Positions 1 through 43,003 of a stretch of DNA of 43,003 bases are shown piece by piece (the first letter of the stretch is position 1; each line of letters opens with the position of its first letter). This DNA is from an uncultured Halomicronema sp. (GTDB lineage Bacteria; Cyanobacteriota; Cyanobacteriia; Phormidesmidales; Phormidesmidaceae). Both the position numbers and the translations under genes were made by a program. Below the pieces are notes generated by a model. It ran no database searches. It was not told the DNA's origin and worked only from the letters and a program-made list of their open reading frames with translations. The stretch lies in assembly GCA_937899725.1 (NCBI GenBank), contig CALCCA010000056.1, positions 1 through 43,003 of the forward strand, given 5' to 3'.

Positions 1-1525
1 CGATCCCACCCCCGATCACACCCCAGAGCACACCCCCGAGCACACCCAAGAGCACACTCCAGATCACACGATAAGTCCACTGCAGCTTCCGAGTTTCTAA
101 CCACCCAGGCTGCATTCGCTCAATCAATAATTCCACCAAGCGGTTGCGATTTAGCGTGACGGCTAGCCACTGCAAGTAGCGTTGCGTTTGAGCCACCTCG
201 GGTTCTGCCTCAGGAGTCGCGTAGGCCCACCCGCGCTTAAAGGCCGCTCGTTCTCGGCAGCGCGTCTCCGGTTTCAACCGTTCATAAATGTAGGCATTCA
301 ACAAATCGGCCTTGCTCTCAATCAGCGCTTGAGCATCGTAAGCGACAGCCAAAATCGTCAAAAACAACGGAATCTGCAAAGTGCCCGGATCACCTTCAGG
401 AGTCGGCTGCAATAGGGCTCGCAACCCCTGCTGTTGCTGAATCGCCTGCCAAATTTCGGGTCGCTCTACCTGTTGGCAAAAATACGTCTGAATTTGTTCT
501 TCGCTCAGCGACTCGATACACACTGCCCCTTTCAACGCACCTAGGCGCACTCGCCCGGTCTCATATTCTTCTTGGCGGCAGCACACCACGATGTGGGGAT
601 AAGACATTCCCCCAATAAACTCATTGAGTCGGTCAATGCAGGCTTGCTGCCGCTGCAAACCTAGCTCATCTAACCCGTCGAGCAGGGGCAATAATTGTCC
701 CGATTTCAGCCATGTTGTCGCCGTTTTGCGATCAATGTTGTAGTTAAGCTTGAGCTGCTCAATTAGCCAATTAGCAATCGACTGTTGATCTTGCTGCCAG
801 GTCGATAACTCAAAAATCAGGGGAACGAGTTGACTGCCAGGTTGCAATGCTTCGTTAAGTAGCGCTTCCGTGAGCTTGAGCAAGGTCGTCGTTTTACCCG
901 CTCCTGGTGCTCCCAAAACCAACAGCTTGCGCCCCACATCAACCCGGTTAAACGTCTCAAAAATGGACTCTTGGGGACTCAGCGTCTGCTCAGAGCGAGT
1001 GTCTGTTCGAAAAGAACGGTGCGGCAGCAACAGCAGTGTCGTCTCAGCCTGCTGTTGCTCAACCTGTTCTAAGGTTATCTGTTTCGCTTTGTCAGGTCGG
1101 TTGACCTGCTGCAACTGCTGCTGCATCAATAAATTAATGACGGCCTGCTGCTGCAGCGAGTCTTCCAGCCGTCCGGCGATTTCTGTCTGCACTCCTTTAA
1201 GCAGACCTGTTCGCAGATCTAGCGGCGTGCCCTCTATGCCCTTAGTAGCTCGCCGCAGTTGCGTGAGCAGGGTCAGAGCATCCACCCCGAGTAGGGTTAC
1301 GATCGCCACCAAGCCATAGCGCAGGGCGGTTTGGGTCGAAGCAGCTACTGTCTCGTCAATCAACAGCGCCAGCACAATGAGAATCAAAACCAGCTCCCCA
1401 AATAGCCGACAGACCAAGGCGTTTCGCCCTTGAAACTGACTGATTGAGGGCAATTGATTGGTGACATAGCCCAATAAAGCAGTCGCAAGGGCGATCAAAA
1501 CCCCAATCATGACAGGTAGTGGCAT
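1..1525 (-). CDS. Membrane-anchored NACHT-type P-loop ATPase, partial (C-terminus beyond window)
   Basis: The reading frame is open from an ATG at 1525 (a second in-frame ATG lies at 1510) to the window edge, giving about 508 residues without a stop. The N-terminus has two hydrophobic stretches (about residues 1-25 and 40-80), then a Gln-rich helical segment. The P-loop GAPGAGKTT begins near residue 205 and the Walker B-like LLPLLDGLDEL lies near residues 279-289, followed by an arginine-containing sensor-like strand (VVCCRQEEYE). This order is typical of NACHT/STAND ATPases. At the truncated end the protein becomes hydrophobic again, with a short-period Gly/Val/Leu repeat. Known relatives are nucleotide-switch proteins in signalling or defence; a role in either is inference here. 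It is transcribed away from rpmG with a 204-bp gap. Confidence 0.8.
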   Translation of the reverse strand, partial: MPLPVMIGVLIALATALLGYVTNQLPSISQFQGRNALVCRLFGELVLILIVLALLIDETVAASTQTALRYGLVAIVTLLGVDALTLLTQLRRATKGIEGTPLDLRTGLLKGVQTEIAGRLEDSLQQQAVINLLMQQQLQQVNRPDKAKQITLEQVEQQQAETTLLLLPHRSFRTDTRSEQTLSPQESIFETFNRVDVGRKLLVLGAPGAGKTTTLLKLTEALLNEALQPGSQLVPLIFELSTWQQDQQSIANWLIEQLKLNYNIDRKTATTWLKSGQLLPLLDGLDELGLQRQQACIDRLNEFIGGMSYPHIVVCCRQEEYETGRVRLGALKGAVCIESLSEEQIQTYFCQQVERPEIWQAIQQQQGLRALLQPTPEGDPGTLQIPLFLTILAVAYDAQALIESKADLLNAYIYERLKPETRCRERAAFKRGWAYATPEAEPEVAQTQRYLQWLAVTLNRNRLVELLIERMQPGWLETRKLQWTYRVIWSVLLGVLGGVLWGVIGGGI

Positions 1526-1729
1526 GGGCAAGTTGGCTAAGCGGTGCTATTCACTATATTCAAGGAATATCAAACGATTTCGGTTTCTTTAGAGACTATG
1601 CAGCTTTAGCTATCAACACCCATCAACAACGATTGTTCTACCTTCAAAATTAAGTTTGCACAATCAGAATTTGCGTGAAATAATAGAAAGTTCTGTCTCC
1701 TAAATTGTTTAAGGCTGATCTAATCTGTC

Positions 1730-1918
1730 ATGGCTAAAGGCGTTCGTCTAGTAATTACCCTTGAGTGCACGGAGTGCCGCACTAACAACGACAAGCGGTC
1801 GAACGGCGTGTCTCGATACACCACTGAGAAAAATCGTCGCAACACTCCCAGCCGCATCGAACTCAAGAAGTTTTGCACCCACTGCAATAAGCACACCGTG
1901 CATAAAGAAATCAAGTAG
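1730..1918 (+). CDS. rpmG: 50S ribosomal protein bL33
   Basis: A 62-residue basic protein. It starts [16 protein letters not shown] and contains the paired CxxC motifs of zinc-binding L33 (CTEC near residues 13-16 and CTHC near 47-50). The R-Y-x-T-x-K-N-R-R core is characteristic of the bacterial and plastid family. It is a small component of the large ribosomal subunit near the E site. It heads a plus-strand cluster with rpsR (47 bp downstream) and an RNase II gene, an arrangement I recall from other cyanobacteria. A weak TTGCAC/TAATAG pair with a 19-bp spacer lies at 1656-1686 and could be its promoter. The antisense frames over it are shadows. Confidence 0.97.
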
Positions 1919-1965
1919 TCCATTTGTTGTCAATCAACCGCAAGTAAACAGTAGGTACCTCTCCA

Positions 1966-2181
1966 ATGGCATATTTCCGTCGTCGTCTCTCTCCGATCAA
2001 GCCCGGAGACCCCATTGACTACAAAGATGTCGATTTGCTCCGCAAGTTTGTCACTGAGCGCGGCAAGATTTTGCCCCGGCGCATCTCGGGGCTGACCGCT
2101 AAGCAGCAGCGTGATTTGACGACTGCGATCAAGCGAGCCCGTATGTTGGCATTGTTGCCCTATGTGAACCGCGAAGGCTAA
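1966..2181 (+). CDS. rpsR: 30S ribosomal protein bS18
   Basis: A 71-residue basic protein starting [20 protein letters not shown], with the S18 signature D-V[17 protein letters not shown] and the RNA-binding helix [21 protein letters not shown]. It binds the platform of the small subunit with S6. Length and motifs match the family. It follows rpmG by 47 bp and precedes the RNase II gene by 56 bp on the same strand, so co-transcription is likely. Confidence 0.97.
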
Positions 2182-2237
2182 GTCCATTAACCAGATAAGC
2201 TAGGGATGTCGTCGAGCTAGCAAGGGAAATTGAGGCT

Positions 2238-4298
2238 GTGGAAAAGGGGACACTGGTCGAGTTCCAAGTCAAGGGCAGTCCTCGCTTAGGTGTTTTAGAT
2301 CGGCCCGAAGGCAAGAAAAACTGGATTGTCCTTGATGGCCACGGTCAGTCTCACACGCTCCATCCCCGTTCACTCACGTTTCAGTTTGCCCGCGCGACCT
2401 TTGAGCCCGATGACCTGCCCGCAATCGCTGGGGAGGCCGAAGGCTACATCGATCCCAGCAGCCTGCAGGTCGCCTGGGAACTTTTAAGCGACAGTGAAGA
2501 ATCTACCGACGCCGCTGCTTTAGCGCTGCTGTTGTTCTCTGACCAGACGGCGGCGTTTTGTTATGCCGCTCATCGGTTGCTATCAGCCGACAAGATTTTT
2601 TTTAAGAAAAAGGGCGATCGCTACGAGCCCCGGCCAGCTAGCCAAGTGCAAGAGCTGCTGCATCAAATCGAGAAAGAGGCGCAGCGGCAGGCGGAATGGG
2701 ACGGCTTTTTGGCCCGGGTGCGCCAACGTCTCGCGGGCGAATCAGTAGAATGGCAGAAGACCGATCGCCCGCGCCTGGAAGCCATCGAAAAATTAGCGCT
2801 TTTGGGAGACGAATCGAACCAAAAGGCCCCCGCGCAAGAAGCGCTCTCGGCCTTAAACCGGGGGGCGAGTGCCGAGGCCGCATTTGAGCTACTGGTCGAT
2901 TTAGGACGGTGGCAGGTTCATGAGAACCTGGAGTTACGTCGGCGGCAAATTCCCGTGGACTTTTCTGAGGCTGTTCTCACCATGGCGCAGCATCGCCTGA
3001 GCAATCCACCGCCGGACGCCGATACCAATCGGCTCGATTTGACGGCGCTCAAAACTTACACCATCGACGACGAGAGCACCCGCGAAATTGACGATGCCCT
3101 GAGTCTCGAAACCTTGCCAGACGGGCGGCAGCGGCTGTGGGTGCATATTGCCGACCCGACCCGCTGGATGATTCCGGGCGATGAGTTAGACCTAGAGGCT
3201 CGTCGCCGCTGCACCACGGTCTATTTGCCGACGGGCATGGTTTCCATGTTTCCCCTCGAATTGGCGACCGGGCCGATGAGCCTGATTCAGGGGGAAGTGC
3301 ACTGCGGCCTCAGCTTTGGCGTCGTGCTGACCGAAGCCGGGGCGATCGCCGACTATTGCATTACCGCCAGCTTAGTTAAGCCGACCTATCGCCTCACCTA
3401 CGAAGATGTCGATGAAATGTTGGATTTAGGCATTGAGGCGGAACCCGAGCTGCTGGCGATCGCCCACTGGGCCAAGGTGCGATCGCACTGGCGCGATCAG
3501 CAAGGGGCGATCAACATCCACATGCCCGAGTCTTCGATCAGAGTGCAGCAAGAAGCTGAGCAAGACTCCATTTCTATCAAGGTGTTGGATGATTCTGGCT
3601 CGCGAGAATTAGTCGCCGAAATGATGATTTTGGCGGGAGAGGTGGCGGCGCGCTATGGTCAAGATCACGCTCTGGCGATGCCTTTTCGCAGTCAGCCTCA
3701 GCCGGAACTGCCCCCGGAAGAGGAGCTGATGCAGTTGCCGTCGGCCCTCGTCCGCTACTCGGCCATTCGTCGCTGTATGCCCCGCAGCGAGATGGGCATC
3801 ACACCCGCTCGCCACGCCACGCTGGGTCTAGAAGGCTACAGCCAGGTCACCTCGCCGATTCGCCGCTATACAGACTTACTGGCCCATTTTCAGATCAAAG
3901 CGCACCTGCGCGGCGAGCCCTTGCCCTTTTCTTCCGACGAGATCACCGAGCTGACCCAGGGGGCCAGTTCAGCGGCCTATGAGGCGGTGCTCGTCGAACG
4001 TCAGACCAAACGCTATTGGGCCCTGGAATATTTGCGTCGCCAAGGTCCCGATCATCTGTGGTCGGTGATTCTATTGCGGTGGCTGCGAGAAGGCGATCGC
4101 TTAGGGCTAGTCATGTTTGAAGATCTCGGGCTCGAGCTGCCAATGCGCTTTGAACGCAAGGTGGAGCTAGGAGAACGGCTGCAGGTGAGCATTACTCACG
4201 CCAATCCTCGACAGGACATTATTCGGATGGCGGAAGTGGCCGTCGCCGATGACGAAGCCGATGATCTGGTAGAGGCGTCTAGTCCGACGGTAAGTTAG
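2238..4298 (+). CDS. rnb: RNase II family (RNB domain) 3'-5' exoribonuclease
   Basis: A 686-residue protein with a GTG start. The RNB catalytic core begins near residue 275 with a metal-site motif TIDDESTREIDDALS, giving Asp277, Asp285 and Asp286. The residue aligned with the second Asp of the E. coli RNase II site appears to be Glu283. A second signature, GYSQVTSPIRRYTDLLAH, lies near 534-551. A short degenerate S1-like tail ends the protein. The N-terminal 60 residues form a beta-rich segment resembling a cold-shock-like domain. The family degrades single-stranded RNA processively from the 3' end. Clustering with two ribosomal protein genes is consistent with RNA processing. RNase II and RNase R subtypes cannot be separated here. 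Confidence 0.93.
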   Translation: MEKGTLVEFQVKGSPRLGVLDRPEGKKNWIVLDGHGQSHTLHPRSLTFQFARATFEPDDLPAIAGEAEGYIDPSSLQVAWELLSDSEESTDAAALALLLFSDQTAAFCYAAHRLLSADKIFFKKKGDRYEPRPASQVQELLHQIEKEAQRQAEWDGFLARVRQRLAGESVEWQKTDRPRLEAIEKLALLGDESNQKAPAQEALSALNRGASAEAAFELLVDLGRWQVHENLELRRRQIPVDFSEAVLTMAQHRLSNPPPDADTNRLDLTALKTYTIDDESTREIDDALSLETLPDGRQRLWVHIADPTRWMIPGDELDLEARRRCTTVYLPTGMVSMFPLELATGPMSLIQGEVHCGLSFGVVLTEAGAIADYCITASLVKPTYRLTYEDVDEMLDLGIEAEPELLAIAHWAKVRSHWRDQQGAINIHMPESSIRVQQEAEQDSISIKVLDDSGSRELVAEMMILAGEVAARYGQDHALAMPFRSQPQPELPPEEELMQLPSALVRYSAIRRCMPRSEMGITPARHATLGLEGYSQVTSPIRRYTDLLAHFQIKAHLRGEPLPFSSDEITELTQGASSAAYEAVLVERQTKRYWALEYLRRQGPDHLWSVILLRWLREGDRLGLVMFEDLGLELPMRFERKVELGERLQVSITHANPRQDIIRMAEVAVADDEADDLVEASSPTVS

Positions 4299-4506
4299 GG
4301 AGTCACTCAGAAATAGCGTCTCGATCGCCGCAGTTTTGCGCTGCCACGCCCTGATAGAAAGTGTTGCTACATCAGGGACATGATGTCAGCGAAATGCCTT
4401 GAGTCTGGCTAGTTTTACGGGATTTTTGAGGACTGTCGGAGGCGGTGCTAGCGATCGTCAGCCGTCTCAGGGCAGGATGTGGCAATCTCTGAGCAACGTT
4501 CCTGCC

Positions 4507-5763
4507 CTACGTCGTCTGCAAATCGTGCCCCATCCACAACACCCGGACGGTTGAGCCGGCGGCTAACTCAGTGACGCCAATGGGCACGACGGCCAGCCCT
4601 TGGGTGCCGGTGATATTAATCAGATTGCCAGAACTATGACTGCCCTGAGCCAGACCAAATTCCAACCCCGCTGAGGTGGCATAAAGCTGCCCCCAGAGAT
4701 ACGTCTCTCGCTTGCCCCCCGCCTTAAGCGGTTGCCGCGATCTCGCCGTTACAAAGGGGGCAGACCAAGGGCCACGTCGACCCGACAGCTTGCGGATGGC
4801 CGGTGCCACAAATCGCCAAAAGCTGACCAAAGCCGAAACCGGATTCCCCGGCAGACCAAAATAGAGTTGGGGTGGTGTTCCTGGCGCGATGGTCGCGACG
4901 GTCAGAGGTTTGCCGGGTTTGACCGCAACTGAGCGAATGTGGAGAGTCGCCCCCAAATCGGCCAAAATTTGATCCACATAGTCATAATCGCCGACCGACA
5001 CGCCACCCGAAGACAGCACCATATCGGCCTCAGCCACCGCCGTTGCCATCGCCTGCTGCAGTTTGGCGGGGTCATCGGGTACAATGCCCTGACACAGCGG
5101 CACGGCCCCCAGTTGTTGCACTAGGGCCGCCAAGGCAAACTGATTGGAATCGACAATTTGTCCGGGTTGCAGCGTGGCCTCGGGCGAAACGAGTTCGTTG
5201 CCGGTGGAGAGAATGGCGATGCGCGGTCGCCGATAAACCTGCACCGCTGACCGCTGTGCCGCCGCCAGCATGGCGACTTCCGGCGCGGCGACCGGATTTC
5301 CGACGGAGAGCAGGCGATCGCCCACCTGAGTAAACGCTCCCTGCTGACGCACAAAGGCTCTTGGGGCGGGAGCACTCAATATTTGGACGCGATCGCCCGT
5401 CCGCTGAGTATTTTCTTGCATCACGATGGTGTCTGCCCCGGTCGGCACCATCGCCCCCGTTAGAATGCGAGCGCATTGACCCGCCATCAGGGTTTGAGTA
5501 GGGGACTTCCCAGCCGGAATTTCTTCCACCACGCTCAACTCAACCGGCTTAGCTTTAGTCGCGACGCTAACATCCTCGTACCGCACAGCGTAGCCATCCA
5601 TCGCAGAGTTATCCCAGTGGGGGAAGTCGAGGGGACTGACCACCGACTCCGACAAAATGCGTCCACTGGCTTCGAGCAAGGCGACCGTTTCACAGTCACG
5701 CCGCGAATCGAGCGGTACGACCAGATCCAAAATCTGAGTCTCAGCAGTATCAGCAGGAATCAT
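4507..5763 (-). CDS. moeA: Molybdopterin molybdenumtransferase MoeA
   Basis: A 418-residue protein of full MoeA length. It inserts molybdate into adenylylated molybdopterin to make molybdenum cofactor. Diagnostic segments are SPLDFPHWDNSAMDGYAVR near residues 43-61, RILTGAMVPTGADTIVMQE near 100, the MoCF_biosynth motif SSGGVSVGDYDYVDQIL near 250, and the late GLPGNPVSALVSF near 305. The domain IV tail (AGSTVRVLWM) is present. A GGGGA-like ribosome-binding sequence sits about 6 nt before the ATG at 5763. A small gene lies 71 bp upstream on the same strand, so they may be co-transcribed. The cofactor probably serves nitrate reductase, which is not in this window. Confidence 0.95.
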   Translation of the reverse strand: MIPADTAETQILDLVVPLDSRRDCETVALLEASGRILSESVVSPLDFPHWDNSAMDGYAVRYEDVSVATKAKPVELSVVEEIPAGKSPTQTLMAGQCARILTGAMVPTGADTIVMQENTQRTGDRVQILSAPAPRAFVRQQGAFTQVGDRLLSVGNPVAAPEVAMLAAAQRSAVQVYRRPRIAILSTGNELVSPEATLQPGQIVDSNQFALAALVQQLGAVPLCQGIVPDDPAKLQQAMATAVAEADMVLSSGGVSVGDYDYVDQILADLGATLHIRSVAVKPGKPLTVATIAPGTPPQLYFGLPGNPVSALVSFWRFVAPAIRKLSGRRGPWSAPFVTARSRQPLKAGGKRETYLWGQLYATSAGLEFGLAQGSHSSGNLINITGTQGLAVVPIGVTELAAGSTVRVLWMGHDLQTT

Positions 5764-5834
5764 AAGAAGTCCCCAAATTTCCCACTCGTCATCCTAACAG
5801 CGGTATTGAGTGCGCCAAGGCGATCTAGCACACA

Positions 5835-6038
5835 TTAATTGGCTGTCTGCTGCACGACTTGCAGAAAGGGCACGGCCAGTTGCGTCACGCGGACACACAG
5901 CTGAATGTGCTGAGGCCAGTCAGGCTGACGAATCCAGGCGCGATCGCTTTCACATGCCATCACGAGAAAATCGGGTACGTGGCGGGGCTGCTTTTTCAAC
6001 CGGACGGTCACCCCTGGACGCAGCAGCAAAGAAGGCAT
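5835..6038 (-). CDS. Small conserved-looking hypothetical protein upstream of moeA
   Basis: A 67-residue ORF beginning MPSLLLRPGVTVRLKKQP, with no recognised domain. Three observations favour it over the overlapping plus-strand ORFs. A purine-rich GAGGTGGGG lies just before the ATG on the minus strand. It is co-oriented with moeA, 71 bp upstream. The Arg/Lys-Val-rich opening looks like a small beta-barrel start, similar to short cyanobacterial proteins of unknown function. No membrane segment or signal peptide is visible. The function is unknown, and I cannot exclude a chance ORF. Confidence 0.5.
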   Translation of the reverse strand: MPSLLLRPGVTVRLKKQPRHVPDFLVMACESDRAWIRQPDWPQHIQLCVRVTQLAVPFLQVVQQTAN

Positions 6039-6362
6039 ACCCCACCTCGACGAAAAACCTATGGGCGCATCCTAACATCTAAGATAGTAAATTTGTACCA
6101 TTAAAAATATTGAACTGTATCAAGGCATTGATTTTGAGACCTCACTATTTGCTCCAATCATGGGCTTGACCACCCAGGATTGTTCTCATCTAAGGGGCTG
6201 CCACTATTTACAGTGTGTCTGTCGTGCTTAGTTTCCAGTCCCTGGTGCATAGGATGGGTGTGGACAGGTCTAGCCTCAAACCTTTTCGTCGTTAATTTAA
6301 TGACACGTCCTCCGGGTGGATCTTTTACGCTTTAATGACTCCTCTGTTTCTCTGGTGTGCTT
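6039..6362. other. Intergenic region between divergent small ORF/moeA and pepP
   Basis: A 324-bp gap carrying the outward promoters for the moeA side (minus) and the aminopeptidase side (plus). The segment around 6080-6130 is AT-rich. No tRNA, convincing sigma-70 promoter pair, long inverted repeat or credible small ORF was seen. Confidence 0.5.
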
Positions 6363-7733
6363 ATGACCGCTATGCCCGCGATCACGTCTCATTCCCTGGC
6401 TGATACCTTACGGCGGCGACGGCAGCAGTTAGCCAAGCAGCTCGATTTTCCTGTGGTGTTGTGGTCCGGGCAGTCGAGCGCGCGAAATTTCCCGGCCAAT
6501 ACCTACCCGTTTCGAGCCAATAGCCATTTTCTATACTTTGCCGGTTTGCCGCTGATGCAGGCAGCCATTCACCTAGAGGGGGGACGGCTGACGCTGCTGC
6601 TGGATGACACCACACCCGAGTCGGCCCTATGGCATGGGCCATCGCCCTCGCGGGAACAGATCGCTGAGCAGATTGGGGCCGATGCGGCCTTTCCCTACAG
6701 CCACTTAGCTAAATTGGCACCGGATGCTGCCACTGTGTTAGTGCAGGATGCGGCGACTGCGGCTGAGCAGCTAGCAATACTGACCCTGCATCCCGCCCGC
6801 GATCATGCCTTAGCCCAAGCGATCATCGCCCTGCGCCTCACTCACGATGACGCGGCGCTCACGTCCCTGCGCCAAGCCGCCACCGTATCCGTGCAGGCTC
6901 ACAAAGCCGGGATGGCAGCGACGGCAGTGGGCAAAACCGAAGCCGCCGTGCGAGCCGCGATGGAAGCTGTGATCATGGGCGAAAATATGACCTGTGCCTA
7001 CAACAGCATCGTGACCACTCACGGGGAGGTGCTGCACAACGAACACTACGGGCATCGTTTGCAGTCGGGTGATTTGCTGCTGGCAGATGTGGGAGCCGAG
7101 TCACCGTTGGGCTGGGCCTCGGATATTACGCGCACCTGGCCAGTGACCGGTGAGTTTTCGGCGACGCAGCGCGCGGTGTATGACATCGTTTTAGCGGCCC
7201 ATGATGCCGCCATTGCCGCCGCTCGCCCCGGAGTGGAATATCGCGAACTGCACCTGCTAGCCTGTCAGGTGCTGGCCGAGGGGCTCGTTGACTTGGGGAT
7301 TTTGCAAGGTCAGCCCCAGTCCCTCGTTGAGCAAGATGCCCACGCGCTGTTCTTTCCCCACGGGATTGGCCATCTACTAGGGCTCGACGTGCACGACATG
7401 GAAGACTTGGGTGATTTAGCCGGCTATGCGCCTGATCGCCATCGCAGCGATCGCTTTGGGTTGAAGTTTCTCCGCCTTGATCGCCCTTTACAAGCCGGGA
7501 TGGTCGTCACCATTGAGCCCGGCTTTTACCAAGTGCCCGGCATCTTGCAAGATCCGGCGCGCCGCTCTCAGTATCAGACCTTAGTGAACTGGGAACGACT
7601 GCAGCAGTTTCAAGACGTTCGAGGCATCCGTATCGAAGATGACGTGTTGATCACGGCTGCGGGCAGCGACGTATTAACCGCTGCTTTACCCAGCAATACC
7701 AAGGCGATCGAAGCTCTCGTAAGTAGAGGTTAA
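6363..7733 (+). CDS. pepP: Xaa-Pro aminopeptidase (aminopeptidase P, M24B family)
   Basis: About 456 residues from the ATG at 6363; an in-frame GTG lies two codons earlier and another ATG at 6372. The N-terminal AMP_N domain contains FRANSHFLYFAGLP. The C-terminal pita-bread fold has the metal ligands in order: Asp in LLADVGAES, Asp in WASDITRTWPVTG, His in FPHGIGHLLGLDVHDMED, Glu in VVTIEPGFY and Glu in GIRIEDDVLI. It releases N-terminal residues preceding proline. No signal peptide is seen, so it is probably cytoplasmic. The next gene, ppx, follows after about 100 bp on the same strand. Confidence 0.94.
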   Translation: MTAMPAITSHSLADTLRRRRQQLAKQLDFPVVLWSGQSSARNFPANTYPFRANSHFLYFAGLPLMQAAIHLEGGRLTLLLDDTTPESALWHGPSPSREQIAEQIGADAAFPYSHLAKLAPDAATVLVQDAATAAEQLAILTLHPARDHALAQAIIALRLTHDDAALTSLRQAATVSVQAHKAGMAATAVGKTEAAVRAAMEAVIMGENMTCAYNSIVTTHGEVLHNEHYGHRLQSGDLLLADVGAESPLGWASDITRTWPVTGEFSATQRAVYDIVLAAHDAAIAAARPGVEYRELHLLACQVLAEGLVDLGILQGQPQSLVEQDAHALFFPHGIGHLLGLDVHDMEDLGDLAGYAPDRHRSDRFGLKFLRLDRPLQAGMVVTIEPGFYQVPGILQDPARRSQYQTLVNWERLQQFQDVRGIRIEDDVLITAAGSDVLTAALPSNTKAIEALVSRG

Positions 7734-7831
7734 AGCGCGAGTAAATTTCCAACGCTATTTGTAAAGGGACGGATAGGAATGCGTCTGTAGATCTGCGGAT
7801 CTCCCCAACATCGCCGGTAGGATGTGAAACA

Positions 7832-9496
7832 ATGTTTGCATTCCTGGTTATGGTTCAGTCGATTTCTCCCCTGCAGCGAGCTACCGTGCCTTACCCCTAT
7901 CAATTGCAAGCGCCTGATCTGCAGCGCGATCGCATTTTGGCGGCGATCGACGTGGGCACCAACTCAATCCACATGGTGGTCGTCAAAATCAAGTCGGCCC
8001 TGCCGGCCTTCACCATCGTTGATCGTGAAAAAGATACGGTGCGGTTGGGTGATTTTTCGGCGGATGGCAACCTGTCAGAAGACGCGATCGCACGGGCCAT
8101 TGCCGCCCTCAAACGCTGCCGAGCCTTGGCCGAAAGCCTTCGCGCCGAAGATATCGTTGCTGTCGCCACCAGCGCTGTCCGAGAGGCTAAAAATGGTCAA
8201 GCTTTTATTGAACAGGTCGAACAAGAAGTCGGCCTAGCCATCAACCTGATCTCTGGCACCGAAGAAGCTCGCCGCATTTATCTCGGTGTCCTTTCCGGGA
8301 TGGAATTTCATAACCGACCCCATGCTGTGATTGACATTGGCGGCGGCTCGACAGAGCTGCTGTTGGGCACCAGCGAAAGCCATCGATTTTTGAGCAGCAC
8401 CAAGGTTGGTGCCGTACGACTGATGGCCGGCTTTGTTTCCACCGATCCCATCAGCGATGAAGAGTTCACCTATTTGTCGGCTTACGTGCGGGGGCGCATG
8501 GAGCCGTCTGTGGAAGACCTCAAGCGGCAGCTCGATCCGCAAGAATCGATGCGGTTAGTCGGCACCTCCGGTACTGCAGAATGTTTGGCCACTCTGGTGG
8601 CTGTTGAACGCCTCGGGTTGATCCCAGAACCGCTAAATGGGTTCCAAATGAGCTTTCAAGAGCTGCAGTCATGGACTGAAAGGCTGCGTAAAATGGCCCT
8701 GGCAGAACGGCTAGAACTGCCAGAGATGTCACCTCGACGGGCAGAAATTATCGTGCCCGGTGCCATCATTTTGCAAGAGACGATGGCCATGCTCGGGGCT
8801 GATACCCTGACTATTTGTGAGCGGGCTCTGCGGGAAGGCGTAGTGGTTGACTGGATGCTCAGTCGCGGCCTGATCGAAGATCGTATGCAGTTTCAAAGTT
8901 CAGTGCGCGAGCGTAGCGTCAGGGCTTCGGCCGATAAATATCACGTGCCTCGGGCCGCTAGCGATCGCGTGGCTGATTTTGTGCTGGCGCTCTTTGATGC
9001 CACCAAGGGCCATCTGCACAACTGGGGCAATGCCGAACGAGAGTTGCTATGGGCGGCGGCAATTCTGCACAATGCTGGACACTACATCAGCCACTCTAGC
9101 CACCACAAGCACTCCTATTATCTGATTCGCAATGGTGAACTACTGGGCTACACCGAGACGGAGATCGAAGTGATTGCCAACGTGGCCCGCTATCACCGTA
9201 AGAGCTTCCCCAAGAAAAAGCACGACAACTACCGCAACCTCATCACTAAATATCATCGACAGTTGGTGACCGAACTCAGTGCGATGCTGCGCATTGCCGT
9301 CGCCCTTGATCGCCGCGGCATGGGTGCAGTCAAAGCTGTGAACTATTACTTTAATGACACCAATAGAACCCTGCATATAAACATGAGATCTGCCTCACCT
9401 TACGATGATTGTGCTTCAGAAATCTGGAATCTAGAAGACAAAAAACTTTGGTTTGAAGACCTTTTTCAAACTAAAGTATCAGCTCGTATTAGCTGA
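7832..9496 (+). CDS. ppx: Exopolyphosphatase / guanosine pentaphosphatase (Ppx/GppA)
   Basis: A 554-residue two-part enzyme. The actin-like Ppx/GppA domain has AAIDVGTNSIHMVVVKI near residues 37-53, DIGGGSTELLLG near 167-178 and VGTSGTAECLA near 243. The C-terminal HD-like domain has AAILHNAGHYISHSSHHKHS near 410-430; the HN in place of HD is, as I recall, normal in this family. It hydrolyses polyphosphate ends or pppGpp. An alternative ATG lies at 7850. The final 45 or so codons turn clearly AT-rich (from about 9355) although the protein still looks homologous to its end, so a recombination joint may lie inside the gene. No HIP1 site is seen from there to the end of the next gene. Confidence 0.93.
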   Translation: MFAFLVMVQSISPLQRATVPYPYQLQAPDLQRDRILAAIDVGTNSIHMVVVKIKSALPAFTIVDREKDTVRLGDFSADGNLSEDAIARAIAALKRCRALAESLRAEDIVAVATSAVREAKNGQAFIEQVEQEVGLAINLISGTEEARRIYLGVLSGMEFHNRPHAVIDIGGGSTELLLGTSESHRFLSSTKVGAVRLMAGFVSTDPISDEEFTYLSAYVRGRMEPSVEDLKRQLDPQESMRLVGTSGTAECLATLVAVERLGLIPEPLNGFQMSFQELQSWTERLRKMALAERLELPEMSPRRAEIIVPGAIILQETMAMLGADTLTICERALREGVVVDWMLSRGLIEDRMQFQSSVRERSVRASADKYHVPRAASDRVADFVLALFDATKGHLHNWGNAERELLWAAAILHNAGHYISHSSHHKHSYYLIRNGELLGYTETEIEVIANVARYHRKSFPKKKHDNYRNLITKYHRQLVTELSAMLRIAVALDRRGMGAVKAVNYYFNDTNRTLHINMRSASPYDDCASEIWNLEDKKLWFEDLFQTKVSARIS

Positions 9497-9547
9497 TATT
9501 TTTAAAGGAGCTGATGCTTTTATCTTGGATATTTTTGGAGAGCTTAT

Positions 9548-10594
9548 ATGTCTTTGAAAGAACCCCTTATTCACTTTTGGCTTCCGTCCGAAATCTGGCC
9601 TTCTTCTTTTCCTGAGAGTGCTGAAAAGTTCATGTCGCGGAAAGGCTACGATAGTTGGATTGTCCAGACCTATTTACGGTTGAAAGAATCTGGCTTCAAT
9701 TGTGAAAAAGTTTCTCGCATCCCTGAAGAAGGAATTGTTGTAACTTACCGAGAGTTTCTTCCTTACGAGTATCGACCCAATCCACAACAGCTTCTCATCT
9801 GTGTTAAGGCAGACAAAAACCCACATCCTTACGCACAAATACACATCACGCACAACTATTCAGAGTCAAAAAGACCAAACTTGCAAATTTATTGCGTAAA
9901 CCCTGAAGAGTATTATCTTTTATGGGGACCACGCTATTACATTCCTCATTGGCCACAACCTGGATTAATTCCACGCAATCTTGAACGAGGAAACCGGATC
10001 CAAAATGTTGCATACTATGGAATATCTTTTAACCTTGCTCCAGAGCTGAAAACTCCAGAATGGAGGGACTTCTTACATTCTCTAGGTCTAAACTGGATTG
10101 TCGAACAGCGTCGAAACTATTGGCACAATTACGATGATATTGACGTAGTTGTTGCAGCTCGAGATTTCACGAACCAGTCAGGTTATCCATGGAAACCTGC
10201 CTCAAAGCTCTTCAATAGTTGGCGAGCAGGTGTTCCTGCCGTTTTAGGGGCAGAATCTGCCTTTCAAAGTATCAGAAAAAATGAATTGGATTTTCTTGAG
10301 ATCCGTTCCTATGAGGATGCAAAGCAGTCTTTGTTGAGATTACGAGACGAACCTGGGCTATATGGAAATATGCGAGAGAATAGTTTTGAACGTGCCTCTG
10401 AGGTTTCAATTGATCGTGTAGTAAAGCAGTGGACAACTTTTCTGTTAGATACTGCCGTTCCTATGTATGAAGACTGGAAATCAAAGTCCTCTCTTGAAAG
10501 ACGACTGTATTTCCTGGGCAGAGCATCTGCACAAAAAGCAAGTAGACTTCAAAGATATATCCTCAAACGTACCGAATCCCGTAAGTTCGCATGA
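9548..10594 (+). CDS. Putative GT-B-like glycosyltransferase, AT-rich
   Basis: A 348-residue protein with no confident family match. The segment KPASKLFNSWRAGVPAVLG at residues 216-234, followed by E-S-A-F, resembles the donor-sugar-binding loop of GT-B glycosyltransferases. The helix after it (YEDAKQSLLRLRDEP) also fits that fold. No signal peptide or membrane segment is seen; a basic C-terminal tail could touch the membrane. A good ribosome-binding site, GGAGAG, lies 6 nt before the ATG. Base composition is markedly more AT-rich than its neighbours and it contains no GCGATCGC, suggesting acquisition. It is 51 bp from ppx and starts a short AT-rich island. Confidence 0.6.
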   Translation: MSLKEPLIHFWLPSEIWPSSFPESAEKFMSRKGYDSWIVQTYLRLKESGFNCEKVSRIPEEGIVVTYREFLPYEYRPNPQQLLICVKADKNPHPYAQIHITHNYSESKRPNLQIYCVNPEEYYLLWGPRYYIPHWPQPGLIPRNLERGNRIQNVAYYGISFNLAPELKTPEWRDFLHSLGLNWIVEQRRNYWHNYDDIDVVVAARDFTNQSGYPWKPASKLFNSWRAGVPAVLGAESAFQSIRKNELDFLEIRSYEDAKQSLLRLRDEPGLYGNMRENSFERASEVSIDRVVKQWTTFLLDTAVPMYEDWKSKSSLERRLYFLGRASAQKASRLQRYILKRTESRKFA

Positions 10595-10919
10595 TGAGGA
10601 ATGAACATTCAACATAAGGTTACAGGTATACGTGGAAGAGAACCCGAAAATCTTTGCTGATCTTTCCGACTTTTCCAGCGTGAATTTTTATCAGAAGTAC
10701 TCTTTTCAAGAGTACAAAGCTAACTTGAACACAAGATAGACCTATTGTGAAATACTGATAAAAATCGCTAAAAGCTTCTTTGAGAGCGACTTCTGAGGAA
10801 TTTCCATCAAAAATCATGAAAATCTTGTCTCAAAAGCGCTTCGAGGATTTCTGAACTTAATTCACAACAACTCTAATTAGTTTTGCTCCAAGCTAGCTTT
10901 TTGACGCCAACAACAAGGC
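10595..10919. other. AT-rich gene-less stretch with a long structured inverted repeat
   Basis: A 325-bp gap between the glycosyltransferase and rpmF. It contains a 65-codon minus-strand ORF (10620-10817) that I judge to be chance, because the stretch is dominated by the nested inverted repeat at 10670-10774 described separately. The composition continues the AT-rich island; the GC level recovers near rpmF. Confidence 0.5.
10670..10774. repeat. Bulged long inverted repeat with two internal hairpins (candidate structured RNA or miniature mobile element)
   Basis: The right arm 10755-10774 (CTGATAAAAATCGCTAAAAG) is complementary along all 20 bases to the left arm, read as three blocks: 10684-10694 (11 bp), 10677-10680 (4 bp) and 10670-10674 (5 bp). 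The left arm has small bulges TGA and CC. Inside lie a perfect 8-bp hairpin with a 3-nt loop (10697-10704 with 10708-10715) and a weaker one (CACAA 10730-10734 with TTGTG 10745-10749). Together they would form a three-way junction in RNA. Neither strand has a U-tract after the structure, so it is not a typical terminator. Strand and function are unknown. Confidence 0.55.
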
Positions 10920-11096
10920 TTACTCTTCGTCGTCTTCCTCTTCATCCGTGGGATAGACGAATCCTTTGGAACGACCGGTGAGTACGGACTTGCCTTGAGA
11001 AAGGGCTTTCTGAGCTTGCAGCGCTGCAGTGCGCTTCCAGTGCGCCTTGCGCTGATCACGCTTACCTTTTGAGGTTTTCTTCTTGGGAACCGCCAT
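10920..11096 (-). CDS. rpmF: 50S ribosomal protein bL32
   Basis: A 58-residue protein ([20 protein letters not shown] at the start). The [10 protein letters not shown] opening and the basic R-K-A-H-W-K-R segment are the L32 signature. The C-terminus is very acidic (TDEEEDDEE), as in cyanobacterial and plastid L32. The zinc-binding cysteines of some L32 proteins are absent. The coordinates come from direct translation of the minus strand: ATG at 11096 and TAA at 10920-10922. An overlapping 60-codon ORF in another frame is a shadow. It is a component of the large ribosomal subunit. It lies 111 bp downstream of an exported-protein gene on the same strand. Confidence 0.95.
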
Positions 11097-11207
11097 GATC
11101 GCTAAAAACTTGACAACCTTTCAATAGTAGCACCGTCGTCGAAGAGAAACTGACAGTTTATTGACTCTCTCGGCATGTTCATCAAGGCTCCGTTATGGAT
11201 GCAGCCG

Positions 11208-11639
11208 CTATAAGTCCAGCAGCGTTGAAGCACTGTCGTAATAGCGGGCCCAATACTGTGGATCGGGTCTTTCTTGCCATTCGCTGCGGGTAACTTGCGC
11301 TTCTAGTACTGGAATGGCAATCCCCTGATTTTCGCCCACGATGGTAATGACCACCTCAGAGGTGAGCACGTCGGCATCGAAGCTGCGTTGAATGCCCGCG
11401 CGGGCTACTGCCTCACTCTGGCGCAAAAAGGTGTCGTAGCTTTCATTTGGGTTGCGAATGACAAACAGAGTCACTCGGGCCGTGTAGGCGTGAGCCACCT
11501 GAGGTGTATTGAGCACAGTGGCTAGAGCGATCGCGCTGCCGCTGGCGGCAAACATCGCGAGACTGAGCCCACTCGACCACAATCCTCGTCCAGCTTGCTT
11601 AAACGGAGCTGAACAGGAGGTTTTCAGAAGAGACATCAT
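11208..11639 (-). CDS. Exported protein with Sec signal peptide, unknown function
   Basis: 143 residues from the ATG at 11639, chosen because GGAGAAG lies 6 nt upstream; the open frame extends 15 codons further to 11684 without a comparable site. The N-terminus has a basic region (KQAGR), a hydrophobic core (LSLAMFAASGSAIALATVL) and a probable cleavage site at AHA before YTARV. The mature part is about 90 residues, rich in Val and Ser, with VTLFVIRNPNESYDTFLRQSE and IVGENQGIAIPVLEAQVTR as notable strands. No known domain is recognised. It is likely periplasmic or thylakoid-lumenal. It is divergent from the caspase-like gene. Confidence 0.75.
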   Translation of the reverse strand: MMSLLKTSCSAPFKQAGRGLWSSGLSLAMFAASGSAIALATVLNTPQVAHAYTARVTLFVIRNPNESYDTFLRQSEAVARAGIQRSFDADVLTSEVVITIVGENQGIAIPVLEAQVTRSEWQERPDPQYWARYYDSASTLLDL

Positions 11640-11940
11640 GGCAGGCTTCTCCAGCGGTGACGAGTGTGTCGGCAGCAGCCACACAGTTGACAGCGCCTTA
11701 AACTTAGCGGTTGTCTAATCGGTCGTCAATGCTCACGCTGATCTGAAGGTGATCTGGCAAATTAAAGTTATTTGGCAAAGCGGTTCAAAAGCCATTAGCT
11801 CGCTAGAATGAGCATCGTTTTAGAGGGTTTGTGTTATCGTCTGTTGTCATCCTCTGGCTTCAGCACAGCCCGAGTAATGATGGCTGCCCGCCAAGGCGAG
11901 GGTGAGCGGCTGAAGACGCGTATCGGGGCAAGGCAACTTA

Positions 11941-13943
11941 TGGCTAATCATTGGGCTCTCCTCATCGGGATTAATCAATATAAGGCGCTGCAGCCTTTGA
12001 TGTATGCACAGCCTGATGCCGTTGCTCTGCGCAACTTCTTTGTTGATGAGCTGGGGGTGCCGGTCAACCAGTGCACGCTGTTGACGGATGTCTCCGCGGC
12101 GATCGACCCCCACGCTTATGCCCCCTTGCGCCAAGAAATCGAGGGCCGGTTGCGAACCCTTTGTCGCGAACAGGTGCAGCCTGGTGATTTACTCTGGGTC
12201 TTTTTTAGCGGCTGTGGCTTAACCGAGGCCGGTCAGGACTATTGGATGACCCTCGACTCTGAGCCAACGCAGCTGGCCGAGACCGCGATCGCCCTGTCGA
12301 GCATTTTTGACATTTTAAGTACGGCTAAGACTGATCAGATTTTGCTGGTCATGGATATGAACCGGAGCCAGGGGGCCGTGGGTCATCGCCAGATTGGTGC
12401 TCAAAGCCTCACCCTCGCCAAAGACTACGGCATCACTACCTATTTATCCTGCCAGCCCGACCAGTTTTCCCACGAGACCATGTATCTGCGCCATGGTCTG
12501 TTTACCAAGGCTTTGCTGGAAGGCTTACGGTATCACGGCTGCATCACGGCCTCTCAGCTGGCGGCTTATCTCGGCGATCGCGTCCCGGAATTGTGTGAAC
12601 ACCACTGCCGCCCTGTTCAAAATCCGGTCACCGCCATCTCGCCGGCTCAAAAATTCATGATGATCGTGCCCGCGGAGGGAATTGCCCATCTATCGGTGAC
12701 TGAAGGGGCGACGGCCAACCTGCATGCGGGGATCGCGGCTGCCGCCTCGCCTCCAGAGGCGGTGACTGTTCCCACCTCACCGGAGCCAGGCCTCACGCCG
12801 ACCTTACCCCCGTTGCCAGAGACGGGAGGAAATCAAGGTTTTACCCCGCTGACTCCGCCTGCCTCTGTCGAGCATCCCGGCAAAGTCGAAGCAGCACCAG
12901 AGCCCCCGCGAGGCGGAGCGCTCGTAACGACCCCTGACCCAGCGGAACTGGATGAAGCTGGCGATACTACCTTATTTGGGAGTCTCTTAAAGTGGGTTGT
13001 GGCCGCCGCGGCTTTGGCCTTTTTGGCGGGTGTTTTCTTACGCTATCAATCGGTTTTATTCAATGGTGGGGAGCGGGCAGAGCGCGCTGAGGAAGCGACC
13101 GATCTTGAGACGGGTGGTGATACCGAAGCTTCTGGTGACACCGTTCCGACTGAAGGTGAGCCGGGTGAGCCGCTGTTTCCCCCGGATATTGACCCGGTGG
13201 AAGCGGGCAAAAATGCGCTGCAGCGGGCAGAAGAGGCGATCACCGCCAATCGCTATGGCGAGGCGCGCGCCTGGCTGACTCAAGTGCCACCAGAGCTGCA
13301 GGATAATAACTACCAATCACTACTCCAGCAGGCTAATAGTGAAGTTGCCGAAGCGGCGGCGCGCAATCAAGATATTTTGAACAACGCGCGGCAAATCATT
13401 CAACCGGCGTCGGCGTCTATGTTTAACGACGCAATTGAGCAGGCCCGCCAGGTGCCTCCCGAAGATCCCTTTTACGACCAGGCCCAAGCCGACATCGCTC
13501 GCTGGGGTCAGGTGATTTTAGATTTAGCCGAAGGCCGCGCCGCCAGCGGTGATATCAACGGGGCAATCGCCGCCGCTAGGCTGGTGCCCACCGATCAACC
13601 GCAGGTCGCCGAGGCGGCGGCGCAACGCATTGCAACCTGGGAACGTCAAATCGGCAATCAAGACCTGATTCGGCAGGCCCAAAACTCGCTACAGCCGGGC
13701 CAGGCCAGCTCGTTTAACAATGCGATTCGCTCACTGCAGACCATCATGCCTGATCAACCAGGCTACGCCGCCGCTCAAGACCAGATCAATCAGTGGAGCG
13801 GCGATATTCTCGCTATCTCTCGGGCTCGGGCGGCTCAGGGCGATTTGGGTGGGGCGATCGCCGCTGCCGAACTCGTTCCCGAGGGGACGGCAGCTTTTGA
13901 GCAAGCGCGTCAAGAGATCGAGCGCTGGCAAGGACAACAATAG
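11941..13943 (+). CDS. Caspase-like (C14/orthocaspase) protein lacking both catalytic residues, membrane-anchored
   Basis: 667 residues from the ATG at 11941, where the fold begins MANHWALLIGINQY; the frame is open from 11808. Residues 1-245 form a caspase p20-like domain: ALLIGINQYKALQPLMYAQPD, then VFFSGCGL at 88-94, where the usual SGHG histidine is Cys92, then LLVMDMNRSQG at 135-145, where the usual DxC cysteine is Asn141. Both dyad residues are thus changed, predicting no protease activity. A Pro/Thr-rich linker spans 246-345 and one membrane segment lies near 350-370. An acidic spacer leads to a helical region with two tandem copies of a roughly 93-residue repeat (about 478-570 and 575-664). 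Orthocaspases are common in cyanobacteria; this may act as a scaffold or regulator (inference). Confidence 0.85.
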
Positions 13944-14308
13944 CCAGCGCCTGAGGATGCGATGTGTCTGACTAGAGTCATGGCACCCGTCAGCCGCTCG
14001 GCCCCTCATCGATTTATTGATTTTTCATAGTGCTGCGATCCGCTTTCGAGATACACTCTCAGCGTTAGTGACCGTCTTGGCCTCAGAACCTCACTAGCCA
14101 AAATGCTTCCTGACTCAATGAGTTGGTCCCAATTTTGGCGGGCTCGTTCGTGCCAGCGCGTCAGATTCTTACAGAGTGGTGCAAACGACTGCACATCTCG
14201 GGTGACTGCCGACGGCTCAGCTTTCTTCAACCGCCCGATGTCTAGATGGCGATCGCTTGATGGTCATCACAGCTCCCGAAGTCAAGATTCCCCCTTGTTT
14301 TATCCCGC
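13944..14308. other. Intergenic region upstream of the rfb/glycan operon
   Basis: A 365-bp gap between the caspase-like gene and rfbC. A 74-codon minus-strand ORF (14006-14230) has no recognisable features and is low confidence. An 8-bp inverted repeat (GCCAAAAT 14097-14104 with ATTTTGGC 14132-14139) encloses a second small stem (GACtCAA with TTGGTC). This is suggestive of a leader or terminator hairpin, but repeats this short are expected by chance. The promoter of the operon must lie here; no clear pair of boxes was seen. Confidence 0.4.
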
Positions 14309-14857
14309 ATGAACGTTATTTCTACCGACATCCCCGAGGTTTTGATTCTCGAACCGCAGATCTATGGGGACGATCGCGGCTTTTTTATGGAAAGCTTTAA
14401 CCATCAAGTGTTTGCTGACAAAACAGGATTACAGCGACAGTTTGTGCAAGACAACCATTCCCGCTCGAAGGGCGGCATTTTGCGCGGCCTGCATTATCAG
14501 ATCCAGTCGCCACAGGGCAAGCTTTTGCGCGTGATCAAGGGTGAAATCTTTGACGTGGCGGTGGATATTCGCCGCCAGTCCCCCACTTTTGGCCAGTGGG
14601 TGGGGGTCACTCTCTCGGACGGCAATCATCGCCAGCTCTGGGTCCCCGAAGGGTTTGCCCATGGCTTTTATGTGGTGTCTGACAGTGCGGATGTGCTGTA
14701 CAAAACGACCGACTACTACGCCCCTCAGCATGAACGCACCATTATTTGGAACGACGAAAAGTTGGGGATTTCCTGGCCGCTAGCGGGCCAAGCCCCTGTG
14801 TTGTCAGCGAAAGACCAGCAGGGCGATCGCCTCGCAGTCGCTGAGGTTTTTGCCTGA
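14309..14857 (+). CDS. rfbC: dTDP-4-dehydrorhamnose 3,5-epimerase
   Basis: 182 residues, the usual RmlC length. It epimerises C3 and C5 of dTDP-4-keto-6-deoxyglucose. The cupin core is visible: EPQIYGDDRGFFMESFN near residues 15-31, QDNHSRSKGGILRGLHYQ with catalytic His62, DVAVDIRRQSPTFGQW near 87, and WVPEGFAHGFYVVSD near 112. The stop overlaps the start of rfbD as TGATG, indicating translational coupling. It is the first gene of the plus-strand glycan locus. Confidence 0.96.
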   Translation: MNVISTDIPEVLILEPQIYGDDRGFFMESFNHQVFADKTGLQRQFVQDNHSRSKGGILRGLHYQIQSPQGKLLRVIKGEIFDVAVDIRRQSPTFGQWVGVTLSDGNHRQLWVPEGFAHGFYVVSDSADVLYKTTDYYAPQHERTIIWNDEKLGISWPLAGQAPVLSAKDQQGDRLAVAEVFA

Positions 14858-15744
14858 TGAAAATCTTGCTGATCGGCAGTCAGGGACAGGTGGGGCAAGC
14901 CTTAGCGAAAACCCTGCCCGCGATCGGAGATTTAGTAGCCTGGAGCCGCGCGGATCTTGACCTGACGCAGGTGGAGCAAATTGGGCCTCAGGTCATTGCG
15001 CAGCAACCCGATGTGATTGTCAACGCCGCGGCTTATACGGCCGTTGATCGCGCCGAGAGCGAACCGGCACTGGCCCACCAGATCAACGCTGAAGTCCCGC
15101 AGCGGTTGGCGCAAGCGGCCAGCGAGTGCGGTGCCAAGCTGGTACACCTCTCAACCGATTATGTCTTCAACGGGCAAAAAAATCGGCCCTATCAAACCAC
15201 CGATGTGGCCCAGCCATTGGGCATCTATGGGCAATCAAAGCACGCCGGCGAGCTGGCGGTGCAGACCCATTGCCAGCAGCATGCAATTTTACGGACGGCT
15301 TGGGTGTATGGTGCTGCCGGCTCCGGCAATTTCGTTAAAACGATGCTACGCCTGGGGGCCGCCAGGCCGACGCTAAATGTCGTCTACGATCAAGTCGGCA
15401 GTCCGACCTGGTCTGAAGATATCGCTCAGGCCGTAACGCGGCTAATCCCCCAATTAGCCGCTGCCACCTTTGGCACCTACCATTTCACCAACAGCGGCGT
15501 CACAAGCTGGTATGATTTCGCAGTTGCTATTTTTGAAGAGGCCGCACTGTTAGCGTTACCGCTGACGGTCACTGAGGTGAAGCCAATCACCAGCGATCGC
15601 TATCCCACCCCAGCGCAGCGACCGGCCTACTCGGTGCTCGCTGGCGAGAAGCTCGCCGCCTTGATTGGGCAAACTGCCCCCCACTGGCGCTTAAGTCTGA
15701 GGCACATGCTCAGAGACTATCTGCCGACCCTGTCGCAGCCTTAA
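14857..15744 (+). CDS. rfbD: dTDP-4-dehydrorhamnose reductase
   Basis: 295 residues with an N-terminal Rossmann motif MKILLIGSQGQVGQAL, the family segment DVIVNAAAYTAVDRAESEP near residues 51-69, HLSTDYVFNG near 97, and the YxxxK catalytic pair in GIYGQSKHAGE near 125. The late D-Q-x-G-S-P-T motif (VYDQVGSPTWSEDIA) is diagnostic for RmlD. It reduces dTDP-4-keto-L-rhamnose to dTDP-L-rhamnose with NAD(P)H. It overlaps rfbC by one base and lies 17 bp before rfbA. Confidence 0.96.
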   Translation: MKILLIGSQGQVGQALAKTLPAIGDLVAWSRADLDLTQVEQIGPQVIAQQPDVIVNAAAYTAVDRAESEPALAHQINAEVPQRLAQAASECGAKLVHLSTDYVFNGQKNRPYQTTDVAQPLGIYGQSKHAGELAVQTHCQQHAILRTAWVYGAAGSGNFVKTMLRLGAARPTLNVVYDQVGSPTWSEDIAQAVTRLIPQLAAATFGTYHFTNSGVTSWYDFAVAIFEEAALLALPLTVTEVKPITSDRYPTPAQRPAYSVLAGEKLAALIGQTAPHWRLSLRHMLRDYLPTLSQP

Positions 15745-15761
15745 CTGCAGATCAAATCGTC

Positions 15762-16841
15762 ATGGATATGAAAGCGCTAATTTTATCAGGGGGCCGAGGC
15801 ACGCGTTTGCGGCCCTTGACCTACACGGGCGCCAAGCAGCTCGTGCCGGTGGTGAATAAGCCGATTCTCTGGTACGGCATTGAGCAGATCGTCGCCGCCG
15901 GGATTACCGACATCGGCATCATCGTGAGTCCTGAAACCGGGGAAGCCATTCGCCAGGCTACTGGCGACGGCACGCAGTTTGGCGCTCAGATCACTTACAT
16001 TTTGCAAAGCAGCCCCGACGGGTTAGCCCATGCCGTGAAGGTGGCCCAGCCCTTTTTGCAAGACTCGCCGTTTCTGATGTATTTGGGCGATAATCTGATT
16101 CGCGATCGCCTCACCAGCTTTGTCGACCAATTCGTCAAACAGTCGTTAGATGCCTTGATTCTGTTGAAACAGGTGCCCAACCCCACCGCCTTTGGGGTTG
16201 CGGTGCTTAACGATCAAGGTCAAGTCACGCAGCTGCTCGAAAAACCTCAAAATCCCCCTTCGAATCTCGCTCTAGTTGGGGTCTATCTCTTTTCCCCCAC
16301 CATCCACACAGTCATTGAAAGTCTAAAACCTTCTAACCGAGGTGAACTCGAGATTACAGATGCGATTCAAGCGTTAGTCAATGCCGACAAAGCCGTTATG
16401 GCGCAACCCTTGCAGGGGTGGTGGCTGGATACAGGCAAAAAAGATGACCTCTTGGCCGCCAATCAAATTATCTTAGATGAAACGCCGGGCAGTGAAATCG
16501 CTGGACACATTGATGAGGCCACTCAAATCAGCGGTCGCGTTCGCGTTGGCGCCAATAGCCAAGTCATCAATTCCACGATTCGTGGCCCCGTGGCAATCGG
16601 GCAAAACTGCCATATTGAGAACTGCTTCGTTGGCTCTTACAGCAGTATTGCCGACGGCGTCAGAATGGTTGACGTCGAGATGGATCACAGCGTCGTGCTC
16701 GAAGGCGCTGTGATTGAAGAGTTGCACCAGCGCATTGTCGACAGCCTAATTGGCCGCCGGGCCCGGCTCGTTCACAGCCCGAAGCGGCCTAAAGCTTCGC
16801 GATTTATGATTGGCGATGACTGTGTTTTAGAACTCACCTGA
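15762..16841 (+). CDS. rfbA: Glucose-1-phosphate thymidylyltransferase, long form
   Basis: 359 residues; the ATG at 15768 is an equally good start because homologs begin MKALILSGG. The nucleotidyltransferase motif LSGGRGTRLRPLTYTGAKQL, the MYLGDN metal site near residue 106 and EKPQNPPS near 164 are present. From about 240 a left-handed beta-helix region (repeated I/V-G-x-x-x hexapeptides such as SGRVRVGANSQVINSTIRG) follows. This places it in the long RmlA class rather than the 290-residue type. It makes dTDP-glucose from dTTP and glucose-1-phosphate, the first step for rhamnose. It follows rfbD closely in the operon. Confidence 0.94.
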   Translation: MDMKALILSGGRGTRLRPLTYTGAKQLVPVVNKPILWYGIEQIVAAGITDIGIIVSPETGEAIRQATGDGTQFGAQITYILQSSPDGLAHAVKVAQPFLQDSPFLMYLGDNLIRDRLTSFVDQFVKQSLDALILLKQVPNPTAFGVAVLNDQGQVTQLLEKPQNPPSNLALVGVYLFSPTIHTVIESLKPSNRGELEITDAIQALVNADKAVMAQPLQGWWLDTGKKDDLLAANQIILDETPGSEIAGHIDEATQISGRVRVGANSQVINSTIRGPVAIGQNCHIENCFVGSYSSIADGVRMVDVEMDHSVVLEGAVIEELHQRIVDSLIGRRARLVHSPKRPKASRFMIGDDCVLELT

Positions 16842-16864
16842 ATTTCCCCTTTAGCGAGACCCCA

Positions 16865-18649
16865 ATGAAACTCGGGCTGAAATTAACCGATGCGAATCGC
16901 AAAAAGCTGATTCTTTTCTCTTACCTTCTGGCGTCATTAATTCCCATCCTGGTCGGGGTGTTTTGCATCCAAACCTATGGGGTCGATGTTATACATGCCG
17001 ATCAGTGGGATCTCGCCGTCACCCTGCTCCAGGCCAAAACCTCATCGCTACCCCCTTCCGAAATTTTTGCGCTGCACAACGAACATCGAATTGTCACTTC
17101 AAGAATCATTGCGTTGACGCTCACACGGTTATTCTCCCCCTGGAACGTCAAGGTGGATATGATGATTGGCTATGCCTTTTCAGTGCTGGGCTATGGGCTA
17201 GTGGCAGCGCTGATTTTAAAGCAAAGTCAGTTATTTAAGCGAGCGGCAGTTAGCTCAAAAAATCTCCACCTCGGTGGGCTATCACTGGTAGCCTCTAGCC
17301 TGCTTTGGTTCTCACCTGTGCAGTCTGAAAATTGGCTTTGGGGCTTTCAAATGCCCTGGTTTCTGGTGATATTGTGCCTTGTAGGCGCTGTATTTTTTCT
17401 GGATGTCTGTCTTGAAACAGCTACTTACTGGGCCTTTTTTCCTGCGATCGCGGCCTGTGTGATCGCTAGTTTCTCGCTAGCTCACGGATTGTTTGTCTGG
17501 GCAGCTTGCTTACCCATGTTTCTCAAACCAGGGCTGAAGCGGCGCATTAGAGCTAGCCTAGGGGCCGTTTGGCTGGGTTCAGCTATGCTCACCGGGCTGA
17601 TTTATTTGACAGACTATCGTCGACCCGAGCATCATCCCAGCACCCATTTGGTCTTTGAAAGACCTGACTTGGCGATCGATTTCTTTCTTAATCAAATCGG
17701 CGGAGCCTTCGGCAAAGTTGAGCTCTCGACCGTAGTCTTAGGTCTGCTCATGATTGCCGCTTACGCGATCGGCGTCATCTGCTGTTTTAAAGGCTCTAAG
17801 TGTCTTCAGGCTCACTGTCTCCCTTGGTTATCCATTGGGCTGTTTGCGATCATTTTTGCGTTGATTACAACGGCTGGCAGACTCGGGCTCGGCTCCGACG
17901 TCGCCTTGGTTTCAAGATACACAACCGTCTCACTCCTGCTGCCCGTTTGCCTGATAAACTTGTCCAGAATATTTCTGGCGGCTCAAAAGCAACTCAGGGA
18001 ATACAAACTTTATACAGTGGGTTTATTATTATTGGCTGGCTTTCTATTTTCAAGCTTTATCACCGGTTACGAGCAGGGGCTAGCTGAGGTGCGGGCGTTA
18101 TCCTATGTGCGCTATCGCACCAAGACCTGTGTCGAACTCTATGACTATCTCACCCCGCAGTTCGCCAACGACTGTATGGCTGCTCACGTTTATCCGAATC
18201 CGGCCCTGCCATCTCAATTTTTGGGGCCATTGCAGCAACAGCAACTGATCGCAGCCCCTCCGGTTTGGCCGTCTGAGGCTCGTCAAGATTCCGACCTGGA
18301 CGATGGGCAGATTGATATGGCTGAAATACTCAAGATGCCTAACACCGATATTCTGAGAATATTGGGCTGGGCATTTTCTGACGGTAATCCGGGCATGGTG
18401 CTTTTGGGCAATGGAGCTAAGCCTGAGATTTTTACCTTCACCGAAGTTAGAAGGCGACGACGCGATGTTGCTGAAGCACTCTCTTCTAATCAGTACCTCA
18501 ATTCTGGTTGGGAAATGCAAGTTTCGTGGGATGATCTGCCGGAAAAATCTAGTTTTTTGACCGTTTATTTTTATGATTTGGAGCGGCGAGAAATTTACGA
18601 GCTGGGACAGATTTCTCTCACTGACCTGAGAGCTAAAGCCGGGTCATGA
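16865..18649 (+). CDS. Polytopic membrane protein, possible GT-C-type glycosyltransferase
   Basis: 594 residues with about nine to eleven hydrophobic segments between residues 17 and 395, then a soluble C-terminal part. After the first membrane segment comes HADQWDLA (44-51) and later ALHNEHRIVTSR (69-80). An acidic residue in the first extracytoplasmic loop followed by EHR recalls polyprenyl-phosphate-sugar-dependent GT-C enzymes, but I cannot assign a family. The tail contains ILRILGWAFSDGNPGMVLL, which resembles small beta-sandwich tails of such proteins. It sits between rfbA (23 bp) and the GtrA-GT2 fusion (24 bp), so it is probably the acceptor-side transferase of the locus (inference). 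Confidence 0.7.
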   Translation: MKLGLKLTDANRKKLILFSYLLASLIPILVGVFCIQTYGVDVIHADQWDLAVTLLQAKTSSLPPSEIFALHNEHRIVTSRIIALTLTRLFSPWNVKVDMMIGYAFSVLGYGLVAALILKQSQLFKRAAVSSKNLHLGGLSLVASSLLWFSPVQSENWLWGFQMPWFLVILCLVGAVFFLDVCLETATYWAFFPAIAACVIASFSLAHGLFVWAACLPMFLKPGLKRRIRASLGAVWLGSAMLTGLIYLTDYRRPEHHPSTHLVFERPDLAIDFFLNQIGGAFGKVELSTVVLGLLMIAAYAIGVICCFKGSKCLQAHCLPWLSIGLFAIIFALITTAGRLGLGSDVALVSRYTTVSLLLPVCLINLSRIFLAAQKQLREYKLYTVGLLLLAGFLFSSFITGYEQGLAEVRALSYVRYRTKTCVELYDYLTPQFANDCMAAHVYPNPALPSQFLGPLQQQQLIAAPPVWPSEARQDSDLDDGQIDMAEILKMPNTDILRILGWAFSDGNPGMVLLGNGAKPEIFTFTEVRRRRRDVAEALSSNQYLNSGWEMQVSWDDLPEKSSFLTVYFYDLERREIYELGQISLTDLRAKAGS

Positions 18650-18673
18650 AGACGATGAGTATTGAGGGTCGCG

Positions 18674-19981
18674 ATGAATAAAGCTTCTTTCGCTAAAATA
18701 TCGAAATTTTTAATGGGCGGAGGGTTTGCGGCACTGCTCAACCTCAGCCTGATCTACGGCCTGATTACCCTGTTGGGTTGGGACACTCCCCTCCTGCGCA
18801 ATCTAGCCAATCTTGTCGCGATCGAGCTTTCGCTGATCGCGAGCTTTTTTATCTATCGAATTTGGGTTTGGCCAGGAGGCAGTTGGAGTCCCAAGCGGTT
18901 ACTTCTGGAGCAATTGCCGCTATATCACTTTTCTGCCGGAGCCGCTTTACTTCTAAGAGTCCTCGTGATCTTTCCGGTACTCGATCGCCTCGGGGTTAAC
19001 TATCTGCTCAACACCCTGATGGGGGTAGCGGTGGGGGCCACTATCAACTATGTGTTGAGCGATCGCCTCGTGTTTAACCGTCCGGCCTCTCGCTCATCTC
19101 AGGCGCTGGCAGGGCCGCGTAATTCGGTCATCTATCGCCCCGAGGGCTTGGCTCCCGCCGCAGCGGATGCCACCGGAGCCGCTGTGGTTGCCCCGACACC
19201 GTTAGGTGCAAGTATTCATGACCAACTCTCGATTGTGATGCCCGCCTACAACGAAGAAGGCAGCATCGTCTCGACTGTTGAGGCCATTGTTGAGGTGTTA
19301 TCCGCAGAGCGCATTGCTCACGAAATCTTGATTGTGAATGACAACAGCCGCGATCGCACCGAGTCGTTGCTTCACGAGCTGAGCGATCGCTATCAGTCTG
19401 TCCGCTATCTCAATAACTACTATCCCAATGGGTTCGGCTTTGCCGTGCGGTGTGGCCTAGAAAATTTTGCAGGCGATGCGGTGGCGATCGTGATGGCCGA
19501 CTGCTCCGACCGCCCTGAAGACATTGTCCGCTATTTTTATAAGCTGCAAGAGGGCTACGACTGTGTCTTTGGTTCACGGTTTATGAAAGGGGGCAAGGTG
19601 ATTGACTATCCGGCCCATAAACTCTTCATCAATCGACTGGCCAATCTGTTTATCCAGGTGATTTTTTCGCTCGGCTTCAATGACACGACCAACGCCTTTA
19701 AGCTCTATCGACGCGACGTCATTGAGGGCATTTCCCCACTCATTTCTCACCATTTCAACTTAACGGTAGAAATGCCACTGAAAGCCATCTCTCGCGGCTA
19801 TTCTTACACCACCATGCCGATTACCTGGCAGAATCGCAAAACCGGAGTCTCCAAACTCAAAATTAAAGAGATGGGTAGTCGCTACCTCTTTGTCGTTCTC
19901 TATATTTGGCTCGAACGGCATCTCGCGCGCGGGGATTATCATCGCAGCAATCGCAAAAAGATGGCAAAAATCAATGGTTAG
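18674..19981 (+). CDS. GtrA-like membrane domain fused to a GT2 (DPM1-like) glycosyltransferase
   Basis: 435 residues from the ATG at 18674; a TTG four codons earlier is possible. Residues 1-137 form a GtrA-like domain with four membrane helices (KFLMGGGFAALLNLSLIYGL at the start, NYVLSDRLVFNR at the end). A low-complexity linker of about 45 residues follows. The GT2 domain runs from about 184: LSIVMPAYNEEGSIVSTVEA, LIVNDNSRDRTES, GFGFAVRCGLE, and MADCSDRPED in the place of the DxD region. DPM1-like enzymes load a sugar onto polyprenyl phosphate and GtrA proteins are proposed to flip it. The order is membrane domain first, opposite to the usual GT2-GtrA fusions. It overlaps the next gene by a few bases. 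Confidence 0.88.
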   Translation: MNKASFAKISKFLMGGGFAALLNLSLIYGLITLLGWDTPLLRNLANLVAIELSLIASFFIYRIWVWPGGSWSPKRLLLEQLPLYHFSAGAALLLRVLVIFPVLDRLGVNYLLNTLMGVAVGATINYVLSDRLVFNRPASRSSQALAGPRNSVIYRPEGLAPAAADATGAAVVAPTPLGASIHDQLSIVMPAYNEEGSIVSTVEAIVEVLSAERIAHEILIVNDNSRDRTESLLHELSDRYQSVRYLNNYYPNGFGFAVRCGLENFAGDAVAIVMADCSDRPEDIVRYFYKLQEGYDCVFGSRFMKGGKVIDYPAHKLFINRLANLFIQVIFSLGFNDTTNAFKLYRRDVIEGISPLISHHFNLTVEMPLKAISRGYSYTTMPITWQNRKTGVSKLKIKEMGSRYLFVVLYIWLERHLARGDYHRSNRKKMAKING

Positions 19982-21047
19982 TGCGCACAAAGTTCTGATC
20001 TGTGGCGGTGCTGGATTTATCGGCAGTTCTCTCGCCATTGGCCTCAAACAGCGATTCAAGACCTGGGAAATTATTTGTTTAGACAATCTCAAACGTCGTG
20101 GTTCTGAACTCAATCTCAGTCGCCTGAAAGAGGCGGGCATCCAATTTTTTCACGGCGATATACGCCTCCCAACGGATCTATCCCCCGACGTCTTCGAAGT
20201 TGACATAATCATTGATTGTTCTGCGGAACCCTCCGTTTTAGCGGGCTTTTCCTCCCCTGATTATGTGCTGCAAACTAATCTGGTTGGTACCATTAATATT
20301 TTGGAGTTAGCCCGTAAGACTCGCGCCGATCTCCTGTTTCTATCGACGAGCCGGGTATATCCTATTGAGCCGCTGAAATCAATTACGTTAGTAGAAGAAA
20401 AAACTCGCTTTGGCATCTCTCCCCAACAGACATTAACCGGATTTTCGGAACGAGGGGTCGCTGAGAATTTCTCTCTGTCAGGCTATCGCAGCCTCTATGG
20501 CACGACCAAATTGGCCTCAGAATTGTTGATTGAGGAATATCGCCAGGCCTATGGTTTACAGGCGGTGATTAATCGCTGTGGCGTTGTGACTGGGCCTTGG
20601 CAAATGGGCAAAGTGGATCAAGGCGTTTTTGTCTTGTGGGTCGCCGCGCACCACTATCAAAAATCGCTCAAATATATCGGCTATGGCGGCGGTGGCAAGC
20701 AAGTGCGTGATTTGCTCCACGTCCAGGATCTGCTGAACCTAGTGGAATATCAGCTCATGCATTTTGCCGCGCTTGATGGCGCGGTTGCCAATGTGGGCGG
20801 GGGGCTAGAGGGCAGCCTATCCCTATTGGAAACTACTTCATTGTGTGAAACAATTACTCAGCAATCTATCAATATTCAGCCGGTTGCTGAAGAACGGGCC
20901 GGCGATGTCCCGTTGTTTGTGATGGATAACACCTTGATTCACAGCCAAACCGGTTGGCAACCAACCCAGACGCCCGAAGAGACTTTAGAAGAGATTTACG
21001 AATGGCTATTGACCTATGAAACGATGCTGCGCCCCATCCTGGCTTAG
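19974..21047 (+). CDS. NAD-dependent epimerase/dehydratase (extended SDR), CDP-tyvelose-epimerase-like
   Basis: 357 residues from the ATG at 19974, which overlaps the stop of the preceding gene; an upstream in-frame TTG exists but would add unrelated residues. It has the Rossmann motif VLICGGAGFIGSSLA, FLSTSRVYPIEPL near residue 122, and YGTTKLASELLIEEY containing the YxxxK pair near 180. The family acts on nucleotide sugars. The long insert near 140-165 (TLVEEKTRFGI) and the RVYP context recall CDP-paratose/tyvelose 2-epimerases, but the substrate is not determined. Translational overlap with the GT2 fusion suggests a shared pathway. Confidence 0.85.
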   Translation: MVSAHKVLICGGAGFIGSSLAIGLKQRFKTWEIICLDNLKRRGSELNLSRLKEAGIQFFHGDIRLPTDLSPDVFEVDIIIDCSAEPSVLAGFSSPDYVLQTNLVGTINILELARKTRADLLFLSTSRVYPIEPLKSITLVEEKTRFGISPQQTLTGFSERGVAENFSLSGYRSLYGTTKLASELLIEEYRQAYGLQAVINRCGVVTGPWQMGKVDQGVFVLWVAAHHYQKSLKYIGYGGGGKQVRDLLHVQDLLNLVEYQLMHFAALDGAVANVGGGLEGSLSLLETTSLCETITQQSINIQPVAEERAGDVPLFVMDNTLIHSQTGWQPTQTPEETLEEIYEWLLTYETMLRPILA

Positions 21048-21286
21048 ATAGTTCTGAGGGGCCGGCACTCAACAGTCCACCATCTTGTAAATCGCTTAAC
21101 TGTCTTGACCCGCCAACTTTATTACTGTTCTACAGATACCTGTTGTCTGAGCAGATTACCACCCTCTGCCTAAACACATCCTTGCTTTCCAGCAAAAAAA
21201 GCTGTGTCCAAGACTCCGCTCAAGAGACCCCTAACTAATTTGTGAATCGCTGGCGCGGTCTTTAATCCTCTATCAAAACCAAAAGT

Positions 21287-21964
21287 ATGGATAAAGCTGT
21301 CTTTTTGAAACGTTTGTACGAAAATCGGTTTAACAGCAGCGAACAAAAATCGAAATTGCGGCTGTGGCAGGTGCTCATACAGGATTTTCTGCAAAAACAT
21401 GTCCCTCCAGGCGCTGCAGTGTTGGACATTGCTGGCGGATATTGTGAATTTATCAATCAGGTTGCCGCAACCTCCAAAACTTTAATCGATCTCAATCCAG
21501 ATTCTCGGCTATTTGCAGCAGCCAATGTCAACGTACTGAATATTGACATTCTTGATCATCATCAACAAACGAAAGTAGAAGATGATTGTTTCGATATTAT
21601 ATTTGTCTCTAATTTCTTTGAACATTTAGAAGATCAGGATCAACTATTTGAAGTTCTGAGCTTCTGTTTTCAAAAGCTGCGCCCAGGCGGCAGATTATTA
21701 GTTATTCAACCTAATTTCAAATATTCCTATCGAGAATATTTTGATTTTATTGATCACTATTTGCCGATCACCCATCAGTCCTTGGTTGAAGTTTTAGAAG
21801 CCCTGGATTTTCACATTGATACCCTAATTCCTCGGTTTCTGCCGTTTTCTACCAAGGGACGACCGACTAAAACTTGGATGTTACGGCTCTATCTAAAGCT
21901 GCCCATTGTTTGGCCCATCTTTGGCAGTCAGTTGTTTGTGAAAGCCTCTAAGCCTAACTATTGA
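21287..21964 (+). CDS. Class I SAM-dependent methyltransferase
   Basis: 225 residues. Motif I is [17 protein letters not shown] near residues 44-60, the acidic motif II is [11 protein letters not shown], then [17 protein letters not shown] near 104-120 and [14 protein letters not shown] near 135-148. This is the Methyltransf_11/23 pattern. Its composition is more AT-rich than that of its neighbours. It lies between two SDR enzymes after a 239-bp gap, so a sugar O- or C-methyl transfer is likely (inference). Lipid or protein substrates remain possible. Confidence 0.85.
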
Positions 21965-22005
21965 GGCAATGTCCATTTTTCCTGTTACGAATTCAGAGGT
22001 GTGAG

Positions 22006-23064
22006 ATGAGTACAGTTATTATCACAGGCTCTGCGGGCTTGATTGGCTCGCAGTCAGTCCATTTTTTTGCGGGATTGGGCCTCAATGTCGTCGGGATTGA
22101 TAACGACATGCGAGCTGTCTTTTTTGGTGAGACGGCGTCAACAGATTGGAACCGGCAGTTACTGATCGATCAGTACGGCGATCGCTATCAACATAAAAGT
22201 ATCGACATTCGCGATCGCGAAGCGATTGAGCGCCTATTCAAAGAATATGGCTCTGATACGGTTTTGATTATTCACACTGCCGCTCAGCCCTCCCATGACT
22301 GGGCTGCTAACGACCCCCACACTGACTTCACGGTCAATGCCAACGGTACGCTAGTGCTGTTAGAAGCCACCCGTCAATTTTGTCCGCAGGCTGTTTTCAT
22401 CTTTACTTCCACCAATAAAGTTTATGGCGATACCCCCAACCATTTGCCCCTCAAAGAATTGGAGTTGCGGTGGGAAATTGAGGCCGAGCATCCTTTTTGT
22501 CGCGGCATTGACGAATCCATGAGTATTGACGATTCCAAACATTCCTTGTTTGGCGCTTCTAAAGTCGCAGCCGATATTTTAGTCCAAGAATATGGCCGCT
22601 ATTTTGAGATGAAAACGGCCAGCTTTCGAGGCGGCTGCTTGACCGGCCCGCTTCATTCTGGAGCCAAACTCCACGGCTTTTTAGCCTATTTGATGAAATG
22701 CACCCTTGAGCAAACGCCCTATACAATCTTTGGCTATAAGGGCAAACAAGTACGAGACAATATTCATAGCTACGACTTAGTCAATGCCTTTTATCATTTC
22801 TACCAAAATCCTCGCTGTGGAGAGGTTTATAATATGGGGGGCTCCCGTCACAGCAACTGTTCAATGTTAGAAGCGATCGCCCTCGCCGAAGAAATCACTG
22901 GCAACCAGCTGCCCTATCAATATTCCGCAGACAATCGCATTGGTGACCACATTTGGTATATTTCTGACGTTCGTAAGTTTGAAACGCATTATCCCGAGTG
23001 GCAATACAAATATGCGTTGAAAGATATCTTTGAGGAAATTTACCAGGCTCAAGCCTCCCGATAA
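22006..23064 (+). CDS. NAD-dependent epimerase/dehydratase resembling CDP-paratose 2-epimerase
   Basis: 352 residues from the ATG at 22006, preceded by GAGGTGTGAG; the open frame begins earlier at a TTG (21961). N-terminal [18 protein letters not shown] binds [20 protein letters not shown] near residues 132-148 matches the tyvelose-epimerase group. At the usual YxxxK site the sequence is [17 protein letters not shown], so Phe replaces Tyr. I recall this substitution in related bacterial proteins but cannot check. [20 protein letters not shown] and [16 protein letters not shown] are further family landmarks. It is probably involved in making a modified nucleotide sugar with the methyltransferase just upstream. 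Confidence 0.88.
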
Positions 23065-23082
23065 TTTGTGAATTTGACAAAC

Positions 23083-24138
23083 ATGAATACCCTCAAAAAT
23101 GCCGATCGCCGAGTTTTGATTACCGGGGGCGCGGGGTTTATTGGCTCTAACTTTGTGCGCTCTGCCTACGGTGGCACCGCATCCCTAATCATCCTTGATG
23201 CCCTGACCTATGCCGGTAACCGCGCCACTCTGAGTGATTTGGAAGGGCCAGACGGCTGTTTGCTGGTGGTCGGGGATATTTGTGATGCGCCGCTGGTGAA
23301 TCAGCTGTTAGAGCAGCATCAAATCGATACGGTCATTCACTTCGCGGCGGAATCCCACGTCGATCGCTCAATTCTCGGCCCGGGGGCGTTTGTCCAAACC
23401 AACGTAGTCGGCACGTTTACCCTACTCGAAGCGTTTCGCCAGCATTGGCACCGGCAGCAGCAGCCAGCTCACTTTCGGTTTTTGCACGTCTCCACCGATG
23501 AAGTGTTTGGCAGCTTGGCAGCCGACGAACCGGCCTTTAGCGAAACAACCCCCTATGCGCCGAACAGTCCATACTCTGCCTCTAAAGCCGGGAGCGATCA
23601 CTTGGTGCGAGCTTATTTCCACACCTATGGGATGCCGACCCTGATTACCAACTGCTCCAACAATTACGGGCCTTACCAGTTTCCTGAGAAGCTGATTCCC
23701 CTGATGTGCGTCAACATTCTTTTGGGCCAGCCGCTCCCCGTTTATGGGGACGGCCAAAATGTTCGCGATTGGCTGTATGTCGAAGATCACTGTGCCGCGA
23801 TCGCCACCGTTTTGCAGCAGGCGGCTCCCGGCGAAACCTATAACATCGGCGGCAATAATCAGGTCAAAAATATTGACATCGTCAAGCAGCTCTGCGACCT
23901 AATGGATCGTTTGGCACCGGATTTACCCGTGTTGTCAGCCCATGATTTGATCACTTTTGTGCGCGATCGCCCTGGTCATGACCGACGCTACGCGATGGAT
24001 AGCACCAAGATACAGCGCGACTTTGGCTGGCAACCGCAGTATGATTTCGCCACTGGGCTTGAACAGACGGTGAAATGGTATCTGGCTCATCCTGACTGGT
24101 GGCAACCCTTGCTGGCGCAGCAACAGTCTGCGAGTTAG
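23083..24138 (+). CDS. rfbB: dTDP-glucose 4,6-dehydratase
   Basis: 351 residues from the ATG at 23083 (an in-frame GTG at 23068 is possible). RVLITGGAGFIGSNFVRSAY binds NAD, HFAAESHVDRSI near residue 88 and HVSTDEVFGSL near 135 carry the catalytic Thr-Asp-Glu set, and YSASKAGSDHLVRAY holds the YxxxK pair. NNYGPYQFPEKLIPLM and VRDWLYVEDHC are RmlB signatures. It converts dTDP-glucose to the 4-keto-6-deoxy sugar, the step between RfbA and RfbC. It is separated from rfbCDA by five other genes, which ties those genes to the same pathway. It converges on carA. Confidence 0.96.
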   Translation: MNTLKNADRRVLITGGAGFIGSNFVRSAYGGTASLIILDALTYAGNRATLSDLEGPDGCLLVVGDICDAPLVNQLLEQHQIDTVIHFAAESHVDRSILGPGAFVQTNVVGTFTLLEAFRQHWHRQQQPAHFRFLHVSTDEVFGSLAADEPAFSETTPYAPNSPYSASKAGSDHLVRAYFHTYGMPTLITNCSNNYGPYQFPEKLIPLMCVNILLGQPLPVYGDGQNVRDWLYVEDHCAAIATVLQQAAPGETYNIGGNNQVKNIDIVKQLCDLMDRLAPDLPVLSAHDLITFVRDRPGHDRRYAMDSTKIQRDFGWQPQYDFATGLEQTVKWYLAHPDWWQPLLAQQQSAS

Positions 24139-24139
24139 G

Positions 24140-24147
24140 GCGATCGC
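24140..24147. repeat. HIP1 palindrome (example of a window-wide dispersed repeat)
   Basis: GCGATCGC occurs here in the gap between rfbB and carA. It also occurs within many genes, for example at 2614-2621, 4093-4100 and 14823-14830. This octamer is highly over-represented in many cyanobacterial genomes and supports the taxonomic call. None was seen between about 9350 and 10870. Confidence 0.9.
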
Positions 24148-24162
24148 CGCCTGTAGCGGGCG

Positions 24163-25296
24163 TCATCGCATCAGAGCTACGAACTTACGAAATAAATAGT
24201 CAGCATCGTGGGGGCCAGGACTGGCTTCCGGGTGATATTGCACGGAGAACAGCGGCAGCGTTTTATGCTGCAGCCCCGCCACTGTGCGATCGTTGAGATT
24301 TAAGTGACTGATCTCAATATCCGTACTGGGAATCGTTTCCGCATCGATCGCAAATCCGTGGTTTTGACTGGTGATTTCTACTTGCTGACTGAGACCACAG
24401 GGATGATTTAGCCCTCGGTGACCAAACTTGAGTTTGAACGTTTCAGCCCCTAATGACAAGCCAATCAGCTGATGCCCCATACAAATACCAAACGTGGGAA
24501 TTTGCTGCTCTAGCAGGTCTCGAATAATTTGCGGGGCCTCTGTCACCGCAGCAGGATCACCCGGCCCATTAGAGAGAAAAATACCGTCGGGCTCGTAACT
24601 CAAAATCTGCTCGGCAGGGGTATCGGCAGGCACGACGATGACTCGGCAACCATAGCGCGTGAGTCGTCGCAAAATATTACGCTTGATCCCAAAATCGATC
24701 GCGACGACCGTCAACTCTGGGGGCGTCGTCTCACCCAACTCGGGAAAGCATTCCCAGACCGCAGCTGTCGGCTCTGACCATTCGTAGGGTTCGGTCGTAG
24801 TCACCTCGCTGACCAAATTTAACCCCGTCATCGCCGGCACCGCCTGCAGTTGCCGCAGCAGTTCATCCGGGTCGAGGATTTCAGTCGAAATGGCCCCATT
24901 CATCACGCCAGTATCGCGCAGTTGGCGGGTCAACGCCCGAGTGTCGATCCCAAAGATGCCGGGAATGCCATGATGCTTTAGGTAGTCTGACAATGACTGA
25001 GTCATGCGCCAGCTGCTGGGCTGATGACAAACGTTACGCGCGATCACGCCCCTTACATGGGGGTGATGTGATTCTTCATCTTCTGGATTGACGCCCGTGT
25101 TGCCCAACTCGGGATATGTAAACGTCACAATTTGGCCCCGATAGCTAGGGTCCGTCATGACTTCTTGATACCCGGTCATGCCCGTATTGAAGACTACTTC
25201 GCCCATAATGGTGCCAGGCGCCCCAAAGCTCCACCCGTGGTACGTAGAACCATCCATCAGAACTAACAAGGCTGGCATCAGGTTGTCAGAGAACAT
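24163..25296 (-). CDS. carA: Carbamoyl-phosphate synthase small (glutamine amidotransferase) subunit
   Basis: 377 residues from the ATG at 25296, chosen because cyanobacterial CarA proteins start a few residues before [18 protein letters not shown]; a second ATG is at 25278. The N-terminal domain has [20 protein letters not shown]. The class I amidotransferase domain has [24 protein letters not shown] with the nucleophilic Cys, SQNHGFAI, and [13 protein letters not shown] with His and Glu. It releases ammonia from glutamine for carbamoyl phosphate (arginine and pyrimidines). The frame stays open 118 codons upstream across the divergent gene, which is a GC-driven artefact. Confidence 0.95.
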
Positions 25297-25411
25297 AAGC
25301 AGCAGTAGATAGGATGAGTATGTGAAAGCAGCCTTTGGGGCACTCTTAACAATAACGGACACCGTCCGCTCTCGATAAACATTCTGGCTTTTGGCACTGG
25401 GGTAAGCACTG

Positions 25412-26281
25412 ATGACTCGTTCACAGCAGCAGCGATTGTTGATTTTATTAGGATGTTGTGCGCTATCAAGCTGCTCTCTGCTGCCGCTCCCCCAGTTTTC
25501 GTCAGAACCAGTAGAGGAGTCTACTGCAGAGGTCACCTCAGAGGGAGACGGAGAGACTGCGGCTCCTGGTACTGGTGAGGCGACACCCGTCGCGGATGCC
25601 GCTACCGCGCCCAATGCAGCGCCGGAAGCGGCCACCACTCCCCAGACCAACTACTTTAATGAAGCCGTTAATCGTGCCCAAAGCGCCGTGGCGATCGGGC
25701 AATCAGCTCAATCGACCGATGATTGGAACCTGGCCGTCAGTCGTTGGCAGCAGGCGGTTGCCTACATGCAGCAGGTGCCTAGCTCTGACCCCAATTACTC
25801 AGTGGCCCAACAAAAAGTTCAAGAGTATGGCCAAAATCTTGCTTCCGCGCAAAGCCAAGCGGCGGGTCAAGTCGCTGCGTCAACGGCAGCAGCGGCGGCT
25901 GATGCCCCTCCTGGCCTAGTTGCCAGCATTCCCATTGTGGGTCAAATGGGGGGGACGCCAGTGGTTCCTGTTACCTTAACAGCTAGCCAAGGCACTCAAC
26001 AGTTCGAGATGTTGTTTGATACGGGCGCATCAGGGACGTTAATTACCCCGGCGATGGCTCAGGCGGTCGGCGTGGTGGTTACTGGCAGCGCGACCGTCAC
26101 GGTTGCTGATGGCCGTCGAGTGGAAATTCCGATTGGTTATGTTGACACGCTCAAAGTGGGCGAGCTGATCATTCGAGACATCTGGGTCGGCATCGGCGGT
26201 GACGTCGCCCTGTTGGGGCAAGACGTCTACGGCCCCTATGGCCTGTCGATCGGCAGCAGTAAAATTGACCTGTATGAATGA
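25412..26281 (+). CDS. Lipoprotein retropepsin-like aspartic protease with an N-terminal helical repeat
   Basis: 289 residues. A signal peptide ends in a lipobox LSSC (Cys21), followed by an acidic/Ala-Pro-Thr-rich linker to about 78. A helical module spans 81-150: [20 protein letters not shown] and [20 protein letters not shown] retropepsin-like domain runs from about 170, with [11 protein letters not shown] (catalytic Asp203) and flap-like [12 protein letters not shown], ending with [16 protein letters not shown]. Single-domain enzymes of this type must dimerise. The N-terminal module resembles the C-terminal repeats of the caspase-like protein at 11941-13943. It is divergent from carA with 115 bp between starts. 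Location is predicted to be membrane-tethered in the periplasm. Confidence 0.87.
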
Positions 26282-26412
26282 AGCCGTGTCCAGCCCCCTG
26301 AATGCGCTGTTGACCAGCGACCTTCTATTGGTGAGCGATCGCCCAGAGCTAGACCCTAAAAGCGGCTGGTGCCCGACCGCGATCGCCTCAGTTGGCCAAA
26401 GCGTGAGCCGAT

Positions 26413-27024
26413 TTAAGGCCGCGTCTCTTGCTGTAGTGCATTCAGCAGGATTTTGAGGGCACCATCTTCAGCCTGATTAATGTGCTTATCCATCAGGGCA
26501 ATCCCAATGGCCTTAGATAAGGCAAAGGCCGCCACGTCAGGCTGTAGATCTTCAATCAAGACTTCCATCGGTGTCGGCACTCGAATCGCAGAGCGCAACT
26601 CATTTAATAGAGCCGCTTCCAGCCCGAGTTGGGCGAGTTCGCCACTGACTTGATGCCAGTCTTCGACCAGATTGTCATTAGAGGCTTGCAATACGCAGGC
26701 CAATAAACGATGAACTTTGCCCTTTTGAGCTGGCGTCATAGTCGCATAGGTGAGGCCCGTGTCTTCGCGCCAGGCCTTCCCTTTGTGAGTCAAGTTGTCT
26801 AAGACGCTTTGCCATTCGGTTTCGGTACATTGCTCAGGGCGGCCAACCTTCAAAGAAACTTGAATCAGCTCACCCTCAGTTTCAAGCCGTGTGACTTCGG
26901 CATAAACGCCCAAATACCCTAACCACTGAGCCACCATATTGGTCAGCTTTGCATCAGCGGCAGGTGTTCGAGCCAGCATTTGAATTTGAGACCGCACTAA
27001 AGGGCGCACTAGCTGAACCAACAT
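26413..27024 (-). CDS. Conserved-looking hypothetical protein
   Basis: 203 residues, no recognised domain, no signal peptide or membrane helix. It is probably all-alpha in the C-terminal half (DWHQVSGELAQLGLEAALLN and AFALSKAIGIALMDKHINQA). The N-terminal half has a beta-like segment, VTRLETEGELIQVSLKVGR. Length, start at MLVQLVRPLVRSQIQMLART and base composition match neighbouring cyanobacterial genes, so I regard it as real. It is convergent with the protease gene, 131 bp away. Upstream lies a 0.9-kb gene-poor stretch. Confidence 0.75.
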   Translation of the reverse strand: MLVQLVRPLVRSQIQMLARTPAADAKLTNMVAQWLGYLGVYAEVTRLETEGELIQVSLKVGRPEQCTETEWQSVLDNLTHKGKAWREDTGLTYATMTPAQKGKVHRLLACVLQASNDNLVEDWHQVSGELAQLGLEAALLNELRSAIRVPTPMEVLIEDLQPDVAAFALSKAIGIALMDKHINQAEDGALKILLNALQQETRP

Positions 27025-27580
27025 ATCCTTATTCCAACTTTTGCCTGTATGTTACACACAGGATTCGTGATTTAACAGCTCACCCAAACACGGCGATCGC
27101 TAATCATTTGCTGAAACAGACTGCCTCCTGATCAGCTCCTGGGCTCGTTCGCAGACTGATGTATGAGGATGGTTGCGACGTTGCCGCAGGACATCGAGGC
27201 AGTCGGCAAGTCACAGTTTTTAGCTGGGGCAACCCTTGGCAACAAGATGACCAACCTGATCCGTCTAGCTCTGGGGCTCGGCGTTGGCGAGATTTCAGGG
27301 GGAACCCTGACCACAGAGAATTAACATGAGGCCGTATCGTTTTCCTACAGAGCGCTGTCTATCCAGTCTCCCTGCATCACTCGGTGACATCGAGAGCCCT
27401 GTCGATAGGCCATTGAGCAGAGGGTTATCAGAGCACTCGTCAGTCATTTAAATTTCGAAAACCTGCCATCAGCCGGGAACTTGGGAATTCCGTAGACTAA
27501 CGGCAGGTTTTCATTTCAGGCAGATTCAGTCAATCCAGTGAAACTCGCCAATCCCCAGCGGGAGCTCAGCGATCGCGCTG
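27025..27580. other. Gene-poor region with overlapping tiny ORFs and a structured inverted repeat
   Basis: A 556-bp part of a larger gap of about 0.9 kb. The plus strand has two overlapping short ORFs, 27159-27329 (56 aa) and 27163-27324 (53 aa), and the minus strand has one of 60 codons. None has a recognisable motif or a clear ribosome-binding site, so this may be a decayed gene. The nested hairpin at 27459-27514 has no annotated gene on its immediate upstream side on either strand. That leaves room for a noncoding RNA ending there. Confidence 0.4.
27459..27514. terminator. 11-bp perfect inverted repeat with nested stem; terminator-like or structured RNA
   Basis: GAAAACCTGCC at 27459-27469 is fully complementary to GGCAGGTTTTC at 27504-27514. 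The 34-nt loop can form a second stem (CGGGA 27476-27480 with TTCCG 27490-27494). A-rich 5' and U-rich 3' flanks of the stem resemble a bidirectional intrinsic terminator. On the plus strand the arm continues TTTTCATTTC. No coding gene ends next to it, so it could close an unannotated transcript. Confidence 0.45.
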
Positions 27581-27751
27581 CTAGCGCACTAGCAAGTACA
27601 GCGAATAAGCCGACGCCAATGCCGCCAAACCAAAAACTAGATCGCTCGGGCGCTGCGAGAAAAGCTGACTTTGGCGCTGACTATCAGCCATCACAGCCAC
27701 CTTGACCTGGGCTACATTCTTCTGATGGGATCTGGGGGAGGAACCATTCAT
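27581..27751 (-). CDS. Small single-span membrane protein (56 aa, unannotated-type ORF)
   Basis: Translation of the minus strand from the ATG at 27751 gives 56 residues ending in TAG at 27581. The C-terminal segment DLVFGLAALASAYSLYLLVR is a good membrane helix. The N-terminus is polar and basic. An internal ATG at 27691 is preceded by AAGGTG at about 7 nt and would give a 36-residue protein of the same topology, similar in size to small subunits of photosynthetic and respiratory complexes. I do not recognise a family. The helix, the internal ribosome-binding site and the otherwise empty locus support it; chance is still possible. Confidence 0.45.
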   Translation of the reverse strand: MNGSSPRSHQKNVAQVKVAVMADSQRQSQLFSQRPSDLVFGLAALASAYSLYLLVR

Positions 27752-27936
27752 GTAAAAAAGCCTTGTTAATTTTATTGCTGTTAATGTAACAAGTCTGAAA
27801 TGTTTTTGCCATTCTTCTCAGGATTATCAGTCAAAAGGATGAGGACCGCTGGCCTCACCGGATCGTTGGCAAGGTTAACTGCTGTCTAGAATGACTCCAA
27901 GGTCAGGGCTCAGAAGTTCTATCGCAGCTTGAGCAA

Positions 27937-28320
27937 ATGGTGGACAAACTGTTGATGCAAGAAGCTAGCCGCCTTTTAGGACAGTTTTCGCTCTCTCAGG
28001 ATTGGCTGACCGCTGGCTCGGTCAGTGCCGCGTTGCTCACGCCATCGGGCCATGTCTACAGCGGCATTTGTTTAGAGCTGGCCTGCGGCATCGGATTGTG
28101 TGCCGAACATGCTGCGATCGCCGACATGCTCAAAGCCCGCGAGACGGTGATTGAGTCCATTGTGGCGTTAAGAGCAGATGGCATTGTGCCGCCTTGTGGC
28201 CGCTGTCGAGAGTTGATGATGCAGGTTGACTGCGCTAATCGTCACACCCGTGTCTGGCTGAGTGACTCTCAGGCGATCACTTTGGGAGAACTGCTGCCCC
28301 AATCCTGGATGGAGTTGTAA
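27937..28320 (+). CDS. Cytidine deaminase-like zinc enzyme
   Basis: 127 residues, the length of homotetrameric cytidine deaminases. The zinc site is visible: CAEHAA at 55-60 (Cys55, proton-shuttle Glu57) and PPCGRCREL at 85-92 (Cys87, Cys90). The strand VSAALLTPSGHVYSGICLEL precedes the site as in the family. It deaminates cytidine/deoxycytidine or a related base; a blasticidin-S-deaminase-like specificity cannot be excluded. It is monocistronic in appearance, with a 185-bp gap from the small membrane ORF and 181 bp to the rhodanese-fold gene. Confidence 0.85.
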   Translation: MVDKLLMQEASRLLGQFSLSQDWLTAGSVSAALLTPSGHVYSGICLELACGIGLCAEHAAIADMLKARETVIESIVALRADGIVPPCGRCRELMMQVDCANRHTRVWLSDSQAITLGELLPQSWMEL

Positions 28321-28501
28321 CGGTGCCGCTATCCAAGATTGAACATCAATTTTCTTTATAGTTCCCATAGAGCCTTTGACCAAAGGGTTTCAGCCACGAC
28401 CCCGATCAATAAGCGCAATATAACTTTGCGAGAATCTAAAAGTTTTGTTAAGTTGCAGCTAGCTTACACTTAAGTGCCATTGGCGCAGGGGTTTTCCCGC
28501 T

Positions 28502-28882
28502 ATGAAACGTTTTCTTGGTATTTTTCCTAAACCAGCTCCGATGCAAGAGACCGCTCGTGTTTATGACTTAAAAGCACGGCTAGATTGGGGCGAACCGGCG
28601 CTGACCATCATTGATATCCGCGATCGCGACCTATTCAACGAGCGTCATGTGATGGGCGCAATTTCGCTGCCGGTGGAAGAGTTGATTGAGCGCATTCAAG
28701 CCACTCTGGAATGCGATCGTGATCTCTACATCTACGCGAGCACTGACGAAGAAGCGACTACGGCGGCTGATGCTCTGCGCGCAGCGGGTTATCAAAAGGT
28801 GTCTGTCCTGCGGGGCGGAGTCGCGGCTTGGAAGGCAGCAGGCTTTCAAACTGAAGCGGGTGCTTTGTCGGTCGCCTGGTAG
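28502..28882 (+). CDS. Rhodanese-fold protein lacking the active-site cysteine
   Basis: 126 residues. The rhodanese pattern is clear: TIIDIRDRDLFNERHVMGAI near 35-54, DLYIYASTDEEATTAADALR near 74-93 and VSVLRGGVAAWKAAGF near 100-115. At the position of the catalytic Cys (after the DLYIY strand) there is Ala79, and the CxxGxR loop is replaced by ASTDEEA. Thiosulfate sulfurtransferase activity is therefore unlikely. Inactive rhodanese domains often serve as binding modules (inference). A perfect inverted repeat follows the stop, before the convergent rnd gene. Confidence 0.85.
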   Translation: MKRFLGIFPKPAPMQETARVYDLKARLDWGEPALTIIDIRDRDLFNERHVMGAISLPVEELIERIQATLECDRDLYIYASTDEEATTAADALRAAGYQKVSVLRGGVAAWKAAGFQTEAGALSVAW

Positions 28883-28892
28883 GCTGGCTGCA

Positions 28893-28936
28893 CTGACTGT
28901 CACCGTCCTAGTAGACGTTGAGACGCTGACAGTCAG
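28893..28936. terminator. Hairpin between convergent rhodanese-like and rnd genes
   Basis: CTGACTGTCA (28893-28902) pairs perfectly with TGACAGTCAG (28927-28936). The 24-nt interior holds a second stem, CGTC (28904-28907) with GACG (28914-28917). It starts 10 bp after the plus-strand stop and ends 10 bp before the minus-strand stop. This suits a bidirectional transcription boundary, although no U-tract follows. Confidence 0.5.
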
Positions 28937-28945
28937 CGCTGGAGT

Positions 28946-29587
28946 TTAATGCTCAAACACATTGGGATATTGCAGCAGGTCAAGGGTGACGAAGGTCGGT
29001 AGACAGCTAAAGCATTCCCTCGCCAGTTGCCATCGACCTTCTCGCTTGAGCATCTCGATGAGAGATTGCCGAATTTCGTGCAGGTAGCGCACATCATTGG
29101 CGGCGTACCGCAATTGCTCCTCTGAGAGGTTCATCGCGTTGCCCCAGTCAGAACTCTGCTGAGTTTTGTCTAACTCGACGCTGGAAATCTCACGCACCAG
29201 TTCCTTCAGGCCATGTCGAGGGCTGTAGGTGCGGCTCAATTTACTAGCAATCTTGGTACAAAATACCGGAGCCACCTGAATCCCCAAGTGATGGCGCAGG
29301 GTGGCTAAATCAAACCGGGCAAAGTGAAAGATTTTTTCAGCTGATGGGGCTTCCATCAAGGTTTTGAGGTTAGGGGCTGAGGTTTGGCCCAACTCAATCC
29401 TGACGACGGAGACATAGCCGGCTTCATCGCAAAGCTGCACCAGGCAGAGCCGATCGCGCCAGGGCAGCAGCCCCATTGTTTCCGTATCCACGGCGAGGGC
29501 GCTCGCTGTCAGGTATCGCTGCAGCAGATCAGCTGAGAGGTCGCGATCGCACACCTCAAATTGTTCCGGCGAGAGCAGCTCATTCAC
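28946..29587 (-). CDS. rnd: RNase D-type 3'-5' exonuclease (DEDDy)
   Basis: 213 residues, a short form without HRDC domains. The DEDDy residues are visible: Asp34 and Glu36 in AVDTETMG, Asp93 in [11 protein letters not shown], and Tyr161 and Asp165 in [27 protein letters not shown] is another family landmark. It trims RNA 3' ends, such as tRNA precursors. The GTG start overlaps the trpB stop (GTGA), so the two are translationally coupled. Many cyanobacteria have this short form. Confidence 0.92.
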
Positions 29588-30855
29588 GATAGATTGCCCA
29601 ATGCTTTGGCCACGGTCTGTACGTCTTTGTCGCCCCGCCCCGAGCAGTTAATGACGACGCGATCGCTGGCCGAGAGTTCCGGACACAGGGTTTCTAAATA
29701 AGCGAAGGCGTGTGCTGTTTCCAGCGCCGGAATAATCCCCTCCAGCTGCGACACCAGCTGGAGCGCCGTCAAAGCTTGCTGATCCGTCACGCTGTAGTAC
29801 TCAGCGCGACCAATTTCTTTGAGGTAGCTGTGTTCGGGGCCTACACCCGGATAATCCAGACCGGCACTGATGGAATGCGCTTCCTGCACCTGACCGTTTT
29901 CATCCTGCAGCAAATAACTCATCGCGCCATGTAGCACGCCGACCCGGCCTTGGGTGAGCGTCGCGGCATGTTTGCCCGACAGCACCCCTTCACCTTCGGC
30001 CTCAACGCCAATCATGCGCACCGAGGTCTCTTCAATAAAGTCGTGAAACAGCCCCATCGCATTAGAACCGCCGCCCACACAGGCCAACAGCACATTCGGT
30101 AAACCGTTCCACTTTTCGAGACATTGAGCGCGGGTTTCTTGACCAATCACGGCATGAAAGTCACGCACCACCATGGGGTAGGGATGTGGCCCGGCCACTG
30201 ACCCCAAAATGTAGTGGGTGGTTTCAACATTGGTCACCCAGTCGCGAATCGCTTCTGACGTGGCGTCTTTCAATGTGCCCGTGCCGGCCGTCACCGGGCT
30301 CACCTCTGCCCCCATCAGGCGCATCCGAAAAACGTTCAGCGCCTGCCGCTCCATATCTTGTACGCCCATATAAATGACGCACTTGATGCCAAACCGCGCA
30401 CAAACGGTTGCAGTCGCGACGCCATGTTGCCCCGCCCCAGTTTCCGCAATGACGCGGGCCTTGCCCATGCGCTTTGCCAACAGCACTTGGCCGAGGGCGT
30501 TGTTGATTTTGTGGGCTCCCGTGTGATTCAGATCTTCTCGCTTTAGATAGATCTGAGGGCCGCTGCCGTCGGGTCGAGCATAATGAGCCGTCAACCGCTC
30601 GGCAAAATAAAGCGGGGTCGCGCGACCGACATAGTCCTTCAGCAGTCCTGACAGTTCTGCTTTGAAGTCAGGGTTATCGCGATAGCGATAATAGGCGGCT
30701 TCAAACTCAGCCAATGCGGGCATCAGCGTTTCGGGAACGTACTTGCCGCCAAATTGACCAAAGCGACCCAGGGGATCGGGCCGCGCCGCGATCGCGAGTG
30801 GCTGATCGGCAGAATTTGGGGTGGAAACCGAAGGTGAAATAGGCGTCTGGGTCAC
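29584..30855 (-). CDS. trpB: Tryptophan synthase beta chain
   Basis: 423 residues with a GTG start. The PLP lysine is Lys116 in [15 protein letters not shown]. Other landmarks are [51 protein letters not shown], and [14 protein letters not shown] near the end. It joins indole and serine to give tryptophan. The N-terminal 25 residues before the conserved GRFGQFGG are variable, as usual. trpA is not adjacent, and the partner downstream is rnd, overlapping by 4 bp. Confidence 0.97.
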
Positions 30856-30984
30856 GGGCGTTCAGCGAGGGTTAACAGCGATTCGCCCCCATTATACGGA
30901 ACGAAATTAGCTCCTAAGACCCAATCAAGTTAAGAAAGCCAGAAAGATTTAGGCTACTCAATCCTCGGCGGCGCCAGCGCCAAT

Positions 30985-31371
30985 CTAGTCGCGCGGGCTG
31001 TATTCGATCACGCAAAAGGTGGCCCCTTGTGGATCTTGAATCAGGGCAAATTGACCGACAGTTTCTACCTGCATAGGCGGAATCAGCACTTTGCCCCCTA
31101 GGGCTTCGGCTTGCTCAGCCGTTTTTTTGACATCTTCTACAGTGATATAGGCTCCCCACATTGGGGGCATATCGGGTTTGTTCGGCGGTGGGGGAGCCAT
31201 GCCCCCAATCTCTTTGCCCGCCACCTCAATCACGGTGTAAGGCACACCCGCTACGGGGCCTTCCTTCAAATGCCAGCCCATCAGCTGACCATAGAAATCA
31301 CGGGCGGCAGGCACATCCGGAGTGATGAGCTCACACCAACTAAAAGCACCATGCTGTTCAAAAGGATTCAT
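30985..31371 (-). CDS. VOC (glyoxalase/dioxygenase-like) superfamily protein
   Basis: 128 residues with two beta-alpha-beta-beta-beta units: FSWCELITPDVPAARDFYGQ at 10-29 and WGAYITVEDVKKTAEQAEAL from 72. It ends in FALIQDPQGATFCVIEY. The family includes glyoxalase I, dioxygenases and antibiotic-binding proteins. Possible metal ligands are the Glu near residue 14 and the Glu in VIEY, but no specific reaction can be named. It appears to be a single gene, with its promoter in the gap shared with ndhA. Confidence 0.85.
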   Translation of the reverse strand: MNPFEQHGAFSWCELITPDVPAARDFYGQLMGWHLKEGPVAGVPYTVIEVAGKEIGGMAPPPPNKPDMPPMWGAYITVEDVKKTAEQAEALGGKVLIPPMQVETVGQFALIQDPQGATFCVIEYSPRD

Positions 31372-31743
31372 CGTTAAATTCCTGCCAGAAATGGGCTTGA
31401 TATCGAAGCACTAGGGTCAGAATACACGCAGTAGTTTGCCTGAACTATTCGCTCGGTTGACTCACTTTTTGCCCCCTGGAAACAACCTGGCTAGCCGGGT
31501 TAGAGAGCGGCGAGTTCGGCGCAATGAGGGCTCATGATTGCCAGGGGTGCATGGCAATCATTCAATCAGCCACCTGCATCACCGCCCTTGAAGACCGATT
31601 GATCGCCCTAGAGACTGATGAGCCATCTCTATACCCAAAGGCAGAACTTCCTATCAGGAAAGCGTGGTGGCGGGGCATCCGAGCGATATACTGAATCACG
31701 GTGAAGAAATGCTTACCTATCGCTGATATCTTGAGGCTTTTGC
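31372..31743. other. Divergent intergenic region upstream of ndhA, with a perfect hairpin
   Basis: A 372-bp gap between the VOC gene and ndhA holding outward promoters. ATGATTGCCA (31534-31543) and TGGCAATCAT (31552-31561) form a perfect 10-bp inverted repeat with an 8-nt loop, about 180 bp upstream of ndhA. A 47-codon plus-strand ORF (31551-31694) has a purine run before its ATG but no recognisable content, and overlaps the hairpin. No other element is evident. Confidence 0.45.
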
Positions 31744-32862
31744 ATGGGCCAGGGAATTGATCTCCAAAGAAGTTTTGTTGAGCTTTTGACTCAGCTCGGA
31801 TTACCGTCTGGAGCAGCTCGGGCGATCTGGCTGCCGCTGCCGATGACGCTGATCTTGATTGCAGCGACTGTCAGCATTTTTGTGACAGTGTGGTTAGAAC
31901 GAAAAATTTCGGCAGCAGCCCAACAGAGAATTGGCCCCGAGTATGCCGGTCCCTTAGGTACTTTGCAGGCTGCCGCCGATGGCATCAAGCTGCTATTTAA
32001 GGAAGATATTGTACCGTCTAAGGCTGACCCCATCTTGTTTACTTTGGGGCCAGCCTTAGTCGTTATTCCGGTATTTCTGTCTTATCTCATCGTCCCCTTT
32101 GGCCAGAATATGGTCATCACCGACATTGGTGTGGGGATCTTTTTATGGATTGCGCTGTCAAGCATCACCCCCATTGGCTTGTTGATGTCGGGCTATTCCT
32201 CCAACAACAAATACTCTTTGCTGGGTGGGTTGCGGGCGGCGGCACAATCGATCAGTTATGAGATTCCGCTAGCGCTATCGGTGCTAGCGATTGTCATGAT
32301 GTCTAACAGCCTCAGCACGATTGATATTGTTGAGCAGCAGGCCCAATACGGCATTCTCGGGTGGAATGTCTGGCGTCAGCCGGTGGGCTTTTTGATCTTT
32401 TGGGTGGCTGCATTGGCCGAATGTGAGCGCCTTCCGTTTGACTTGCCAGAGGCTGAAGAAGAGCTGGTGGCTGGCTATCAAACTGAGTACACCGGCATGA
32501 AGTTTGGTCTGTTTTATGTCGGCTCTTACGTCAACTTGGTGCTGTCGGCGCTGATCTTTTCTGTGTTGTATCTGGGCGGGTGGGAGTTTCCGGTTTCGGT
32601 GAGCTGGTTAGCTAGCCTGCTTAACGTCAGTGAAACGACACCTTGGCTGCAGGTGATTACCGCTGCGATCGGCATCATGATGACGGTGATTAAGGCTTAC
32701 TTGCTGGTCTTTTTGGCTGTTTTGTTGCGCTGGACGGTGCCTCGGGTGCGCATTGACCAATTACTCGATTTAGGTTGGAAATTTCTGCTACCCGTGTCGC
32801 TCGTTAATCTGCTGTTAACAGCGGCGCTGAAAATCACCTTCCCTGTGGCCTTTGGGGGATAG
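31744..32862 (+). CDS. ndhA: NAD(P)H-quinone oxidoreductase subunit 1 (NDH-1, NdhA)
   Basis: 372 residues with eight or so membrane helices. Family landmarks are [21 protein letters not shown] near 57-77, [13 protein letters not shown] near 95, [20 protein letters not shown] near 163-182, and [25 protein letters not shown] near 225-249, the acidic loop at the quinone site. It is a proton-pumping membrane subunit of cyanobacterial NDH-1, used in respiration, cyclic electron flow and CO2 uptake. It begins the ndhA-I-G-E block. Confidence 0.97.
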
Positions 32863-32914
32863 ATTTCCGCCCACGATTTGCGATTATTTGTAGTAACCCA
32901 CAGTAAACACACCC

Positions 32915-33520
32915 ATGCTGAACTTTCTAAAGCAGGTTGGTGATTACGCCAAAGAAAGCGTACAAGCCGCCAAATACATTGGTCAGGGGCTGTCTGTGAC
33001 CTTTGACCACATGAGTCGTCGCCCGGTGACGGTGCAGTATCCCTACGAAAAGGTCATTCCCTCTGAGCGGTATCGGGGGCGAATTCACTTTGAGTTCGAT
33101 AAGTGCATTTCTTGCGAGGTTTGCGTGCGGGTTTGCCCCATCAACCTGCCGGTCGTGGATTGGGACTTTGACAAAGCCACGAAGAAAAAGACCCTGAATC
33201 ACTACAGCATTGATTTTGGCGTCTGCATTTTTTGTGGCAATTGCGTGGAATATTGCCCGACTAATTGCCTCTCAATGACCGAAGAATATGAGATGGCTGC
33301 CTACGATCGCCATGAATTGAATTACGACAACGTGGCCATGGGACGGTTGCCCTATAAGGTGACCCAAGATCCGATGGTGACGCCCCTGCGGGAGTTCGCT
33401 TATCTCCCCGATGGTGTGATCGATCCCCACGAGTTGCCTGCTGGGTCTCGGCGAGCCGGTAAACTGCCCGAAGAAATTCTGGCAGAGTCTCAGCCTGCGG
33501 CCGAAAAGGCTGCAGATTAA
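32915..33520 (+). CDS. ndhI: NAD(P)H-quinone oxidoreductase subunit I (NdhI, 8Fe-8S ferredoxin-type)
   Basis: 201 residues. The two [4Fe-4S] motifs are [12 protein letters not shown] near 66-77 and [12 protein letters not shown] near 106-117. The N-terminal [17 protein letters not shown] helix and the [20 protein letters not shown] segment match cyanobacterial NdhI. It carries electrons toward plastoquinone in the connecting arm of NDH-1. The C-terminal Ala/Glu-rich tail of about 25 residues is variable. It is 52 bp downstream of ndhA. Confidence 0.97.
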
Positions 33521-33583
33521 GTCGAGCTTTCCCTGCCTATTTTGTTTTGATGCCTCAGATGCTGTCGATATGGAGTCACCACT

Positions 33584-34195
33584 GTGACACTTGCTGAAGG
33601 AGTTCAACTAGTATCGTTTGGCTTGTTAGCCATCATGGTTATTGGCACGGCTCTAGGAGTCGTCCTACTGCCCAACATTGTGTACTCAGCGTTTTTGCTG
33701 GGGGGCGTTTTCATCAGCATTGCCGGTCTGTATGTGCTGCTCAATGCCGGGTTTGTCGCGGCGGCTCAGATTTTGATCTATGTCGGTGCCGTTAATATCC
33801 TGATCCTGTTTGGGATCATGTTGGTCAACAAAAATCAACCCTTTTCACCCGTTCGCCGAGGGTGGATTCGCCTATTGGCCACGGGCGGGGTTTGTCTAGG
33901 CTTGTTCGCTTTGCTCGCCACTGTGGTTTTTGGTACCTCTTGGCAAATCTCGTCTGCCGTACCGGCTGGCGATCAAGCAACGGTGCTGATTGGCATCCAC
34001 CTGTTCACGGACTTTTTGTTGCCGTTTGAACTCGCGTCGATCTTGCTGTTGATGGCCATGATTGGTGCCATTGTGCTGGCTCGTCGAGAATTTATTCCTG
34101 ACGAAACGCCGGCCGATGCGGTGTCGGATGCGTTGACGCTACCCGAGCGTCCGCGCGAACTGGTGTCGGCAACAGGCGAGACCACCGAGGACTAA
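33584..34195 (+). CDS. ndhG: NAD(P)H-quinone oxidoreductase subunit 6 (NdhG)
   Basis: 203 residues with a GTG start and about five membrane helices. The segment FVAAAQILIYVGAVNILILFG near 52-72 is the conserved pi-bulge helix of subunit 6/NuoJ, and FELASILLLMAMIGAIVLARRE near 146-167 is the last membrane helix. A soluble tail follows. It is a membrane-arm subunit of NDH-1. The gap to ndhI is 63 bp. Confidence 0.95.
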   Translation: MTLAEGVQLVSFGLLAIMVIGTALGVVLLPNIVYSAFLLGGVFISIAGLYVLLNAGFVAAAQILIYVGAVNILILFGIMLVNKNQPFSPVRRGWIRLLATGGVCLGLFALLATVVFGTSWQISSAVPAGDQATVLIGIHLFTDFLLPFELASILLLMAMIGAIVLARREFIPDETPADAVSDALTLPERPRELVSATGETTED

Positions 34196-34249
34196 GCGCC
34201 AGTCTAAAGGCGATGCACACTAGGTAACGGACATTTACGCTTCTAAAAC

Positions 34250-34558
34250 ATGATTCCTTTAGAGTATTACCTCCTATTGGCAGCGGCGCTGTTTTGCATT
34301 GGCATTTATGGCCTGGTCACCAGCCGTAATGTGATTCGTGTGTTGATGTCGATTGAGCTGCTGCTCAACGCCGTCAACCTCAATATAATGGCGTTTTCTA
34401 ACTACCTTGACCCGGCGACTGCCACCGGCCAAGCCTTTGCCGTGTTTGTGATTTCGATCGCAGCGGCTGAGTCAGCGGTGGGCCTAGCGATTATTCTGGC
34501 GATTTACCGTAATCGCGACACCGTTGATATGGAAGCCTTTAATCTGCTGAAGTGGTAG
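34250..34558 (+). CDS. ndhE: NAD(P)H-quinone oxidoreductase subunit 4L (NdhE)
   Basis: 102 residues with three membrane helices. The motifs [21 protein letters not shown] near 29-49 and [22 protein letters not shown] near 66-87 are characteristic of NuoK/ND4L, including the two conserved membrane Glu residues used in proton translocation. It is the last gene of the ndhAIGE block and lies 54 bp after ndhG. Confidence 0.97.
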
Positions 34559-34631
34559 GCCAGATCAGGCGAGCCAACCCAGACTTCATCCGTAGAATAA
34601 GGGAGAAGTTCTGGGGAGCGATCGCTCGGCT

Positions 34632-35549
34632 GTGCAGCTAAATCAGGTCATCATTGCCTACAAGTCCGGCAACCGGCTCAGTCAAACGCGCGCTGAGCTG
34701 TGTGCTGAGCAGTTGGCTCGTTTGGGCTGCCAAACCCTGGTCGGGCCGAGCGGGCCGAAAGATAATCCGTATCCGGTATTTCTTGCTTCGGCAGCGGAAA
34801 AGATTGATCTCGCCATCGTGCTAGGGGGCGATGGCACCGCTTTGGCGGCGGCGCGGCATCTTTCCCCAGAGAATATTCCCATCTTGGCGATCAATATTGG
34901 CGGGCATTTGGGCTTTCTCACCGAGTCGCCAGAAGAAACGGATTTTGCCCATATCTGGGAGCGACTGCTGAGCGATCGCTTTGCCGTGCAGCGGCGGATG
35001 ATGCTGCGTGGGCAGGTATTTGAAGGCCACCGCACAAATTTAGAACCCGTTAGTGACGACTATCTGGCCTTAAACGAGATGTGCGTCAAGCCTGCCTCGC
35101 CGAATCGGATGATCACCTCCATTTTAGAAATGGAAATTGACGGCGAGGTGGTCGATCAGTATCAGGGCGATGGTCTGCTGGTTAGCACCCCAACTGGCTC
35201 AACCGGCTATACCGTGGCGGCGAACGGTCCCATCGTGCATCCTGGCATGGATGCGCTGATTGTTACGCCGATCTGTCCCCTGAGTTTGTCGAGTCGGCCG
35301 ATTGTGCTGCCGCCGGGCTGTGTCGTGAGCGTTTGGCCTCTCGCCGATCCTGAGCACACAACTAAGCTTTGGATGGATGGTGTGCTGGCGACCTCGGTGC
35401 TACCAGGACAGCGGGTAGACATTCGCATGGCTCACTGTTGGTCAGCGTTTATTATCTTGGCCAAGCACTATTCGTACTACCGCACGCTGCGCAGCAAATT
35501 GCAGTGGGCCGGGGCGCGCATCCGCTATGACAACAATCACCGCAACTGA
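34632..35549 (+). CDS. nadK: NAD kinase
   Basis: 305 residues with a GTG start. Diagnostic motifs are VLGGDGTALAAARHL near 63-77, INIGGHLGFLTE near 86-97, the LNEMCVK segment corresponding to the NE/D motif, and TPTGSTGYTVAANGPIVHP near 187-205. It phosphorylates NAD to NADP. It follows ndhE by 73 bp on the same strand, so it could be read from the ndh transcript and link cofactor supply to NDH-1 expression (inference). Cyanobacteria usually carry two NAD kinases; which one this is cannot be told here. Confidence 0.95.
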   Translation: MQLNQVIIAYKSGNRLSQTRAELCAEQLARLGCQTLVGPSGPKDNPYPVFLASAAEKIDLAIVLGGDGTALAAARHLSPENIPILAINIGGHLGFLTESPEETDFAHIWERLLSDRFAVQRRMMLRGQVFEGHRTNLEPVSDDYLALNEMCVKPASPNRMITSILEMEIDGEVVDQYQGDGLLVSTPTGSTGYTVAANGPIVHPGMDALIVTPICPLSLSSRPIVLPPGCVVSVWPLADPEHTTKLWMDGVLATSVLPGQRVDIRMAHCWSAFIILAKHYSYYRTLRSKLQWAGARIRYDNNHRN

Positions 35550-35556
35550 TCGCCCT

Positions 35557-36294
35557 TCATTCTGGCGGGGCACTGTCGCCTTGAATCTCCGGGCTGATCA
35601 GCGCGAGAGACTCAATCACCTTCACCGCTTCGTTTACGGAAATATTTTCGCAAGGTGCAGTGACCGCCAACGCGTTGTTGATGTAAGCAGCTCCCGCAAA
35701 GCGATAAAACCCCGTGGCGATCGGCAGCCAGTCGCTGCTCAGGTTGGGCTCGGGAAACTGAGCCTTGAGGTCAGGGGCCGTATAGCTGCCGTAGTTGAGC
35801 CTATAGTCGGCGTCATCATTAATCGCCGGCGGATTGACCGCCACCCGACTCTCGGTTTCAGGCGTGCCGCCGATGCCGCCAGCAGTATGTTCGATGACGA
35901 AGCAGCGATCGCCCGCATCACGATACAAAAGCTGATAGCTCGCAAACCGTTCGTCCTGAGTGACATTGACCTGTTCGACCAAAAATCCCTCAGGAATCGC
36001 CGTCGGTAAGACCAAGGGCACATCCAACGCCTTGATTTGAGCCGATTGCTCGGGAGTGATGGCGGCGATGAAAGCGGACTGCGGCGGTGGTGGTGGCGCG
36101 GCCTCAAAGTCTTGAGTGGCGACGGGCAATGGCGCTTCAGGGGCAGGGCTCGCCACCGGCACCTCTCGGCTACAGGCCGCTAATACCAGACAAAGGCTGC
36201 TAGCCAACAGGCCCAGTCGGCGACCGCCGGTCGGCAGATCAGACCGCAACCATCGAGGCGATCGCAGTGAATTAGGCGCAAAAAGTGAGGGCAT
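35557..36294 (-). CDS. Putative lipoprotein of unknown function
   Basis: 245 residues. A hydrophobic stretch RLGLLASSLCLVLAAC ends in a lipobox with Cys41 and is preceded by an unusually long basic N-region, so translation might start later. A Pro-rich linker (VPVASPAPEAPLPVA and EAAPPPPPQ) follows. The folded part starts around 90: LPTAIPEGFLVEQVNV, FASYQLLYRDAGDRCFVIEH, and a conserved-looking pair of cysteines (Cys in DRCFV and in APCENIS). No enzyme motif is seen. It is convergent with nadK, 7 bp away. Confidence 0.75.
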   Translation of the reverse strand: MPSLFAPNSLRSPRWLRSDLPTGGRRLGLLASSLCLVLAACSREVPVASPAPEAPLPVATQDFEAAPPPPPQSAFIAAITPEQSAQIKALDVPLVLPTAIPEGFLVEQVNVTQDERFASYQLLYRDAGDRCFVIEHTAGGIGGTPETESRVAVNPPAINDDADYRLNYGSYTAPDLKAQFPEPNLSSDWLPIATGFYRFAGAAYINNALAVTAPCENISVNEAVKVIESLALISPEIQGDSAPPE

Positions 36295-36629
36295 CAGTTG
36301 GGTTCACCGTGGAGGGCAACAAAAATGGGGGACATCGCAATCGTGGCAGGCATCCACTGCTAAAGGGAAAACGGTTGAGGATGTCCTCTCGTGACCACAC
36401 CATTTATAAGCCTCATTCCTGAAGCTCCTGATGACGTCCCGTGACGAGCGTGATCTTCGCGTTGATGAATCCCCTCGCGATACTCCCCCAATCAGCAAGT
36501 TGTTGATGAACCGCTAAAGTCCATCGCTAAGGAAATCGCGCTTGAATTACATACTGGTAAATCCGGTTTTCTCCGCAAGGAGAAAACTCGCCTCGCGGGG
36601 ACTTTATTCTCAAGCGGATCCCTAAGGAC
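36295..36629. other. Intergenic region between the lipoprotein gene and manC (both minus strand)
   Basis: A 335-bp gap holding the promoter of the lipoprotein gene and the end of the manC transcript. A 64-codon minus-strand ORF (36304-36498) shows no coding features. The perfect hairpin at 36566-36587 is described separately. Nothing else convincing was seen. Confidence 0.45.
36566..36587 (-). terminator. Perfect 9-bp hairpin with 4-nt loop downstream of manC
   Basis: GTTTTCTCC (36566-36574) and GGAGAAAAC (36579-36587) pair without mismatch around a GCAA loop (TTGC on the manC strand). The plus-strand loop is a GNRA tetraloop. It starts 42 bp past the manC stop. There is no U-tract outside the stem, so terminator function is only suggested. 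Confidence 0.35.
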
Positions 36630-37694
36630 TTATAGCAGGTGCTGGAAGTTCGGATCAGCGTTCAACGCTTTAACGGCTTTTTTGATGTCTTGAGTGCGAC
36701 TTTTGTGTACCACGAGGGTCGCCTTGCCGTCTCGAACGACAACGACGTCTTCTAAGCCAATCGTGACGATCAGTTCGTCATCATCAGAAGTGTAGACAAT
36801 GCTGCCCGTAGTATCGAGGCCTAAATGTTGGGCCATTTCAACATTGGGGTGATCGGGCGATTTGAGCAGCCGCTCGACGGCATTCCAGTCACCCAAATCA
36901 TCCCAGCCAAAGTCAACGGGCATGACAAAGGATTTATCGGTTTTTTCCATCACGGCGTAATCGATGCTGAGTTTCGACAGGTCAGCATAGGCCTCCACTC
37001 CCCGTGCCTGCAGGGGCTGCATGATTTCTGGCGCATAGGTCGCCAGCTCCTGCAGCATGACGCCGGTCGGAAAGATGAACATGCCGCTGTTCCAGCTAAA
37101 GCGTCTGCTGGCAATAAATTCCTCAGCAGTGCTCTGGTCCGGCTTTTCGGTGAAGCGGGCGACCTTGTAAGCGGTCAAGGCGTCAAACTGGCCAACGCTA
37201 TCCCCCTGCTCAATGTAGCCGTAGCCCGTCGCCGGAAAGGTGGGATTAATGCCTAGCGTCGCGATCGCTGATTTTTCGGTGGCGAGCTGAGCGGCGGCGA
37301 CCAGCGTTTGCCGGTAGGCCGCTTCATCGGCGATCCAATGATCGGCGGGAAAGAAGCCCGCGATCGCCGATTCACCGTGGCGTTTGGCGACCTCTAACGT
37401 GGCCCAAGCAACTGCCGGAGCCGTATCTTTGCCCTCGGGCTCAATCAACAGATTGCTTTCTGGTAAATCGGGTAGCTGCTGCCGAATGCCGTCGGCCAAA
37501 TGGGCAGCTGTAATCACCCACAGCGAGTCCCAGGTTTCGGTCATCGGCAACAGACGATTAGCGGTGGCTTGCAGTAGACTGAAGCCGCTACCGTCTAAAC
37601 ACAAGAACTGTTTGGGATGCTGACGGCGACTGACGGGCCAAAATCGCTCTCCTTTTCCGCCTGCTAGAATTACCGGGATGACCGTCGGGGGCAT
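36630..37694 (-). CDS. manC: Mannose-1-phosphate guanylyltransferase
   Basis: 354 residues, the short form without the C-terminal phosphomannose-isomerase cupin domain. The pyrophosphorylase motif PVILAGGKGERFWPVSRRQHPKQFL lies near 7-31, FFPADHWI near 115, RFTEKPD near 180 and SWNSGMFIFPTG near 200. VDFGWDDLGDWNAV near 265 is also diagnostic. It makes GDP-mannose, which feeds mannose and fucose polysaccharides and glycoproteins. A good promoter lies upstream (37753-37781). It is divergent from an LCP-family gene, fitting an envelope or exopolysaccharide theme. Confidence 0.95.
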   Translation of the reverse strand: MPPTVIPVILAGGKGERFWPVSRRQHPKQFLCLDGSGFSLLQATANRLLPMTETWDSLWVITAAHLADGIRQQLPDLPESNLLIEPEGKDTAPAVAWATLEVAKRHGESAIAGFFPADHWIADEAAYRQTLVAAAQLATEKSAIATLGINPTFPATGYGYIEQGDSVGQFDALTAYKVARFTEKPDQSTAEEFIASRRFSWNSGMFIFPTGVMLQELATYAPEIMQPLQARGVEAYADLSKLSIDYAVMEKTDKSFVMPVDFGWDDLGDWNAVERLLKSPDHPNVEMAQHLGLDTTGSIVYTSDDDELIVTIGLEDVVVVRDGKATLVVHKSRTQDIKKAVKALNADPNFQHLL

Positions 37695-37752
37695 AGGGTT
37701 GACACTCCAAATATTGTCCGCCTTATCGTACCCAAAGCCCCCTAGAAGCAGG

Positions 37753-37781
37753 ATATAATCGCCGTAATATTTTGTTTACAA
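37753..37781 (-). promoter_or_regulatory. Sigma-70-like promoter for manC
   Basis: On the minus strand a -35 box TTGTAA (37776-37781) is followed after exactly 17 bp by a -10 box TTATAT (37753-37758). The predicted start, near 37746, leaves a leader of about 50 nt before the manC ATG at 37694. Confidence 0.5.
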
Positions 37782-37883
37782 TTTCGAAAATTTATCTATG
37801 GGGGATGATTTCTGAACTGCTCGACTGGGTACTCCTAGGCGAGGTGCTGATTTCCCAAATCGTTTTAAGCAGTGTGAGAACCC

Positions 37884-39284
37884 ATGTCGCCGTCTGTAGA
37901 ACCGCCCCCAAACCAGTCTCCTGCCAATTTTTCTGCGCCGACCGCTTCTCACCTGAATTCAGCCGCTGCTGCTCAGCCCACGTTGGCCCATCGGGCTCAG
38001 GCTTGGTGTCGGCGGCTCGGATGGTCTGTGGTCTTTGGCAGTACGGCGATCGCGGCCGCCTTGGGCGGGGCGATCTTAGCCACTGCCCTGCCGTTACCGG
38101 ACTGGCTCTCTTCGGAAGTCGGGGAGCCTCTCAATCTTGCCGATTTGTGGCAGTCGGGCTTTCGCTACCGGGTGACCCGGCCAGTCAATATTTTGGTGAT
38201 GGGGGTTGATGTCCCCGAACCGGGTCAAGACAACGCCGACACGCTGTTTGATGGGCGCTCGGACACGATGTTGATCGCCCGTATCAATGCCGAAGAGAAC
38301 ACAGTCGGACTGCTGTCGATTCCCCGTGATACCCAGGTTGATATCCCGGGTGAGGGCATTGCCAAGATTAACCATGCTAACTTTGCCGGTGGCCCCGAAT
38401 TAGTGGCCGAAACTGTGCAGGCCAACTTCGGCCCCGTGCCGATCGATCGCTACGTGCGAGTCAGCACGGGTGCCCTGCGAGAACTGGTTGACCTGTTGGG
38501 CGGGGTTGAGGTGATGGTGCCACAGCGCATGGTCTACCAAGACGTCACCCAAGGGCTATACATCGATTTAGAAGAAGGTTGGCAAACCCTCAACGGCGAT
38601 CAGGTCGAGCAGTTTGCTCGCTATCGTGGCGACGGCAGCGGTGACATTGGCCGGGTGCAGCGACAGCAAATCCTGATGAAAGCGTTGCGCGAACGGTTGA
38701 CTCATCCGACGGTGATTCCTCGCTTGCCTCAGGTGATGCGCGTCATGATGCGCCATATCGATACCAATCTGACACTAGAAGAGATTTTGGCCCTGGCCAA
38801 TGTCGCAATGGAGGTGGAGCCCGAAAACCTGCAGATGGTCATGCTGCCAGGCCGCTTTAGCACCCCGAATGAGTACATTGCCAGCTATTGGATTTTGGAT
38901 GCGGCGGCCACTCAACAGGTAATGCGCAGCTTCTTTGAACTGGAGAATGTGGCGCTGCTGTCGAATGATGATAACCGAGCCATGATCAGCCTGCCCATCG
39001 CCATTCAAAATGCGTCGGGCGAGCCGCGAGTCGCTCGCGAGGTGGCAGACTACCTCCGTGAAGAAGGCTTTCGCAATGTGTATGTTGTCCCCGACTGGCC
39101 CAGCGAACTACAACGCACTCAAGTGATTGCGCAACGGGGCGATCGCGACAGCGCCGAACTGATGGCCTCAATTTTGGATCTGGGCCGAGTGGTGTCTGAT
39201 TCGACGGGCGATTTACAATCTGAACTCACGATTCGGGTCGGTCGTGATTGGCTCATGACGACAACATCGGAAGCGCAGCCGTGA
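37884..39284 (+). CDS. LytR-CpsA-Psr (LCP) family envelope glycopolymer transferase
   Basis: 466 residues. A Pro/Ala-rich cytoplasmic N-terminus of about 45 residues precedes one membrane anchor near 47-70. The LCP domain follows: NILVMGVDVPEPGQ near 101, RSDTMLIARINAEENTVGLL near 124-143, SIPRDTQVDIPG near 144-155, KINHANFAGGPELV, DLLGGVEVMVP and YRGDGSGDIGRVQRQQ near 248-263. The basic and acidic residues expected for pyrophosphate binding are present. A LytR_C-like domain starts about 370 (IAIQNASGEPRVAREVADYL). The family transfers polyprenyl-linked glycans to the cell wall. It is divergent from manC. Confidence 0.93.
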   Translation: MSPSVEPPPNQSPANFSAPTASHLNSAAAAQPTLAHRAQAWCRRLGWSVVFGSTAIAAALGGAILATALPLPDWLSSEVGEPLNLADLWQSGFRYRVTRPVNILVMGVDVPEPGQDNADTLFDGRSDTMLIARINAEENTVGLLSIPRDTQVDIPGEGIAKINHANFAGGPELVAETVQANFGPVPIDRYVRVSTGALRELVDLLGGVEVMVPQRMVYQDVTQGLYIDLEEGWQTLNGDQVEQFARYRGDGSGDIGRVQRQQILMKALRERLTHPTVIPRLPQVMRVMMRHIDTNLTLEEILALANVAMEVEPENLQMVMLPGRFSTPNEYIASYWILDAAATQQVMRSFFELENVALLSNDDNRAMISLPIAIQNASGEPRVAREVADYLREEGFRNVYVVPDWPSELQRTQVIAQRGDRDSAELMASILDLGRVVSDSTGDLQSELTIRVGRDWLMTTTSEAQP

Positions 39285-39459
39285 GCCATCAGCAGGCTCG
39301 ATAACTCGCCTAAAGGCGCGAGAAGAAAGCCGTAATAGATCGACTACAACCGGGTTTCACAAGCTGTCGCTGTAGACTACACACTAGCCGCAACCGACCC
39401 AGCAGGAGCGAGCTAGCATCAGCACAATGGCATCCTAGATCGCCCGGAGCCCTTAGCTA

Positions 39460-39573
39460 ATGATGAATCGCTACGTGAGGTGGACGGTGCAAGCTGGAGT
39501 CATTTTGGCGTTGGCCCTGCTGTGGGTTTTGCTCATTGAGTCACCCGCGATCGCCACCCAATCGCTCTGTTGA
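39460..39573 (+). CDS. Tiny signal-peptide-like ORF (37 aa)
   Basis: Direct translation gives a 37-residue protein beginning MMNRYVRWTVQAGVI, with a hydrophobic core of about 17 residues and ending in SPAIATQSLC. It looks like a single-span or cleaved signal peptide with almost no mature part. GGAG occurs 13 nt upstream, which is far. It ends 12 bp before the convergent SGNH hydrolase gene. It could be a small membrane protein, a decayed gene start, or chance. Confidence 0.35.
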   Translation: MMNRYVRWTVQAGVILALALLWVLLIESPAIATQSLC

Positions 39574-39584
39574 CTAGCGACGTC

Positions 39585-40337
39585 TTAGCAGGGACTCTCC
39601 ATCGCATGCTGAAACGTCGGCCAAGCCGTGATATCGGCCAGTAGAGAGCGATAGCCCAACACGTTAGGATGCAGGCCATCGGTCGAAACGCGCGATCGCC
39701 ACCAACTCTCGCCGCGACTGAGCCACAGATCAAACAGGTCTAAATAAGGAATATTTCGCCGCTGACAGGCTTGCTGAGTGGCTGCTTTGTACTGCGCCTG
39801 GTCGCTGTGATTGTAATGCAGCACTTCGGCAAAGGGCATCCGCTCTTCGAGTACGGGAGTCATGCCCACAAAGAGCACTGGGCACAGAGCCGTGGCTGCA
39901 GCTAATAGCTCATCCGTTTGCGCTTGAAAAGCTTCAAAATCAGTGCAAATCCGACCGGTCGGTTTGCTGACCCGCGCCGTATCGTTGAGCCCGACTGACA
40001 GCAGCAGCAAATCGGGGACTCGGTTTCTAAACTCACCACGGGTTTGAAATTCTTGGACGAGGCGATCGGAGACGCGCTGTACGGTATCAGCCCTGACTCC
40101 CAAGTTGTAGATGGCATGGCCGGGGGACTCTGGCTGTAGCCACTGACGTCTCAGACGCTCAACCCAACCGCCCCCTTCGGGGTCACCGTAGCCGTAAACC
40201 AGACTGTCGCCAATCGCCACGATGCGCTTCTCTTTTCGGGTATTCACGACCTTAGGTGATCGCGTAAAAGGAGAGGCCGCTACCATGTTTGGAGTTCTCG
40301 TTTGCATCAATGAAATCAAGTCACGTTTTACCGTCAC
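39585..40337 (-). CDS. SGNH/GDSL-family hydrolase
   Basis: 250 residues from the GTG at 40337; ATG codons at 40307 and 40286 are alternative starts. Block I is IVAIGDSLVYGYGDPEGGGW (Ser45), block II has the Gly in YNLGVRADTVQRV, block III has LLSVGLNDTARV (Asn), and block V is STDGLHPNVLGY with the Asp-His pair. All four SGNH residues are present. The family includes lipases, esterases and carbohydrate or peptidoglycan deacetylases. No signal peptide is evident, so it is probably cytoplasmic. Confidence 0.9.
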   Translation of the reverse strand: MTVKRDLISLMQTRTPNMVAASPFTRSPKVVNTRKEKRIVAIGDSLVYGYGDPEGGGWVERLRRQWLQPESPGHAIYNLGVRADTVQRVSDRLVQEFQTRGEFRNRVPDLLLLSVGLNDTARVSKPTGRICTDFEAFQAQTDELLAAATALCPVLFVGMTPVLEERMPFAEVLHYNHSDQAQYKAATQQACQRRNIPYLDLFDLWLSRGESWWRSRVSTDGLHPNVLGYRSLLADITAWPTFQHAMESPC

Positions 40338-40531
40338 TTATGGGAATTTACCATTCTAAAGATTTCTTTTCAATTTTTTAAGCTCATAAACCGGCTAGTA
40401 TCCGCTTGACAAGCCCGACCTATGCCACCAAAACCCCAGACTTATTTCACCTCTCTGGCTGTCCATCCGGCTACCCCAGCGACCCTGTCAGGGCTGCTTT
40501 TCTCAATCTGGGCTCTCGGTGGTGTTGCGCC

Positions 40532-41662
40532 TTATAGGGTGACCGGTGACTCGACATAGACCGTGGGCTCTTGCATCGTGAAGCGAATGCCATAGCTGTC
40601 GAGCTTGGTCGCGATCGTGTCATTGGCTAACTCTAGCAGGCGTTTGCGCAGTTCCAGGGAGCTTTCACTAGAGCCCAGAATAAAGAAGGTAATGCGAGCC
40701 CGGCGCATGTATTGGTCGGTGCGACCATTATCTTCATTGGTGTGGGGAAAGACGATGCTGGTGCTGCCGGGATCAACCCCAAACACCGAGTTGGTGCTTT
40801 GGGTGATGACTTGTTTGACGAGGGCGGCATCTTCATCGGTGAGGCGACGACCAAACTCTAGGTAAAGCATCACCATCACCTTTTTGGCCCGACTGACGTT
40901 CTCAATTTCCATATTCAGGAGGGTCGAGTTCGGCAAAATGAACAGGGTGCTTTTCGCCGCTGTGCGAATTTTAGTCGAGCGTAGGCCTACAGATTCCACC
41001 CGTCCCAACTGACCATCCGAGAGCCGAATGTATTCGCCGGGGACAAAGGGCCGATCGAGATACAGCACAATGGTGCTGAGCAGCTGTTCGAGGATTTTTT
41101 GAGCGGCAAAGGCGATCGCTAAGCCACCAATTCCCAAACTGGCAAACAGGCCCACCAAATTGAAGTCTTGACTTTGGGCAAAGGCAAGTACCGCAATAAA
41201 GCCGATGAGCACATTGGCAATGGTTTCAAACACCAGCAGCATCTCATCGACTTCGCGCCCCACCTTTTTGAGCAGGTCAACGCCATAGACGCGAAAGATG
41301 CGGCCAAACAAGCGGGAGGTTAACCAGGCCATGCTGCTGATCAGCGCCAGGTCGGCAAAGGGCTGCAAAAAGTCATGCAGGCTGCGGTAGTCTTCCTGCA
41401 GCCAGACCATTGAGAGCGACACCAGCAGCATCGTTCCGGCAAACTGAAAGGCACCGCTCAAGGGGGCAATCAGGTTTTCATAGAGGTGTGCAACTTGCTC
41501 CGGCGAAAAGCGCCGGATAAACACTCTCACAATGCTGGGGGTAAACCGTCCCACCGCGATCGCCAGCAGCAAAGACACGCCAAAAATCACTAGCCGAGGC
41601 GTTTCGTCAAAGGTGATGCCCACCATTTCGAGGCCGCTTTGTAGATTGAAGCCGTCATCCAT
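40532..41662 (-). CDS. MscS-family mechanosensitive channel, paralog 1
   Basis: 376 residues. Four hydrophobic segments precede the pore helix FASLGIGGLAIAFAAQKILE near residues 173-192. The beta domain follows with LDRPFVPGEYIRLSDGQLG and VESVGLRSTKIRTAAKSTLF, the classic MscS pattern, then FILPNSTLLNMEIENVS. The C-terminal alpha/beta part ends EPTVYVESPVTL. It releases osmolytes when membrane tension rises. It lies 142 bp downstream of a close paralog (41805-42908) on the same strand, indicating tandem duplication. Confidence 0.92.
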   Translation of the reverse strand: MDDGFNLQSGLEMVGITFDETPRLVIFGVSLLLAIAVGRFTPSIVRVFIRRFSPEQVAHLYENLIAPLSGAFQFAGTMLLVSLSMVWLQEDYRSLHDFLQPFADLALISSMAWLTSRLFGRIFRVYGVDLLKKVGREVDEMLLVFETIANVLIGFIAVLAFAQSQDFNLVGLFASLGIGGLAIAFAAQKILEQLLSTIVLYLDRPFVPGEYIRLSDGQLGRVESVGLRSTKIRTAAKSTLFILPNSTLLNMEIENVSRAKKVMVMLYLEFGRRLTDEDAALVKQVITQSTNSVFGVDPGSTSIVFPHTNEDNGRTDQYMRRARITFFILGSSESSLELRKRLLELANDTIATKLDSYGIRFTMQEPTVYVESPVTL

Positions 41663-41804
41663 AACGCTTAGCCATCGACAGAGATTGCAGTCGTCAATTT
41701 ATGTTCAAGTTCACTTGGGCCATCGCTAGCTAGACCGGCAGCCAGGCGCGAGTACGGGTTCGGCCTTAAGGTGATCCGGCTGCCCCCGGAGACCAGTCTG
41801 CCGA

Positions 41805-42908
41805 TTAAATCGTAATGGGAGAATCAACGTATACGGTGGGTTCTTCAATATCGAAGGAAATGCCGTATTTTTTGAGCCGTTGGGTCATCTTTTGATTCGC
41901 GATATCGATGAGCTGCCGCCGAATTTCTAACGAGCTGCCGGTCGCCCCGAGAATAAACAGCGTTGCCTGTACCTGAGTGAGATGGCCGCTGTCGAGGGTG
42001 CGAAAGGCAATATCGGTGCTGCGGGTATCAATGCCAAAAATATCCTGGGTGCTTTCAGTTACCACCTGACGAATCAGCGCCTGCTCTTCTTCCCCAATTG
42101 CTCGATAGAGGTTGAGATAGACGATCGCCATCACTTTTTTCGCCCCGGTGAAATTTTCGACCGTGGCCTGAATCAGCGCACTGTTGGGCACGATCGCCAG
42201 CGTCCCCTTACCCGAAGTGCGAATTTTCGTCGAGCGCAGGCCAATCGCCTCAACGCGACCAAAGGTGCCATCGGGCAGGCCGATATAGTCATCGACCTCA
42301 AAGGGGCGATCAACATAAATGACCACCCCCCCCAATAGCTGTTCTAGAACCTTTTGGGCGGCAAAGGCGATCGCAATGCCCCCAACTCCCAAACTGGCAA
42401 ATACCCCAATGATGTTGATCCGGTGAGTCTGGGCAAACAGCGTCACTAAGATTACGACGAGTCCGGCATTGGCTAAAAAGCGGCCTACCAGCAGCAGTTC
42501 ACTGTTGGTCTTGCGGCCCTCTTCTAACGCCGCGTTCAGTAGATATTCGTCAAAGTAAGTCTGGAAACATTGGACGAGGAATCCACCCAGTGCCAGGGTT
42601 AACGACAACGTCAGCAGAAACTCTAGCTGGTCGTACCAGGGCACGTACCACAACTCCTGCAGCAACACCCGCGCCACCAAATCAAAAATGGCCAGGGCTC
42701 CCGTGAGCTTGAGCAGCGATTGATGGGGTTTGATAATGCGACTGTAAAAGGTTTTGGCATCTTCTTTCAGCCATCGCTGCAGCAACAACTGAGTCAGCCA
42801 GGGCACCACTTGCCCCAACAAAATCGCTAGGCTGCCCGAAACGAGCGCAAAAATCCCCCAAAACAGCGTTGGGTTGTCGATGGCTAGAGACAGATAGGCA
42901 TCCCACAT
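41805..42908 (-). CDS. MscS-family mechanosensitive channel, paralog 2
   Basis: 367 residues with the same architecture as the downstream paralog. N-terminal hydrophobic helices (LFWGIFALVSGSLAILLGQV and further ones), a pore helix FASLGVGGIAIAFAAQKVLE near 172-191, then YVDRPFEVDDYIGLPDGTFG and VEAIGLRSTKIRTSGKGTLA. It ends EEPTVYVDSPITI, nearly matching the paralog's end. The upstream region (42909-43003) should hold the promoter for both. Differences concentrate in the N-terminal helices, so gating or partners may differ (inference). Confidence 0.92.
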   Translation of the reverse strand: MWDAYLSLAIDNPTLFWGIFALVSGSLAILLGQVVPWLTQLLLQRWLKEDAKTFYSRIIKPHQSLLKLTGALAIFDLVARVLLQELWYVPWYDQLEFLLTLSLTLALGGFLVQCFQTYFDEYLLNAALEEGRKTNSELLLVGRFLANAGLVVILVTLFAQTHRINIIGVFASLGVGGIAIAFAAQKVLEQLLGGVVIYVDRPFEVDDYIGLPDGTFGRVEAIGLRSTKIRTSGKGTLAIVPNSALIQATVENFTGAKKVMAIVYLNLYRAIGEEEQALIRQVVTESTQDIFGIDTRSTDIAFRTLDSGHLTQVQATLFILGATGSSLEIRRQLIDIANQKMTQRLKKYGISFDIEEPTVYVDSPITI

Positions 42909-43003
42909 AGACTCAGGGTGAAGTTAAGGACGGGTGACGGTTATAAGCACAATAGACTTTATCGGAAATAAGAGAGGGGTCGATTTAACCCACCATTTCC
43001 CCT

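Follow-up and report, generated by a model that had tools for sequence, protein, structure and literature searches.

Active orthocaspases carry a catalytic His-Cys dyad, and pseudo-orthocaspases without an active dyad have been reported from most cyanobacteria examined. The YN clade of pseudo-orthocaspases was described by Klemencic 2019 (PMC6426788). Its members carry Tyr in place of the catalytic His and Asn in place of the catalytic Cys, together with two specificity-pocket Asp residues and a conserved Trp shortly before the His/Tyr position, the Trp being a named hallmark of the YN variants (PMC6426788). The clade was reported from filamentous strains (PMC6426788, PMC8283722), Nostoc sp. 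PCC 7120 having the YN protein WP_010997820.1 (PMC8283722), and in the text on the YN branch its describers assigned no function (PMC6426788). The dyad Cys-Asn (CN) was listed among 16 rarer pseudo-variants (Bhattacharjee 2021, PMC8283722), and Cys at the His position and Asn at the Cys position are both already published kinds of pseudo-dyad (PMC6426788, PMC8283722). The YS forms have a Tat-like N-terminus and SyOC has the dyad YG (PMC6426788); deletion of SyOC in Synechocystis led to higher H2O2 tolerance (PMC7889975). EACC1-associated caspases belong to conflict systems of two genes (eLife 52696, PMC7159879), and HetF, a divisome component in Anabaena, has the order CHAT-TM-TPR (PMC8406250).

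We analysed a stretch of 43,003 nucleotides (the window) from an uncultured Halomicronema sp. (contig CALCCA010000056.1), which encodes a caspase-like protein with Cys92 and Asn141 at the dyad positions. Judged by its p20, this protein is a member of the published YN clade, and its gene stands divergent to that of a small partner protein. Divergent pairing with an exported-type partner was not met in the literature searched: searches of the open-licence PubMed Central literature turned up neither this gene pair, nor a functional study of YN proteins, nor experimental work with a member of the YN clade, and in the available text of PMC6426788 and PMC8283722 the terms operon, neighbor, adjacent and divergent led to no mention of gene context.

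Results

Gene and domain architecture

The open frame spans 11808-13943 (+), and the start codon was chosen from the alignment of relatives, which begins at the ATG at 11940, one base away from the start given in the sequence-only reading. The p20 matched the Pfam Caspase domain PF00656 at 58.5 bits, well above the cut-off of 21.4. In a Pfam scan of the whole protein up to E 0.1 the only other matches were two weak repeat models; the CHAT model was absent among these matches, and no Pfam domain C-terminal to the p20 exceeded its cut-off. The features of the gene pair are collected in Table 1.

Table 1. Features of the divergent gene pair in the window.
Feature	Coordinates	Strand	Basis
Pseudo-orthocaspase, 667 aa: p20, Pro-rich linker, one membrane segment, C-terminal repeats	11940..13943	+	relatives' alignment for the start
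p20 caspase-like domain, residues 1-245	11940..12674	+	PF00656 (58.5 bits) and fold matches
Cys92 codon TGT, site of the catalytic His; most clade members have Tyr	12213..12215	+	
Asn141 codon AAC at the catalytic Cys position	12360..12362	+	
Predicted membrane segment, residues 349-367	12984..13040	+	mean Kyte-Doolittle 2.25
C-terminal helical repeat domain, residues 475-667, two similar units	13362..13940	+	alignment, conservation, class search
Divergent partner gene, 158 aa: hydrophobic N-terminus, then ~90-aa conserved domain	11208..11684	-	

Numbered from the ATG, FFSGCG places Cys at 92 and VMDMNR places Asn at 141. A profile of 12 relatives paired their SGYG or SGCG with the SGHG of solved metacaspases (E ~2e-7); this alignment stops near residue 100, with position 141 outside its reach, and Asn141 was aligned with the Cys of 7 paralogs that have both His and Cys (HC; LDACR and similar motifs). 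On the Pfam match and these alignments the p20 belongs to the Peptidase C14/orthocaspase family and has Cys92 and Asn141 instead of the dyad of active orthocaspases, which confirms the earlier identification of both residues. The best matches of an AlphaFold2 model were metacaspases and MALT1 (6w8s_D, metacaspase 4: Z 11.0, rmsd 4.7, 192 aligned). The suggested structural comparison is in keeping with a caspase-like fold, on a model that is shallow, built from four sequences and of low confidence (mean pLDDT 51.8). A relocated dyad was rejected on the sequence, where no displaced His/Cys pair could be made out in the active-site loops; a model of such low confidence gives no geometric argument against one.

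The p20 is followed by a proline-rich, fast-evolving linker. The membrane anchor and long repeats read earlier were borne out as a hydrophobic stretch at ~349-367 and two repeat units within 475-666. Topology was not settled by the charges flanking the membrane segment (more on the N-side in 44 proteins, more on the C-side in 37 and equal in 34; n=115). The N-terminus of the family reads MANHW with no RR, so the twin-arginine-like extension of the YS type is absent.

HetF, a component of the Anabaena divisome (PMC8406250), likewise has a caspase-like domain followed by a membrane segment and then TPR-like repeats, and by analogy the protein might serve as a membrane anchor for cell-wall or division work, in keeping with the filamentous strains from which the YN clade was reported (PMC6426788, PMC8283722). 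We consider this unlikely, since the protein matched PF00656 and no CHAT model, and the commonest neighbour families, judged by eye, give no pointer to cell wall or division.

Composition of the altered site

Positions 92 and 141 were tabulated across homologs, as the sequence-only reading had suggested. The first tabulation held 126 distinct p20 domains and the query (127 rows, with identical p20 domains merged). The dyads were YN in 97 rows, YS in 9, HC in 7, CN in 7 (a count in which the window protein stands twice), YK in 2, HN in 2, and HS, LN and CA in 1 each. For the second tabulation eight rows were added and the duplicate was dropped, which gave 127 non-HC p20 rows. Here position 92 was Tyr in 116, Cys in 7, His in 3 and Leu in 1, and position 141 was Asn in 109, Ser in 12, Lys in 2 and Ala, His or Arg in 1 each, with one gap. 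All rows with Cys at 92 carry Asn or Ala at 141. His at 92 together with Asn or Ser at 141 was seen in the clade members L122, L109 and L163. A further cysteine, Cys45 (codon 12072-12074), is present in 119/127 clade rows, whereas all 7 HC rows carry Val or Ile there; Cys171 is common to clade and HC rows.

Trp86, D26, S90 and D139 were invariant in the 12/12 aligned relatives, D139 being located via the D-x-Cys motif and D26 via the alignment only. The window protein therefore has the Asn (AAC at codon 141), the Trp (Trp86) and the two pocket Asp residues (D26 and D139) of the YN clade, and lacks its Tyr, with Cys at this position in 6/6 genomes of the genus. Because the genus is nested inside the Tyr rows, we take the absence of Tyr for a change that arose later, inside the clade. 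The gene was intact in all six genomes, and Cys92 with an intact frame in 6/6 excludes a sequencing error. Decay or a sequencing artefact was ruled out by the shared frame and Cys92 together with low dN/dS where it could be estimated.

Origin of Cys92

The tree was built without columns 92 and 141 and with L199 left out as a near copy of L198. It was made by a quick method with SH-aLRT support only, and has several long branches and many open forks. The genus formed one fully supported branch within the Tyr relatives, and the 7 HC rows formed one side of a 100% branch. The sisters L014, L015 and L016 have TAT at codon 92, and the genus has TGT in four of five distinct sequences and TGC in one, so Tyr to Cys takes one base (TAT to TGT). 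In a single-sequence search of genome contigs three loci were found, from two Halomicronema records and one "Leptolyngbya" bin, and the p20 of one Halomicronema bin was 100% identical to that of the window.

Since the site was already Tyr/Asn before the genus and a single base suffices, Cys92 did not directly replace His. We read it as a late, genus-specific swap of Tyr at a site already dead with Tyr and Asn. The sequence-only reading had seen a change from His to Cys and a loss of both dyad members in this protein; neither is supported, as Asn141 is the clade norm and position 92 was previously Tyr. A rare dyad such as CN can thus be a late change on a dead site rather than new chemistry.

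Residual or altered catalysis, with Cys92 as a nucleophile or redox switch, would draw on the position of Cys92 in the old active-site loop and on the three separate changes that Cys at 92 requires on the tree. Cys92 occurs in just 7/127 clade rows, position 141 is then Asn or Ala, and the change from Tyr costs one base; on these counts we regard such catalysis as very improbable.

Selection

Between L011 and L013, the one genus pair with unsaturated dS (dS of the other pairs being high or inestimable), dN was 0.024 and dS 0.663 for the p20 (245 codons), and dN was 0.021 and dS 0.909 for the C-terminal domain (192 codons). The linker showed dN 0.55 with dS not estimable in within-genus pairs. 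The low dN relative to dS in both folded parts indicates strong purifying selection, and by this measure the p20 and the C-terminal domain are both under strong constraint. Together with the clade-wide conservation of the pseudo-site, these values support the earlier view that the protein is selected for a retained non-proteolytic role and is not decaying.

Divergent gene pair

The gene upstream of the window pseudo-orthocaspase is divergent and apparently of another family; EACC1-associated caspases are marked by a 5' EACC1 gene in the same direction. Its product has a hydrophobic N-terminus that ends AHA-Y and looks, by eye, like a signal peptide; in 50/66 partner rows an A-x-A-like motif is followed by Y, Q, E or S. 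The partner is apparently exported.

We counted the pair in 100 fetched loci, chosen by p20 similarity to the window protein. Five of these loci were HC and none of them had the partner (0/5), so the count applies to the 95 clade loci. By profile search the partner was present in 68/95 clade loci, divergent in all 68, and missing from the fetched locus in 27/95. Over all 100 loci the partner family was upstream and divergent in 65 by clustering and in 68 by profile search, versus 30/100 for the next commonest neighbour family. By clustering it was the next ORF in 61/66 rows and the second ORF in 5/66, and the gap between the open frames of the pair was <500 bp in 61/68. The pair spans 10/17 family codes. 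Loci fetched later (L174, L187, L188, L191, L195-L200, L204 and L205) stand outside this count; among them L188 and L191 have a clade p20 and a divergent partner. A protein of ~200 aa was also seen near the clade gene in 30/100 loci (e.g. L097, L124, L152 and L174:4602-5210), a putative sulfite-oxidase-type molybdenum protein.

Co-occurrence was scored in 290 genomes of the class, with a clade p20 defined by E at most 1e-45. Counted without regard to shared ancestry, a strong partner match (E better than 1e-40) was found in 97/127 genomes with a clade p20 versus 11/163 without; with weaker matches included, and shared ancestry likewise ignored, the figures were 102/127 and 55/163. Among the 11 exceptions, G147 and G196 have a clade p20 below the cut-off and a divergent partner, G052 encodes the repeat protein with no p20, G093, G191 and G239 have unrelated genes among the fetched neighbours of the partner, and G021, G022, G235, G250 and G285 were each matched by the repeat profile. 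As relatives of the partner occur beside unrelated genes in genomes outside the clade-p20 set, the partner family extends beyond this pairing.

No Pfam match was found for the window partner or for the 34 aligned members of 66 (E 0.01), and its profile matched no PDB sequence at E up to 1. The model of its 90-residue domain (three sequences, pLDDT 76.5) showed a strand, a helix, two strands and two helices, and this three-sequence model had no fold match in the PDB at E <= 0.001. NCBIfam gave no match for the window partner. A defence link was considered and rejected: PADLOC matched the window protein with a generic caspase model only and the partner with none.

Loci without the p20 or without the partner

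In one genome (G052, locus L174) the gene divergent to the partner encodes a protein of 419 aa in which a membrane segment of mean hydropathy 2.59 is combined with the repeats, and no p20 was found in the locus or in the genome at E 1e-45. This single genome, which keeps the membrane segment and repeats without the p20, suggests an association of the partner with these two parts of the protein. In G209 (L194), too, repeats were seen and no p20 was detected, here with no partner in the locus. Conversely, several diverged members of the clade (L187, L195-L200, L204 and L205) combine p20 and repeats and lack a partner in their loci. A separate protein of ~570-700 aa with a hydrophobic N-terminal segment and several copies of the same repeat was seen at L201:2315-4414, L202:2669-4687, L207:2130-4076 and L208:1261-2970, and in many other genomes ORFs of similar size gave weaker matches to the repeat profile.

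Other caspase homologs

At least five homologs in the window genome show both His and Cys (L001, L002, L003, L005 and L072), and the nearest HC paralogs are 34-40% identical. A small co-directional ORF family is present in four of five HC loci; in L168, L169, L172 and L173 this ORF lies directly upstream of the HC paralog and is EACC1-like by position only. The genome also encodes a second pseudo-orthocaspase, L007 (G000:C57:13417-13869), with SGLG, IDAG (Leu-Gly) and an N-terminal RR, whose sequence fits the YS type.

The sequence-only reading had proposed a decoy or scaffold for active orthocaspases, in which the dead p20 would bind active p20s or their substrates and hold them at the membrane. 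The five or more HC homologs in the genome and the retained pocket residues agree with such a decoy or regulator, and pseudocaspases are described as acting so elsewhere (PMC6426788). The loci point away from it: no second p20 gene was found in the 101 clade or paralog loci scanned or elsewhere in the window, and the one caspase-like frame met ~4 kb from a clade gene (L191:9814-11979, in G196; SGLG and LDTS) is itself a pseudo-form. The gene pair points to the exported partner, and G052 keeps membrane segment, repeats and partner without a p20. The same source also regards prokaryotic pseudo-variants as most likely not regulators of active forms (PMC6426788). A decoy for active orthocaspases is conceivable and appears improbable to us.

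Discussion

Read from the sequence, the architecture of the locus comprises an altered dyad, pocket residues, a linker, a hydrophobic segment, repeats and a divergent gene. We see about an even chance that this is a YN-clade caspase-fold protein which lost protease chemistry before the genus arose and which acts with its exported partner as a membrane scaffold or sensor. The clade as a whole would have lost the chemistry before the genus existed, and Cys92 would be a genus-specific swap of Tyr at a site free of catalytic constraint. The p20 would lie in the cytoplasm and bind, but not cleave, a client that is perhaps a basic peptide. The protein would span the membrane once, its repeats would contact the exported partner across the membrane, and the two would work together.

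More broadly, and tentatively at somewhat short of even chances, we propose that YN pseudo-orthocaspases serve as the membrane subunit in a cyanobacterial transmembrane system of two genes that has not been described before. The exported partner would talk to the repeats, the dead caspase domain would relay to or hold a cytoplasmic client, and the p20 would be dispensable. The conserved exported-type partner offers a concrete handle on YN function, with two genes at one locus.

Comparison with known systems

RAPTOR has a dead caspase-like scaffold domain, a caspase fold that does not cut, beside helical repeats. The window protein likewise has a non-cutting caspase fold next to helical repeats, and an mTORC1 entry (7uxc_C) stood at rank 41 among the fold matches of the p20 model; RAPTOR is eukaryotic, and the likeness is an analogy of working only. 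HetF shares the order of caspase-like domain, one membrane segment and repeats, but has CHAT where the window protein has PF00656 and no CHAT match.

The NCBIfam model for EACC1-associated caspases (NF047832) matched the window p20 with 59.1 bits, under its cut-off of 140. In contrast to those caspases, the window protein has a dead dyad, its own membrane segment and a divergent partner that is apparently of another family; EACC1-associated caspases may nevertheless be the ancestors of the clade, with the partner changed. SyOC (YG) and the YS type share the caspase fold without an active dyad, and the YS type differs in its Tat-like N-terminus, absent from the window protein. The YN-clade pseudo-orthocaspases are alike in the p20 without an active dyad, the Asn at the Cys site, the Trp before the His site, the acidic pocket that is kept and the lack of an above-threshold Pfam domain C-terminal to the p20; the window protein differs from them in having Cys, not Tyr, at the His site.
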